The translations under genes were made by a program, and so were the position numbers. Shown piece after piece: positions 1-50,083 of a stretch of DNA of 50,083 nucleotides (the first letter of the stretch is position 1; every line of letters starts with the position of its first letter). The stretch is from positions 1-50,083 of the forward strand of contig BJGQ01000021.1 of assembly GCA_014190575.1 (NCBI GenBank). Direction: 5' to 3'. Below the pieces are notes generated by a model, which did no database searches, was not told the DNA's origin, and saw only the letters and a list, made by a program, of their open reading frames with translations. This DNA comes from Bacteroidota bacterium (GTDB taxonomy: Bacteria > Bacteroidota > Bacteroidia > Chitinophagales > UBA10324).

Positions 1-795
1 CCAACTGATTTTTCTGATGCATCAATGAATGCACTTGATTTTGCCGTTCAGATAGCAAAGCGAAATAGCATGCGAATAATATTATTTCATGCATACCAAA
101 TTCATGTGATGGACCCAAATATGCCTTTGCCTGAAATAACAGTTGAAGCAATTCAGGAAAGTGTAGTGAAGCAACTGGAAAGCCTGAAAAGTGATTTATT
201 ACAAAAAGAAAATCTGCACATTGAAACAGCTTCGGCTTTTGGTTTTACGGCTGATGCCATAAATCAGGCAACTGAAGATTTTGATATTGATTATGTAGTG
301 ATGGGTACAACCGGCGCTTCAGGCATTACCAGAGCAATAATGGGAAGCAATACTGCTGCTTGCATAGATAAAATTAAAAAACCGGTTATCTCTATTCCGA
401 TGCATTCCCAATTCAGGGGTTTTGATAAAATTATTTTTGCTTCAGCACTGCATGAAGAGGAATTGCCGGCGCTTGAAAAACTGAATGAGTTATTAAAACA
501 CTTTGGTGCAGAGGTTCATGTTGTTCATACTTTTAATCCTGATGATAAGCAGCGTATGGAATTACATAAATTTCAGGAGCTGGCTGATGCTAAATTGTTC
601 AATGTAAAAACATTTTACCGGCAGTTCAGCGGAAGCATTGTTGAAGGAATTGAACAGGCAATTCGTTTGCAAAAAACGGATGCTTTGGTAATGGTTACAC
701 ATCACCGCGGGTTCTTTAAAAAATTATTTGACCGCAGTATTACCAAGCAAATGGTTTATCATACTGATGTTCCGTTAATTGCTTTTCATGCTTAA
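1..795 (+). CDS. Universal stress protein, tandem UspA domains (5' partial)
   Basis: This cytoplasmic protein carries two universal stress protein (Usp) domains. The reading frame is open to the first base: the codons before the first ATG at 25 encode PTDFSDAS, which is the usual conserved Usp N-terminus (VPTDFS), so the true start lies left of the window and only a few residues are missing. Domain 1 (about 1-140 of the visible part) has the ATP-binding pattern G-x2-G-x9-G-S at about 102-116 (GTTGASG then GS). Domain 2 (about 140-264) ends in VMVTHHRGFFKKLF and lacks that glycine pattern, so it probably does not bind ATP in the same way. Tandem Usp proteins of about 270-280 aa are common in Bacteroidota. 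The physiological signal cannot be read from sequence. It converges on the L,D-transpeptidase gene with a 35-bp gap. Confidence 0.9.
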   Translation, partial: PTDFSDASMNALDFAVQIAKRNSMRIILFHAYQIHVMDPNMPLPEITVEAIQESVVKQLESLKSDLLQKENLHIETASAFGFTADAINQATEDFDIDYVVMGTTGASGITRAIMGSNTAACIDKIKKPVISIPMHSQFRGFDKIIFASALHEEELPALEKLNELLKHFGAEVHVVHTFNPDDKQRMELHKFQELADAKLFNVKTFYRQFSGSIVEGIEQAIRLQKTDALVMVTHHRGFFKKLFDRSITKQMVYHTDVPLIAFHA

Positions 796-830
796 CTGTT
801 TTTGAAATAATTTATTTGCTCTTATCAAAA

Positions 831-2480
831 TTATTTTGAAGAAGATGCTGAGTAATAATTATAAATGTCTTCATAAAAAATTAACTCGCCATTTTTTACT
901 TCGCAAAGATTATATCTGATATACACAGGAAGTTTAATACTTAAATCCACTTGCTTTTTTGTTTTTGTATCCAGCCAATGTTTAATACTATCGGCAGGAT
1001 ATTTTACTGAATCAGGAATGGCAATCTGATAAGCCAGTTTAACTGCCTGTTCAACTCTTATACAACCGTGCGATAAAGCACGATAATCTTTTTTAAATAA
1101 ATTGCGTGTGTTGGTTTCGTGCATGTATATACCGTATGAATTTGGAAATATAAATTTCACCACCCCCAATGAATTATCTAATCCTTCTCGTTGCCTGAGT
1201 ATAAATGGAAAATAAGTTTTGGTGTATTTTTTCCAATTAATTTTTGTTGGGTCAATTACTTCGCGGTGTGAATTCAGAACTTCCATATTCTGTTTTCTTA
1301 AATATGCAGTATCGTGTTGCAAGTGCGGGAGAATTTCTTTTGTAGCAATACTGAATGGAACTGTCCAGAACGGATAAAGAATAAAATAATTTACCTTGCT
1401 ATTTAGCACCGGAGAATTATGTTTTATGGCACCGCAAATAATTTTTGATTCCAAACGAATGGTATCATTCACCCAGAATTTTAAATTGAATGATGGAAGA
1501 TTAACATATAAATATCTTTCCGGAAAAGTATCGGGTTCTGCGCGCCATTGGTCAAGAGTGAGATTGATTTGATTAATTCTTTCAGCTGGTGAAATATTCA
1601 TTGCTTTTAAAGTTCTTTTCCCCGGAACTCCATCAGCAAACAAACCATGTTTATTCTGAAATGATTTTATTGCAATTGCAAGTTTTAGCGAATCAGTTTT
1701 CTGAAGTGAACTATCGTAATCGCAACTTTCGAGCAATCTTGTTTTTAGCAAATTTTTAAATGCAATAGTGTATGAAAGTGTATCAGGTACTTTAGTAAAT
1801 TCAGTATTAAAAAAATCCATGCGGTAATTTTTTAATGCATTTTTTAAATCAGAATACTGTTTGAGTTTCGGTTCAAAATTTAATATAGTTTGAGCAAGAT
1901 TGCCGGAATGAATTCCAGCTGATAAAATTGTCAGCAACATTGAATCTGAAAAACCTTTTTGAGACCTCAGGCGAATACTGTCAGGTGAATATTGAGAGAA
2001 GCAAATACGATTGGCATATTCGAAATACGCATCTGTCAATAATACTTCAGCATGTGCATACAATGCGGCATCGTTTGCCGCAAATGAATCGGTTTTAGAT
2101 TTTGTGATGAGTGAAATAATTTTGGTTAAATGAACATACTGTGTATCAATTCCATTATCTGGTGCGTTGCGCAATAAGTTTAAAAGAGAATCAGTACAGC
2201 TTAGCCAAGTACTGCTATCGCACCAAACAGGATTGAATTTGTTTTGCTCATAAAACAGAAATACAGATTCCTGATTAAAAACTTCTGCGTTTTTTTCAAA
2301 AGAAGAATGAATAAATTTTACTCTTGTTTCTAAATCATCAATAATTGCATGTCGTAAATGCAACGGGGTTTTTATAACATCTATTTCTTTTGGAACCTTA
2401 GGATTACACGATGAAATAAAAACGGATAAAGTAATTAATGAATAACAAAGTCGAAACTTCGGAAACGAAGAGCAAATCAT
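831..2480 (-). CDS. L,D-transpeptidase lipoprotein (YcbB/LdtD type)
   Basis: A 549-aa envelope enzyme predicted to make 3-3 cross-links in peptidoglycan or attach proteins to it. A short hydrophobic N-terminus ends in FISSC (Cys25), a plausible lipobox. A scaffold region follows (about 60-260), then a peptidoglycan-binding motif (about 263-295, SFQNKHGLFADGVPG) and the YkuD catalytic domain (about 323-495). The catalytic signature is complete: H454 in YMHET, then S470-H471-G472-C473-I-R, with Cys473 the nucleophile. Order and length match the large YcbB family rather than the short YkuD-only enzymes. A TAAGTTTG box at 2486-2493 ends 5 nt before the start codon. The neighbouring T9SS gene is on the same strand 51 bp upstream, so they may be separately transcribed. 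Confidence 0.92.
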   Translation of the reverse strand: MICSSFPKFRLCYSLITLSVFISSCNPKVPKEIDVIKTPLHLRHAIIDDLETRVKFIHSSFEKNAEVFNQESVFLFYEQNKFNPVWCDSSTWLSCTDSLLNLLRNAPDNGIDTQYVHLTKIISLITKSKTDSFAANDAALYAHAEVLLTDAYFEYANRICFSQYSPDSIRLRSQKGFSDSMLLTILSAGIHSGNLAQTILNFEPKLKQYSDLKNALKNYRMDFFNTEFTKVPDTLSYTIAFKNLLKTRLLESCDYDSSLQKTDSLKLAIAIKSFQNKHGLFADGVPGKRTLKAMNISPAERINQINLTLDQWRAEPDTFPERYLYVNLPSFNLKFWVNDTIRLESKIICGAIKHNSPVLNSKVNYFILYPFWTVPFSIATKEILPHLQHDTAYLRKQNMEVLNSHREVIDPTKINWKKYTKTYFPFILRQREGLDNSLGVVKFIFPNSYGIYMHETNTRNLFKKDYRALSHGCIRVEQAVKLAYQIAIPDSVKYPADSIKHWLDTKTKKQVDLSIKLPVYIRYNLCEVKNGELIFYEDIYNYYSASSSK

Positions 2481-2485
2481 TGGTG

Positions 2486-2493
2486 CAAACTTA
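2486..2493 (-). promoter_or_regulatory. Minus-7 box TAAGTTTG of the L,D-transpeptidase gene
   Basis: An exact match to the Bacteroidota TAnnTTTG minus-7 consensus on the minus strand, ending 5 nt before the ATG at 2480. No clear TTG was found at the expected minus-33 distance. If active, the transcript would be leaderless or nearly so. Confidence 0.35.
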
Positions 2494-2531
2494 AACTGAT
2501 ATTAATTGAATAAATTGTATAGATACTAATA

Positions 2532-4127
2532 TTACTTTTTAATGAACATGAAAACTTTATAAACATCATCAGAACTTATTTTTATAAAATAAATTCCGGG
2601 TGATAGCTGGTGAATATTTTTTCTTAATGAAGTATTTGAGAGTGAAAGTGTTTCTTTTGAAATTATTCTTCCAAAAACATCTGTCAATTCAATTGAGTAA
2701 TTGTAATTCTTTTTTAAACCTGAAAAATTTAAAAAATCATTAGCAGGATTTGGATAAACTGAAATTGTATTTTCATTTTTAAAAGTTGCGAAACCAGTAG
2801 TATCAGCAGTGGTATCTGCCGGATAATAGGTTTCAAGATACATCCGAAAGAGTTTATGATTGGCTGAACTCAATCCGATATTGGGGAGTGTTGCTTTTAT
2901 TCCACCATATAAATATCCAATCATTGTTCTGCCAGTATCTTTTCTGAGATTATAAATTCCATGATCAAATTGAGCTCCTCTATCTGAAGGAATAAAAATC
3001 ATATTGCTGCCTAAAAGTCCCGGCATTTTTAAATTAAGAATTGTTTCGGTTGTTGATCCATCTTGTTTTTTTGTTTGAACAGTTATATCATTTATAAATG
3101 GCACCAGCGAATCCTGAACTGTAATTCCGGAACTATCTAAATAATTATAAAGACTTATGCCCCCAAAGAAAATCTGAAACATATTTTTATCAGTACTATC
3201 AAATAACGAAACTACAGGGCATGTATATTGACTCATCTTCTGATTAAAAGTATCAACTGCATAATTGTTTCCATCAAAGTAAATAGGATTTAGAAATGGC
3301 CAGTCCTGATTTTTTCGAAACACTCCGCCATAAGCAGCTATTCCGGTTTGTCCATTTGGGTATTTAAAATATTCCACATTTAAATCGCGACGATGAAAAT
3401 TAGCGGTATCATTTAATGAGCTATAATTTGAAATGGAAACAGTTGTTCCGTTATCAGTAATGTTAAATTTTCGAATTGCCTCGGTATAAAACTGAGAATA
3501 AATTACAAATTGCTGATTGTAAAAACCATCGAACCGATGCCCCATTACCAAAAAATAATCGCTCCCCAATTTCATTAATTTCCCTCCGGTAACTGCAGCA
3601 ACAGTATCATAAGTATTGCGAATGTGTTGCATTGCACTAATTGTTGATTGATTAATAACTGCATCAATCATTTCATTCACATCAATTGAAATAATATTTG
3701 GTGCAGTGTAAAATCCTGTACTGGCTTCCCATGTATAACCACCAAGAATAAATAGTTTATTTCCTTCCTGCCAGAATTCCGTATTAGTGGATCGAAGCAA
3801 TGAATGATAAACAGAATCAAGTGAATCAACTGAGAAAGAATAGACCTGCCAGTTAGTTGTATCGATAACCAAAATTGAACTATTTGCGTAGGTTGCTTCA
3901 AAGGAATTGTTTGTGCTGAAGCCATGCAAACCTTCTATTCTTCCTGTAAGCATTAACCATTTACTTCCTGATTTTGCAAAAACAAACGAATGAATTCCAG
4001 GTAAGTCAGCTATACTGCTATCAACTTCATCAATACTTATTGTAAATGGAATTGTATCTGCTATTGATTGAGAAAAACTTAAAAATGGCAGAAAAATAAA
4101 TAGTGAAAGGGGTAAGAATTTTTTCAT
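2532..4127 (-). CDS. T9SS-secreted protein, Kelch/beta-propeller-like, type A sorting domain
   Basis: A 531-aa secreted protein of unknown substrate. It starts with a signal peptide (MKKFLPLSLFIF, cleavage near SFSQS, residues 19-20). The body has repeated short strands of the kind seen in beta-propellers (LFILGGYTWE, FLVMGHRFDG, IAAYGGVFRK, IFFGGISLYN), resembling Kelch or galactose-oxidase-like folds; this is inferred from pattern only. The last 80 or so residues form a T9SS type A sorting domain (SVYPNPANDFLNF ... LSPGIYFIKI). It was probably exported by Sec, then moved across the outer membrane by T9SS with removal of the C-terminus. A TAAATTCG box ends 4 nt before the start. It is divergent from the carotenoid gene. 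Confidence 0.85.
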   Translation of the reverse strand: MKKFLPLSLFIFLPFLSFSQSIADTIPFTISIDEVDSSIADLPGIHSFVFAKSGSKWLMLTGRIEGLHGFSTNNSFEATYANSSILVIDTTNWQVYSFSVDSLDSVYHSLLRSTNTEFWQEGNKLFILGGYTWEASTGFYTAPNIISIDVNEMIDAVINQSTISAMQHIRNTYDTVAAVTGGKLMKLGSDYFLVMGHRFDGFYNQQFVIYSQFYTEAIRKFNITDNGTTVSISNYSSLNDTANFHRRDLNVEYFKYPNGQTGIAAYGGVFRKNQDWPFLNPIYFDGNNYAVDTFNQKMSQYTCPVVSLFDSTDKNMFQIFFGGISLYNYLDSSGITVQDSLVPFINDITVQTKKQDGSTTETILNLKMPGLLGSNMIFIPSDRGAQFDHGIYNLRKDTGRTMIGYLYGGIKATLPNIGLSSANHKLFRMYLETYYPADTTADTTGFATFKNENTISVYPNPANDFLNFSGLKKNYNYSIELTDVFGRIISKETLSLSNTSLRKNIHQLSPGIYFIKISSDDVYKVFMFIKK

Positions 4128-4131
4128 TCAA

Positions 4132-4139
4132 CGAATTTA
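4132..4139 (-). promoter_or_regulatory. Minus-7-like box TAAATTCG of the Kelch-like T9SS gene
   Basis: Minus-strand TAAATTCG, one base different from TAnnTTTG and identical in form to boxes seen before several other starts in this window. It ends 4 nt before the ATG at 4127. The nearest upstream TTG (4154-4156) leaves only 14 nt, shorter than usual. Confidence 0.35.
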
Positions 4140-4260
4140 ACTTTCTATTAAAACAATCTGTTGATTAAATAGATATAATTTATTTCCGGGTATATAAATG
4201 CCAATGTTTATTTACTTTGGCGCAGCTAAAATTGTAAATAATAATTTTAAAAAAAGCTGA

Positions 4261-4950
4261 ATGGATAAGTCAAGAAATAAAGTATTAAACGGAATTTTAA
4301 TTCTGTCGTTTCTGCATCTTGTTTCGTTATGGGGGTTAAAGTCTGAAGCTGCAATGGACTTTTATTTCCCCTATATAGCAGTAGATATATTGTGTTGTTT
4401 TGGGTTCCTGTTATATTACCAGCAGCACTGGAATGTTAATGCTGTATTTTTTATTTTCTTTACTTATTGTGCGGGTTTTATTATTTCCGCAATAGGAGTT
4501 AATACAGTTTATAGTGTCAATAATGTTTTTTATGGGGGGTATCCGTTTGGGCCATTTGTTTTTCAGGGAACCTTAGGGCCAAAGTTGTTTAACACACCAT
4601 TGATGATCGGTGTTAATTGGCTAATACTTATTTATTGCATAGGCATTTTATTAAAGGATATGAAATTTTCTAAAATTCAAAAGGCTTTACTTGGTGCTTT
4701 TATGTTGTTGTTATATGATATAACATTAGAACCATTAGCTAAGAAATATCAATTGTGGTGGTGGCTCACAAAAAAAGACCCGTTATCTCTATATAACCCT
4801 GTCCCATTGCAGAACTATGCCAGTTGGTTTTTATTTTCTTTTTTAATGCTTTTATATTTCAATAATGCAAAAGCAAAACTTCGCAATCCAATTGCCCCGG
4901 CAGTTTTTTTAATTATGTTTTTCTTTTTAGTTGGTTTATATCTTTTTTAA
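4261..4950 (+). CDS. Carotenoid biosynthesis membrane protein (CruF/DUF422-like)
   Basis: A 229-aa integral membrane protein with about seven hydrophobic segments. It resembles COG2324/DUF422 proteins, which include the carotenoid 1,2-hydratase CruF of bacterioruberin-type pathways. Supporting patterns are YPFGPFVFQGTLGPKLFNTP in the middle, the acidic YDITLEPLAKK segment near residue 160, and LQNYASWFLFSFLML near the end, all in the order expected for this family. The exact reaction (hydration of a carotenoid end group) is inferred from family membership. No other carotenoid gene (crtB, crtI, crtY) is in the window, so it is an orphan here. A near-match minus-7 sequence (TACTTTGG, 4214-4221) lies about 40 nt upstream. 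A 21-nt palindrome follows its stop. Confidence 0.72.
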   Translation: MDKSRNKVLNGILILSFLHLVSLWGLKSEAAMDFYFPYIAVDILCCFGFLLYYQQHWNVNAVFFIFFTYCAGFIISAIGVNTVYSVNNVFYGGYPFGPFVFQGTLGPKLFNTPLMIGVNWLILIYCIGILLKDMKFSKIQKALLGAFMLLLYDITLEPLAKKYQLWWWLTKKDPLSLYNPVPLQNYASWFLFSFLMLLYFNNAKAKLRNPIAPAVFLIMFFFLVGLYLF

Positions 4951-4969
4951 ATAGCAATTGTAATATTTT

Positions 4970-4990
4970 AGTCAGTTCAGTGAACTGACT
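4970..4990. repeat. 21-nt perfect palindrome AGTCAGTTCA-G-TGAACTGACT
   Basis: Two perfectly complementary 10-nt arms around one G, 19 bp after the stop of the carotenoid gene and 48 bp before the TonB-like gene. No T-run follows on either strand, so it is a poor intrinsic terminator. It could be a regulator-binding site for the downstream gene. Function is not known. Confidence 0.6.
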
Positions 4991-5038
4991 TATGGAAAAG
5001 AAAGAGTTTTCGTTTCATCTATGTAAACTCTTTCAATC

Positions 5039-5893
5039 ATGAAAATAAAATTTATTGAAATCCTCAACAAAAAAATTGATTTAAATACTAAAATCATTTT
5101 TTTTCAGCCCAACATTCTTTCTAAAAATTGGAACGAAGAAGTTTTTAAAAACCATAACAAAGAATATGGAGCTTATCAGTTGCGACTTCATTACCAAAAT
5201 AATATATCAAAAGCATTAGCAATTAGTTTTAGTGTTGTGATTTTAATTTTTGTGCTTTCATTATTATTTCAAAACAACGAGCGAGCAATATTTATAAATG
5301 CTGTTTCGCCAATTACCATAAGTCCTGGAAAAATAGATTTTCCACCATCCGCCCCCAAAAAAATAAATCCTCCTATCAAAACAAAACAGGTTGATAAGAC
5401 TCAGTTTATTCTTACAAAAGATACTTCAGATAACAATTCACCGAAAGAGAATCTAAACACGGATAAAAAAAATGGAAACGGAACTGATACATCTGAATTC
5501 CAATCAACAGATGATGGCAATGGTAAAATATCAGATAATGGAAATAAAAAAATTTTTAATGAAATGAAAAATGACAGTGTTGTTTTATGGGCACCTGAAA
5601 TGCCAGAGTTTCCGGGCGGAATGGATGGTTTGAATATATATATTTCAAATAAAATACGGACCAATAATCAATGGAGAGAAAATGGATTTGAAGGAAAAGT
5701 TATTTATGAATTTATTGTAGGTCAGGATGGAAATATTCGTGAACTGAAAATTTATAAAGATGGCGTCAACTATGGAGTAGCTGAACTCAATCTGTCATTA
5801 TTTAATAATATGCCATTATGGAAACCAGGGAGAAATAACGGCCGTGCGGTTAGTGTGCTGATGCATTTACCTATATTACTAGTTAAGGAATAA
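5039..5893 (+). CDS. TonB-like energy transducer protein
   Basis: A 284-aa inner-membrane protein that likely couples the Ton motor to outer-membrane receptors. The N-terminal cytoplasmic part contains NKEYGAYQLR, the hallmark of Bacteroidota TonB proteins. One transmembrane helix follows (about 59-78), then a proline/lysine stretch (about 96-118) and a low-complexity Asn/Gly/Asp linker through about 180. The TonB C-terminal domain is at about 185-284, with PEFPGGMDGL, GKVIYEFIVGQDGNI and the late PLWKPGRNNGRAV motif. No exbB/exbD is adjacent. Which receptor it serves is unknown; a TonB-dependent receptor is encoded at 31379. Confidence 0.85.
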   Translation: MKIKFIEILNKKIDLNTKIIFFQPNILSKNWNEEVFKNHNKEYGAYQLRLHYQNNISKALAISFSVVILIFVLSLLFQNNERAIFINAVSPITISPGKIDFPPSAPKKINPPIKTKQVDKTQFILTKDTSDNNSPKENLNTDKKNGNGTDTSEFQSTDDGNGKISDNGNKKIFNEMKNDSVVLWAPEMPEFPGGMDGLNIYISNKIRTNNQWRENGFEGKVIYEFIVGQDGNIRELKIYKDGVNYGVAELNLSLFNNMPLWKPGRNNGRAVSVLMHLPILLVKE

Positions 5894-5926
5894 TTTAAAA
5901 TTCTTACGGAGAGGGTGAATAGAAGA

Positions 5927-5956
5927 TTGCTTTCGTGTATTAGTTTTATTTTGTCG
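5927..5956 (+). promoter_or_regulatory. Candidate promoter TTG-N17-TATTTTGTCG of the UbiA-Maf operon
   Basis: TTG at 5927-5929 and TATTTTGTCG at 5947-5956 are separated by 17 nt, close to the Bacteroidota minus-33/minus-7 arrangement. The box ends 5 nt before the ATG at 5962, so a very short or absent leader is expected. Confidence 0.4.
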
Positions 5957-5961
5957 CCGTT

Positions 5962-6906
5962 ATGAAAAGTCTGTTTTCTTTTTTGCGGGTAGTTCGTTAC
6001 CCAAATTTACTTTTTGTGGTACTTACACAATCGTTTTTTCATTACCTGATTGTAATACCAGTTTTAAAAAGTAAAGGAATAGATACATCGCTTACTGATT
6101 TTGATTTTGGACTTTTGGTTTTAGCTACTGTACTGTTGGCGGCTGCAGGTTATATAATCAATGATTATTTTGATGTGAAGATTGATGCCATTAATAAGCC
6201 AAAAAAACTTTTTATTAGTAAATCAATTAATCGTCGTTCTGCAATTCTTATCCACCAGGGTTTTAACGGCCTTGCAGTTGTGATTGGAATTTATTTAGCA
6301 TGGCGTGTTGGTAATTACCGGCTCGCAATGATTAATCCTATTGTTGCAGCTTTGTTATGGTTTTATTCTACGGGATATAAAAAGCAGCCATTTATTGGAA
6401 ACTTTACGGTTGCTTTTCTATCCGGATTAGTTGTTTTAGTGGTTGTTTTTTTTCAACAACCATTGTTTCATCCAACGAATGATTTTGAATTGATGGCTGC
6501 ATATTCAATTTTTATTCGTGCATTTTTCTATTTCGTGTTCGCTTTTCTTGTTTCATTCATTCGTGAAATTGTGAAGGATATGGAAGATATAAAAGGAGAT
6601 GAGCTATACAGGTGCAAAACATTACCAATTGTATTAGGCATTCCTAAAACAAAAGTGATAGTTTATATATTGGGAGTAATTGTACTTGGCTTAATCGGAT
6701 TTGTTCAATTGGGACCTTTAAATGCCGGTGATTACATAACTGTAATTTACCTTTTTCAAACTGTGCAATTCCCTTTATTTGTTATGATGTGGTTATTATT
6801 TAAAGCAGATGGACAAAAAGATTTTAACCGCATCAGCACATTAGTTAAAGTTGTGATGTTGATGGGAATACTTACAATGGGTTATTTTTATTTTCTGATG
6901 ATATAA
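5962..6906 (+). CDS. UbiA-family prenyltransferase (GGGP geranylgeranyltransferase-like)
   Basis: A 314-aa polytopic membrane enzyme that transfers a polyprenyl group to an acceptor. Both aspartate-rich Mg/diphosphate-binding motifs are intact: NDYFDVKID at 67-75 and DMEDIKGD at 206-213. Eight to nine hydrophobic segments fit the family. Bacteroidota homologues are usually annotated as geranylgeranylglycerol-phosphate geranylgeranyltransferase, but the acceptor (glycerol lipid or quinone precursor) cannot be decided from sequence. It sits 15 bp before maf, forming a likely two-gene operon that is common in this phylum. Confidence 0.85.
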   Translation: MKSLFSFLRVVRYPNLLFVVLTQSFFHYLIVIPVLKSKGIDTSLTDFDFGLLVLATVLLAAAGYIINDYFDVKIDAINKPKKLFISKSINRRSAILIHQGFNGLAVVIGIYLAWRVGNYRLAMINPIVAALLWFYSTGYKKQPFIGNFTVAFLSGLVVLVVVFFQQPLFHPTNDFELMAAYSIFIRAFFYFVFAFLVSFIREIVKDMEDIKGDELYRCKTLPIVLGIPKTKVIVYILGVIVLGLIGFVQLGPLNAGDYITVIYLFQTVQFPLFVMMWLLFKADGQKDFNRISTLVKVVMLMGILTMGYFYFLMI

Positions 6907-6921
6907 ATATTATTCCTGTAA

Positions 6922-7506
6922 ATGAAATTGGTACTCGCATCTCAATCGCCCCGAAGAAAGGAATTACTTCAACTGGCTGGTTTTGATTTTGAAATAATGG
7001 TTACAGGAGCTGATGAAACTTTGGATATTGATTGGAAAATCAGAGAGGTGCCTGAAATTTTAGCGCGAAAAAAAGCCGCCGCAATATTTCAGCAATTTCA
7101 TCCAGGAAATGAAACTGTTGTAATAGCTGCTGATACAGTAGTAGTTCTTGATGGAAAAATATTTAACAAACCTACCAATGAATCTGAAGCACTTTACATG
7201 CTTGAAACATTAAGTGGTAAAACACATTCAGTTATTACAGGTGTTTGTATTCGCACATCGGAAAGAGAAGAATCCTTCATTGATGAATCAAAAGTCTTTT
7301 TTCGAACCTTGTTGAAAGAAGAATTAATTTATTACATAAATCATCACAATCCTTTTGATAAAGCAGGCGGTTATGGAATTCAGGATTGGATTGGAGTAAG
7401 GATAGTAGAAAGAATTGAAGGCTGCTATTTTAATGTGATGGGTTTACCAGTAAGAAAAGTTATTGAGACTCTTAAACAATTTGGGTTAAGCGGTATAAAA
7501 GAATAA
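6922..7506 (+). CDS. maf: Maf-like nucleoside triphosphate pyrophosphatase
   Basis: A 194-aa cytoplasmic house-cleaning enzyme that hydrolyses non-canonical or excess nucleoside triphosphates (dTTP/UTP type) to monophosphate and diphosphate. The family signatures are all present: LASQSPRRKELL at 5-16, the catalytic-base segment AADTVVVLDGKIFNKP with Asp71, and FDKAGGYGIQD near residue 147. The length is normal for the family (about 190-200 aa). It lies 15 bp after the UbiA-type gene and is probably co-transcribed with it. Confidence 0.92.
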   Translation: MKLVLASQSPRRKELLQLAGFDFEIMVTGADETLDIDWKIREVPEILARKKAAAIFQQFHPGNETVVIAADTVVVLDGKIFNKPTNESEALYMLETLSGKTHSVITGVCIRTSEREESFIDESKVFFRTLLKEELIYYINHHNPFDKAGGYGIQDWIGVRIVERIEGCYFNVMGLPVRKVIETLKQFGLSGIKE

Positions 7507-7534
7507 GGTAGTTGTCATGTAAGAGTAGCATGAT

Positions 7535-7569
7535 TTAATATTGTGACATAAGCATCTAAACAATATTAA
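7535..7569. repeat. Inverted repeat TTAATATTGT-N15-ACAATATTAA
   Basis: Perfect 10-nt arms (7535-7544 and 7560-7569) flank a 15-nt loop, and the pairing extends outward to GATT/AATC if one base is bulged. It sits 28 bp after maf, in the convergent gap before the glycosylase gene. It lacks a T-run, so it is either a weak terminator hairpin or a protein-binding site. The rest of this gap shows nothing. Confidence 0.5.
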
Positions 7570-7677
7570 TCACCAATGAAAACGAAACTGAAATGAGCAT
7601 TTTAATTGGAATGAGTTATACTTCAAACGATATTTTATTTTCTTGAAAAACTGAATAGAGGATTAATAAAATGCAGG

Positions 7678-8277
7678 TTACACTTTCATTTTTTTTCTAA
7701 TTAACAACAATTCTTTTTTTCGGAAACAATCAGCAGTGTGATCATCGGTAATTCCTGTAGCTTGCATGAAGGCATAGCATATGGTTGAACCTCGAAATTT
7801 GAAACCGCGTTTGCCCATATCTTCACTCATGGCATCGCTCACTGCGGTTTTTGATTTGTAATCTGATAAACTTTTAAATTGATTTACTATTGTTTTTCCA
7901 TTGGTAAAACTCCATACATATTTCGCAAACGAACCAAACTCTTTTTGAATTTCCAGAAAACACTTTGCATTATTTATTGCGGCTTCAATCTTTAATCGAT
8001 TCCGGATTATTCCAGCATCCTGCATAAGTGAATCAAATTTCTTTTGGTTAAATTTCGAAACTTTTATTGCTTCAAAATTTGCAAATGCTTTTCTAAAGTT
8101 CTCTCGCTTTCGTAATACTGTAAGCCAGCTTAAACCCGCCTGGAAACTTTCAAGAACTAAAAACTCAAACAAGAGTTGATCATCATACAAAGGTGTTCCC
8201 CATTCTTCATCATGATATTTTATATAAATTTCATGGGTACCTTTTGTGCACCACCCGCAACGAATTATTTCTTTCAT
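7678..8277 (-). CDS. tag: DNA-3-methyladenine glycosylase I
   Basis: A 199-aa base-excision repair enzyme that removes 3-methyladenine from alkylated DNA. It shows the Tag family layout: N-terminal RCGWC with Cys7, YHDEEWG with His22, FEFLVLESFQAGLSW in the helix-hairpin-helix region, and C-terminal DDHTADCF with His180 and Cys184. Cys7, His22, His180 and Cys184 correspond to the zinc-binding ligands of E. coli Tag. Size is slightly above the usual 187 aa because of a basic C-terminal tail. A TATTTTTG box lies 12 nt before the start. Confidence 0.95.
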   Translation of the reverse strand: MKEIIRCGWCTKGTHEIYIKYHDEEWGTPLYDDQLLFEFLVLESFQAGLSWLTVLRKRENFRKAFANFEAIKVSKFNQKKFDSLMQDAGIIRNRLKIEAAINNAKCFLEIQKEFGSFAKYVWSFTNGKTIVNQFKSLSDYKSKTAVSDAMSEDMGKRGFKFRGSTICYAFMQATGITDDHTADCFRKKELLLIRKKMKV

Positions 8278-8289
8278 AAATATTTATAC

Positions 8290-8297
8290 CAAAAATA
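8290..8297 (-). promoter_or_regulatory. Minus-7 box TATTTTTG of tag
   Basis: Exact TAnnTTTG match on the minus strand, 12 nt before the ATG at 8277. No well-spaced minus-33 TTG is visible. Confidence 0.35.
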
Positions 8298-8330
8298 GTC
8301 AAACACGATAAATCTTTAATCAGAAAGGTA

Positions 8331-8717
8331 TTATTCCTGCATTCCGGTTTTTATCCAACAGGTAATTTTCAAAACCAACGAATCTGCAATCTTTGGTAAT
8401 TTATTAGGCATTGGCTTTGTTCCGCCGTCCTGATTTATTCCGCATAAAAAACGAGTAGGATATTTATTTACCGCTGCAACAACATCAGAGAAATTATCGA
8501 GAATAACTTTATGCTTAGCTGTAGCAGTATTATGGCAAGGTGAATAAGCACAATAATGATCGAATATTGGTTTTACAGAAATATTGTAAGTATTTAAACT
8601 GTCAATAAGCACCGAGCAATCAGCCTTTGAAATGTAATCAGAATTCGGATTTGGTTTTTTGCAACTCACAAAAAATAAAACACAAATAATGAAGAATCCT
8701 GTATGTAGTTTAAGCAT
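8331..8717 (-). CDS. Cytochrome c-like lipoprotein with CX4CH motif
   Basis: A 128-aa predicted lipoprotein. The N-terminus ends in FFVSC (Cys19), a plausible lipobox. The body contains C56-AYSP-C61-H62, a CX4CH variant of the heme c attachment motif, followed by a PMPN segment (Met103) and a final WIKTGM stretch. This order (CxnCH, later PMP, then I-x-x-W-I) resembles small Bacteroidota and Planctomycetes cytochrome c-like domains. Heme attachment is inferred. The frame opens at a TTG (8723) but the ATG at 8717 gives a normal signal peptide and lies 8 nt after a TATTTTTG box, so that start was chosen. It is divergent from the S9 peptidase gene. Confidence 0.75.
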   Translation of the reverse strand: MLKLHTGFFIICVLFFVSCKKPNPNSDYISKADCSVLIDSLNTYNISVKPIFDHYCAYSPCHNTATAKHKVILDNFSDVVAAVNKYPTRFLCGINQDGGTKPMPNKLPKIADSLVLKITCWIKTGMQE

Positions 8718-8725
8718 GTTCAATT

Positions 8726-8733
8726 CAAAAATA
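8726..8733 (-). promoter_or_regulatory. Minus-7 box TATTTTTG of the cytochrome-like lipoprotein
   Basis: Exact TAnnTTTG match on the minus strand, ending 8 nt before the ATG at 8717, which supports that start over the TTG six bases upstream of it. Confidence 0.35.
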
Positions 8734-8849
8734 TTTTTACAAAAGAAAGCTAAAAGGGTTTAAGTGCTTATGAGTCTTGTTATTATTTAAAAAAAATTAC
8801 AATTGGTTCATGAATTTTATGTTGGATTAAATTATTCCATTCGCAATCT

Positions 8850-8857
8850 TATTTTCG
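8850..8857 (+). promoter_or_regulatory. Minus-7-like box TATTTTCG of the S9 peptidase
   Basis: TATTTTCG followed by TCACC, 22 nt before the ATG at 8880. The nearest upstream TTG (8822-8824) leaves 25 nt, a little long. The same TATTTTCG-(n)CAC form precedes the TPR gene (17842) and the AlgH gene (26129). Confidence 0.35.
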
Positions 8858-8879
8858 TCACCCCAAATAAAAATCACTA

Positions 8880-10988
8880 ATGAAAAAACAATTCATTTTA
8901 CTCGCTCTCTTCACCTTTCACTTTTCGTTTTTAGCACTTAACTCACAAGCACAGATGCAAACCATGACACCAGAGCTGCTTTGGAAACTTGGTCGTGTGA
9001 GTGGCGAATGTGTTTCTCCTGATGGCAAGCAGGTGATTTATGGAATAACAAATTATGATCTTGTGAAGAATAAAGGAGAGCGAAATCTTTTTTCACTTAA
9101 CATTTCAACAGTTTCCAATTCAGTGAAATTAAAAGATGCATTGAATACTAATCCGATTCAAATTACAGATTCCCTTGGAAATGAGGGAGGGGTGCAATTT
9201 CTATCCAACGGAAAAATCGGATATATATACAAAGGACAATGGTGGGAATCAGATGCAACCGCAAAGAACGCAAAGAAGATTTCAAACATTGAGGGGGGCA
9301 TTTCTGTTGGAAAAATTTCTCCTGATGGAAAACATTTTCTTTATGCTCATGATGTAAAGATTGGGCAAACAATTCAGGAAGAGTACCCTGACTTACCAAA
9401 AACGGATGGGGAAGTATTTGATGATTTAATGTATCGTCATTGGGATAGTTATGAAGATGGAAACTTTTCACATATTTTTTGGACAACTTATACCAACGGA
9501 ATTATCGGAGCAGATTCGCATGATATAATGGCTGGAACCAGATTTGATTGTCCGCAGCAACCATTTGGCGGAGCTGAGGATGTTCAGTGGAGCGGTGATG
9601 GAAATAAAATATTTTATGTATGCAAAAAGAAAACAGGAAAACAATATGCATTGAGTACCAACTCAGATATATATTCTTATGATTTAACAAATGGTGTTAC
9701 ATCAAATTTTACGGATGGAATAAATGGATACGATACCAATCCGGTTATTTCGCCAGATGGAAAAAAAATTATCTGGCTCAGTATGGCTCGTGATGGCTAC
9801 GAAGCAGATAAAAACAGAATCATGTATTACGATTTCACTACAAATACTCGAATGGATCTAACAGCAAGTTGGGACGAAAGTGTATCATCAATCATTTGGA
9901 GCCTTGACAGCAAGAAAATTTATTTCGGCGAGGTGTATCAAGCAACCGAACAGGTTTTCGAAATTACATTGCCTGCTGTAGTTGCAGATATTTCTTCAAC
10001 AGATTTTCGAGCAGTTACTTCCGGTGATTTTGATGTAAACGCCATTATAGGAATCACAGCCTCCTCATTAATTGTTAGCCGCTGCGATATGAATCATGCC
10101 TCTGAAATTTTCAAGGTTGATATTGCAACTGGATCATTCACTGCTCTTACAACGGTTAATAAATCTGTTTATGATAATCTCGCAATGGGAAAAATCGAAA
10201 AGCGTTGGGTGAATACAACTGATCACAAACAGGAATTGGTTTGGGTTATTTATCCGCCGAACTTCGATGCAACAATAAAATACCCAACACTTCTTTATTG
10301 TCAGGGTGGACCACAAAGTGCGGTGTCACAGTTTTATTCTTTCCGTTGGAATTTTCAATTGATGGCTGCGAACGGATACATTGTTGTTGCTCCCAATCGT
10401 CGCGGCTTGCCCGGATTTGGTACACAATGGAATGAACAAATCAGTAAGGACTGGGGCGGACAAGCGATGGATGATTACCTCTCAGCCATTGACAGCATTT
10501 CAAAACTTCCTTTTGTTGATGTTACACGGCGCGGTTGTATTGGTGCGAGTTACGGCGGTTATTCAGTTTATATGCTTGCTGGTATTCATAATGGACGATT
10601 CAAAACTTTCATTGCGCACGATGGTGTGTTTGATTTGCAAAGTATGTATCTCACTACTGAAGAAATGTGGTTTGCCGATTGGGATATGGGAGGAAATTTT
10701 TGGACGAAGCCTGTTCCTGTTACTTACACAAAATTTAATCCTATTAATTTTGTAGATAAATGGAATACTCCAATTTATATAATCAGTAATGATTTGGATT
10801 ATCGTGTTCCTTTCAATCAGGGGCAAGAGGCTTTTCAGGCTGCACAACTGAAAGGAATCAAGAGTAGATTTCTTCACTTTCCTGACGAAGGACACTGGGT
10901 AATGAAGCCACAAAACAGTTTGCTATGGCAAAGAGAATTCTATAAGTGGCTTGATGAAACTTTGAATAAGAATCCTTCGGAAGAATAA
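8880..10988 (+). CDS. S9-family serine peptidase (prolyl oligopeptidase/DPP type), secreted
   Basis: A 702-aa peptidase with an N-terminal signal peptide (about 1-24, ending in SQAQ), a beta-propeller region with TolB/WD-like repeats (about 30-430; SPDGKQVIYG, SPDGKHFLYA, SPDGKKIIWL) and a C-terminal alpha/beta-hydrolase domain (about 440-695). The catalytic triad is visible: Ser557 in GASYGG, Asp640 in DLDYRVP, and His672 in DEGHW. Its likely role is trimming peptides in the periplasm or at the cell surface, as with Bacteroidota dipeptidyl or acylaminoacyl peptidases; exact specificity cannot be inferred. It stands alone with divergent and convergent neighbours. Confidence 0.93.
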   Translation: MKKQFILLALFTFHFSFLALNSQAQMQTMTPELLWKLGRVSGECVSPDGKQVIYGITNYDLVKNKGERNLFSLNISTVSNSVKLKDALNTNPIQITDSLGNEGGVQFLSNGKIGYIYKGQWWESDATAKNAKKISNIEGGISVGKISPDGKHFLYAHDVKIGQTIQEEYPDLPKTDGEVFDDLMYRHWDSYEDGNFSHIFWTTYTNGIIGADSHDIMAGTRFDCPQQPFGGAEDVQWSGDGNKIFYVCKKKTGKQYALSTNSDIYSYDLTNGVTSNFTDGINGYDTNPVISPDGKKIIWLSMARDGYEADKNRIMYYDFTTNTRMDLTASWDESVSSIIWSLDSKKIYFGEVYQATEQVFEITLPAVVADISSTDFRAVTSGDFDVNAIIGITASSLIVSRCDMNHASEIFKVDIATGSFTALTTVNKSVYDNLAMGKIEKRWVNTTDHKQELVWVIYPPNFDATIKYPTLLYCQGGPQSAVSQFYSFRWNFQLMAANGYIVVAPNRRGLPGFGTQWNEQISKDWGGQAMDDYLSAIDSISKLPFVDVTRRGCIGASYGGYSVYMLAGIHNGRFKTFIAHDGVFDLQSMYLTTEEMWFADWDMGGNFWTKPVPVTYTKFNPINFVDKWNTPIYIISNDLDYRVPFNQGQEAFQAAQLKGIKSRFLHFPDEGHWVMKPQNSLLWQREFYKWLDETLNKNPSEE

Positions 10989-11180
10989 TCTTTAACACCT
11001 ATGAAAATAGTTGAGTTATAGATTTAGAATAATTTATTATTGGCAGAATATTTTAATGAATCAAATTAAATTCTGATTTTATATCAATATTCAGAGAAGA
11101 TTAATTTACAAAAAGTTTCTTAATAAATAGGCTGCAGTAAATTCAGGTCAATGAGAATGAGCGAATTGCTGCAGAAAAAA

Positions 11181-11534
11181 TTAGCCTGGTCGTTTATTCT
11201 CTGGATTACTCGCTTCAAATAATGAGTTGATTATAGAAAGCACAATGCTGAAAAGCAATGCATACCAAAATCCATCAACCGTAAACCCTGGAACAAATTT
11301 TCCTGCAAGCATAATCATGAATGCATTAATGACTAACAGAAATAAGCCAAGTGAAAAAATTGTAATTGGCAAAGTGAGAATGATAAGCACAGGTTTTACA
11401 AAGGCATTTAGCACAGCAAGCACAGCCGCAACACCAATGGCAGTTATCATGTTATCAACTGTAACTCCAGGTAAAAGGTAGGCAGAAACTAACACAGCCA
11501 ATCCTGTAACTAATATCTTTATTAAGAATCGCAT
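11181..11534 (-). CDS. Four-helix membrane protein, phage holin family 4 superfamily
   Basis: A 117-aa integral membrane protein with four hydrophobic helices. It matches the widespread Phage_holin_4_2 (pfam04020-type) family: MRFLIKILVTGLAVLVSAYLLPG at the start, AVLAVLNAFVKPVL in the middle and SLGLFLLVINAFMIML later. Despite the name, chromosomal members are not part of phages and their function is unknown. No phage genes are nearby. The stretch just upstream contains ATCTTTCGCACA, similar to pieces seen before other starts here. Confidence 0.85.
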   Translation of the reverse strand: MRFLIKILVTGLAVLVSAYLLPGVTVDNMITAIGVAAVLAVLNAFVKPVLIILTLPITIFSLGLFLLVINAFMIMLAGKFVPGFTVDGFWYALLFSIVLSIINSLFEASNPENKRPG

Positions 11535-11679
11535 GACATCATTTGTTGTGCGAAAGATGCAAAGTTTTTTTAATTAACCATTTAAAGCATCACACTTTTA
11601 TTTCAATCATCTATTTAGCCGAACAAAGTCGATCCACATAAAAATTAGGATTGCCAGATATAATATATCATATAGGAAT

Positions 11680-12630
11680 TTAGTCTTCATAGGTCACAGG
11701 TACTTTAGGATCGGTGATGATGATATAATCACCAAGATTTTTAAACAGGTTCCAATTTATATTAGGGAAAGTATCATCACTTCCTGTAGAAATAATTAAT
11801 GCTTTAGTTTTTGGACTGTAATGTTTCAGTTGCGTTACAACCGCAAATCCTTCATCGCTGTGAAATCTTCCGTTTACCTGCATTATTTTTTTACCCGAAT
11901 TTTTCTTTCTGTACTCAGCAATCGAATAGGCCATAGTTGCATCCCACAATGATTGAGCAACAACGAGATTGAAATTCCCCATCATCATCATTGGAGGAGC
12001 CTGCACTTTTGTAGTATCTGCTATGGTTGTGGTAGTTGGTGCAGTCGGCGTCATTGAATGCCCCGACATTTCCATCAGTTTATCATGATATGCTCCAGAG
12101 GCTGTATCGTATGGAAGCGGAGCAAAATTCAGTTTCGATTCTTTTGGTAATTTCATTAATTCCGATTCTCCTTTTCGGCCTGCAAGATTTGTATAACGGC
12201 TTGCCGCATTTGCGCAAACCACATTCAGTTTTTTTTCTTTTGCAAATTCAATCATGGGGCGATAATCAGTATAGTTGCTCCAAACGCGTGCATCTTTTTT
12301 AAAATTTTTTTCACGAATAAAACCACTGAGGTATTCATTCATCACCGGTTGTACATCGCGCTCAAACATTTCCATTGATAAAGCAAGGTTTGAATTGTAT
12401 TGCGCATACATCATTTCAAAAATTGTTTTCTCCAGATAATGAGTAACACTGTCGTTATGTTGTTCACCATAAAAAAGCACATCATAATTTGCCATATCAG
12501 AAATGATGGTGCTGAGCGGAACCTCTTTCTGAAGTTTAACAGAATAGATTTTGTAATTGTTTTCAGTGATAGTTTGCGCATCAACAAAAAAAGGAAGAAG
12601 AATTACCGAGAAGAAAAAAGCAGATTTCAT
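11680..12630 (-). CDS. ChaN-family heme-binding-like exported protein
   Basis: A 316-aa exported protein of the ChaN/Tiki (haem-binding uptake) superfamily. A signal peptide is present (about 1-18, ending FVDA-Q). The ChaN core begins at about 50 with VLFYGEQHND, the conserved Glu/His motif; LALSMEMFERDVQPVMNEYL and YRPMIEFAKEKKLNVVCANA follow, and VNGRFHSDEGFAV is near 255. A Thr/Pro/Met-rich insert (about 190-215) interrupts the domain. ChaN of Campylobacter binds heme at the cell surface; whether this one binds heme or acts as a Tiki-like peptidase is not resolved. It is not a lipoprotein, since no lipobox Cys is seen. Confidence 0.82.
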   Translation of the reverse strand: MKSAFFFSVILLPFFVDAQTITENNYKIYSVKLQKEVPLSTIISDMANYDVLFYGEQHNDSVTHYLEKTIFEMMYAQYNSNLALSMEMFERDVQPVMNEYLSGFIREKNFKKDARVWSNYTDYRPMIEFAKEKKLNVVCANAASRYTNLAGRKGESELMKLPKESKLNFAPLPYDTASGAYHDKLMEMSGHSMTPTAPTTTTIADTTKVQAPPMMMMGNFNLVVAQSLWDATMAYSIAEYRKKNSGKKIMQVNGRFHSDEGFAVVTQLKHYSPKTKALIISTGSDDTFPNINWNLFKNLGDYIIITDPKVPVTYED

Positions 12631-12735
12631 TTTTATTTTATTAGTTCGGCAATAGTATTAAAACTAAAACAGAATTGCATTGAAATAAATCAGTTTCAAA
12701 AACACACACTGGAAAAAATAAAACAGCGGGGAAAA

Positions 12736-14211
12736 TTATTCACGAATTATTTTTTCAGCTAATACAGGAAATCCATTTGCATCAAACAAGCGAATGAAAT
12801 AAATTCCGGATGGAAAGTTTTTCATTGAAACTGTATTCACACTGTGTTCTACTAAAATCAACTGACCAACTTTATTCAACACAATAATTTTAGAAGGAAT
12901 AAAATCAGCAATGAAAATATTGCCTTCTGTCGGGTTTGGATAAATGGAAATTGTTTGAGCATTAATAATTGAAACAGCATTAAAATCAGTTACAATCAGA
13001 AATGGAGTAGCAGTTGTATCAGCACAATTGCCCGAAGAAATAATGCAGTGGTAAATAAAACTATCCATCGAAATTGGTGCTGCAGTAATAGTTAATGAAT
13101 CGTTTGTTGCACCTGAATAGGGTGATGTGTTTGTGATATCAGAAAAACCTGCACCTGAATTTACCTGCCATTGATAAATTGCATTCATAGCAGTTGCCGA
13201 AACAATAAACATTGCATTGCTTCCGCTTAATATGGTTTGATTAACCGGCTGTGTATTTATTACGGGAAATGAAATGATGGAAAGAATGGTTGTGACCATG
13301 CTATCACAACCATTTGCTGCTTGAAGAATATCAGTATAAGTTCCGCTTGTTGAATATGTATTTGTATCAACTGATATTGAAAAGCCTTCGCACTCTGAAA
13401 AAATTTGTGATGATGAAATGGCAAGCGGACTATTAATTGTTATTGATTGTGTGGAAGAGTTTGTTCCGGCATCGGTTACCACAACTGAATAAATTCCGGC
13501 ACAAAGATTATTTACAGTTGCACTTGTTGCCCCATTGCTCCACAAATAGTTGTAAGGCGATTGACCACCGGATGCAATTGCAGTTGCAGTTCCGTTACAA
13601 CTTCCAAAACAGGTTTCATTTGCTGAGCTGTTTGAAGCCGAAAATGGAATTGCAGTGGCGCAACAATTTCCTCCTGCCGAAATATTTTTTGTAGTTGTCC
13701 AGCAACCATACTGTGTAAAATTTGAATAAATACTGCTTCCCGGAAACTGCTGAATAAAGTATGCTTCAACCTGATCGGAAGTATTGCAACCACCTTGATT
13801 GGTATTTATATCGCAAGAGTAATTACAAACAATCATCGTGTATCCATGCGGATTGTTTAATGGCGAAGCAGGGAGTATTGCAATATTTGTTGTTGCGCTT
13901 ACCGGAGCACCATTTATAGTTGTATTTGTAATTACTGGAAAAGCGCAGTGATGATTAGTGCCATTGTATCCTGCCCACGCTACGGCTGTTACATTGTTTA
14001 CATAGGGGCCAAATAAATTTATGGAATCTGCTTCGTAACTGACAATGCCGATTTTAAGATTGGGAATATTTACATCGACATTAATATTTATTGTTCCACC
14101 GTCGTAGTTCGAAAAGATTATCAAATTGCCATTTGCATTACAAATAATTCCTTGTGCATTTGAAAAAGAAAAAGCTAAACAGAAAACAAAAAAGAATAAA
14201 ATATTTTTCAT
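12736..14211 (-). CDS. T9SS-secreted protein with SprB-like and Ig-like repeats
   Basis: A 491-aa secreted surface protein of unknown function. The signal peptide (MKNILFFFVFCLAFSFSNAQ) defines the start at 14211; the longer frame to 14241 runs into a TACCTTTG promoter box. Domains in order: an unassigned N-terminal part (about 21-190) with several cysteines, one SprB-like repeat (about 195-270; CFGSCNGTATAI, YNYLWSNGATSATV), an Ig-like stretch (about 315-405; QPVNQTILSGSNAMF ... YQWQV) and a type A T9SS sorting domain (about 418-491; SIYPNPTEGNIF ... FPSGIYFIRL). It heads or joins a block of three T9SS genes on the same strand with the next two downstream in coordinate order. Confidence 0.87.
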   Translation of the reverse strand: MKNILFFFVFCLAFSFSNAQGIICNANGNLIIFSNYDGGTININVDVNIPNLKIGIVSYEADSINLFGPYVNNVTAVAWAGYNGTNHHCAFPVITNTTINGAPVSATTNIAILPASPLNNPHGYTMIVCNYSCDINTNQGGCNTSDQVEAYFIQQFPGSSIYSNFTQYGCWTTTKNISAGGNCCATAIPFSASNSSANETCFGSCNGTATAIASGGQSPYNYLWSNGATSATVNNLCAGIYSVVVTDAGTNSSTQSITINSPLAISSSQIFSECEGFSISVDTNTYSTSGTYTDILQAANGCDSMVTTILSIISFPVINTQPVNQTILSGSNAMFIVSATAMNAIYQWQVNSGAGFSDITNTSPYSGATNDSLTITAAPISMDSFIYHCIISSGNCADTTATPFLIVTDFNAVSIINAQTISIYPNPTEGNIFIADFIPSKIIVLNKVGQLILVEHSVNTVSMKNFPSGIYFIRLFDANGFPVLAEKIIRE

Positions 14212-14238
14212 GAGTTTTAATTTATTGATGATTTGAGT

Positions 14239-14246
14239 CAAAGGTA
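14239..14246 (-). promoter_or_regulatory. Minus-7 box TACCTTTG of the SprB-like T9SS gene
   Basis: Exact TAnnTTTG match on the minus strand, 27 nt before the ATG at 14211. It overlaps the extended frame start at 14241 and so argues for the later start. Confidence 0.4.
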
Positions 14247-14459
14247 ATTTTTTGATAATTGTATTTCTGATTGATTTTTTATTCTATCTCCATAGAAAAG
14301 GTACTTTTAGTTGAATATTGTCTATTGGCAATGCAACTGTATATAGTATTGCAATCAAATAAAAATTGCCCAAACTTGTCGAGTTACAAAAAATGTCGCA
14401 AATGCAGTTTAGAAATATTCAAATCATCTGACTAGTGTTCGTTCTGTGGTACCTTGCAT

Positions 14460-14546
14460 ATGTCTTTTTTAATTAAAGCGATTGTAGCAATTGTTATAAT
14501 CGGTTTGTTAATTTATTTTTTGCTTGATTATAATTCTCTCGCCTAA
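14460..14546 (+). CDS. Candidate 28-aa single-helix membrane microprotein
   Basis: A small ORF from ATG at 14460 to TAA at 14544-14546, inside a 364-bp gap (14212-14575) that otherwise shows nothing but AT-rich sequence. It encodes a short polar start (MSFLIK), a continuous hydrophobic run (AIVAIVIIGLLIYFLL) of one membrane span, and a short polar tail (DYNSLA). A TACCTTGC sequence ends 2 nt before the ATG and resembles a minus-7 box. Evidence is composition and context only; the gene could be a chance ORF. I do not recognise a family. Confidence 0.4.
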   Translation: MSFLIKAIVAIVIIGLLIYFLLDYNSLA

Positions 14547-14575
14547 AAAGAATTAATAGACTGTTTAATAGTTTT

Positions 14576-15463
14576 TTATTGTTTTATAAATTTATAGATT
14601 AAAGTTTCTCCTTTGTCTCCAATAATATTGAGAAAATAAATGCCTAATGGCAGTGACCGAGTAGTAAGCAAAATATTTTTTTGATTTATTAATTTTGAAT
14701 TAAATATATTTTCTCCAAGAGCATTTGTAAAGTAAATTTCTGCAGAAGTATTTTGATCAAATTGAATATTTAATTCATCATTAAAGGGGTTTGGATAAAT
14801 TTCAACAAGACAATAATCCGTCACGATTCTGCTGAATGACTCATTTCCTGAAAAAAACAACTCATCTATCCATAAATAATCTCCATCAGTTGGATTTGAA
14901 CCACTTGCTGAAAGTACAATTATGCATGAATCAGGCGTAGCCTGACTTTGATAATTTAAATCAAAAGAAAAACTTTCCCAACCCATTGCCATATCAACTA
15001 AAGTATTGTGAGCTGAAGCAATTAAATCTCTTGAATTTGAAATCGAATTCCATTTTGTTAATTGGATTTCAATATAACCCTGAGAATTTCCAAAAATCAT
15101 GTGTTGACATTGCCCATTAAACGATTGTGGCCTTGCAGTAAATGGGAAACCTGATTCTGGAAGCAATGTCTGGATATTTAATTTTCCGCATACTGCAATA
15201 CCAACTTTTGTATCTATTCCTGAAATTGATTTGGAAGTTAACCTTATATATGGATTACCTGCTATTCCAGCTAATCCTTTTGTGCAGGTGTAAATATTAA
15301 ATGTATCAGTAAATTCATTTAAGGTTTTCCAAAAATCAGGATTCTCGTAATTTCCATTTGTTGTCCATAAATCAAAATTTCCATTGGGAATATCAGTTTG
15401 CGCAAATGAAATTTTAATCAAGAGAATTAAGTAAGCAAAAGTAAAAATGAATTTTATTTTCAT
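14576..15463 (-). CDS. T9SS-secreted protein, possibly carbohydrate-binding (PCMD-like)
   Basis: A 295-aa secreted protein. It has a signal peptide (about 1-21, ending SFA-Q), a beta-sandwich-like body (about 22-215) and a type A T9SS sorting domain (about 220-295; EIYPNPFNDELNIQF ... LPLGIYFLNI). The opening IPNGNFDLWTT and NPDFWKTLN, and the late GDYLWIDELFF, resemble the putative carbohydrate metabolism/binding domain (PCMD) of Bacteroidota, but this is a weak visual match. It lies 49 bp downstream of the GH5 gene on the same strand and shares an unusually similar sorting domain with it, which suggests they work on the same substrate or were recombined. Confidence 0.8.
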   Translation of the reverse strand: MKIKFIFTFAYLILLIKISFAQTDIPNGNFDLWTTNGNYENPDFWKTLNEFTDTFNIYTCTKGLAGIAGNPYIRLTSKSISGIDTKVGIAVCGKLNIQTLLPESGFPFTARPQSFNGQCQHMIFGNSQGYIEIQLTKWNSISNSRDLIASAHNTLVDMAMGWESFSFDLNYQSQATPDSCIIVLSASGSNPTDGDYLWIDELFFSGNESFSRIVTDYCLVEIYPNPFNDELNIQFDQNTSAEIYFTNALGENIFNSKLINQKNILLTTRSLPLGIYFLNIIGDKGETLIYKFIKQ

Positions 15464-15512
15464 TGCAGGTTATTAATTTGTTGACCAAGAAAAGGCTGTC
15501 AAATAAGATAAA

Positions 15513-16820
15513 CTATTGTTTAATAAAAATAGTTGAATCTGAAATTCCATTTGTATATTTTAAACATAAAAGAAAGATGCCTGACGGAATATGATTAATA
15601 ACTAATACAATATTATAATGGCTGACGAATTTTGAAATAAGTATTTTTCCTCCAATCAAATTTGATATAATAATTTCACCTGAACTATTTTTATCAAATT
15701 GAATATTCAATTCAGAAGTAGCAGGATTTGGAAAAATCGAAAATGAATTTGCCACTTTATTTTCAATGAGGCTAGATATGGTATCACAGCCATTGTTTAA
15801 TAAGTAGTTGCTTTTAATTGTGTTTGCCATTATTCCATAATTGATATTATATATTATATCATTTCCATAGGCAGTTAAACCGTTAAACATTCCAGCTGTT
15901 GTCACTTGCCTTGCGTTGCATCCATCATGATCCCAACTCCAAGCAAGCCATCCCACTTTTTTTTGTTTGCAAATATTTAAAAGTGCACTATAGTTTAAAG
16001 AATATTGGCACAGCGATACATCATCTTGCAGATTTGCCACTTCGCCAAAAATGAATGGAATGTTTTTAGATAATGCATAATCAATTTTAGTGAGCATCTG
16101 TAATGAATCATTATTTGCATAAGCGTACCAATAGGCATGAGCACTGAAAATTAAATTGTGTTGTGGATCAGTTGTTTCTAAAAGAGAGCCAACATTTGCC
16201 AGTACCTCTAAATTAGTACCGCAATCAGGTCCATCAATCATTAATGGAATAGTTATACCTGCAACCCTAAGGATATTTATTATCGTAGTATAAGTATGAA
16301 TAAAAGTAGTTTGAGCACTTGCGCTATTGCTTGCCCAGTCAACATACAATGCTTCATTTGCAATATCAATAATTATACTGTGTTCATATTTATTTAAAAT
16401 GGAAAGTACTGATGGTTGTGTGTACCAATTTGCTAAAGAGATTAAGGCAGTAGTATCATCACTACAGGTTTGGTCATGTAATTCAATAATCGGAATCATT
16501 TTGTATTGAATACATTTTGATATTGCGCTGTCCAGGTAATCAAGATTATTAAAAGTCGATTGTGGTGTGGCACCATCTGGAGTAATGATGTACCACGGTA
16601 ACCGAACACAATTTGCATTGCTTAAAGCTATCTGGTCAATTTGTAATTCGTTCGGACTCCATCCCCAATTGTATGGAGCATAGTTTATACCTTTTAAAAT
16701 AATTGTATCGTTACAAGGTCCAATAATATATCTGCCATTTACATGAATTGTTGAAGTCTGGGCTATTGCAATAAACCCTGTAAGAAATAAATATACAGTA
16801 AGAATGATTTTATATTTCAT
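15513..16820 (-). CDS. GH5-family glycoside hydrolase with T9SS sorting domain
   Basis: A 435-aa secreted glycosidase. A signal peptide (about 1-20) is followed by a GH5 (cellulase/mannanase clan A) TIM barrel at about 25-345. Visible GH5 features are LKGINYAPYNWGW near 42, NCVRLPWY near 70, the acid/base Glu156 in DIANEA, HAYWY near 228, the nucleophile Glu260 in FIFGEVAN, and WLAWSWDHDG near 300. A type A T9SS sorting domain closes the protein (about 362-435). The substrate (beta-mannan, glucan or other) is not decidable. No SusC/SusD pair or other glycosidase is near, so it is not in a typical polysaccharide utilisation locus. Confidence 0.9.
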   Translation of the reverse strand: MKYKIILTVYLFLTGFIAIAQTSTIHVNGRYIIGPCNDTIILKGINYAPYNWGWSPNELQIDQIALSNANCVRLPWYIITPDGATPQSTFNNLDYLDSAISKCIQYKMIPIIELHDQTCSDDTTALISLANWYTQPSVLSILNKYEHSIIIDIANEALYVDWASNSASAQTTFIHTYTTIINILRVAGITIPLMIDGPDCGTNLEVLANVGSLLETTDPQHNLIFSAHAYWYAYANNDSLQMLTKIDYALSKNIPFIFGEVANLQDDVSLCQYSLNYSALLNICKQKKVGWLAWSWDHDGCNARQVTTAGMFNGLTAYGNDIIYNINYGIMANTIKSNYLLNNGCDTISSLIENKVANSFSIFPNPATSELNIQFDKNSSGEIIISNLIGGKILISKFVSHYNIVLVINHIPSGIFLLCLKYTNGISDSTIFIKQ

Positions 16821-16848
16821 GGTTAATTATTTTTCTGTCTGTAATTAA

Positions 16849-16866
16849 ATTTCGGATTACCGAAAT
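16849..16866. repeat. Inverted repeat ATTTCGG-ATTA-CCGAAAT
   Basis: Perfect 7-nt arms around a 4-nt loop in the 79-bp gap between yajQ and the GH5 gene (both minus strand). No T-run follows on either strand, so termination is doubtful; an operator for the GH5 gene is also possible. Confidence 0.45.
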
Positions 16867-16899
16867 AATAATAATCAATTTACTTACTTCAGTTTTAAA

Positions 16900-17391
16900 T
16901 CAACTCTTCATATTCACAAAATCAAGCGGCATCGAATAATCCTTCATCTTTAAAAATGAAATCACTGTCTGCAGGTCGTCAATTTTTTTTCCGGTTACGC
17001 GAAGTTGATCGTCCATGATGCTTGCCTGTACTTTCAGTCCGTTATCTTTTATATCCTTCACCATTTTCTTCGCAGTATCACGGTCAATGCCCTGCTTTAT
17101 TTTTATTTCTTTCCGAATCATATTGCCCGATGCATACTGGTCTTTTCCGAAATCAAAGCACCGCGGATCAATGTGTTGTTTGAGCGAGCGAGCAATTAAA
17201 ATATCACCAATAGCTTTCACGCGCATATCGTTTTCTGTGGTGATGGTTATTTTCATTTCCTTTTTATCAAACTCTATTTCTGTTTTCGAACCATGAAAAT
17301 CATAACGGTTCACAATTTCCTTTTTAGCAGTGTTAATTGCATTGTCGAGCAACTGAGCATCTGATTTTGAGACTACATCGAATGAAGGCAT
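16900..17391 (-). CDS. yajQ: YajQ-family nucleotide-binding protein (UPF0234)
   Basis: A 163-aa cytoplasmic protein of the YajQ family, whose members bind nucleotides and in some bacteria cyclic di-GMP. The start at 17391 gives MPSFDVVSKSDAQLLDNAIN, which is the family N-terminus, and the family length of about 163 aa; a frame extension to 17454 lacks family resemblance. Other conserved pieces are KEIVNRYDFHGSKTEIEF (about 21-38), KQGIDRDTAKKMVKDIKD (about 102-119) and the final SMPLDFVNMKS. Biological role in Bacteroidota is not established. It is 121 bp downstream of the TPR gene on the same strand. Confidence 0.95.
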   Translation of the reverse strand: MPSFDVVSKSDAQLLDNAINTAKKEIVNRYDFHGSKTEIEFDKKEMKITITTENDMRVKAIGDILIARSLKQHIDPRCFDFGKDQYASGNMIRKEIKIKQGIDRDTAKKMVKDIKDNGLKVQASIMDDQLRVTGKKIDDLQTVISFLKMKDYSMPLDFVNMKS

Positions 17392-17512
17392 CTTTATTTG
17401 TGATTTCGAAGTGAAAAATAATAACTGTTCTTGAATAGCTGTATATCTTTTCAAATCTTCTCTTCGCAGGTGTTTGAGATTGTTTAAAATAAAAAGGACA
17501 ACTCGAACTAAT

Positions 17513-17833
17513 TCAATCTTCTAATCCTAATTCTAAATTGGTAAGAGCGTTTTGAAGTTCGCTGTATGTTTTGGCGTCTGAATGTTGTGTGAGATGCATT
17601 CCTTTTTTGAAAATGTTTTTCGCGTCTTCTTCCTTACCTAATTGTTGCAATAGTTTCCCGAGCTGGTAGTAGGTTCCAATGTAGTTTGGGTGATTGGAAA
17701 TTAAGTATTGAAAATATTTTTCGGCTTCAGCAAAGTTATCCTGTTTTATATATTCCAAGCCCAATGCATAGCGGGCGAATATATCTGTTGCATCTTCCTC
17801 AATAAATTTTTGTAATTGTTCAATACGATTCAT
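17513..17833 (-). CDS. Small TPR-repeat protein
   Basis: A 106-aa protein made almost entirely of tetratricopeptide helices: RYALGLEYIKQDNFAEAEKYF (first repeat, about 22-42), GTYYQLGKLLQQLGKEEDA (second, about 55-73) and a third helical pair to the end. Such short TPR proteins mediate protein contacts; no partner is apparent. The start at 17833 is chosen because TATTTTCG with TTG 17 nt upstream lies just before it; the longer frame to 17869 would begin inside that promoter. No signal peptide is seen, so it is likely cytoplasmic. Confidence 0.85.
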   Translation of the reverse strand: MNRIEQLQKFIEEDATDIFARYALGLEYIKQDNFAEAEKYFQYLISNHPNYIGTYYQLGKLLQQLGKEEDAKNIFKKGMHLTQHSDAKTYSELQNALTNLELGLED

Positions 17834-17841
17834 AGAGTGTG

Positions 17842-17869
17842 CGAAAATATTTTTTCTTTTCTCAATCAA
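17842..17869 (-). promoter_or_regulatory. Candidate promoter TTG-N17-TATTTTCG of the TPR gene
   Basis: On the minus strand TTG (17869-17867) and TATTTTCG (17849-17842) are 17 nt apart. The box ends 8 nt before the ATG at 17833, so the transcript is expected to be leaderless or nearly so. Confidence 0.45.
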
Positions 17870-18069
17870 GAAGCAATTGATTATTTCAATTAAGTAAAAT
17901 CCAAATTAGTATTAGTTTTATTAAAGGACTTAAGAAGTGTTAATATCCATTTCAGGCATCATTTATTCCCACATAGGGTCATTTAATTTGTGAGATTGAA
18001 AAGTGATTTGATATTGCATTAGTAAATCAATAATTAAAATACTCACTGTCAATCGAACACTAGTCAATT

Positions 18070-18492
18070 ATGAAAAATCAACTTCTGATTCTATTCGCAC
18101 TTTTTGCATTGGTTGTATCCGCTTTCTCATCTTGTAAAAAACCTATTACAGAATCTAATCCGAATTTTTCATTAACAGAATTGCTTACATCTGGCCCATG
18201 GGAAATATCTTTCTTCTTTGATGGTACAACTGATCGCTCCACTGAATTCAATAGATTTACTTTTACTTTTTTGAGTAACGGAATTATGTATGCTGCAAAT
18301 TCTTCAGAAACAATTTCAGGGGCGTGGGCAAACGAAAACAGTGCAACACAATTAAATATTTCAATTTCTGGAAATTCACAATTAACTTATTTAAATAAAA
18401 ATTGGATTATCAGCTCAACAGCAAATTCAACAATTATTATGCAAGATGGAAATTCCGGAAATATCTCCGAGCTTCATTTTGTGAAAAAATAA
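18070..18492 (+). CDS. Small lipoprotein, lipocalin-like, paralogue of 47108-47527
   Basis: A 140-aa predicted lipoprotein. The signal sequence ends with SAFSSC (Cys22) followed by KK, typical of Bacteroidota lipoproteins. The body is beta-rich with the pattern WEISFFFDGTTDRSTEF, FTFTFLSNG, SGAWANENS, LNKNWII and ELHFVKK at the end. The same blocks in the same order occur in the protein at 47108-47527, so the two are clear paralogues. The layout (a test-sheet of W-x-I-S strands and a closing ELHF) is lipocalin-like in appearance, but this is inference and no function is known. It stands alone on its strand between gaps of about 200 bp that show nothing else. Confidence 0.85.
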   Translation: MKNQLLILFALFALVVSAFSSCKKPITESNPNFSLTELLTSGPWEISFFFDGTTDRSTEFNRFTFTFLSNGIMYAANSSETISGAWANENSATQLNISISGNSQLTYLNKNWIISSTANSTIIMQDGNSGNISELHFVKK

Positions 18493-18678
18493 GGTAGACT
18501 TTTATTTATAATAATTCATTTATTCAGATTAGCGATTGAGCGGATTTAAATCTGGTAAAATCAAAAAAAATATTATTTAGTAATATGTTTTAAACCGGTT
18601 TGTCACTTGTGTTGGTTCCGGTTTCTTCATTCAGGATTTTTGATTGAAGTTTGTTGTATAAAAAATATTATTAAAAAT

Positions 18679-20031
18679 ATGATTGCATCCATCAATCCAT
18701 ATTCTGGCGAAAAAACAAAAGAGTACGCACCGATTTCTACAAAAGAAATTTCTGAAAAAATTATTATTGCTGATAAAGCATTTCTGTTATGGAAGAAAAC
18801 TTCTTTCGAAGAACGAAAAAAGTTGATGTTGAATTTAGCAGATGAATTGCTTTCACACAAAGAAGAACATTCGAAACTCATTACTCTCGAAATGGGAAAG
18901 TTGTTTATTGAATCAAGTTTGGAAATTGAAAAGTGCGCTCGCATGTGTAAGTATTATGCAGAGAATGCAGAAAAATTTCTTGCTGATGAAATAATGGAAA
19001 CCGAAGCGGAGAAAAGCTACATCAGTTACGAACCAATAGGAGTGGTGCTTTCAATAATGCCATGGAATTTCCCCTACTGGCAGGTGTTGCGTTTTGCTGT
19101 TCCTGCATTGATGGCCGGAAATGTTTGCTTATTGAAACATGCATCCAATGTTCCGCAATGTGCATTAATGATTGAGGAATTATTTATTGCAGCTGGATTT
19201 CCGCCAACTGTTTTTCAAACATTGTTAATTGATGCCAGTGAAGTGGAATCCATAATTGCAAATCCCATTGTGAAAGCGGTGACAATAACAGGAAGTGAGA
19301 AAGCAGGAAGTCATGTGGCATCTGTTGCGGGCAAGCACATAAAAAAATCTGTTCTGGAATTAGGTGGCAGTGATCCGTTCATTGTGTTTGATAATGCAAA
19401 CATTAAAGTTGCAGTTACCAATGCGGTGAAATCACGATTGGGAAATGATGGACAAAGTTGCATTGCTGCAAAACGATTTATTGTTTCAGAAAAGGTGATT
19501 GATGAGTTCACTCAACAACTGAAAGAAAAGTTTCAGCAACTGAAAAAAGGAAATCCATTTGATAAGGAAACGCAAATAGGAGTGATGGCTCGTGAAGATT
19601 TGGCCATTGAGTTGGAAAAGCAGATGAACAAATCAATCGCTCTTGGAGCGAAACTGATTTGCGGTGGTAAAAGAGATAAAGCTTTTTTTGAACCAACTAT
19701 TTTAACAAATGTAAAACCAGGTATGCCTGCATTCGATGAAGAACTATTTGGCCCTGTAGCGCCAATCATTCCTTTCAGTACCGAAGAAGAAGCAATTGAA
19801 CTTGCGAACAATTCATCTTTCGGTTTAGGTGGTTCGATATGGATAGGTGATAAATTGATGGGAATAAAAATTGCAAAACAAATTGAAAGTGGAAGTGTGT
19901 ATATAAACACTTTAATGAAATCAGACCAGCGATTACCATTCGGAGGAACTAAAAAATCTGGATTCGGTCGCGAACTCGGCAGGCACGGCATTCACGAATT
20001 TGTGAATGTTAAAAGTGTGATGGTGAATTGA
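18679..20031 (+). CDS. NAD(P)-dependent succinate-semialdehyde dehydrogenase-like aldehyde dehydrogenase
   Basis: A 450-aa aldehyde dehydrogenase of the superfamily that oxidises aldehydes to acids with NAD(P). The start at 18679 gives MIASINPYSGEKTKEY, the usual N-terminus; the frame extension to 18607 is unlike the family. Catalytic residues are in place: Asn130 in MPWNFPYWQ, Glu227 in LELGGSDPF and Cys261 in GQSCIAAKR; the cofactor-binding TITGSEKAG is near 203. The FPYWQV and GQSCIAAKR wording and the length of about 450-460 aa fit the short succinate-semialdehyde dehydrogenase group. Substrate is inferred from similarity. Its stop codon is separated by one base from the stop of sucC, whose product handles succinate. 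Confidence 0.88.
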   Translation: MIASINPYSGEKTKEYAPISTKEISEKIIIADKAFLLWKKTSFEERKKLMLNLADELLSHKEEHSKLITLEMGKLFIESSLEIEKCARMCKYYAENAEKFLADEIMETEAEKSYISYEPIGVVLSIMPWNFPYWQVLRFAVPALMAGNVCLLKHASNVPQCALMIEELFIAAGFPPTVFQTLLIDASEVESIIANPIVKAVTITGSEKAGSHVASVAGKHIKKSVLELGGSDPFIVFDNANIKVAVTNAVKSRLGNDGQSCIAAKRFIVSEKVIDEFTQQLKEKFQQLKKGNPFDKETQIGVMAREDLAIELEKQMNKSIALGAKLICGGKRDKAFFEPTILTNVKPGMPAFDEELFGPVAPIIPFSTEEEAIELANNSSFGLGGSIWIGDKLMGIKIAKQIESGSVYINTLMKSDQRLPFGGTKKSGFGRELGRHGIHEFVNVKSVMVN

Positions 20032-20032
20032 A

Positions 20033-21226
20033 CTAACTATTCACAACCTTGCTAACCAACTCTGCTGCTTCGCTCAATAATATTGCGGAGAAAACTTTCA
20101 ATCCGCTTTTATCAATCAGCTCTTTACCTAATTCTGCATTGGTTCCTTGTAAGCGCACAATGATTGGAATTTTTATTTCACCTATATTTTTATAAGCATC
20201 AACAACGCCTTGTGCAACACGATCGCATCGAACAATGCCACCGAAAATATTTATCAATATTGCTTTAACGCTTGGATCTGAAAGTATAATTCTGAAACCT
20301 GCTTCAACAGTTTGTGCATTGGCTGAACCACCAACATCTAAAAAATTTGCAGGCGAACCACCGGCTAATTTTATCATGTCCATAGTTGCCATTGCCAATC
20401 CTGCTCCATTTACCATGCAGCCAACATTGCCATCAAGTTTAATAAAATTCAGATTGTACTTGCTTGCTTCCACTTCAGTTGGATCTTCTTCTGAAATGTC
20501 ACGCAAATCAGGATATTGAGGATGACGATAGATAGCATTATCATCTATATTCACTTTTGCATCCACAGCAATAATTCTGTTATCGTGTGTTTTTAAAACC
20601 GGATTTATTTCCAACATGGCAGCATCGCTATTTATATAAGCCGTATATAAATTACCAACAAACTTCACCATGTTTTTAAAAGCATCACCACTCAATCCAA
20701 GGTTAAAAGCAATTTTGCGTGCCTGGAAAGGTTGTAACATTCCCTTTGGGTCAATCCATTCTTTCTGAATTTTTTCAGGATGCTTATCGGCTACTTCTTC
20801 AATCTCCATTCCGCCTTCAGTAGAATAAATAATTACATTTTGCTTTTTCTCACGGTCGAGTAAAATGCTCATGTAAAATTCTTTGCGCTGTTCAGGTTCG
20901 CCACCATAAACATCTTGAGCAATTAAAACTTTGTTCACTTTCTTTCCGGCAGGTCCGGTTTGAGGGGTAATTAAAGTCATTCCTAAAATATCAGAAACTT
21001 TCTCTTTTAGTTTTTCCATTGAAGTAGCAACTTTCACACCGCCACCTTTACCTCTTCCACCTGCATGAATCTGAGCCTTTACTACCCAACAAGTTGTACC
21101 TGTTGTCTGCTTTAAATTTCCAGCAGCTTCTACTGCATCGTGCAAAGTGGCAACCGCAATTCCTTCCTGAATGGTTACACCGTTTTTCTTTAGTATTTCT
21201 TTGCCTTGATATTCGTGAAGGTTCAT
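20033..21226 (-). CDS. sucC: Succinyl-CoA synthetase (ADP-forming) beta subunit
   Basis: A 397-aa TCA-cycle enzyme subunit that, with the alpha subunit (not in this window), interconverts succinyl-CoA and succinate with ATP formation. An ATP-grasp domain starts at the N-terminus (MNLHEYQGKEILKKNGV), with KAQIHAGGRGKGGGVK near 50 and ML-EINP-V near 205. The C-terminal ligase-CoA domain shows NGAGLAMATMD, FLDVGGSA and INIFGGIVRCD (about 270-335). Length is normal for the family (about 388-400). The 3' end faces the aldehyde dehydrogenase with only one base between stop codons. A TATTTTCACCAC sequence about 25 nt upstream may hold its promoter. Confidence 0.97.
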   Translation of the reverse strand: MNLHEYQGKEILKKNGVTIQEGIAVATLHDAVEAAGNLKQTTGTTCWVVKAQIHAGGRGKGGGVKVATSMEKLKEKVSDILGMTLITPQTGPAGKKVNKVLIAQDVYGGEPEQRKEFYMSILLDREKKQNVIIYSTEGGMEIEEVADKHPEKIQKEWIDPKGMLQPFQARKIAFNLGLSGDAFKNMVKFVGNLYTAYINSDAAMLEINPVLKTHDNRIIAVDAKVNIDDNAIYRHPQYPDLRDISEEDPTEVEASKYNLNFIKLDGNVGCMVNGAGLAMATMDMIKLAGGSPANFLDVGGSANAQTVEAGFRIILSDPSVKAILINIFGGIVRCDRVAQGVVDAYKNIGEIKIPIIVRLQGTNAELGKELIDKSGLKVFSAILLSEAAELVSKVVNS

Positions 21227-21347
21227 GTGTGATTGTTTTTTCGTGTGGTGAAAATAAATGGAGATGTGAATTCTGAAAGAATAAAATAGAATAGTTATCT
21301 ACTCATTGAAAAATTAAAAAAGAAAAGTTAACTGATAGATTAGTGAA

Positions 21348-21815
21348 CTACGGATAATTTATCTTGGGAAGAACTTTTAATGAAGATGAAGAAAGGTAAA
21401 ATTTAGTATTGTTAGAAAAATACCTGATAACAATTGAAGCATCAACAAAGCATGGTTTTACTGCTTCATCCGGACCTTTTTTTTCAGTTTCACCTTCAGG
21501 AGCAGCAGGTTTACTGCCAGGAAAAAATGCTGTTGCAGCTAATACCATTGTATCTTTTGAACTGTAATCATTTCTTTTTTTCAGAGAGAGTCTGTATCCA
21601 TTCACCCAAACTGAATCAAAACTGTAAGATGAATCAGGAGGAGAGAGGTAGAATAAATAGTTGGTTCCTTTTCCAGAACCCATTGCACCACCGGACCATG
21701 ACTGCGCGGTTGCGAAATAAATTTTCAATTCATGCTTGGGTGAATTTGAAGTTGTTTGATTGCATTGACTCATTTTTGTAATGGTCAGAATCAGTAGCAG
21801 ATATTTTATCATCAA
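21348..21815 (-). CDS. Hypothetical lipoprotein, overlapping holA
   Basis: A 155-aa predicted lipoprotein that I cannot assign to a family. The hydrophobic N-terminus ends with KMSQC (Cys19), an imperfect lipobox. The body has a Gly/Ser-rich AQSWSGGAMGSGKGTNYLF, a KKGPDEAVKPCFVD segment and a Ser-rich C-terminus. Its ATG overlaps the holA stop by 4 nt (ATGA), so it is translationally coupled to holA. The link between a replication protein and this lipoprotein is not obvious; the coupling may only reflect gene order. No homologue is recognisable in the window. Confidence 0.7.
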   Translation of the reverse strand: MMIKYLLLILTITKMSQCNQTTSNSPKHELKIYFATAQSWSGGAMGSGKGTNYLFYLSPPDSSYSFDSVWVNGYRLSLKKRNDYSSKDTMVLAATAFFPGSKPAAPEGETEKKGPDEAVKPCFVDASIVIRYFSNNTKFYLSSSSLKVLPKINYP

Positions 21816-22822
21816 TGTAAAATTTTAAAAATCATTTCTTTCATTAGTTCGGCTTGCGATGTGTTGGCTGAGTTCACACCTTTAAATTTCATCTCGTATT
21901 CGCCTATGGTTTGTAAAACCTGTTCTGTTTTTAACGGGGGGAAATTTTTCATTGCCGTTAAATATTCATCCGCAAAAAATGGATTAATACCAATAGCTGA
22001 AGCAACTGTGTTTTTATCTCTAGCGCCAAACGAATGTGCCACATATACTTTTTGAAAGTATCCAAACAAGGTTCCGGTTACTAATACAGCAGGATTGTTT
22101 TTTTGATTAGAAGCAAAATAATTTATGATTCGATTTGCTTTTAATACATCACGAAAAGCCAGTGCTCGTTGCAATTCAAATGAGTTGTATTCGCGTGATA
22201 AGCCTATGTTTTTAGTGATGTCGTCAACATCAATTGTTTTTTCTTTAGGTATGTTGATGATTAATTTTTCAATTTCGGTGGCAATGCGGTTTAAATCATT
22301 TCCAACAAATTCTGCCATCAATGCAGCTGCGGGTTCACTTATTTTTAATCCTTCCTCTTTAATAAAAGTAATTATCCATTGAGGTAATTTACTATCGTAA
22401 ATTTTATCGGCAGTTAAAAATACTGAATGGTCAACAATTTTTTTTACACTTTTATTTCGTTTATCTAATTTTTTATGCTTGTGGCAAATAACGAGAATGG
22501 TTGACTTCAATGGTTTCTCAAAATAGGGAAGCAACTTTTCCCATTCATCTGCTTTAAAATTCTGCGCTTCTTTCACAATCACAACCTGATAGGTTCCCAT
22601 CATCGGATAGCCACGCGCATAATCATTTATCTGATTAATGGAAGTATCTTTTCCATATAAAATAAACTGATTAAAACTTTTTTCCGAATCGTTTAATACT
22701 TTCTGTTCAATAAAATTACTGATGCTGTCAATGTAGTATGCTTCTTCACCTTCCAGAAAATAAATCGGATGATAAATTTTACTTTTCAATTCCCGCATTA
22801 CTTCAGTAAATTCCTTTTTCAT
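21812..22822 (-). CDS. holA: DNA polymerase III delta subunit
   Basis: A 336-aa clamp-loader subunit that opens the sliding clamp. The delta-subunit layout is clear: PIYFLEGEEAYYIDSISNFI near the start, GYPMMGTYQVVIVKEAQNF near 75, a lid-like region with CHKHKKLDKRNKSVKK near 120, and the C-terminal domain with VGNDLNRIATEIEKL near 175 and RALAFRDVLKANRIINYF near 225. Length matches bacterial HolA (about 330-345). Its start is 4 bp after the AMP nucleosidase gene, so these form an operon; the lipoprotein gene overlaps its end. This neighbourhood with a divergent mini HsdR-N protein is common in Bacteroidota. Confidence 0.92.
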   Translation of the reverse strand: MKKEFTEVMRELKSKIYHPIYFLEGEEAYYIDSISNFIEQKVLNDSEKSFNQFILYGKDTSINQINDYARGYPMMGTYQVVIVKEAQNFKADEWEKLLPYFEKPLKSTILVICHKHKKLDKRNKSVKKIVDHSVFLTADKIYDSKLPQWIITFIKEEGLKISEPAAALMAEFVGNDLNRIATEIEKLIINIPKEKTIDVDDITKNIGLSREYNSFELQRALAFRDVLKANRIINYFASNQKNNPAVLVTGTLFGYFQKVYVAHSFGARDKNTVASAIGINPFFADEYLTAMKNFPPLKTEQVLQTIGEYEMKFKGVNSANTSQAELMKEMIFKILH

Positions 22823-22826
22823 GCAA

Positions 22827-23597
22827 TCAGAATTTCAAATGCTTAACTGTGTGACCGTTGTTGATTAATTGTTTCAACGATTCAATTCCGATTTTCAAAT
22901 GATTTTCTACAAATTTTTCTGTTACCATTTTATCACTTCGCTCGGTTTTAACTCCTGCTGAAACCATTGGCTGATCACTAACTAATAACAATGAACCTGA
23001 AGGAATTTTATTGGCAAATGCTGTAATAAAAATGGTTGCTGTTTCCATATCAATTCCCATGACACGAATTTTTTGCAAGTATTTTTTAAACGCTTCATCG
23101 TGTTCCCACACTCTGCGATTGGTGCTGTAAACAGTCCCAGTCCAGTAATCTTGTTTGTTATCGCGAATGGTGGTGCTGATTGCTTTTTGCAAAGCGAAGG
23201 CAGGTAATGCAGGTACCTCAGGAGGATAATAATCATTCGATGTTCCTTCTCCTCTGATGGCGGCTATCGGAAGTATTAAATCGCCGAGTTTATTTTTCTT
23301 TTTCAATCCGCCACACTTCCCTAAAAATAAAACTGCTTTAGGTTGCACTGCGCTAAGCAAATCCATTATTGTGGCAGCATTTGGGCTACCCATTCCAATA
23401 TTAATAATGGTAATTCCTTGGGCTGTTGCATTTTGCATTGCACGGTCTTTTCCTTTCACTTCCACTTTATTCCAAGAGGCAAACAATTCAACATAATTGC
23501 TGAAGTTGGTCAACAAAATGTACTTACTGAATTCATTTAACTCTAGGCCTGTGTATCGTGGAAGCCAATTATCAACTATTTCTTTTTTTGTCTTCAT
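22827..23597 (-). CDS. amn: AMP nucleosidase
   Basis: A 256-aa purine enzyme that cleaves AMP to adenine and ribose 5-phosphate, of the short Bacteroidota form that lacks the N-terminal domain of the E. coli enzyme. The phosphorylase-like core shows INIGMGSPNAATIMD near 66, LFLGKCGGLKKKNKLGDLILP near 91, AAIRGEGTSNDYYPPEVPALP near 113, IDMETATIFITAF near 185 and SDQPMVS near 208. The enzyme acts in purine salvage and AMP balance. It precedes holA by 4 bp in a likely operon; the promoter region (23598-23677) is shared with the divergent PD-(D/E)XK gene. Confidence 0.9.
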   Translation of the reverse strand: MKTKKEIVDNWLPRYTGLELNEFSKYILLTNFSNYVELFASWNKVEVKGKDRAMQNATAQGITIINIGMGSPNAATIMDLLSAVQPKAVLFLGKCGGLKKKNKLGDLILPIAAIRGEGTSNDYYPPEVPALPAFALQKAISTTIRDNKQDYWTGTVYSTNRRVWEHDEAFKKYLQKIRVMGIDMETATIFITAFANKIPSGSLLLVSDQPMVSAGVKTERSDKMVTEKFVENHLKIGIESLKQLINNGHTVKHLKF

Positions 23598-23643
23598 CTA
23601 AAAAATTTCAATGGCTAAAAGTAATGAATACAATGATTAAAAA

Positions 23644-23673
23644 TTGTGACTTGATGATGGATGCTTAGCTTCG
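23644..23673 (+). promoter_or_regulatory. Candidate promoter TTG-N19-TAGCTTCG of the HsdR-N protein
   Basis: TTG at 23644-23646 and TAGCTTCG at 23666-23673 are 19 nt apart. The box ends 4 nt before the ATG at 23678. This is the best spaced example of the TAnnTTCG variant in the window and implies a leaderless transcript. Confidence 0.5.
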
Positions 23674-23677
23674 CCGA

Positions 23678-24130
23678 ATGATGAAACCATTGGAATTAAA
23701 ATTCAGGGAATATACTTTTCGTTTTCGTAAACGCTCAGGTAAGGATGAAGTGTTTGATACTTTACGGAAAAAATTTGTTGCGCTCACACCGGAAGAAAAA
23801 GTTCGGCAACAATTACTAAACTACCTGATTGTTGATTTGCAGTATCCGAAAGGATTAATAGGAGTGGAGAAAGGATTAAATGTAAATGGTAACCCGCGAC
23901 GGATGGATATTGTTGTGTACGACAGAGGTGGTTCTGCTTTTATGATTTTAGAATGCAAGTCACCTTCCGTAAAAATTACGCAGGAAGTTTTTGATCAGGC
24001 TGCCATGTACAATCTAACTTTAAAAGTTCCATACTTAGTTGTATGTAATGGTGATGAAACTTATTGCTGTAAAATCTATTGGGAAGAAAAGGAGTTTGAA
24101 TTTCTTAATGAATTTCCAAAAGTGAATTAA
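23678..24130 (+). CDS. Small PD-(D/E)XK protein, type I restriction HsdR N-terminal domain-like
   Basis: A 150-aa stand-alone domain of the HSDR_N_2 family. The nuclease-fold signature is visible: Glu64 in GVEKGLNV, Asp77 in RRMDIVV, and Glu92-Cys-Lys94 in LECKSP, followed by a conserved helix with DQAAMYNLTL. This would form an active PD-(D/E)XK site, but there is no helicase, specificity or modification subunit nearby, so it is not a restriction system. The gene is divergent from the AMP nucleosidase-holA pair, a pairing often seen in Bacteroidota, which suggests a housekeeping DNA-processing role that is not defined. Two consecutive ATGs (23678, 23681) are possible starts. Confidence 0.87.
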   Translation: MMKPLELKFREYTFRFRKRSGKDEVFDTLRKKFVALTPEEKVRQQLLNYLIVDLQYPKGLIGVEKGLNVNGNPRRMDIVVYDRGGSAFMILECKSPSVKITQEVFDQAAMYNLTLKVPYLVVCNGDETYCCKIYWEEKEFEFLNEFPKVN

Positions 24131-24184
24131 AAGAACTATTCAATTTAAAATTGAAAGAATACTTCACTTCATTATCCAAATAAT

Positions 24185-24218
24185 AAAAAACCCGTTTCGG
24201 CAGTCCGGAACGGGTTTT
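24185..24218. terminator. Bidirectional intrinsic terminator between convergent genes
   Basis: A 15-bp stem, AAAAACCCGTTTCGG with CCGGAACGGGTTTTT (one T-G pair), and a CAGT loop. T-runs occur on both sides, so it can end the HsdR-N transcript from the left and the small lipoprotein transcript from the right. Confidence 0.9.
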
Positions 24219-24238
24219 TATTTTTATTTATAGTTGAA

Positions 24239-24652
24239 TTAAACTTTTGTTAAAGTCCATATTTCATCAACAGTTGTTGTAATACTACCTGAAGTTTCAG
24301 TAGTATGAGAAGTCCATTTTTCTGATTTTGCTTTCATTTCCTCTACATTATAGGTTTGTGAAGGAAAACCAGGATAAGAAACAGTAACTGTTTTATTTTT
24401 CTTGTCGTAACTCCAAGTACAAGCAACTGAAAATCCACCCTGAGTTATGGTAATTGTACCGTCGGTAAATTTTGCTGAATATGCACCTGATGCAACACTT
24501 GAATTGGTGCCAACTGTTGTAGTGGTTGAATAATTAATTGTCCATAATCCATCCTTCTTTGGAAGAATTTTGTCAGGCGCTTTTGAACAAGAACTGAAAA
24601 GAATTGTCAGCGAAAATGCAATCGCTAACAATTTGTGTAATGATTTTTTCAT
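24239..24652 (-). CDS. Small lipocalin-like lipoprotein
   Basis: A 137-aa predicted lipoprotein. The start at 24652 gives a clean signal, MKKSLHKLLAIAF then LFSSC (Cys23 or so) and SK; the longer frame to 24739 lacks this. The beta-rich body includes GLWTINYSTTTTVG, KFTDGTITITQGG, CTWSYDKKNKTVTVSYPG and the closing IWTLTKV. The rhythm of W-x-I/L strands and a final W-T-L resembles lipocalin-like lipoproteins and faintly those at 18070 and 47108, but block order differs. It lies 70 bp downstream of the alpha/beta-hydrolase lipoprotein gene and may be co-transcribed. A TATTTTCA sequence is about 25 nt upstream. Confidence 0.78.
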   Translation of the reverse strand: MKKSLHKLLAIAFSLTILFSSCSKAPDKILPKKDGLWTINYSTTTTVGTNSSVASGAYSAKFTDGTITITQGGFSVACTWSYDKKNKTVTVSYPGFPSQTYNVEEMKAKSEKWTSHTTETSGSITTTVDEIWTLTKV

Positions 24653-24722
24653 GAGTAGATTTTTTTTGTGGCAGTGAAAATAATAATCAGAAAACGAAAA
24701 TGTCAATATCAAAATATTCTTC

Positions 24723-26054
24723 TCATTCTTTCTCTGCATTTTTTAATACAGGAAGAAAAATTGATTCCTGAAATCCATTCATCTTTATTATTGATGAAAA
24801 AGAATTTTCATTTTTAAGTTTATTGATATCAGCATACCCGAGTTGAGCTGATTTCTTTAAAGAAGCAAATGCAGAATTGTTATCACCTGATTTAGAATAA
24901 TAAATTGCCTTCAAAAACCACACATCCGGATTTGTTGCATCAGCCAATTCATAAATTTCTAAAAAGTGTTTTGCAGCAGGAAGATTGTTTTGATTCAAAG
25001 AAGATTCAGAATAAACAAATCCCATCATGCTGATGCAATTCAATTCTCTTGCACACAATTTTTTCAATGCAAAATTCTTTTTAGAAGTTTTGCATTTCTG
25101 AAATCCACTGATTTTCTCCTTCCAATAAATAATATCAGCAGTTGTAAATTGCTTTCCGAATTCCTGTTCATCATTCATTTCCTGATTTAACAAATCATCA
25201 GCGGCAACATGGGTTTCTTTCCATGAATTATAATCGGGTACAGATTCAGTTAAAAATTTACTGCTCATCAAATTTTGCTTCACTGCGTTTTGTTGAATCC
25301 ATTGCATTCCATATTCAAAATATTTTTCATCGGGCCAGTCATGTTTTCCATCGAACACAAAAAGCTGATGATTAAAACCAGCGTCACTTAAAGACATATC
25401 AGCCTGCACCATTCCTGCCATATTAAAATCTTCGTTACCTGAAAGAAGAAAAATTTCGGGATGATTGTTAACAGTTTTATGCTGCTCAGCAAATGGAGAA
25501 GCGCAAGCTATTACTCCACGGATTGTTGAATTATTAAAAGCAAAACTGCAAGCTACTTTGGAACCACCTGAAAAACCTGAAGCAAAAATCAACTTCGGAT
25601 TAATATTAAATCTTGCAATAGCGTCTTTCAAAATTTCGGTTGCAATATTTTGTGTTTCGGTTAGCTGCATTCCGTTTTGCGAATTGTTTGAACCGATAAA
25701 AACAAAATGATATTTCTCTGCAAGAGACTGATATTTTTTCAACGGTAATTTTCCTCTTGCATGTGCATCAAAAAAAATCACCAACGGAAAACTCTTCAAA
25801 GTATCGTAATCAGAAGGAAGATAAATTGCATAACTCTGAGTGGTATCATTTGAATAATTATTAATTCTTGAAATTGTTTTGTTAACTAAAGTCTTATCAA
25901 AACGATGAAATGATTTTTCTGTATGAATAGAATCCTGCGTTGCAGAATTATTTTCCTGTTGATTGGAAACTTCACCTGAACCGCATGCATACAAACAAAT
26001 GCAAAAAGCAATTGATATTATTATTAAAAATAATTTTATGGAATTTAATTTCAT
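24723..26054 (-). CDS. Alpha/beta-hydrolase lipoprotein with C-terminal TPR-like helices
   Basis: A 443-aa predicted lipoprotein. The start at 26054 gives MKLNSIKLFLIII and lipobox LYAC with Cys24; the extension to 26153 is unlike a signal. An esterase-type alpha/beta-hydrolase domain spans about 60-255 with QSYAIYLPSDYD, LVIFFDAHA (oxyanion region), GFSGGSK with nucleophile Ser162, GNEDF with Asp209 and GKHDWP with His238, a complete candidate triad. The C-terminal third (about 270-440) is helical with TPR-like spacing (NPDVWFLKAIYYSKSGDNNSAFASLKK). It may hydrolyse an ester in the periplasm or at the outer membrane; the substrate is unknown. Confidence 0.8.
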   Translation of the reverse strand: MKLNSIKLFLIIISIAFCICLYACGSGEVSNQQENNSATQDSIHTEKSFHRFDKTLVNKTISRINNYSNDTTQSYAIYLPSDYDTLKSFPLVIFFDAHARGKLPLKKYQSLAEKYHFVFIGSNNSQNGMQLTETQNIATEILKDAIARFNINPKLIFASGFSGGSKVACSFAFNNSTIRGVIACASPFAEQHKTVNNHPEIFLLSGNEDFNMAGMVQADMSLSDAGFNHQLFVFDGKHDWPDEKYFEYGMQWIQQNAVKQNLMSSKFLTESVPDYNSWKETHVAADDLLNQEMNDEQEFGKQFTTADIIYWKEKISGFQKCKTSKKNFALKKLCARELNCISMMGFVYSESSLNQNNLPAAKHFLEIYELADATNPDVWFLKAIYYSKSGDNNSAFASLKKSAQLGYADINKLKNENSFSSIIKMNGFQESIFLPVLKNAEKE

Positions 26055-26103
26055 TTTTGAAAAATAATTTTGTGCGAAAGAACATAAAAAATCATTTCTC
26101 AAG

Positions 26104-26136
26104 TTGAAAAGTAAATGATTGTATGTTCTATTTTCG
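26104..26136 (+). promoter_or_regulatory. Candidate promoter TTG-N22-TATTTTCG of the AlgH-type gene
   Basis: TTG at 26104-26106 and TATTTTCG at 26129-26136 with 22 nt between. The box ends 5 nt before GTG 26142 and lies inside the upstream extension of the frame, which marks GTG 26142 as the likely start. Confidence 0.45.
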
Positions 26137-26141
26137 CCACC

Positions 26142-26705
26142 GTGCAAAAACAATTACAAAATCCTGAAGCCGGTTGTTTTCTTTTATCGGAGCCGTATAT
26201 GGCTGATGATAATTTTCGTTCCACGGTTTTATTTTTATGTGAGCACAACGAGAATGGCACATTTGGTTTTGTATTAAATCGTCCGTTGGATTTAACCGTT
26301 AATCAGGCGGTACAGGATTTCCCTGAATTGAAAGCGCAATTATTTTTGGGTGGCCCGGTTCAAAACGACACTTTACATTTTCTCCATTGTCGTGGAGATT
26401 TAATTCAAGATAGCGTTGAAGTAATAAACGGAGTTTTCTGGGGAGGAGATTTTGATCAGTTGAAAGTATTATTGGATACAAAGCAGATTAAAGAAGATGA
26501 AGTAAAATTTTTCCTGGGCTACAGCGGATGGGATTTTGGCCAATTGGAATTGGAATGTGAAGAGAAGGCTTGGATTATTGTTGAAGCAAGCAGCGATTAT
26601 ATTTTTTCAACGGAAGCAAATAACATGTGGAGAGCCGTATTAAAAAATATGGGAGAGAAATTTAAGTTGCTTTCCAATTTGCCCGATGATCCTTCGTTGA
26701 ATTAG
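26142..26705 (+). CDS. YqgE/AlgH family protein (UPF0301)
   Basis: A 187-aa protein of the YqgE/AlgH family, whose function is uncertain. Family motifs are clear: PEAGCFLLSEPYMADDNFRSTVLF at the start, GTFGFVLNRPLDLTV near 40, LFLGGPVQNDTLHFLH near 68, and FFLGYSGWDFGQLELE near 125. I choose the GTG at 26142 over the ATG at 26115: it gives the usual length, and the TATTTTCG promoter-like box sits between the two codons. The gene is divergent from the alpha/beta-hydrolase lipoprotein gene across an 87-bp region. Confidence 0.9.
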   Translation: MQKQLQNPEAGCFLLSEPYMADDNFRSTVLFLCEHNENGTFGFVLNRPLDLTVNQAVQDFPELKAQLFLGGPVQNDTLHFLHCRGDLIQDSVEVINGVFWGGDFDQLKVLLDTKQIKEDEVKFFLGYSGWDFGQLELECEEKAWIIVEASSDYIFSTEANNMWRAVLKNMGEKFKLLSNLPDDPSLN

Positions 26706-26834
26706 AATTTATTTTTAGTTATTTGTTAGCCGTAATCCAAATTATGAAAGCGAAAATTCAATTTGGAATTTTTTTATAATTCTTTGTTTTACTTTGACTT
26801 TTAGTTTCATTTCAAAAAAACAAAATCTCAATTC

Positions 26835-27701
26835 ATGAATAATATGATGTTGCGCGACGATGCATTAATAGGCAAAGTGATTGTTGTTACAGGTGGTGGA
26901 ACAGGATTAGGAAGGAGCATGAGCGAAATGCTTTCGCACCTTGGAGCGTCTGTTGTAATCACAAGCAGAAAAAAGGATGTATTGGAGAAATCTGCAAATG
27001 AAATTTCAGCACTTACCGGGAATAAAGTTCTTCCAGTTGTATGTGATGTTCGTAAGTATGAGCAGGTAGAAAATCTTTTACAGCAAACGATAAAGGAATT
27101 TGGAAAAGTCACTACACTTTTAAATAATGCAGCAGGAAATTTTATTAGTCCAACCGAAAGACTATCAGCCAAAGCATTTGATACAGTAGTTGATATTGTT
27201 TTGAAAGGAAGTTATAACTGTTCACTTGCATTTGGAAAATACTGGATTGAAAATAAATGTGCAGGCAACATGCTGAACATAGTAACCACTTATGCTTTTA
27301 CAGGTTCCGGTTTTGTAGTTCCATCTGCCTGTGCAAAAGCAGGTGTGCTTGCGCTCACACGATCGCTTGCCGCTGAATGGGCGAAGTATAATATCCGAAG
27401 TAACGCAATTGCACCCGGACCATTTCCAACAGAGGGAGCTTGGACAAGATTATTTCCTGAACCATTGCAAAAAATTATTGATCCGATACAGCGATTGCCA
27501 ATGAAAAGAGTTGGTAATCATGAAGAGCTGGCAAATCTCGCTTCGTATTTAATTTCTGATTTTTCAGGTTATATAAATGGAGAAGTAGTGGTGATAGATG
27601 GTGGCGAATGGTTATACAATGCTGGTCAGTTTACACACTTTGATAAAATTCCAAAAGAAGCTTGGGATATGTGGGAGCAAATGCGGAAAGAAAAGAGTTG
27701 A
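26835..27701 (+). CDS. Short-chain dehydrogenase, 2,4-dienoyl-CoA reductase type
   Basis: A 288-aa NAD(P)H-dependent oxidoreductase of the SDR superfamily. The Rossmann motif TGGGTGLG is at 19-26, and the NNAAG motif at 97-101. The usual YxxxK is absent: Ser164 occupies the Tyr position ahead of Lys168 in PSACAKAG, but Tyr153 lies 11 residues before Ser164, which reproduces the Tyr/Ser/Lys spacing of 2,4-dienoyl-CoA reductase (Tyr199, Ser210, Lys214 in the human mitochondrial enzyme). It therefore likely reduces 2,4-dienoyl-CoA intermediates in unsaturated fatty-acid beta-oxidation. An enoyl-CoA hydratase gene lies about 0.8 kb away on the other strand, consistent with the pathway. Confidence 0.87.
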   Translation: MNNMMLRDDALIGKVIVVTGGGTGLGRSMSEMLSHLGASVVITSRKKDVLEKSANEISALTGNKVLPVVCDVRKYEQVENLLQQTIKEFGKVTTLLNNAAGNFISPTERLSAKAFDTVVDIVLKGSYNCSLAFGKYWIENKCAGNMLNIVTTYAFTGSGFVVPSACAKAGVLALTRSLAAEWAKYNIRSNAIAPGPFPTEGAWTRLFPEPLQKIIDPIQRLPMKRVGNHEELANLASYLISDFSGYINGEVVVIDGGEWLYNAGQFTHFDKIPKEAWDMWEQMRKEKS

Positions 27702-27709
27702 ATATTTTT

Positions 27710-28441
27710 CTATTTTTTTTCTTTGACAAATATTGCATCGCCATGAGTAAAACTTCCATCAATTAAACTCTGAAAAGTGTTTTCAATTCCCGCAAAATTG
27801 AAATTGTATTTTTTTAACAACACTATTAAGTCTGTAATTAAGACAGCGTCTTTATACAATTCAACAAAATTTACTTCGCTGTAAATCACATCAACCAGTT
27901 CTAAAGTTTTAACCGAACCTTCCAAAACTAAACGCTCAGCACCCTGAACATCTAACTTCATCATTACAGCCGATTCAATTTTCAATTCTGGCATTATGTT
28001 GTCAAGTAAATCGCAATTCACTTTTATTAAATGATTTTTTGCGGATGTCGGAAAATTAATTTTATGAACTTCTTCCATCTGCAACAGTGAACTTGAACCT
28101 TCATTTGACGAAACATAAAAATCAACCTCACCCTTGTAATTTGACAGAGCAACATTAAATGTTTTCAGTTTTTTATCAGCACTGAGTTTTTCATTTAATC
28201 TTTTAAAAGGTTCTGGCATTGCTTCAAAGGCATAAATCATTGCATCTGGAAATACAGACCTATACCTTCTAATAAATCCACCATCATTTGCGCCGATATC
28301 AAAAATTGTTTTTATGTTTTTGTTTTTCAACCAATCATATTTAACCAGTTCTAATGATTCCTGATAAGAATTAATTGGCTGAAATGTTTTTCCAGAGAGT
28401 CGTATTATTTTTTTGATAGAATTTTTTATTGACTGTATCAT
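27710..28441 (-). CDS. FkbM-family SAM-dependent methyltransferase
   Basis: A 243-aa methyltransferase. The SAM-binding motif I is TIFDIGANDGGFIRRY near 40, then YAFEAMPEPFKRL near 68 and VALSNYKGEVDFYVS near 97. The family hallmark MMKLDVQGAERLVLEG is near 160, and YSEVNF near 187. FkbM enzymes methylate small molecules or glycans; the acceptor is unknown. The gene is the last of the minus-strand run and ends 8 bp from the dienoyl-CoA reductase stop, convergently. It is 23 bp downstream of the enoyl-CoA hydratase gene, so it may share its transcript though function seems unrelated. Confidence 0.9.
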   Translation of the reverse strand: MIQSIKNSIKKIIRLSGKTFQPINSYQESLELVKYDWLKNKNIKTIFDIGANDGGFIRRYRSVFPDAMIYAFEAMPEPFKRLNEKLSADKKLKTFNVALSNYKGEVDFYVSSNEGSSSLLQMEEVHKINFPTSAKNHLIKVNCDLLDNIMPELKIESAVMMKLDVQGAERLVLEGSVKTLELVDVIYSEVNFVELYKDAVLITDLIVLLKKYNFNFAGIENTFQSLIDGSFTHGDAIFVKEKK

Positions 28442-28464
28442 TTAGTTATAAATTTTTTAAAAAA

Positions 28465-29244
28465 TTATTTTCCGGTGAATTCTGCAGGTCTCTTTTCAAT
28501 AAATGCTTTCATTCCTTCCTTCTGATCTTCAGAGGCGAAGCATAAGTAAAAATTCTTACGCTCAAAAATTAATCCTTCATCCAATGAAGTATTGAATGCT
28601 GCAAGGACTGCTTCTTTAGCAAGTTTAATTGCAACCGGGGATTTATCAACTACTTGTTTTGCCAATGAGAATGCTTCTTTCAAATACATTTCATTTGGAA
28701 CCACTTTATTTATTAATCCGGCACGCAATGCTTCATCGGCAGTAATAAATTTTCCTGTTAAAACAATTTCCATTGCGAGCGCTTTACCAACTGCGCGGGT
28801 TAGTCTTTGTGTTCCACCAGCACCGGGCATCACGCCAATTTTAATTTCGGGCTGACCAATTCTTGCTGATTCTGATGCAACAATCATATCGCAATGCATC
28901 ATCAACTCGCAACCACCACCCAATGCAAAACCTGACACAGCGGCAATGATTGGTTTCTTTGTTTTTTTTATCTGGTCCCAGGTATTGAACTGATCAACAT
29001 TCATCATGTCAATGGCGGTTTTATCAGCCATCTGTTTTATATCGGCTCCGGCTGCAAATGCTTTTTCATTTCCGGTAATGATGATAGCGCGCACTTCATC
29101 ATTGTTATCCAATTCTTTCAGTGCATCGCGCAGTTCGCCCATGAGTTGGAGGTTCAAAGCATTTAATTCTTTCGGGCGATTGAGTTGAATGAGCGCCACA
29201 TATTTATCGGCCTGTGGATTTACAATGATGAATTCGAATGACAT
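28465..29244 (-). CDS. Enoyl-CoA hydratase
   Basis: A 259-aa crotonase-fold enzyme that hydrates trans-2-enoyl-CoA in fatty-acid beta-oxidation. Oxyanion-hole segments are FAAGADIKQM (about 63-72) and SGFALGGGCELMMHCD (about 104-119). Both catalytic glutamates, Glu113 and Glu133 (GQPEIKIGVMPGAGGTQRL), have the 20-residue spacing of the rat enzyme's Glu144/Glu164. The length is standard. It is 12 bp downstream of the ZIP transporter gene on the same strand and 23 bp upstream of the FkbM gene, so the run is probably one transcript. Confidence 0.95.
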   Translation of the reverse strand: MSFEFIIVNPQADKYVALIQLNRPKELNALNLQLMGELRDALKELDNNDEVRAIIITGNEKAFAAGADIKQMADKTAIDMMNVDQFNTWDQIKKTKKPIIAAVSGFALGGGCELMMHCDMIVASESARIGQPEIKIGVMPGAGGTQRLTRAVGKALAMEIVLTGKFITADEALRAGLINKVVPNEMYLKEAFSLAKQVVDKSPVAIKLAKEAVLAAFNTSLDEGLIFERKNFYLCFASEDQKEGMKAFIEKRPAEFTGK

Positions 29245-29256
29245 TTTAATTTTTAA

Positions 29257-29967
29257 TTAAAGTGTGAGTAATGAAAGCACAACGGCGAAAATAATGACCA
29301 GAATTTTTTTGAAAGTATAAGCATGTTTTCCGCTTTCTGATTCAAATAATATTGTGGTTGAAACATGCAGCAATGAACCTGCAACTACTGCAAGTAAAAG
29401 AGGGTAGTAGCTGTTATCGTTTTCCTGAATGAACGAAGAGACCAACACACCAACCGGCGCAATTAATGAAAACAATAAAACAATAATCAGTGTTTTATTT
29501 TTTGTGAATTTGGAAAAAAGAAAAATACTTGCGAGTGCAAATCCTTCCGGAATTTTATGTAATGCTATTCCATAAAGTAAGGATGAATGATGATGTTCGC
29601 CGGTGTGAGGAAGTGCTGCAGGAATGCCATCGAAGAAAGAATGCACACTCAAACCAACAAAAAGAGAAATTAAAAAACCATTGCTTTCGCTGTGGTGATG
29701 AAAGTGTCCGTGCTCAATTCCATGCGTTGCCTGTTCTAAAAAAACCTGAATAAAAAATCCAACCAACATAAATAATCCGGCATTCACTCCATTGCTTTGA
29801 AAAATTTCAGGTAGTAAATGCAACAACATCACGCTGAATAAAAATGCACCGCTGAATGAAAGTATGAGTTTGAAATTCGCATCGTCTTTCTGTTTCACAA
29901 GTAACGCAACTATTGCGCCTGCCAACGGAGCTAAAAACAAAATGGAAATTTCGAAAATGTGATTCAT
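29257..29967 (-). CDS. ZIP-family metal transporter
   Basis: A 236-aa inner-membrane transporter of the ZIP family, importing Zn2+ or a related divalent cation. Eight hydrophobic segments are apparent. The metal-binding helices carry SVHSFFDGIPAA (near 107) and GIALHKIPEGFALAS (near 135), the two conserved ZIP histidine motifs. A His-rich loop between helices (GIEHGHFHHHSES near 85, and GEHHH near 123) fits a metal-sensing or -binding loop. The start codon overlaps the stop of the PAP2 gene (ATGA), so the two are translationally coupled. Direction and metal choice are inferred from the family. Confidence 0.9.
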   Translation of the reverse strand: MNHIFEISILFLAPLAGAIVALLVKQKDDANFKLILSFSGAFLFSVMLLHLLPEIFQSNGVNAGLFMLVGFFIQVFLEQATHGIEHGHFHHHSESNGFLISLFVGLSVHSFFDGIPAALPHTGEHHHSSLLYGIALHKIPEGFALASIFLFSKFTKNKTLIIVLLFSLIAPVGVLVSSFIQENDNSYYPLLLAVVAGSLLHVSTTILFESESGKHAYTFKKILVIIFAVVLSLLTL

Positions 29968-30542
29968 TGAAGTTGCGAAGATGATTTCTTTAACCAGGAT
30001 TTAAGAATTCGTGCAGCAAATATTCCAGGAATGATTCCGATGATGGCACCAAACGCAACATCGGAAGGATAATGATAAGCAACATACACTTGGGCAAAAC
30101 AAATTACAGTCGCCCAAAAAAGTAAAACCGGAAGCAACCATTTTATTTTTTCATTAAAAATTAATCCAATAAAAATGGCAGTGGCAAAATGATTAGCAGC
30201 ATGCGACGAAACAAAACTGAAACCTGAACCGCACACAATAATGCTGTGAATGTGTGAGGCAAGCTCAGGATTTTGACATGGCCGCAAGCGATGAAACATT
30301 GGTTTAAAAATTCCACTGCTTATAACATCTGAAATTCCAACAACAGCCAAAGAAGTGAGAATCACTATCACACTTTTATTTCTGAAATAATAAATAATTA
30401 ATATGATGATAACAATGTAAAGCGGAATCCAGAAATACTTATCGCGAATCCAAGGCATCGTGAAATCGAAAAAAGAAGTGCTCATTCCATTGTGAATAAA
30501 CAGGAATAATTTTTTATCCAATGTTTTCAACCAATCAATCAT
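29964..30542 (-). CDS. PAP2-family membrane phosphatase
   Basis: A 192-aa integral membrane phosphatase of the PAP2 superfamily, which includes undecaprenyl-diphosphate phosphatases and lipid phosphatases. Three motifs are seen: K80-x6-R87-P88 (KPMFHRLRP), S112-S113-H114 (FVSSHAA), and H157 with D161 (VYVAYHYPSD). In the third motif the usual SR pair before the histidine is A150-Q151, as in many Bacteroidota relatives. Five to six transmembrane helices are visible. It overlaps the methyltransferase stop and the ZIP start by 4 nt each. The lipid substrate is not determinable. Confidence 0.9.
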   Translation of the reverse strand: MIDWLKTLDKKLFLFIHNGMSTSFFDFTMPWIRDKYFWIPLYIVIIILIIYYFRNKSVIVILTSLAVVGISDVISSGIFKPMFHRLRPCQNPELASHIHSIIVCGSGFSFVSSHAANHFATAIFIGLIFNEKIKWLLPVLLFWATVICFAQVYVAYHYPSDVAFGAIIGIIPGIFAARILKSWLKKSSSQLQ

Positions 30543-31270
30543 TTCTTTTTTCGGGCTATAATTATCAATCGTTCAGAATTTTCAGTGAACGGGTTTAGCT
30601 GATAATCACCATATATTTTTTCAGTAATCAATCCGAATGGTGTATAATAATTCTCGAAATCTCTTAATTCTAAAAGCTGAACACACTCTTCAAAATCAAA
30701 TTCTTTTTCACAGTCTTTTATATGAATGGATTTCTTTACAAAATTATTTTCAATTTTCCGTTCAATAAAAAATTCAACTTCATCCACCTTAATCTTATCT
30801 GCTGATTTCAGGTTTTTCCGAAGTGAGTTGTCATTAAAAAAATCTATCACCAAAATTCCATCTGGCTTTAATGATACTGCTATGGATTGCATGGCTTTTT
30901 TATTTTCTTCTTCCGAATCGAAGTAGCCAAAGCTGGTAAACAAGTTCATCACAACATCAAATTGATTGGTGTAAAGCTGTTCGCGCATGTCGTGTTCAAA
31001 AAAATGCAGATTGGGTTGGTCGTTCAATAATGCTTCGCAAATATTCCGTTCCGATAAATCAATGCCGCTAACATCGTAACCCAAATCAGCCATTACTACA
31101 GAATGCCTACCATTTCCGCAAGGCATGTCTAAAATTTTCGCCCCTTTTTCAAGGTGAATTTCTTCCAGTAAATATTTTATAAAAGCAGCAGCTTCTGTTT
31201 CATCACGGTGACGGTACAGTAATTTATAGTAAGGAGAATCGAACCAGCTTTCAAACCACTCTTGTTGCAT
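30539..31270 (-). CDS. Class I SAM-dependent methyltransferase
   Basis: A 243-aa methyltransferase with a Rossmann-like SAM fold: motif I LDMPCGNGRHSVVMADLG near 45-62, DVSGIDLSERNI near 65-75, and a motif near 105 with NLFTSFGYF. The start at 31270 gives MQQEWFESWFDSPYYKLLYRH, the family N-terminus; a longer frame to 31528 would overlap the receptor gene at 31379 and lacks resemblance, so it was rejected. A TACTTTTG box precedes it by 16 nt. It leads the minus-strand run of PAP2, ZIP, hydratase and FkbM genes. Substrate unknown. Confidence 0.88.
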   Translation of the reverse strand: MQQEWFESWFDSPYYKLLYRHRDETEAAAFIKYLLEEIHLEKGAKILDMPCGNGRHSVVMADLGYDVSGIDLSERNICEALLNDQPNLHFFEHDMREQLYTNQFDVVMNLFTSFGYFDSEEENKKAMQSIAVSLKPDGILVIDFFNDNSLRKNLKSADKIKVDEVEFFIERKIENNFVKKSIHIKDCEKEFDFEECVQLLELRDFENYYTPFGLITEKIYGDYQLNPFTENSERLIIIARKKK

Positions 31271-31286
31271 ACAAATTTTGAGTGCA

Positions 31287-31294
31287 CAAAAGTA
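31287..31294 (-). promoter_or_regulatory. Minus-7 box TACTTTTG of the methyltransferase-led gene run
   Basis: Exact TAnnTTTG match on the minus strand, 16 nt before the ATG at 31270. It argues for this start rather than the extended frame. No well-placed minus-33 TTG is seen. Confidence 0.4.
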
Positions 31295-31327
31295 TGAAGG
31301 CAAACTGTTAATACTAACTGCGACAAT

Positions 31328-31335
31328 TATGTTTG
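31328..31335 (+). promoter_or_regulatory. Minus-7 box TATGTTTG of the TonB-dependent receptor
   Basis: Exact TAnnTTTG match on the plus strand, 43 nt before the ATG at 31379. It is back to back with the divergent box at 31287-31294 in the 108-bp gap. Confidence 0.4.
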
Positions 31336-31378
31336 CGGTATTAAAATAATTTCTCGCTTCAATCGTACTGAATCCATT

Positions 31379-33751
31379 ATGAATAAATTTCTTTTTATAC
31401 TTTTTGTTTTTCCGATAAACTTGTTTGCACAAACCGGAATTATTAAGGGGAAAATCTTTAACGCAACTTCCAATCAACCAATTGAATTTGCAACCATTGC
31501 AATAACCGGAACCACCAATGGAATTCAAACAGACGAAAATGGAAATTATGAATTGAAAAACCTGGTGCCTGGACTTTATAATATTGAAGTAAGTTTTGTG
31601 GGATTTAAAAAGAAAATAGTTTTAGAAATTCAGGTGACTAATGCGAAACCAGCAATTGTTGATGTTGGGTTGGACGAAACTGTGAGCGAACTGAATGAAG
31701 TGGTTGTGCTGGGAAATTCGTTTGACAAATCGGAAGAGAGTCCGGTTTCGTTGCGAACAATTGGTGTAAATGAAATTCAGCGGAACCCTGGTGGTAATCG
31801 TGATATTAGTAAAGTGATTCAATCGTTTCCCGGTGTTTCTTACACTGTAAGTTTTAGAAATGATATAATTATCAGAGGAGGAGCACCAAACGAAAATCGT
31901 TTTTATCTCGATGGAGTTGAAGTTCCAAACATCAATCATTTTGCTACTCAAGGTTCTTCCGGCGGTCCGGTTGGAATGATAAATGTTGATTTTATTAAAG
32001 TGGTAGAATTTTATTCGGGAGCATTTCCGGTGAATCGAGGAAACACATTAAGTTCAGTTTTTAATTTCACGCAAAAGGATGGACGAAGCGATCACTTGGG
32101 TTTTACAGCCACTGTTGGTTCAAGTGATATTGGGTTAACACTGGAAGGACCAATTACTAAGAAATCAACTTTTTTGTTTTCAGCACGACGGTCGTACCTG
32201 CAGTTTTTATTTAAAACTTTGGGTTTGCCATTTCTCCCAACCTACAATGATTTTCAATTTAAGGAACGGATAAAACTGAACACAAAAAACGAAATCACTT
32301 TAATCGGTTTAGGTGCCATTGATAATTTTGCTTTGAATCTTTCTGCTGATTCTACACCTGAACAAAAATATATTTTAGGGTACTTGCCAACCAACAATCA
32401 ATGGAGTTATACAAGTGGAATGGTTTACAAACATTTTTCAACTAAGAGTTATCAAACCATTGTAGCCAGCCGGAATCATTTGAATAACACCGCAACAAAG
32501 TATTTTAATAACGACGAATCGCAATATGCAATTTATAAATATGTTTCAGAAGAAATTGAAAATAAATTGCGACTGGAAAATACTTACAATCATAAAGGAT
32601 TGAAAATAAATTATGGTGCAGGGTATGAATTTGTGCAATACAAAAACAAAACTTTCAATCGTATTTCAACACCATTCGGAATTCAATTGATTGATTTTAA
32701 TTCTGATTTATCATTTAGTAAATTCTCAATATTCACTCAGGCAACAAAAGGATTTTCGGGAGAACGAGTTATTGTTTCACTTGGTGCGCGAACAGATTTT
32801 AATGATTATTCCAATGAGATGATTAATCCTTTGAAACAAATTTCGCCGAGAGTTTCGCTGACTTATAACTTATCAGAAAAAATTTCACTGAATTTTAATT
32901 CCGGAATATATTATCAGTTGCCTGCTTACACAGTGCTTGGTTATCGTGATTCATCAAATAGATTTGTGAATAAACAAAACGGAATAAAATATATTTCATG
33001 CAAGCACATTGTTATCGGTACCGAATACAACACAAAAACAAATACTCGAATTGCGGTAGAAGGATTTTATAAATTGTATAATAATTATCCGTTTCTCACC
33101 AATGATTCTGTTTCGCTTGCAAACCTTGGTGGCGATTTTGGTGTAGTTGGAAATGAACCAGCAGTTTCAACTTCAAACGGCAAAAGTTATGGAGTGGAAT
33201 TATTAGTTCAGCAAAAATATTTTAAAGGGTTTTATGGATTGGTTGCAGTAACTCTATACAGAAGTTTGTTTGACGACAGGAATAAAAAACTCATTCCATC
33301 TTCATGGGACAATCAAGTTGTGATTGCAATAACTGCCGGAAAAAAAATTGGTAAGACATGGGAGATAGGAGCAAAGTGGCGCTACAGTGGTGGTGCTCCT
33401 TACACACCATACGATGTTTCGCGTAGTTCGTTAATATCAGTTTGGGATATAGCAGGAAGAGGGTTGGTGGATTATTCACAACTGAACACACAACGGATTA
33501 AATCATTTCATCAGTTGGATTTCAGAATCGATAAAAAATTCTTCTTCAAAAAAATTAACCTAAACACTTACATTGATATACAGAATGCATATAATTTCAA
33601 AGCTGAATTGCAACCATACTTAGATGTTGAAAGAGATGCAACAGGAAATCCAATGGTAAACCAAAATGATTTGCTTCGATACAATACCTACTTTGTAAAA
33701 AATCAAACAGGAAATTTACTCCCAAGCATTGGAGTTGTTTTGGAATTCTGA
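31379..33751 (+). CDS. TonB-dependent outer-membrane receptor with carboxypeptidase-regulatory-like domain
   Basis: A 790-aa outer-membrane transporter. A signal peptide (about 1-18, MNKFLFILFVFPINLFAQ) is followed by a CarboxypepD_reg-like domain (about 20-105; IIKGKIFNATSNQPIEFATI, DENGNYELKNLVPGLYNIEVSFVGF), the plug (about 110-225; NPGGNRDISKVIQSFPGVSY, NDIIIRGGAPNENRFYLDGVEVP) and a beta-barrel to the C-terminus (ending in LLPSIGVVLEF with the terminal Phe). No SusD partner follows, so it is more like a non-Sus receptor for a siderophore, vitamin or peptide; the ligand is not known. Its stop is one base from the convergent OsmC stop. Confidence 0.93.
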   Translation: MNKFLFILFVFPINLFAQTGIIKGKIFNATSNQPIEFATIAITGTTNGIQTDENGNYELKNLVPGLYNIEVSFVGFKKKIVLEIQVTNAKPAIVDVGLDETVSELNEVVVLGNSFDKSEESPVSLRTIGVNEIQRNPGGNRDISKVIQSFPGVSYTVSFRNDIIIRGGAPNENRFYLDGVEVPNINHFATQGSSGGPVGMINVDFIKVVEFYSGAFPVNRGNTLSSVFNFTQKDGRSDHLGFTATVGSSDIGLTLEGPITKKSTFLFSARRSYLQFLFKTLGLPFLPTYNDFQFKERIKLNTKNEITLIGLGAIDNFALNLSADSTPEQKYILGYLPTNNQWSYTSGMVYKHFSTKSYQTIVASRNHLNNTATKYFNNDESQYAIYKYVSEEIENKLRLENTYNHKGLKINYGAGYEFVQYKNKTFNRISTPFGIQLIDFNSDLSFSKFSIFTQATKGFSGERVIVSLGARTDFNDYSNEMINPLKQISPRVSLTYNLSEKISLNFNSGIYYQLPAYTVLGYRDSSNRFVNKQNGIKYISCKHIVIGTEYNTKTNTRIAVEGFYKLYNNYPFLTNDSVSLANLGGDFGVVGNEPAVSTSNGKSYGVELLVQQKYFKGFYGLVAVTLYRSLFDDRNKKLIPSSWDNQVVIAITAGKKIGKTWEIGAKWRYSGGAPYTPYDVSRSSLISVWDIAGRGLVDYSQLNTQRIKSFHQLDFRIDKKFFFKKINLNTYIDIQNAYNFKAELQPYLDVERDATGNPMVNQNDLLRYNTYFVKNQTGNLLPSIGVVLEF

Positions 33752-33752
33752 T

Positions 33753-34154
33753 TCAATAATGAAATTGCAAATCCAGTTTAATATCCGGATGCAAACTCAG
33801 AATTACGGGACAGGTTCGAGCCGCATTTTCCAAAATGGCTTTTTCTTTTTCTGAATAGTTATTTTCAGTAAAATAAAAGTTGAGATGCAGTTCAGAAATT
33901 TTTCGGGGATTATTTGTCATCACCTTTAAAACTTCAACTCTGGTTCCATCCAATTGAATATTATGTGTGCGCGAAGCAATTCCCATAATTGATACTGCGC
34001 AACTTCCGGTGGCGGCGGCAACAATATCAGTTGGAGAAAAAGCTTGCCCTTTACCATGATTATCTGTTGGTGCGTCAGTAACAACTATTTCTCCTGAGTT
34101 TAAGTGCTTCATTTCGCAACGCAATTCTCCCTTGTAAACAATTTCAGCTGTCAT
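33753..34154 (-). CDS. OsmC/Ohr-family peroxide-reducing protein
   Basis: A 133-aa OsmC-family protein, a thiol-dependent peroxidase of the organic hydroperoxide type. The start at 34154 is chosen because the frame to 34193 begins at a TTG inside a promoter box. The two redox cysteines are in place: Cys52 in AAATGSCAVSIMG and Cys115 in AARTCPVILSLHP. The N-terminal MTAEIVYKGELRCEMKHL and FSPTDIVAAATGSC match the OsmC group rather than Ohr. It acts in the cytoplasm. It converges on the receptor gene with one base between stops and is divergent from the barrel gene. Confidence 0.92.
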   Translation of the reverse strand: MTAEIVYKGELRCEMKHLNSGEIVVTDAPTDNHGKGQAFSPTDIVAAATGSCAVSIMGIASRTHNIQLDGTRVEVLKVMTNNPRKISELHLNFYFTENNYSEKEKAILENAARTCPVILSLHPDIKLDLQFHY

Positions 34155-34190
34155 ATTAATCAAATTATTTCCTTCATTTTTTAACCGAAT

Positions 34191-34198
34191 CAAAAGTA
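34191..34198 (-). promoter_or_regulatory. Minus-7 box TACTTTTG of osmC
   Basis: Exact TAnnTTTG match on the minus strand, 36 nt before the ATG at 34154. The extended frame start at 34193 falls within this box, supporting the later start. Confidence 0.4.
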
Positions 34199-34211
34199 TT
34201 AATATTGAAGG

Positions 34212-34970
34212 GTGAAAAAAACAAGTTTAATCTTTTCCTTTTTACTTAATGTGTTTATCGTTTCTGCGCAATCAGGAAGCAAAGAAATGTTGTATGAAAA
34301 ATTTTGGTCAACAGGATTAAATATTTCAAACAGTGGTTTCAATTTTAATTATACCCACGGGTTAATTACGAATGTACATACGAGGAAGTTTTTTGAAATC
34401 GAATTTGCCATTGTTCACGATCCGAAAGAATATAAACAAACGAAAGAAAATCCGTTTCAACAAACAGATGTTCCAAATCCGAAACCTTTTATTTATGGAA
34501 AGCAGAATTCATTTTTCAACCTTAATTTTTCTTATGGAGTTTATAAGGAATTGGGGAGAAGAGCTGATAGAGCTGGAGTTAGTGTTGGTATAAAAGCGAT
34601 TGGAGGATTTTCACTAGGAATTTTAAAACCTTATTCATTAGCTTTACTATATCCGATTGATAATTTTCAAGCCGAATTGAAATATGAAACTTATTCTGTA
34701 GAAAATAAAAATGTTTTTTTGAATTTGAATTCTATTTATGGCGGAGGATTATTTTCAGACGGACTAACGCATATGAAATTTGTTCCGGGCATTCATACTA
34801 AAATTGGAACGCATTTCGACTATGCAATTTATAGTGAATATTTAAAGTCAATTGAAGCCGGAGTTTTTTTAAATGCATATTATAAAGGTGTTCCGATAAT
34901 GCTTATAAAAAAGAACCAACAATTTTATCCTGGTATTTATGTTGGATTTGAATTTGGGAAAAAGTCCTGA
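34212..34970 (+). CDS. Predicted outer-membrane beta-barrel protein upstream of lipA
   Basis: A 252-aa exported protein with a signal peptide (MKKTSLIFSFLLNVFIVSAQ) and a body of alternating hydrophobic/polar strands that ends in GIYVGFEFGKKS, consistent with a small outer-membrane beta-barrel. No domain name is recognisable. It starts at a GTG (34212), with no in-frame ATG ahead of the signal. It sits 9 bp before lipA, so they are likely co-transcribed. The functional link to lipoate synthesis is not evident. Only 57 bp separate it from the divergent OsmC gene, so any promoter must lie within that gap or overlap osmC. Confidence 0.8.
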   Translation: MKKTSLIFSFLLNVFIVSAQSGSKEMLYEKFWSTGLNISNSGFNFNYTHGLITNVHTRKFFEIEFAIVHDPKEYKQTKENPFQQTDVPNPKPFIYGKQNSFFNLNFSYGVYKELGRRADRAGVSVGIKAIGGFSLGILKPYSLALLYPIDNFQAELKYETYSVENKNVFLNLNSIYGGGLFSDGLTHMKFVPGIHTKIGTHFDYAIYSEYLKSIEAGVFLNAYYKGVPIMLIKKNQQFYPGIYVGFEFGKKS

Positions 34971-34979
34971 CCAATTGAA

Positions 34980-35852
34980 ATGATTGAAACTTCTGAAGTA
35001 AAAATTGAAGAAAGAAAAAGAAAGCCAGAATGGCTTCGTGTAAAGTTGCCAACCGGCGAAGGCTATCGACATGTTCGAGGATTAGTAAATAAATATAAAT
35101 TACACACGATATGCGAGAGTGGTAATTGCCCAAACATGGGTGAATGCTGGGGGGCAGGCACTGCAACATTTATGATACTTGGAAATGTATGTACAAGAAG
35201 TTGTGGATTTTGTGCTGTTCTTACGGGCATGCCAACTGAATTAGATTGGGATGAACCACGAAGAGTGGCTGAAGCAATAAAATTAATGAAAGTAAAACAT
35301 GCAGTACTTACATCTGTCAATCGTGACGAAATGAAAGACGGAGGTGCAGCTATTTGGGCAGCTACTGTAAATGCTGTCAGAGAAATCAGTACTGGCACAA
35401 CAATGGAAACACTCATTCCTGACTTTAAAGGAAGTGTTGAAAGTGTTGAAAAAATAATTGAAGTGGCTCCTGAAGTTGTTTCACACAATATGGAAACAAT
35501 TAAAAGATTATACAAGCAGGTTCGTCCACAAGCTAAGTACGAGAGATCATTGAAAGTAATAAAACAATTGAAGGACGGTGGCATGCGAACCAAATCAGGA
35601 GTAATGGTTGGGTTTGGCGAACATAAAGAAGAAATTCTGCAGGTAATGAATGATTTGTTAGAACATGGTTGTGATGTCATGACGATTGGACAATACCTAC
35701 AACCAACAAAAAATCATTTAGAAGTAAAAGAATGGGTACATCCTGATGTTTTTAAATATTACCATGATGAAGGAATGAAAAAAGGTTTTCAGATTGTTGA
35801 AAGTGGACCATTGGTTCGTTCATCGTACCATGCTGAAAAGCATTTAAAATAA
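34980..35852 (+). CDS. lipA: Lipoyl synthase
   Basis: A 290-aa radical-SAM enzyme that inserts two sulfurs into protein-bound octanoyl groups to make the lipoyl cofactor of 2-oxoacid dehydrogenases and glycine cleavage. Both iron-sulfur cluster motifs are intact: the auxiliary CX4CX5C at Cys45, Cys50 and Cys56 ([12 protein letters not shown]), and the radical-SAM CX3CX2C at Cys71, Cys75 and Cys78 (CTRSCGFC). The C-terminal RSSY at 280-283 is a further LipA signature. It is 9 bp after the barrel gene. The lipoamide dehydrogenase that re-oxidises the cofactor is encoded at 42166-43554. Confidence 0.97.
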
Positions 35853-35962
35853 AACTTGCAGTTGTCAGATAAAGTCACATTTTTGTCACAAAGTTTTTAA
35901 GTGAAATAAATACTCAATTTCATTTTTAAATTTAAACTCTCAATTTGAAAAAATACCAAAAC

Positions 35963-38728
35963 ATGAATAATAAAATTAAATTCTCAATCTTCATTTTAAT
36001 GGCTGCAGCCACAACAATACTTGTGGTTTTAAAACTGAAGAAAACTGAAAATCGTTTTGCTGAGCAAAATGAAATGAAAAATGAAGCCGCCGAGGAAAGA
36101 CAGGAAATTGCAGGGGCCGCAAACTGGTGGAATAGCATGCGCGCAAATCAGAATACACACACAATTGATATTGCTGATGTGTTAAATGCGCGTAGAGAAG
36201 CAGATGAAAATTTGGCCAATACAACTCGTTCTTTAAGTTTAACTTGGGAAGATATGGGGCCAGATAATGTTGGCGGCCGTACCCGAGCAATACTTTTTGA
36301 TAAAACAAATCCTAGTCATGTTTTTGCAGGTGGAGTGAGCGGAGGGTTATGGGAATCAGCAAACATGGGACAATCATGGAATCGTATTAGTGGATTTACT
36401 GATGCAACTATTTGGAATAATCAAAATATCTCTTGCATAACACAAACCGAAAATGGAGATATTTATGTTGGAACAGGAGAGTACTTCGGTTTTTTTGAGA
36501 CTTCAGTTGTCGGAGGCGGAACAGGGTTTCCGGGAGATGGTATTTGGAAATCAACAGATCATGGAGCATCATGGGTTCATGTAAAAACGAGTGGTTCAAC
36601 TGTTCCTTCAACTTCCACTGCATGGTCATTTGTTACAAGTTTATCTTCTGGGGGATCATTGTTTCCAAATCGTGTGTATGCTACTATTAAAGCCGCCGGC
36701 TCAACTAATGGATTGGTTTATTCTGATGATGGAGGTGCAAGTTGGAGCAACACTGGATCTTCGGGTTTAACTTCATTAGGTTCTTCTGTTGCAGTAGCAT
36801 CAAATGGAATTGTGCATGCTATTGTTGGAAATAAATATTTTCATACTGATGCCACTGCAGTACCTACAACTTTTAGTTCATTAGGTGTTACTGGTTTACC
36901 CTTATCAAATCAAATAGCAAGAATGGCTGTGGCAGTGGCCCCTAGTGATCCAAATTATGTTTATGTTATTGCTTCAGCTTCCGGACAAACTTTACAAGGA
37001 GTATATAAGTCAACAGATGGCGGTTCAACATTTACTCAGATAGCTCCTGCACAATCCGGAACAAGTGTAAACTGGAGTCCTGTTACACAAGGTAGTTATG
37101 CATTGGCAATTGGCGTTTTACCTTCAAATCCAAATGTGGTTTTCATAGGAGGATTAGATTGTTACAAATACGATGTTCAATCCAATGGAACTTATGCCTG
37201 GAATAAAATTACTGTATGGACAAATTCACCATCGAATCCAGCATATACACATGCCGACATTCATACTTTTGTTTTTAATCCATCAAATGCAAATATGATG
37301 TTTATTGGTTCCGATGGTGGATTAAGCATGACGACAAGTGCTTCAGCTTATCAACCTGTATTTGGTACAAGGAATTTAGGTTATAATGTTACACAATTTT
37401 ATTCATGTGATGTTTTTAGAAACAGTGGAATTTTTGTTGGTGGAACTCAGGATAATGGAAATTTTCTAGTTGATTTTACTGGAAACACGACTAAAACAGG
37501 GGTGGCAATTAAAGGAGGTGATGGTGGTGATGTTCAAGTAAGCCAAAGTGATTCGTTTCCTCATGTGATTTTTGCAGAATATGTAAATGGAAGTATAGAA
37601 AGATCAATAGTTGGAAATAACAATTCAACATCTTTTTCTGGATTTTTTGACACGCATATAGACGCTGGACCAAGTGGAACTCCTGATGGTGAACCAGATG
37701 ATGGAGCAGCATTTATTGCTCCTATGTTATTATATGAAAATTTAAATGCAGACACAGCAATAAATTTTTACAGCAAATTTTTTCTTGGAACATATAATGG
37801 CGTTTGGATGACTCAACAGGCCATAAATTTTTCCGGAGCAATCAAATGGTATAAAGTTAGCAAAACAAATATAAGCGGAGTAGTAATTTCACTTGCAATA
37901 ACGCCTGATGGTAAATCTTTATTTGCTGGAACCGAAGGGGGAAATCTTTATAGAATTGATGGATTAGATACAACCTACGCTTATCATGCTAATAATATAT
38001 TTTATCCTGATTCAGTTGGAATTACTACTACACTTATTCATAATTTTAGTGGAAGATTTGTTACTGGAATATCGGTAGATAAAAGCAACGCAACTCATGT
38101 AGTTGTTACACTTGGAAATTATGGTAATACAGATTACATATATGAGTCAAACGATGCAATAACTGGTGCAACATTTACAAACATTACTGGTAACCTACCT
38201 AAGATGCCAATGTATTGTTCCGCTATTGACCCTACGGATCCTAACACAATAATAATTGGAACTGAACTTGGTATTTGGGCAACTGAAAACGGAGGCACCA
38301 CATGGAGTGAACAAAATAATACAATGGCAAGAGTTCCTGTAACCAAGCTTCGTCAGGTTCCGGTTGGCAATTATTTAAATGCTGTGTATGCAAGTACTTA
38401 TGGAAATGGCGTTTGGCGTACATTTAGTAATTCAGCTGTGTCAATTCAAGATATAAAAACTAATTCTGATTCGGAGATGAAAGTGTTTCCAAACCCTGCT
38501 TCTGATGAAATAAATTTTATTTCTCAATCATTATGGGGAAACAATACTGTTCGGGCAAACTTGATAAGTACTAATGGCAGATTAATTAAGTCGATTGATT
38601 ATGGGAAAATGCCTTTTGGAATATTTACATTGAAAATTAATTTATCTGATGTCGCAACTGGAAATTATTTATTACAAGTAATTTCTGGAAGCAATCAATC
38701 AGTTTCTAAGGTTTCTGTAATTCATTGA
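35963..38728 (+). CDS. Large T9SS-secreted sialidase/VPS10-type beta-propeller protein
   Basis: A 921-aa secreted protein. The start at 35963 (MNNKIKFSIFILMAAATTILV) is an ATG; an in-frame TTG at 35945 is less likely. A membrane-anchoring signal is followed by a long propeller with many Asp-box (S/T-x-D-x-G-x-T/S-W) motifs: WKSTDHGASWVHV, VYSDDGGASWSNT, VYKSTDGGSTFTQ and ATENGGTTWSEQ. Such BNR/VPS10 propellers occur in exported proteins of unknown ligand. The last ~75 residues (MKVFPNPASDEINFIS ... ATGNYLLQVIS) are a type A T9SS sorting domain. It probably becomes a surface or secreted protein; whether it cleaves glycans is not inferable. A strong terminator follows. Confidence 0.88.
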   Translation: MNNKIKFSIFILMAAATTILVVLKLKKTENRFAEQNEMKNEAAEERQEIAGAANWWNSMRANQNTHTIDIADVLNARREADENLANTTRSLSLTWEDMGPDNVGGRTRAILFDKTNPSHVFAGGVSGGLWESANMGQSWNRISGFTDATIWNNQNISCITQTENGDIYVGTGEYFGFFETSVVGGGTGFPGDGIWKSTDHGASWVHVKTSGSTVPSTSTAWSFVTSLSSGGSLFPNRVYATIKAAGSTNGLVYSDDGGASWSNTGSSGLTSLGSSVAVASNGIVHAIVGNKYFHTDATAVPTTFSSLGVTGLPLSNQIARMAVAVAPSDPNYVYVIASASGQTLQGVYKSTDGGSTFTQIAPAQSGTSVNWSPVTQGSYALAIGVLPSNPNVVFIGGLDCYKYDVQSNGTYAWNKITVWTNSPSNPAYTHADIHTFVFNPSNANMMFIGSDGGLSMTTSASAYQPVFGTRNLGYNVTQFYSCDVFRNSGIFVGGTQDNGNFLVDFTGNTTKTGVAIKGGDGGDVQVSQSDSFPHVIFAEYVNGSIERSIVGNNNSTSFSGFFDTHIDAGPSGTPDGEPDDGAAFIAPMLLYENLNADTAINFYSKFFLGTYNGVWMTQQAINFSGAIKWYKVSKTNISGVVISLAITPDGKSLFAGTEGGNLYRIDGLDTTYAYHANNIFYPDSVGITTTLIHNFSGRFVTGISVDKSNATHVVVTLGNYGNTDYIYESNDAITGATFTNITGNLPKMPMYCSAIDPTDPNTIIIGTELGIWATENGGTTWSEQNNTMARVPVTKLRQVPVGNYLNAVYASTYGNGVWRTFSNSAVSIQDIKTNSDSEMKVFPNPASDEINFISQSLWGNNTVRANLISTNGRLIKSIDYGKMPFGIFTLKINLSDVATGNYLLQVISGSNQSVSKVSVIH

Positions 38729-38740
38729 TTTTTTTATTTT

Positions 38741-38783
38741 AAATGCCCTTTTCTGTTTTTGCAGAAAAGGGCATTTGTTTTTT
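38741..38783 (+). terminator. Intrinsic terminator after the propeller gene
   Basis: A perfect 15-bp inverted repeat, AAATGCCCTTTTCTG and CAGAAAAGGGCATTT, around a 6-nt loop, followed by GTTTTTT. It lies 12 bp after the stop codon at 38728 and separates the two large T9SS genes. Confidence 0.93.
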
Positions 38784-38866
38784 AAAACATTGTTGAAAAG
38801 AATGAGTAATAACTAGTAATTTTAATTTTAGGATTAATAATAAGGAATGCTATTTTTATCTTAAGA

Positions 38867-41140
38867 ATGATAAGAGCTATTTTTTTTAATTTGATTTTTA
38901 TTTCTTTAAGTTTCGTTATGATTCTTAAGAATGAAAATACTTATGCTCAGTGTGCAATTCTTGAAACTTATTCTTCCAACCCAGTTCCCGTCGCTGGAAA
39001 TGCATATCCAACAAGCACAACTGTTACTTTTTGTTATTCATTAAATGGCTTTTGGCAAAATGGAGGGAATTATGTTGATGGATTTATAATCACTTTAGGT
39101 AGTGGTTGGGATGCAGCTTCTTTAACCCCTGTTTTAACGCCTAATTCATGTGATGGTGGAGGCCAATGGGGATTTTATCAAAGTGTGACTAGTAGCGCAA
39201 CTGGGGGAGTTTTTGGACCTGGTTTTTTTTACGACAGGTATGATCCAATTACTTTTCAATATAACAACAATCCTGGAGATGATTGGGGTGATTTTTCAGT
39301 AACCGGTACCTGCGAATGGGATCTTTGTTTTTCAGTAACAGTAAATTCTACCTGTACAAGTTCAGATCTTTCAGTTAGCGTAACTGCGGCCGGTGATGGC
39401 ACTGTAGGAAATTGGTTATTTCCTGATTGTCCGGGGATTCCTTTCTCATTAAGTACTGCAACATGTGTTGCTTATTGCACAGGTTTTTCTGTTGACGCGT
39501 CTGGGATTAATCCAAATTGTCTTGCGAATAATGGAAGTGTATCATCTCAAGTTACCGCGGGTACACAACCCTTTTCTTATCAATGGAGCAATCCTGGTGG
39601 TGTAACCTCCAGTATGAATAGTTTAACTCCAGGAACATATATTATTACTGTAACTGATGTAAATAGCTGTGTTTGTATCGATTCAATTTCATTAGTTCTT
39701 CCAAGCTCTTTTACAATGACTTCTGTTGTAAATAATGCAACTTGTTTAAGTTATTGTAATGGCTCAATTTCTCTTACAACCATTGGAGGATTGCCTCCTT
39801 TTACCTATCAATGGAGTAACGCTTTAGCACCAATTTCAAATCCAGGGAATTTATGTACCGGGACTTATTTTGTAACTGTTACCGATGCAAATTTATGTAC
39901 TGTTTCGGGTTCTTATTTTGTATCTGAACCTGCTGGGATGAATATTAATATGTTACCAACAGCAACAACATGCCCTGGTTCGTGTGATGGATCTATGACT
40001 TCTGTAGTTTCTTTAGGTACTCCTCCGTATAGTCTTTTATGGTTTAATAACTCTACTAGTAATATAATTTCTGGATTATGCTCAGGTCAATATAATGTAT
40101 CAGTAACCGATGCAAATGGTTGTACATTGCTTGGAAGTGGGGCTGTAAATCCACCCCCCACAATTATTATAAATACTCATCCTCATAATGTAAGTTGTAA
40201 TGGATTTTCTGATGGGTGGATAAGTTTTACCCAACAAAATGCTATCCTTCCATTTAGTTCTTTGTGGATGCCAGGATCAATTCCATATGATACTATTAAA
40301 AATTTAGCAGTTGGAACTTACAACATAACAATCACCGACAATAATGGATGTACTGGTAATTCAAATGCAGTTGTTGGAGAACCATTGCCTCTAATAATAA
40401 GCATTGTTACCTCTCCAACTTCGTGCCCTTTATCAAGTGATGGAATTGCGAGTACAATCCCTTCAGGCGGTACCCCACAATATACTTATAACTGGACAAA
40501 TCTATCCGGGCAAGTTTCTGCAATTGTAAATAATCTTGCAGTTGGTTATTACGAAGTCATAGTTACTGATTCACATGGATGTTCAGCAATTGCGGGTAAA
40601 ACAGTATTTTCAAATGATTTGTTTTCAGTTAATGCATATGGAGATACAACTATAATTAATGGCAATAACACAACCCTTGGGATAAACTTGGAGCAAATTG
40701 GAAATTATACTTATACTTGGAGCCCAATTGAATTCACAAGTTATCCATACTCTTATTCTACATTAGTAAATCCTCCCACTTCAACAACTTTTACTATAAC
40801 CGTTATTGAAGATGGAAGTGGATGTACAGGTATTGACAGTGTTGTAGTAAATGTTTTGCCTACAACTTATTTGTTTATTCCTAATGCCTTTACTCCTAAT
40901 AATGATGGATTCAATGATTTATTTCAATTGATAAAAGGGGAAATTGTAAAAATTGAAGATGTTCAAATTTTTAATAGGTGGGGACAAATAGTTTTTCGTC
41001 AACCTGATTTAAATTGGGATGGGAATAATTTAGATGGTAAGCCTTGCAGTTTTGGTGTTTATGCATATTATGTTGTATATTCAATTGAAGGCAATAATTC
41101 AACTTATCGGAAAGAAGGAAATGTTACCTTAATAAGGTGA
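38867..41140 (+). CDS. SprB-repeat surface protein with type B (CHU_C) T9SS sorting domain
   Basis: A 757-aa secreted protein. A signal peptide (about 1-27, ending TYA-Q) leads to an N-terminal cysteine-rich region of about 190 residues that I cannot name (SLNGFWQNGGNYVDGF, CEWDLCFSVTV). Five SprB-like repeats follow, each about 80 residues, of the form C-x2-4-C/S-x-G-S/W...G/L-P-P/Q-F/Y-x-x-x-W and ending in a V-T-D-x-N-x-C turn. The last ~90 residues (FIPNAFTPNNDGFNDLF, FNRWGQIVFR, GVYAYYVVY) are the gliding-motility-associated CHU_C type B sorting domain. SprB is an adhesin of gliding Flavobacterium; this homologue is likely a surface adhesin or structural protein. Confidence 0.9.
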   Translation: MIRAIFFNLIFISLSFVMILKNENTYAQCAILETYSSNPVPVAGNAYPTSTTVTFCYSLNGFWQNGGNYVDGFIITLGSGWDAASLTPVLTPNSCDGGGQWGFYQSVTSSATGGVFGPGFFYDRYDPITFQYNNNPGDDWGDFSVTGTCEWDLCFSVTVNSTCTSSDLSVSVTAAGDGTVGNWLFPDCPGIPFSLSTATCVAYCTGFSVDASGINPNCLANNGSVSSQVTAGTQPFSYQWSNPGGVTSSMNSLTPGTYIITVTDVNSCVCIDSISLVLPSSFTMTSVVNNATCLSYCNGSISLTTIGGLPPFTYQWSNALAPISNPGNLCTGTYFVTVTDANLCTVSGSYFVSEPAGMNINMLPTATTCPGSCDGSMTSVVSLGTPPYSLLWFNNSTSNIISGLCSGQYNVSVTDANGCTLLGSGAVNPPPTIIINTHPHNVSCNGFSDGWISFTQQNAILPFSSLWMPGSIPYDTIKNLAVGTYNITITDNNGCTGNSNAVVGEPLPLIISIVTSPTSCPLSSDGIASTIPSGGTPQYTYNWTNLSGQVSAIVNNLAVGYYEVIVTDSHGCSAIAGKTVFSNDLFSVNAYGDTTIINGNNTTLGINLEQIGNYTYTWSPIEFTSYPYSYSTLVNPPTSTTFTITVIEDGSGCTGIDSVVVNVLPTTYLFIPNAFTPNNDGFNDLFQLIKGEIVKIEDVQIFNRWGQIVFRQPDLNWDGNNLDGKPCSFGVYAYYVVYSIEGNNSTYRKEGNVTLIR

Positions 41141-41167
41141 TATAACATTTATATTTTACAATTAGTA

Positions 41168-41629
41168 TTATGAATCATACTTTATTCCCCACTTTATTTT
41201 CAGCCAAACCCTTTCGTGTAAATAATACAAGCCAACTTTTGTAAATACTTCTGTAAATCCAATGGCAAATGCTTTTGAAATTTCGTGAGTAACAAAAAAT
41301 GATATGATAATTGTATCAAGTGTACCAAAAAATCTCCAACTGATTCCTTTAACTAAACTCCTCCAATGTTTATCAAAATAATTTGTTTTTTGCTCTTGAA
41401 ATGATTTGGATAGAGGTTTTATAACTTCGGTTTGGCCAATGTGAAAAACCATCCAGACTCTCTCGTGAATATAAAATAAAAATATTTTTGTGAATAGTTC
41501 AATGAATCCGATTTTAAGCGCAGTGCCAATATTTCCTGTAAATAAATATGAAAGAAAAATCGTATCAACAGTTCCAATACATCTCCAAGTCATTCCCTTT
41601 ATCACACTTCTTAAATGAGATTCCTTCAT
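41168..41629 (-). CDS. Membrane protein with two tandem DUF2061 repeats
   Basis: A 153-aa membrane protein built from two similar halves: SVIKGMTWRCIGTVDTIFLSYL ... FYIHERVWM and SLVKGISWRFFGTLDTIIISFF ... YYLHERVWL, each a DUF2061 unit with two helices and a closing HERVW. Function is unknown. It follows the Rrf2 regulator gene by 87 bp on the same strand, with its own promoter-like box and a palindrome just upstream, suggesting regulation by that Rrf2 protein. In some Bacteroidota, DUF2061 genes lie near sulfur-assimilation genes; none are seen here. Confidence 0.88.
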   Translation of the reverse strand: MKESHLRSVIKGMTWRCIGTVDTIFLSYLFTGNIGTALKIGFIELFTKIFLFYIHERVWMVFHIGQTEVIKPLSKSFQEQKTNYFDKHWRSLVKGISWRFFGTLDTIIISFFVTHEISKAFAIGFTEVFTKVGLYYLHERVWLKIKWGIKYDS

Positions 41630-41666
41630 GGGCGATAAAAGTAAATTTAGATTATCTATTAAACAA
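41630..41666 (-). promoter_or_regulatory. Candidate promoter TTG-N20-TACTTTTATCGCCC of the DUF2061 gene
   Basis: On the minus strand, TTG (41666-41664) precedes TACTTTTA (41643-41636) by 20 nt; TCGCCC and the ATG (41629) follow directly. The minus-33 part lies inside the palindrome at 41654-41672. Confidence 0.45.
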
Positions 41667-41672
41667 ATAGAT
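41654..41672. promoter_or_regulatory. Palindrome ATCTATT-N5-AATAGAT, candidate Rrf2 operator
   Basis: Perfect 7-nt arms with a 5-nt spacer sit over the minus-33 region of the DUF2061 promoter, directly downstream of the Rrf2 gene. Rrf2 proteins bind dyad sites as dimers, so this is a plausible target. Direct proof is lacking. Confidence 0.4.
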
Positions 41673-41716
41673 TAAACAGATTTTAATACTAAATTAGCTT
41701 AGTTTATAAAATTGAA

Positions 41717-42148
41717 TTAAATATTCACCTTGCCTTTTACAGCATCTGCCAAAGAAGTTCTGTCTAATATTCTGGCAGTTGATTCATGAACTTTTTTCAT
41801 CACTTTTCTAATTTCACATGTTTTTTCATCCTTGCATTCATCACATTTATGATATGCAGTTTTACTTAAGCAACTAACCTGGGCGAGAGGTCCATCGAGT
41901 AATCTAACTATTTGTCCAATTGATATTTTATCGGCAGATTTCCCTAAACTATATCCTCCTCCTGCTCCCATTTTACTATGAAGAATTCCTTGCTTTCGCA
42001 TTTCGAGAAGTATTATTTCTAAAAATTTTTTCGGAATATTTTCCTTCTCAGCTAATTCTGAAATCTGAATCGGCCCTTTCTTTTTCTTTTCTTCTTTAGC
42101 AAGAAAAATGATGGCTTGCAATCCGTACTTGGCTTTTTTTGAAAGCAT
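41717..42148 (-). CDS. Rrf2-family transcriptional regulator with four cysteines
   Basis: A 143-aa winged-helix regulator. The helix-turn-helix is at about 8-60 (KYGLQAIIFLA, ISELAEKENIPKKFLEIIL, GAGGGYSLGK). The sensor part has Cys93, Cys102, Cys105 and Cys111 (CLSKTAYHKCDECKDEKTC), four cysteines in CX8CX2CX5C arrangement, compared with three for IscR and NsrR. It likely senses iron-sulfur cluster status, redox or a thiol signal. It follows lipoamide dehydrogenase by 17 bp in a likely operon and precedes the DUF2061 gene. Related groups include CymR (no cysteine cluster), IscR and NsrR; the cysteine pattern favours a cluster-binding type. Confidence 0.9.
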   Translation of the reverse strand: MLSKKAKYGLQAIIFLAKEEKKKKGPIQISELAEKENIPKKFLEIILLEMRKQGILHSKMGAGGGYSLGKSADKISIGQIVRLLDGPLAQVSCLSKTAYHKCDECKDEKTCEIRKVMKKVHESTARILDRTSLADAVKGKVNI

Positions 42149-42165
42149 GGTTTATGAATTTAGGT

Positions 42166-43554
42166 TTAAAGATGAATGACTTCTCCGTAAGCAGCAGCAG
42201 TGGCTTCCATGATCGCCTCACTCATTGTGGGATGCGGATGAACTGCTTTAATTATTTCGTGACCGGTGGTTTCTAATTTTCGTGCAACAACAACCTCTGC
42301 AATCATCTCGGTAACATTTGCACCAATCAAGTGTGCACCTAACCACTCGCCGTACTTGGCATCATAAATAACTTTAACAAAACCTTCTTTCGCACCCGAT
42401 GCACTTGCTTTTCCTGATGCTGAGAAAGGAAATTTTCCAACTTTAATTTCATACCCTGCATCCTTCGCTGCTTTTTCTGTTAATCCAACAGAAGCAATTT
42501 CAGGTTGACAATAAGTGCAACCGGGTATGTTATTGTAATCAAGCGAATGAGGTTTTTTACCTGCAATATTTTCAACACAAATAATTCCTTCTGCTGATGC
42601 AACATGTGCCAATGCGGGACCTTTTACTATATCACCAATTGCAAAATATCCTTTTACATTTGTTTGATAAAAATCATCAACTAAAACTTTTCCTTTCTCG
42701 GTCTTAATTCCACACAATTCCAATCCTATGTTTTCAATGTTTGTTGAAATGCCAACGGCTGACAATACAATATCGCATTCGATAATTTCTATTCCTTTAG
42801 TAGATTTAATTGACACTTTACACCCTGTACCTGATGTATCAACCTTTTCAACAGACGCACCAGTCATGATATTGATGCCTTTCTTTTTATAAATCTTTTC
42901 TAATTCTTTTGAAACATCTTCATCTTCAACCGGAACTATGTTCGGAAGAAATTCAACAACGGTCACTTTTGTTCCGATGGAATTATAAAAATAAGCGAAC
43001 TCAATACCAATTGCACCAGCGCCAACTACCACCATTGATTTTGGCTGTGCAGGTAAATTCATTGCTTCGCGATAACCAATAATTTTTTTTCCATCCTGCT
43101 TAAAATTCGGAAGTTCTTTTGAACGGGCGCCAGTTGCGATAATAATATTCTTCGCTGTGTATTCTGTTTTCTTTCCGGTTGCATCAGTCACTTCAACTTT
43201 GTTTTCTGGTTTTGCAGTTCCTGTTCCCATGATGACTTCAATTTTATTTTTCTTCATCAGGAATTGTACTCCCTTACTCATTCCGGTAGCAACATCTCGA
43301 CTGCGTTTTACAATTGAATTAAAATCTGCTTTTGATTCTCCAACAGTAATTCCGTAATCAGATGCGTGTTGTAAGTATTCGAAAACCTGTGCACTTTTTA
43401 ATAATGCTTTTGTTGGTATACATCCCCAGTTGAGACAGATTCCTCCTAAATTTTCTTTTTCAATAATGGCTGTTTTTAATCCAAGTTGCGATGCTCTAAT
43501 AGCTGCTACATATCCTCCTGGGCCACTTCCAATTACAATTAAATCAAAGTTCAT
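42166..43554 (-). CDS. lpdA: Dihydrolipoyl dehydrogenase (E3)
   Basis: A 462-aa flavoprotein that re-oxidises dihydrolipoamide in pyruvate and 2-oxoglutarate dehydrogenase and glycine cleavage complexes. FAD-binding GSGPGG is at 9-14, the redox disulfide Cys40-LNWG-Cys45 (GGICLNWGCIPTK) follows, then an NAD-binding GAGAIGIE near 178, and the active-site His441-Pro-Thr with Glu446 (HPHPTMSE) at the end. The length fits E3. It is preceded by TAACTTTCG with an upstream TTG, and by the lolA terminator. E1 and E2 genes are not in the window. The Rrf2 gene follows 17 bp after its stop, so redox control of the operon is plausible. Confidence 0.97.
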   Translation of the reverse strand: MNFDLIVIGSGPGGYVAAIRASQLGLKTAIIEKENLGGICLNWGCIPTKALLKSAQVFEYLQHASDYGITVGESKADFNSIVKRSRDVATGMSKGVQFLMKKNKIEVIMGTGTAKPENKVEVTDATGKKTEYTAKNIIIATGARSKELPNFKQDGKKIIGYREAMNLPAQPKSMVVVGAGAIGIEFAYFYNSIGTKVTVVEFLPNIVPVEDEDVSKELEKIYKKKGINIMTGASVEKVDTSGTGCKVSIKSTKGIEIIECDIVLSAVGISTNIENIGLELCGIKTEKGKVLVDDFYQTNVKGYFAIGDIVKGPALAHVASAEGIICVENIAGKKPHSLDYNNIPGCTYCQPEIASVGLTEKAAKDAGYEIKVGKFPFSASGKASASGAKEGFVKVIYDAKYGEWLGAHLIGANVTEMIAEVVVARKLETTGHEIIKAVHPHPTMSEAIMEATAAAYGEVIHL

Positions 43555-43577
43555 TAGTTCTATGGATTTTTATCGGG

Positions 43578-43612
43578 CGAAAGTTAAACAGAAAAATATT
43601 TTTTTAATACAA
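43578..43612 (-). promoter_or_regulatory. Candidate promoter TTG-N23-TAACTTTCG of the lpdA-Rrf2 operon
   Basis: On the minus strand TTG (43612-43610) precedes TAACTTTCG (43586-43578) by 23 nt. The box lies 23 nt before the ATG at 43554, directly after the lolA terminator. One extra base separates TA from TTTCG relative to the usual box. Confidence 0.35.
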
Positions 43613-43615
43613 ATG

Positions 43616-43642
43616 AAAAAGGCTTGCATAAGCAAGCCTTTT
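43616..43642 (-). terminator. Intrinsic terminator of lolA
   Basis: A 7-bp GC-rich stem, GGCTTGC and GCAAGCC, with an ATAA loop, extended by A/T pairs (AAAA and TTTT). On the minus strand it is followed by TTTTT and lies 23 bp after the lolA stop. It separates the ftsK-lolA unit from lpdA. Confidence 0.85.
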
Positions 43643-43665
43643 GTTAATAAACTATTTTAAAAAAT

Positions 43666-44322
43666 TCATCTTAAATCAACTACCTCAACACCAGGATGGT
43701 CTTTAGTATTGAAAGTAAAATAAGTATCAATCAGCGCAGGGTTAGGAGTAAACTTTATTATTTCATAAGTATAATGGCTTCCGTTTTTATCAAAAACTTT
43801 AGCAGAAAAAATTGTCTTCTCAAATTTATCAATCATCAAACGAACTTTAAAGTATGGTTTTGCTTTATCGTTCGGTGTCATTTCAATTATTTGATAAATT
43901 TTCCCATTGATTGTTTGCTCTTCAATATATCCACAGAGAAAATTCTTTTCATAAATAGTAAATATCTGAGTAGGAGTTATAGCATCAGGATCTGGTTCAT
44001 AATTATTTACTTGTACTTCATTTACATCTTTTAAGAATGTCCAGATTTTAATATTGTCGCAAAAGATTTCCTGATTGGCTAATTCAAGTTTGTATTTATT
44101 TCCTTTTACATAAACAGTACCTGTCTGGATATCGGTTACTTTGTTATTACTACCTTCAGTTTTCATATTGAAAGTTGCTTTTACCGAGTTGTATGCTTTA
44201 TACTTGGCACTTACCCCATTAAGAATTGTCGCGGCTGTTTTTGTATCGGGAGATTGCGCGAAGGACTTTACAGATAAGATTAGCGAAGTGGCGACGAGTA
44301 GGAGAGTAGTTATTTTTTTCAT
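43666..44322 (-). CDS. lolA: LolA-family outer-membrane lipoprotein carrier
   Basis: A 218-aa periplasmic chaperone that carries lipoproteins to the outer membrane. The start at 44322 gives MKKITTLLLVATSLILSVKSFAQ, a clear signal peptide; the longer frame to 44349 would begin inside ftsK. The half-barrel body shows YKAYNSVKATFNMKTE near 42, GTVYVKGNKYKLEL near 66, DNIKIWTFLKDVNEVQVNNY near 89, and MIDKFEKTIFSAKVFDKNG near 160. It starts 13 bp after ftsK on the same strand, a pairing typical of Bacteroidota. A TAAATTCG box inside the end of ftsK may also drive it separately. Many lipoproteins in this window would be its cargo. Confidence 0.9.
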   Translation of the reverse strand: MKKITTLLLVATSLILSVKSFAQSPDTKTAATILNGVSAKYKAYNSVKATFNMKTEGSNNKVTDIQTGTVYVKGNKYKLELANQEIFCDNIKIWTFLKDVNEVQVNNYEPDPDAITPTQIFTIYEKNFLCGYIEEQTINGKIYQIIEMTPNDKAKPYFKVRLMIDKFEKTIFSAKVFDKNGSHYTYEIIKFTPNPALIDTYFTFNTKDHPGVEVVDLR

Positions 44323-44330
44323 TGTTGCGG

Positions 44331-44362
44331 CGAATTTATACTTTCTCACCTAGGTTATTCAA
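44331..44362 (-). promoter_or_regulatory. Candidate internal promoter TTG-N21-TAAATTCG of lolA
   Basis: On the minus strand TTG (44362-44360) and TAAATTCG (44338-44331) are 21 nt apart, overlapping the last codons and stop of ftsK. The box ends 8 nt before the lolA ATG (44322), supporting this start and allowing lolA expression apart from ftsK. Confidence 0.42.
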
Positions 44363-46954
44363 GAACTGTTCCAATGCGTAACTATCTTTTATTAAAACTT
44401 CGCGTGCCTTACTTCCCTGATTGGGGCCAACTACTCCGGCTTGTTCCAATTGATCCATTAATCTTCCTGCACGATTGTATCCTAATTTCATCCGTCGCTG
44501 AATCAAAGAAGTAGAACCTTGTTGGTGTTGAACAATTAATCGAGCAGCTTCTTCAAACATTTCATCTTTTTCATCCGGATCAAATGCATCATCACCTCCT
44601 TCACCTTCTTCATCGGCAACTTCAGGTAATAAATGCGCATCAGGATATCCATGTTGTTGTCCTATGAACTCAGTAACTTTTTCAACTTCGGGAGTATCAA
44701 TAAAAGCGCATTGCAAACGAATGACTTCACCATTAATTGAAATCAACATATCACCACGACCAATCAATTGGTCTGCTCCACCTGTATCAAGAATAGTTCG
44801 CGAATCGATTTTAGAAGAAACTTTAAATGCAATTCTAGCAGGGAAATTTGCTTTTATTGTCCCTGTGATAATATTCACTGAAGGTCGTTGAGTGGCAATG
44901 ATTAAGTGAATACCAATAGCGCGAGCCAACTGTGCTAAACGAGCAATTGGAGTTTCAATTTCTTTTCCTGCTGTCATTATTAAATCTGCAAACTCATCTA
45001 TCACTAACACTATGTAAGGTAGAAAACGGTGGCCTTTATTCGGATTCAACCTGCGTGAAATAAATTTTTCGTTGTATTCTTTTAAATTTCTGCAACCTGC
45101 TTCCTTCAATAAATTATATCGCTGATCCATTTCAATACAAAGTGCTTTCAGAGTATTGATTACTTTTTTGGTGTCAACAATAATCGGTTCTTCTTCGCCA
45201 GGAAGTTTTGCAAGGAAATGTTTTTCAATAATGCTGTATAAACTCAGCTCCACTTTTTTCGGATCAACCAAAACAAATTTTAATTGTGACGGATGCTTTT
45301 TATACAACAATGAAACAAGCAACGCATTAATACCAACTGATTTCCCCTGACCGGTTGCGCCTGCCATTAGCAAGTGTGGCATTTTTGATAAATCGGCAAT
45401 GAAAATTTCGTTGCTGATTGTTTTACCAAGAGCAATAGGTAAATCATAAGTTGTGTTCTGAAATTTTTCTGATGCGAGTAATGTGCGCATGCTCACTACT
45501 TCTTTATTGATGTTCGGTACTTCAATACCAATTGTTCCTTTACCCGGAATAGGTGCGATGATGCGAATGCCGAGTGCAGCTAAACTCAATGCTATATCGT
45601 CCTCAAGGTTTTTTATTTTACTGATGCGAACACCGGGAGCAGGAATAATTTCATACAAAGTAACAGTTGGCCCAACTGTCGCTTTTATTTTTTGAATTTC
45701 AATTCCATAATTCTGAAGTGTGCCAATGATTTGGTTTTTATTCCGTTCTAATTCTTCAGTATCTATTTTTATTTTTTCACTGCCGTAAACTTCCAGCAAA
45801 TCCAATTCAGGATATTTATAATTACTTAAATCAAGTGTTGGATCATACAATCCAAGTGGAGTGTTTTCAATTTCTTCTGCAACTTCTTCAACTGGAGTTT
45901 CAACAATATCCAGTTCTAAATCTTCATCATAATCGGGATTAAATGGTTCTTCTGTTTCAACTTCCTGATTTAATTCTAACTCCTGAGATGATACGATTGG
46001 ATCAGCAGTGAAAGTATTTGATAATGAAATTTCATTTGGCTGTTCTTCTTTCTTTTTGTTTGATGATTCGCTAAATGAAGGAGTGGCTTGCGTGGGAACA
46101 ATGGTAAATGCTTTTGATTTATCAACGGTTACAATGGAATGTTGTAATGTATTTTCATTTTCAATAACCACAGTTTGTTTTTCTTCTCTTCTGAAATTAA
46201 AATTGAAAACAGTAACCAGGTAACCAAGAATTGAAAATGAAAGTAAAGTTCCGGTTCCTATTTGTCCGAGATAACCGAGTAAAATATCGTTGATGTAAAT
46301 TCCGAATGCACCACCGTACGGAAAAGTTTTATTCTGAAAAATAAAAGCGAGTACGGGTGCAAGAATTATGGTGAGAGCAAAACAGTGCTTAAAAATTCTT
46401 ACCGTCGGTATAATTTTATTCTGAAGCAAACGATTCACCCCATAAGAAAAAATAAAAGGTATAGTGAGAAAAGCAGTTAAACCATATCCGTTCCATATAA
46501 AGAGATGAGAAATATATGCACCAAGTTTTCCCATATGATTGCCGGCTTTGATGGTTGCATCAAAAAATATTGCCCAACTGAATGGATAAATAGTGGAGCG
46601 GTCACCAGCACCGGTAAAAAGATATGAGACAAATGATACAGTTAGAAATACGGTGAACAACAAAGAGAATAGCCCACTAAGTTTTTTAAACCGCTCGCTG
46701 CGTATGAACTGAATGGCTTGTGAAAAAGCCGAAGGTGTTTTTTCTTTTTTATCTTTTGTTTTCTTTTCTGTTTCTGCTTTGGGCTTTTTATCCCGCACAA
46801 CTTTTTTCTTTTCTGTTTTTGCAACAGGTGCTTCTTCCTCCTCCTCAATAATTTCTTCTTCGCTCTGTTCTGCTATCTCCACAAATTGATCGTCTATATC
46901 AAGATCAATTTCTTCTTTCTTGGGTTTTAATCGATTGGTTGTTTTTTCAGCCAT
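44336..46954 (-). CDS. ftsK: DNA translocase FtsK
   Basis: An 872-aa division-septum ATPase that pumps DNA to clear and resolve chromosome termini. A long acidic/lysine-rich N-terminus (about 1-80) precedes four or five transmembrane helices (about 95-265). A Glu/Pro-rich linker spans about 270-390. The motor (about 400-740) has Walker A GATGQGKS near 531-538 and Walker B LVIDEFADLI near 648-657. The C-terminal winged-helix gamma domain (about 795-865; STSLIQRRMKLGYNRAGRLM) recognises KOPS-type DNA in other species. The size is in the usual range. A TACTTTTC sequence at 46984-46991 may be its promoter. It is followed by lolA. Confidence 0.97.
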   Translation of the reverse strand: MAEKTTNRLKPKKEEIDLDIDDQFVEIAEQSEEEIIEEEEEAPVAKTEKKKVVRDKKPKAETEKKTKDKKEKTPSAFSQAIQFIRSERFKKLSGLFSLLFTVFLTVSFVSYLFTGAGDRSTIYPFSWAIFFDATIKAGNHMGKLGAYISHLFIWNGYGLTAFLTIPFIFSYGVNRLLQNKIIPTVRIFKHCFALTIILAPVLAFIFQNKTFPYGGAFGIYINDILLGYLGQIGTGTLLSFSILGYLVTVFNFNFRREEKQTVVIENENTLQHSIVTVDKSKAFTIVPTQATPSFSESSNKKKEEQPNEISLSNTFTADPIVSSQELELNQEVETEEPFNPDYDEDLELDIVETPVEEVAEEIENTPLGLYDPTLDLSNYKYPELDLLEVYGSEKIKIDTEELERNKNQIIGTLQNYGIEIQKIKATVGPTVTLYEIIPAPGVRISKIKNLEDDIALSLAALGIRIIAPIPGKGTIGIEVPNINKEVVSMRTLLASEKFQNTTYDLPIALGKTISNEIFIADLSKMPHLLMAGATGQGKSVGINALLVSLLYKKHPSQLKFVLVDPKKVELSLYSIIEKHFLAKLPGEEEPIIVDTKKVINTLKALCIEMDQRYNLLKEAGCRNLKEYNEKFISRRLNPNKGHRFLPYIVLVIDEFADLIMTAGKEIETPIARLAQLARAIGIHLIIATQRPSVNIITGTIKANFPARIAFKVSSKIDSRTILDTGGADQLIGRGDMLISINGEVIRLQCAFIDTPEVEKVTEFIGQQHGYPDAHLLPEVADEEGEGGDDAFDPDEKDEMFEEAARLIVQHQQGSTSLIQRRMKLGYNRAGRLMDQLEQAGVVGPNQGSKAREVLIKDSYALEQFLNNLGEKV

Positions 46955-47096
46955 GATGGTAAATAGTTACTGTTATTAAGGTTGAAAAGTAAAACGATGA
47001 AGTGTGTTGTATGGTATGTGGTTTCAACAATGAAATAAGCGAGTGTCCATTGTATGAAATATTATTTGCGAGAGATAAAAAACTGAACTCTTCCGT

Positions 47097-47104
47097 TAAA
47101 TTTG
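47097..47104 (+). promoter_or_regulatory. Minus-7 box TAAATTTG of the small lipoprotein
   Basis: Exact TAnnTTTG match, ending 3 nt before GTG 47108. It overlaps the alternative TTG start at 47102, which makes the GTG the better start and suggests a leaderless transcript. Confidence 0.38.
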
Positions 47105-47107
47105 ATT

Positions 47108-47527
47108 GTGATTTATTCATCTCAAAAATCAGTTCGGAAATTTTTTCTGGTTGTTATTGTTTTTGCAATAGCAAACTGTATCAGTTGTAAAAAGAAAGAA
47201 ACAACTCCGCCTGTTTTTACTATTCCCGGTAGGTGGCGTGTGAGTTATTACTATAAAGGAAATGTTGACCGCACCAATGATTTTAGTGGATATTCATTTG
47301 TGTTTGATACTGACAGTTCGTTGACAGCATCTCATAGCAGCATTAATGAAAGTGGTACTTGGTCTTATAATTCTTCCACTCTTCAGTTTGTAATTTCTAT
47401 TGGAACTGTTCTACCACTTACTGAAATAAGTAAGAACTGGCTGCTGATATTAAAATCGGATGGCGAATTAATATTTGATGAAGACAGTACTGTGAATGAT
47501 GTAGAGTTACACTTTTTGAAAAACTGA
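47108..47527 (+). CDS. Small lipoprotein, paralogue of 18070-18492
   Basis: A 139-aa predicted lipoprotein. No ATG precedes the signal; GTG 47108 (or TTG 47102, inside a TAAATTTG box) is the likely start. The hydrophobic signal VRKFFLVVIVFAIA leads to ANCISC, with two possible lipobox cysteines, then KKK. The body repeats the blocks of the 18070 protein in order: WRVSYYYKGNVDRTNDF, YSFVFDTDSS, SGTWSYNSST, ISKNWLLI and a final ELHFLKN. The two are therefore dispersed paralogues about 29 kb apart. Function is unknown. Confidence 0.83.
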   Translation: MIYSSQKSVRKFFLVVIVFAIANCISCKKKETTPPVFTIPGRWRVSYYYKGNVDRTNDFSGYSFVFDTDSSLTASHSSINESGTWSYNSSTLQFVISIGTVLPLTEISKNWLLILKSDGELIFDEDSTVNDVELHFLKN

Positions 47528-47587
47528 ATTATTCAGATAAAATTGAATCTGCAAACCAAAATTGATTAATCAATTAAATTATAAAAT

Positions 47588-47623
47588 AAAAAAAGGCCGC
47601 CTCTGAAAAAGAAACAGCCTTTT
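47588..47623 (-). terminator. Minus-strand intrinsic terminator of the 47640-49781 gene
   Basis: Read on the minus strand, GGCTGTTTCT pairs with AGAGGCGGCC over 10 bp (using three G-U pairs) around a 5-nt loop, flanked by AAAA and a TTTTTTT run. The plus-strand version has three C-A mismatches, so the hairpin works only for the minus-strand transcript. It begins 17 bp after the stop codon at 47640. Confidence 0.8.
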
Positions 47624-47639
47624 CTATTTTTATCTATTC

Positions 47640-49781
47640 TTATTTAAGCTTAACAATTTTTGAATGCAAAGTATTTGTTCCATCGTTCAATTGTAAAACA
47701 TAAGTGCCTGATGAAAGTGACTGTACATTTAAAACTGAATTCGGGAATGTACCTTTCTGCTCCATCACTTTTTTTCCGGCGGCATCAAACAATTCAACAA
47801 ATAAATTTTTACTGCTTCCTGAATATTGAATATTTAACTCATTGTTTATAGGGTTCGGATAAATCGTCCAATCAGTATTTTCCTTTTGTAATTCATCAAT
47901 GCCAATATATATAACTTGGAAACCTGCAATGTCATCGCGGTTGCGGGGCCACATTTTCCAATTGCTGAATGAACGAACTAAAATACCATAGATGTAATTC
48001 AATGGTTGATTTAACGATAATGAATCAGCATTAAAACCGAAACCTATATCGTTTGATTGGTCATCGCAACGAAGACCGGAAGTGGTAGAAGAATTGGTGT
48101 AAATACTCCATTCGCCAAAATCACTTGAAGGAGCATCGGGATTTTGATTCACCACAAATACTGAATTGTAACCGATGAGCATGCCTTCATATTTTTCTGT
48201 GTAATTGTATTTTGCAGCAATCACGCTATCAATCGGCAATCCAAGTATTGGTTGAATAACCGGAACCTGACTTGTAACCGTATAGGTAATGCTGTCCAAG
48301 GTTGTAATGCCAAAATCTTCTATAACTTTTGCTTTGGTAATATTTATTCTATCACCTCTTTGCAATGAAATAACATTGCTTCCTTTCAATGCAATTCCGG
48401 TCCATGGTATCTGACCATCCTGTATGAAAACACTTCCTTCGTCATAAATACTGGTTGTACTTATTACAGTTCCCGGAACATTCATGTTTGTAATGGTTTG
48501 ATTGGCATATGGAGAACTGAAGTATCCGAGCGGATGAAAATTTAATTGTACTAAACTGGTAATGCCTGCATTTTTTATAAGGTAAAAACTATTTGTGCCA
48601 AGCGAATCGGGTGTGTTGGATTGATGCCCATCATTGTCAATTGCTTTAATCCAGAATTTTATATATGTGCTATCGGGACCCAATGCCGGAATAGTTGCCT
48701 GCCAGTTATTGCCGCTTGTATTGGTCATTGCAACTGAAGTGAAAACATTATTTGATAAACCGGATGCATAATAAAGTGTAGCAGATGAAACAGTACCGTC
48801 AAAATCAACAATGGATGCAGAAACAGTTTGTGCCTGTGAGGTGGAAGGAACCGGAATAGCAACCGGATTGATTGTAATAACCGGAGCCGAATAAGTAGTA
48901 GGTCCAATATCGGCCAAAGTTAAAGGAGCCAAAAAGTATTCGTAAGGGCCGGTGCCGGTTTTATATTCAACAATTACACCTCTGATAAAAGCCAGAACAG
49001 AATTAACAATAGGAGTATCAAATGGAGTTGGAGTTATGCTGCCTGCCGAAGTGCAAAAATTATCGGCTGTATCGTTTCTGAAATAACCACTCATATCGCG
49101 GATTTTCATTTTGTTTCCGAAATCGTCCTGTATGCTCCAGTTAATTCTGGTGCCCGAACTTGTAACTGTCACATCAACTACTCTCACATTATGAAGCTCA
49201 ACATATACACCTTCATATTTTTCGCCCGATGGAATCTGTATTGCCTGACCACCTTGACCGTCGCTCTTTTCAAACGAATCGATTTGCATAACAATGGGTG
49301 CAGGAATCGGATTGGAAAAACTTGTTACATCTGTTTGAATTGGTAAGAGGTATAATTGGGTGTTATTAGAATAGCCCTTGAAAATGCCTGTAACTTTTAC
49401 GGTATTTCCATAGACACAATTGTCATAATAGTCGGCATCATCACTTAATTGTTGCAAATCAGCAGGAGCCGAGCCTAACCCAATGGCACCGGGTTCAATT
49501 AAAATATGTAATGCGCTCCATGCACCTGTGGCATTTACCTGCGACAGAAAAGTTCCGTTGCGGTGTTGGTTTGGACTAAGCCCATAGTAACACGGATCGA
49601 AGGTTACAACCCCTTCAACCTGCACCGTATCGCCAACATATTGCAATGCAGAGTCGAGCCCGTTTGCCAGGTTCTGATCATCAACATACTGTAAATCATG
49701 AATGCTTATGAGCGGGTAGGTTTGTGCAAATGCCATTGCAGGTAAAATGAGCAGCGCGGCAACAATTAATTTTTTTATCAT
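47640..49781 (-). CDS. Large T9SS-secreted protein with OB-fold-like regions
   Basis: A 713-aa secreted protein. The start at 49781 gives MIKKLIVAALLILPAMAFAQ, a clean signal peptide; a longer frame to 49826 lacks one. The N-terminal 280 residues show strand patterns like OB-fold domains of secreted Bacteroidota proteins (DTVQVEGVVTFDPC, NTVKVTGIFKGYSN, YEGVYVELHNVRVVDVTV), then an Ig/CBM-like region (about 315-410; SIVDFDGTVSSATLYY, STYIKFWIKAIDND) and a second OB-like part (about 430-620). The last 75 residues (TIYPNPINNELNIQY ... LSSGTYVLQLND) are a type A T9SS domain. No nuclease core was recognised. Confidence 0.87.
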   Translation of the reverse strand: MIKKLIVAALLILPAMAFAQTYPLISIHDLQYVDDQNLANGLDSALQYVGDTVQVEGVVTFDPCYYGLSPNQHRNGTFLSQVNATGAWSALHILIEPGAIGLGSAPADLQQLSDDADYYDNCVYGNTVKVTGIFKGYSNNTQLYLLPIQTDVTSFSNPIPAPIVMQIDSFEKSDGQGGQAIQIPSGEKYEGVYVELHNVRVVDVTVTSSGTRINWSIQDDFGNKMKIRDMSGYFRNDTADNFCTSAGSITPTPFDTPIVNSVLAFIRGVIVEYKTGTGPYEYFLAPLTLADIGPTTYSAPVITINPVAIPVPSTSQAQTVSASIVDFDGTVSSATLYYASGLSNNVFTSVAMTNTSGNNWQATIPALGPDSTYIKFWIKAIDNDGHQSNTPDSLGTNSFYLIKNAGITSLVQLNFHPLGYFSSPYANQTITNMNVPGTVISTTSIYDEGSVFIQDGQIPWTGIALKGSNVISLQRGDRINITKAKVIEDFGITTLDSITYTVTSQVPVIQPILGLPIDSVIAAKYNYTEKYEGMLIGYNSVFVVNQNPDAPSSDFGEWSIYTNSSTTSGLRCDDQSNDIGFGFNADSLSLNQPLNYIYGILVRSFSNWKMWPRNRDDIAGFQVIYIGIDELQKENTDWTIYPNPINNELNIQYSGSSKNLFVELFDAAGKKVMEQKGTFPNSVLNVQSLSSGTYVLQLNDGTNTLHSKIVKLK

Positions 49782-49980
49782 TTTAATTTGTGTTTTACTT
49801 TTTTTATTCGGGTTGCAAGTATCCATATTTCCGTTGAGAAATTATACTGTTTGAAATTAAATAATTGTGATTGATAAATGGAAGTGATTTTTTGTTCAGC
49901 AACATGCAGTTGAACCAAACAAGGCAGGGGCTTATTCGGAAGACCTTTTTTGCGACAAAAAATGAAATGTAATTTGTCAA

Positions 49981-50083
49981 AATTTCTTTCAACCGAAATG
50001 AAATTTTCTGATGGAAATTCAGAATTTCTTTCTTCCGAAAGAGTTTTTCCATCAGGAAAAATGAAATTTCCAGAAAGAAAAAT
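49981..50083. repeat. Dense direct and inverted repeats at the right edge (incomplete)
   Basis: Within the 302-bp gene-free right end (49782-50083) a repeat-dense patch appears: AATTTCTTTCnnCCGAAA at 49981-49998 and again at 50023-50040 (42-bp period), an inverted pair CTGATGGAAA (50008-50017) and TTTCCATCAG (50046-50055), and the palindrome GAAATTC-A-GAATTTC (50014-50028). The element runs off the window, so its nature is open. The rest of the gap (49782-49980) shows nothing else. Confidence 0.55.

Follow-up and report, generated by a model that had tools for sequence, protein, structure and literature searches.

The gene shown above is preceded, 4 nt before its ATG, by a box of the form TAnnTTCG, which raises the questions of whether this lineage uses C at the seventh base of the minus-7 promoter element, and of whether a promoter so close to the start codon yields an mRNA without a leader. 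In Bacteroidota, the promoter of the primary sigma factor (sigma-ABfr) reads TTTG/TAnnTTTG, with its elements at −33 and −7. We examined the whole 50,083-nt stretch of DNA (the window), a larger sample of the same genome and the genomes of relatives. Comparison of these sequences indicates, with a probability that we put at about 0.8, that TAnnTTCG is the ordinary housekeeping minus-7 element with T or C accepted at the seventh base (TAnnTTYG), about one-fifth of such promoters being predicted to be leaderless.

Predictions on the mRNA 5′ end were taken from Flavobacterium johnsoniae, in which RNA-seq separated box and start site by 4 or 5 nt (PMC6847099). Transcription would be expected to begin 4–5 nt past the box, so that a gap of 4–5 nt to the start codon would place the 5′ end on the AUG and a gap of 6–8 nt would place it 1–4 nt upstream. 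A box at 4–8 nt (close) would then give an mRNA beginning at the AUG or within ~4 nt of it, with no room for a ribosome-binding leader, and ribosomes would have to translate it as leaderless mRNA, while a box at 17–27 nt (leadered) would give an mRNA with a short leader.

Boxes and genes in the window

A sequence-only reading of the window had listed six TAnnTTCG boxes near start codons and eight of the canonical form TAnnTTTG (2486, 8290, 8726, 14239, 31287, 31328, 34191 and 47097), and we found all of them, the six on the strands reported. Its statement that five of the six end 4–8 nt before the chosen start was also correct (boxes at 4132, 4 nt; 17842, 8 nt; 23666, 4 nt; 44331, 8 nt; 26129, 5 nt), the last being measured to a GTG. 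The longest open reading frame at this AlgH-like gene begins at ATG 26115, 5′ of the box, which would fall within the gene if that ATG were the true start; the PF02622 match begins at residue 27 of the longer frame, and box and match together suggest that translation starts without a leader at GTG 26142. TTG trinucleotides upstream of the boxes, said to be three, are four (17867, 23644, 44360 and 26104), with spacers of 17, 19, 21 and 22 nt, respectively. The HSDR_N_2-family protein was present in 20 of 20 genomes searched, counting its own. The TAA of the box at 44331–44338 doubles as the stop codon of an upstream ftsK-like gene (44336–46954).

Table 1 Coordinates of promoter boxes and genes in the window, and of the RpoD-like protein considered as an alternative reader
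Feature	Position	Strand	Distance or remark
TAGCTTCG, minus-7 box	23666..23673	+	4 nt to ATG 23678, 7 nt to second ATG
TTG, possible minus-33 element (weak)	23644..23646	+	19 nt 5′ of 23666 box
Gene for 150-aa HSDR_N_2-family protein (PF13588)	23678..24130	+	downstream of 23666 box
TAAATTCG box	4132..4139	−	4 nt to ATG 4127; protein with T9SS sorting tail (PF18962)
TATTTTCG box	17842..17849	−	8 nt to ATG 17833; TPR protein
TAAATTCG box	44331..44338	−	8 nt to ATG 44322; LolA-like protein
TATTTTCG box	26129..26136	+	5 nt to GTG 26142; AlgH-like gene
TATTTTCG box, leadered example	8850..8857	+	22 nt to ATG 8880; S9 peptidase
TAAGTTTG canonical box, close class with T	2486..2493	−	5 nt to ATG 2480
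TATTTTTG canonical box	8726..8733	−	8 nt to ATG 8717
Second full-length RpoD-like protein	C3:130388-131254 (L042/L193)		57% identical to C20:29583-30446 (L041)

Counted over the entire window, TAnnTTCG shows no excess (16 boxes vs. 22.8 by shuffles), and since the total of neither box is raised, the only possible signal is box position. With our own gene calls, four TTCG boxes lie at 4–8 nt in 45 genes, where 0.05 would be expected. TAnnTTTG is depleted by about half over both strands of the window (36 vs. 78 by shuffles), perhaps because stray minus-7 boxes are avoided within genes.

Enrichment upstream of start codons

We assessed position in a sample of the assembly (3.19 Mb in 91 contigs, the window being contig 21) that comprised 60 stretches and 1.249 Mb including the window, or 39% of the genome. 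A home-made and crude caller based on open reading frames and hexamers gave 941 genes, 930 with enough flank, and starts were set at the first ATG of the frame where present (ATG in 922 of 930). The sequence-only reading had proposed counting TAnnTTCG and TAnnTTTG against shuffled controls in 60-nt upstream windows, and on this 39% of the genome the outcome was strongly positive, with the predicted 4–8 nt spacing. TTCG boxes numbered 57 (mean of 100 dinucleotide shuffles 13.2, maximum 24) and were enriched on the sense strand, with only 5 on the antisense strand; TTTG boxes numbered 157 (shuffle mean 43.6; 16 antisense). There was no excess of TTAG (11 vs. 15.6 by shuffles) or TTGG (9 vs. 13.7) in the same windows. 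When all TAnnXXXX boxes with at least 5 occurrences at 4–8 or 17–27 nt were ranked by enrichment over the distal background, TTCG came out on top (11.0-fold), followed by TTTG (9.6-fold). TTCG boxes differ from the TAnnTTTG consensus at the seventh base and coexist with it in this genome at the same distances; the box behaves like a primary-sigma minus-7 element and is classed as a variant of it.

The 885 genes outside the window repeated the pattern, with 14, 3 and 17 TTCG boxes at 4–8, 9–16 and 17–27 nt and ~1 expected at 4–8 nt (distal background of 16 boxes over 81 offsets), so that the result is independent of the examples in the sequence-only reading.

Gene-anchored counts replaced raw pattern counting over the whole genome, which was dropped because of its high coding background. 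Raw counts before ATG at 4–8 vs. 10–14 nt (offsets 6 apart, hence equal reading phases) were 125/107 for TTCG (z = 1.2) and 217/167 for TTTG (z = 2.6), weak because coding matches dominate. A reversed pattern gave 31 matches vs. 21 for TTCG and ATG with a 6-nt gap, and was set aside as a poor control since its composition differs.

Two other boxes were enriched in the sample (4–8 and 17–27 nt combined): TAnnTTTA (58 boxes, 3.4-fold) and TAnnTTGC (17 boxes, 3.7-fold), the latter resembling the SM5 motif of F. psychrophilum, in which TA and TTG are one base closer together (PMC9723704).

Two distances between box and start codon

Distances from box to start were bimodal, with peaks at 4–8 and 17–27 nt. 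TTCG boxes numbered 18, 3 and 18 at 4–8, 9–16 and 17–27 nt among the 930 genes (0.99, 1.58 and 2.17 expected), and TTTG boxes 24, 16 and 74 (3.15, 5.04 and 6.93 expected), such that the TTTG trough still exceeds background. Forty-two boxes thus lie too close to the start for a leader, separated by the trough at 9–16 nt from those farther away, and gaps of 4–5 nt account for 14 of the TTTG and 9 of the TTCG boxes. After background correction, the close class makes up 22% of TTYG boxes at 4–59 nt. Of the 134 boxes at 4–8 or 17–27 nt, 36 have C as their seventh base, and the share of C is larger in the close than in the leadered class (18/42 vs. 18/92; Fisher P = 0.0065). The proposal that this lineage uses C at the seventh position therefore stands as far as TTCG is enriched at starts, with C being a minority alternative and no replacement for T. 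The next base after TTCG is commonly C, as the sequence-only reading had remarked (14 of 18 close boxes in the sample).

Close boxes of either form mostly preceded likely first genes: 37 of 42 stand before genes with a divergent neighbor (20 of 272 such genes) or a wide gap to a same-strand neighbor (at least 50 nt; 17 of 380). Where the same-strand neighbor overlaps or lies within 30 nt, 5 of 213 genes have one (C 3, T 2), and none of the remaining 65 genes does. A TTG at a spacer of 17–22 nt was found upstream of 12 of 43 TTCG boxes (6.5 expected) and 37 of 124 TTTG boxes (18.7 expected), a weak excess of about twofold. An ECF-type promoter, which carries a CGT box around −10 (SM6 in PMC9723704), was considered and rejected, as T follows TTCG in only 3 of the 18 boxes of the close class and 2 of the 18 of the leadered class.

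Start codons and conservation

The positions of starts were checked for 10 of the 42 close genes, picked as recognizable, by scanning the first 110 residues against NCBIfam. Homology supported nine of the ten starts, the match beginning within the first 14 residues and at profile position 1–5: at residue 5 in GuaA, 9 in GlyS, 4 in Gmk, 14 or 4 by model in ThiL, 6 in RecR, 2 in LepA, 1 in RadA, 9 or 5 in RibD and 4 in a cystathionine beta-synthase/cysteine synthase family protein. In TilS, the match starts only at residue 21. Scores fell below curated cut-offs because 110-residue fragments were compared with full-length models. In nine of the 10 genes tested (of 42), the codon adjoining the box is thus indicated as the true start. 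Housekeeping genes are among those with close boxes: guaA, glyS, gmk, recR, radA and thiL, and lepA with T (profile match).

Comparison with congeners covered 109 orthologue pairs with agreeing N-termini, of which six had a close box in the genome of the window, and it was kept in five. One of these pairs swaps C for T (TATATTCGCCGCATG to TACTTTTGCCGCATG, with GCCGCATG kept), and in the thiL pair TATTTTCGCRCCATG is kept though the upstream flank has changed; at C3:83047, the one exception, the close box is not kept in the congener orthologue. In another congener pair, a TTCG box of the relative belongs to the close class, and the same box in the genome of the window lies 1 nt before the first ATG and 4 nt before the second. 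Outside the genus, 12 orthologue pairs within the family showed one close box lost and two present in the relative only, and there were no close boxes among nine pairs with LGM1 (Chitinophagaceae).

Alternative explanations

Chance or base composition would explain the boxes if AT-rich upstream DNA simply yielded TAnnTTCG and the six cases had been picked by eye, a real risk given that the box is below shuffle expectation window-wide. With 14 boxes at 4–8 nt before the 885 outside genes, where ~1 was expected, and with TTAG and TTGG flat in the same genome, this explanation is effectively excluded within the 39% of the genome that was sampled, and we regard its probability as negligible. The box might instead act in translation initiation, as an unusual kind of ribosome-binding region with transcripts beginning further upstream; it adjoins start codons, and the phylum lacks Shine-Dalgarno sequences (PMC6847099, PMC10783764). 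We consider this very unlikely, as boxes are rare before genes closely following or overlapping a same-strand neighbor, which need a translation signal equally, and as the boxes occur at two discrete distances with the TA and G letters of the known minus-7 element.

A further alternative is that TTCG boxes are read by the second RpoD-like sigma factor (Table 1), such that T and C boxes form two regulons. All five congeners searched carry this protein at 96–100% identity, and it occurs (63–89%) in 8 of 10 other genomes of the family, the two without it being 72% and 86% complete. When the N-terminal 140 residues of the primary RpoD were compared between this genome and those of 11 relatives, residues ~28–55 varied, but the YLxEIG segment and residues ~56–140 were nearly unchanged, which leaves no obvious reason there for tolerance of C; the second protein reads YLSDIA instead of YLxEIG. 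We take the N-terminal segment that differs between the two proteins to be region 1.2. Against two regulons, LGM1 has two RpoD-like proteins yet no C boxes (0 of 27), Hymenobacter latericoloratus has one yet a weak TTCG excess (76/51, z = 2.2), an orthologous promoter swaps T and C, and T and C boxes are otherwise alike in position and context. We therefore view this alternative as improbable; the primary sigma factor is the likely reader of the C form, with the second protein as its rival. Two candidate causes of C use were rejected: no residue change was evident in the N-terminal 140 residues compared for the primary RpoD, and the number of RpoD-like proteins does not track TTCG.

Of 60 genomes in the order, 48 had two or more RpoD-like matches; a single one was found in 9 of 11 Cytophagales, 2 of 2 Sphingobacteriales and 2 of 3 Bacteroidales among named genomes. 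The closest named RpoD matches came from Saprospiraceae, Chitinophagales and unclassified Bacteroidetes MAGs (at most 88%; records of the genome itself were possibly left out of those listed).

Distribution across relatives and the phylum

The share of C at 4–8 or 17–27 nt was 36/134 in the genome of the window, 14/54 in congener G003, 4/20 in the other congeners and 5/19 in the rest of the family, compared with 0/27 in LGM1 and 2/20 in Parabacteroides (140–384 genes per sample, the first genome excepted); the family differed from LGM1 (59/227 vs. 0/27; Fisher P = 0.001). The corrected close share was 0.22, 0.11, 0.22, 0.36, 0.38 and 0.01 in the same order. Many leaderless transcripts had been proposed for this lineage, and the predicted 4–8 nt spacing agrees with this; TTTG boxes, too, are found in the close class, and the close boxes of LGM1 show that the class is not special to the lineage. 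In the four other congeners, which had only four TTCG boxes in the close and leadered classes, the 9–16 nt trough was absent (11 boxes vs. 9 at 4–8 nt, 202 genes). Parabacteroides massiliensis, used as a method control, had 1 close and 38 leadered boxes (17–59 nt), in agreement with B. thetaiotaomicron, in which 3.7% of 5′ UTRs are <10 nt (PMC7366714).

The contrast between 4–8 and 10–14 nt was extended to 77 whole genomes grouped by record title, with five left ungrouped (Table 2), and gene-level checks with a cruder caller covered 73 of 80 named loci and yielded few boxes (Table 3). The whole-genome excess in Hymenobacter and in two Flavobacteriales-labelled MAGs is unconfirmed at gene level because no close box occurred in the small samples available (81 genes, with ~1–2 close boxes expected by estimate, and 15 genes, respectively). 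Near ATG, these MAGs had TTCG counts of 128/45 (G136, L105) and 137/68 (G137, L119) and TTTG counts of 89/33 and 94/65, which suggests that, beside ATG, C boxes outnumber T boxes in both.

Table 2 Whole-genome counts of boxes before ATG, given as 4–8 nt/10–14 nt
Group (genomes)	TTTG	TTCG
Own genus (6)	1395/1104	747/640
Rest of family (10)	1832/1581	867/806
Rest of order (20)	7303/6429	2473/2325
Chitinophagaceae (8)	3017/2249	1339/1174
Saprospiraceae (5)	2497/2357	595/599
Sphingobacteriales (5)	2922/2491	1064/1016
Cytophagales without Hymenobacter (9)	4541/4070	1964/1843
Hymenobacter (2)	297/111	160/90
Flavobacteriales-labelled MAGs (2)	183/98	265/113
Bacteroidales (3)	675/697	432/392

Table 3 Boxes before genes called with the cruder caller, given as close (4–8 nt)/leadered (17–27 nt)
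Group (genes)	TTTG	TTCG
Saprospiraceae-labelled (145)	4/5	1/2
Other Chitinophagales-like (294)	4/13	1/2
Cytophagales (300)	0/7	1/2
Sphingobacteriales (103)	2/6	0/0
Bacteroidales (81)	1/6	0/1

Relation to known promoters and leaderless genes

The boxes share with the sigma-ABfr promoter the TA and G, the spacing, the strand and possibly a weak upstream TTG, and TAnnTTTG is the commoner form here; unlike that promoter, about a quarter (59/227) in this family have C at the seventh base. In F. johnsoniae, this base is a nearly invariant T (PMC6847099). F. psychrophilum SM1–SM3 are variations around TAnnTTTG, and SM5 (TAnnTTGY) is another altered minus-7 box in the same location, with the distance from TA to TTG shortened; the accessible text of that report describes no C at the seventh base for SM1–SM3 or SM5 (PMC9723704). 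In the accessible part of the open-access literature, we found neither the TTYG box, nor its two distances, nor the C variant in print. The strings TANNTTCG, TAnnTTYG and TANNTTNG were absent from the open-access literature searched, all matches listed for TATTTTCG were unrelated by title, and searches of that literature for leaderless mRNA in Bacteroidetes/Bacteroidota, Chitinophagales and Hymenobacter gave no report of this kind.

Leaderless genes in Actinobacteria, Deinococcus-Thermus and archaea likewise have their promoter element immediately 5′ of the start codon, so that the transcript begins there (PMC3160421). Of the 37 Bacteroidetes/Chlorobi genomes in that survey of 953 bacteria, 1 was reported to have leaderless genes (2.4%); unlike our counts, the survey detects Pribnow-like elements in bacteria, and it warns that it misses promoters of other kinds. 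According to start-site maps of two species, ~4–6% of mRNAs are leaderless or nearly so (PMC7366714, PMC9723704), with 5.5% leaderless mRNAs in F. psychrophilum, and 87% of F. johnsoniae leaders are >10 nt (PMC6847099). StartLink assigned AT-rich ribosome-binding sites to the FCB group (PMC9581028).

The close-box class, presumably leaderless, is presumably under-appreciated in this part of Bacteroidota. We give roughly even odds to a wider version, in which much of Bacteroidota outside Bacteroidales would have a substantial leaderless class arising from the ordinary minus-7 box, and some lineages would have shifted toward TAnnTTCG, the two Flavobacteriales-labelled MAGs past the T form. The class would have been under-counted because the main survey sought Pribnow-like boxes and the start-site maps that we found are from Bacteroides and Flavobacterium. 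If about one-fifth of box-bearing promoters lack a leader (perhaps more in some relatives, from small samples), they would allow a direct test of how ribosomes start, and would help to annotate start codons and predict promoters more precisely in environmental Bacteroidota, where the consensus TAnnTTTG would cover only part of promoter space. In congener G003 (L161–L163, L223–L242), TAnnTTAG, which is flat in the genome of the window, was enriched 3.9-fold before starts (8 boxes).
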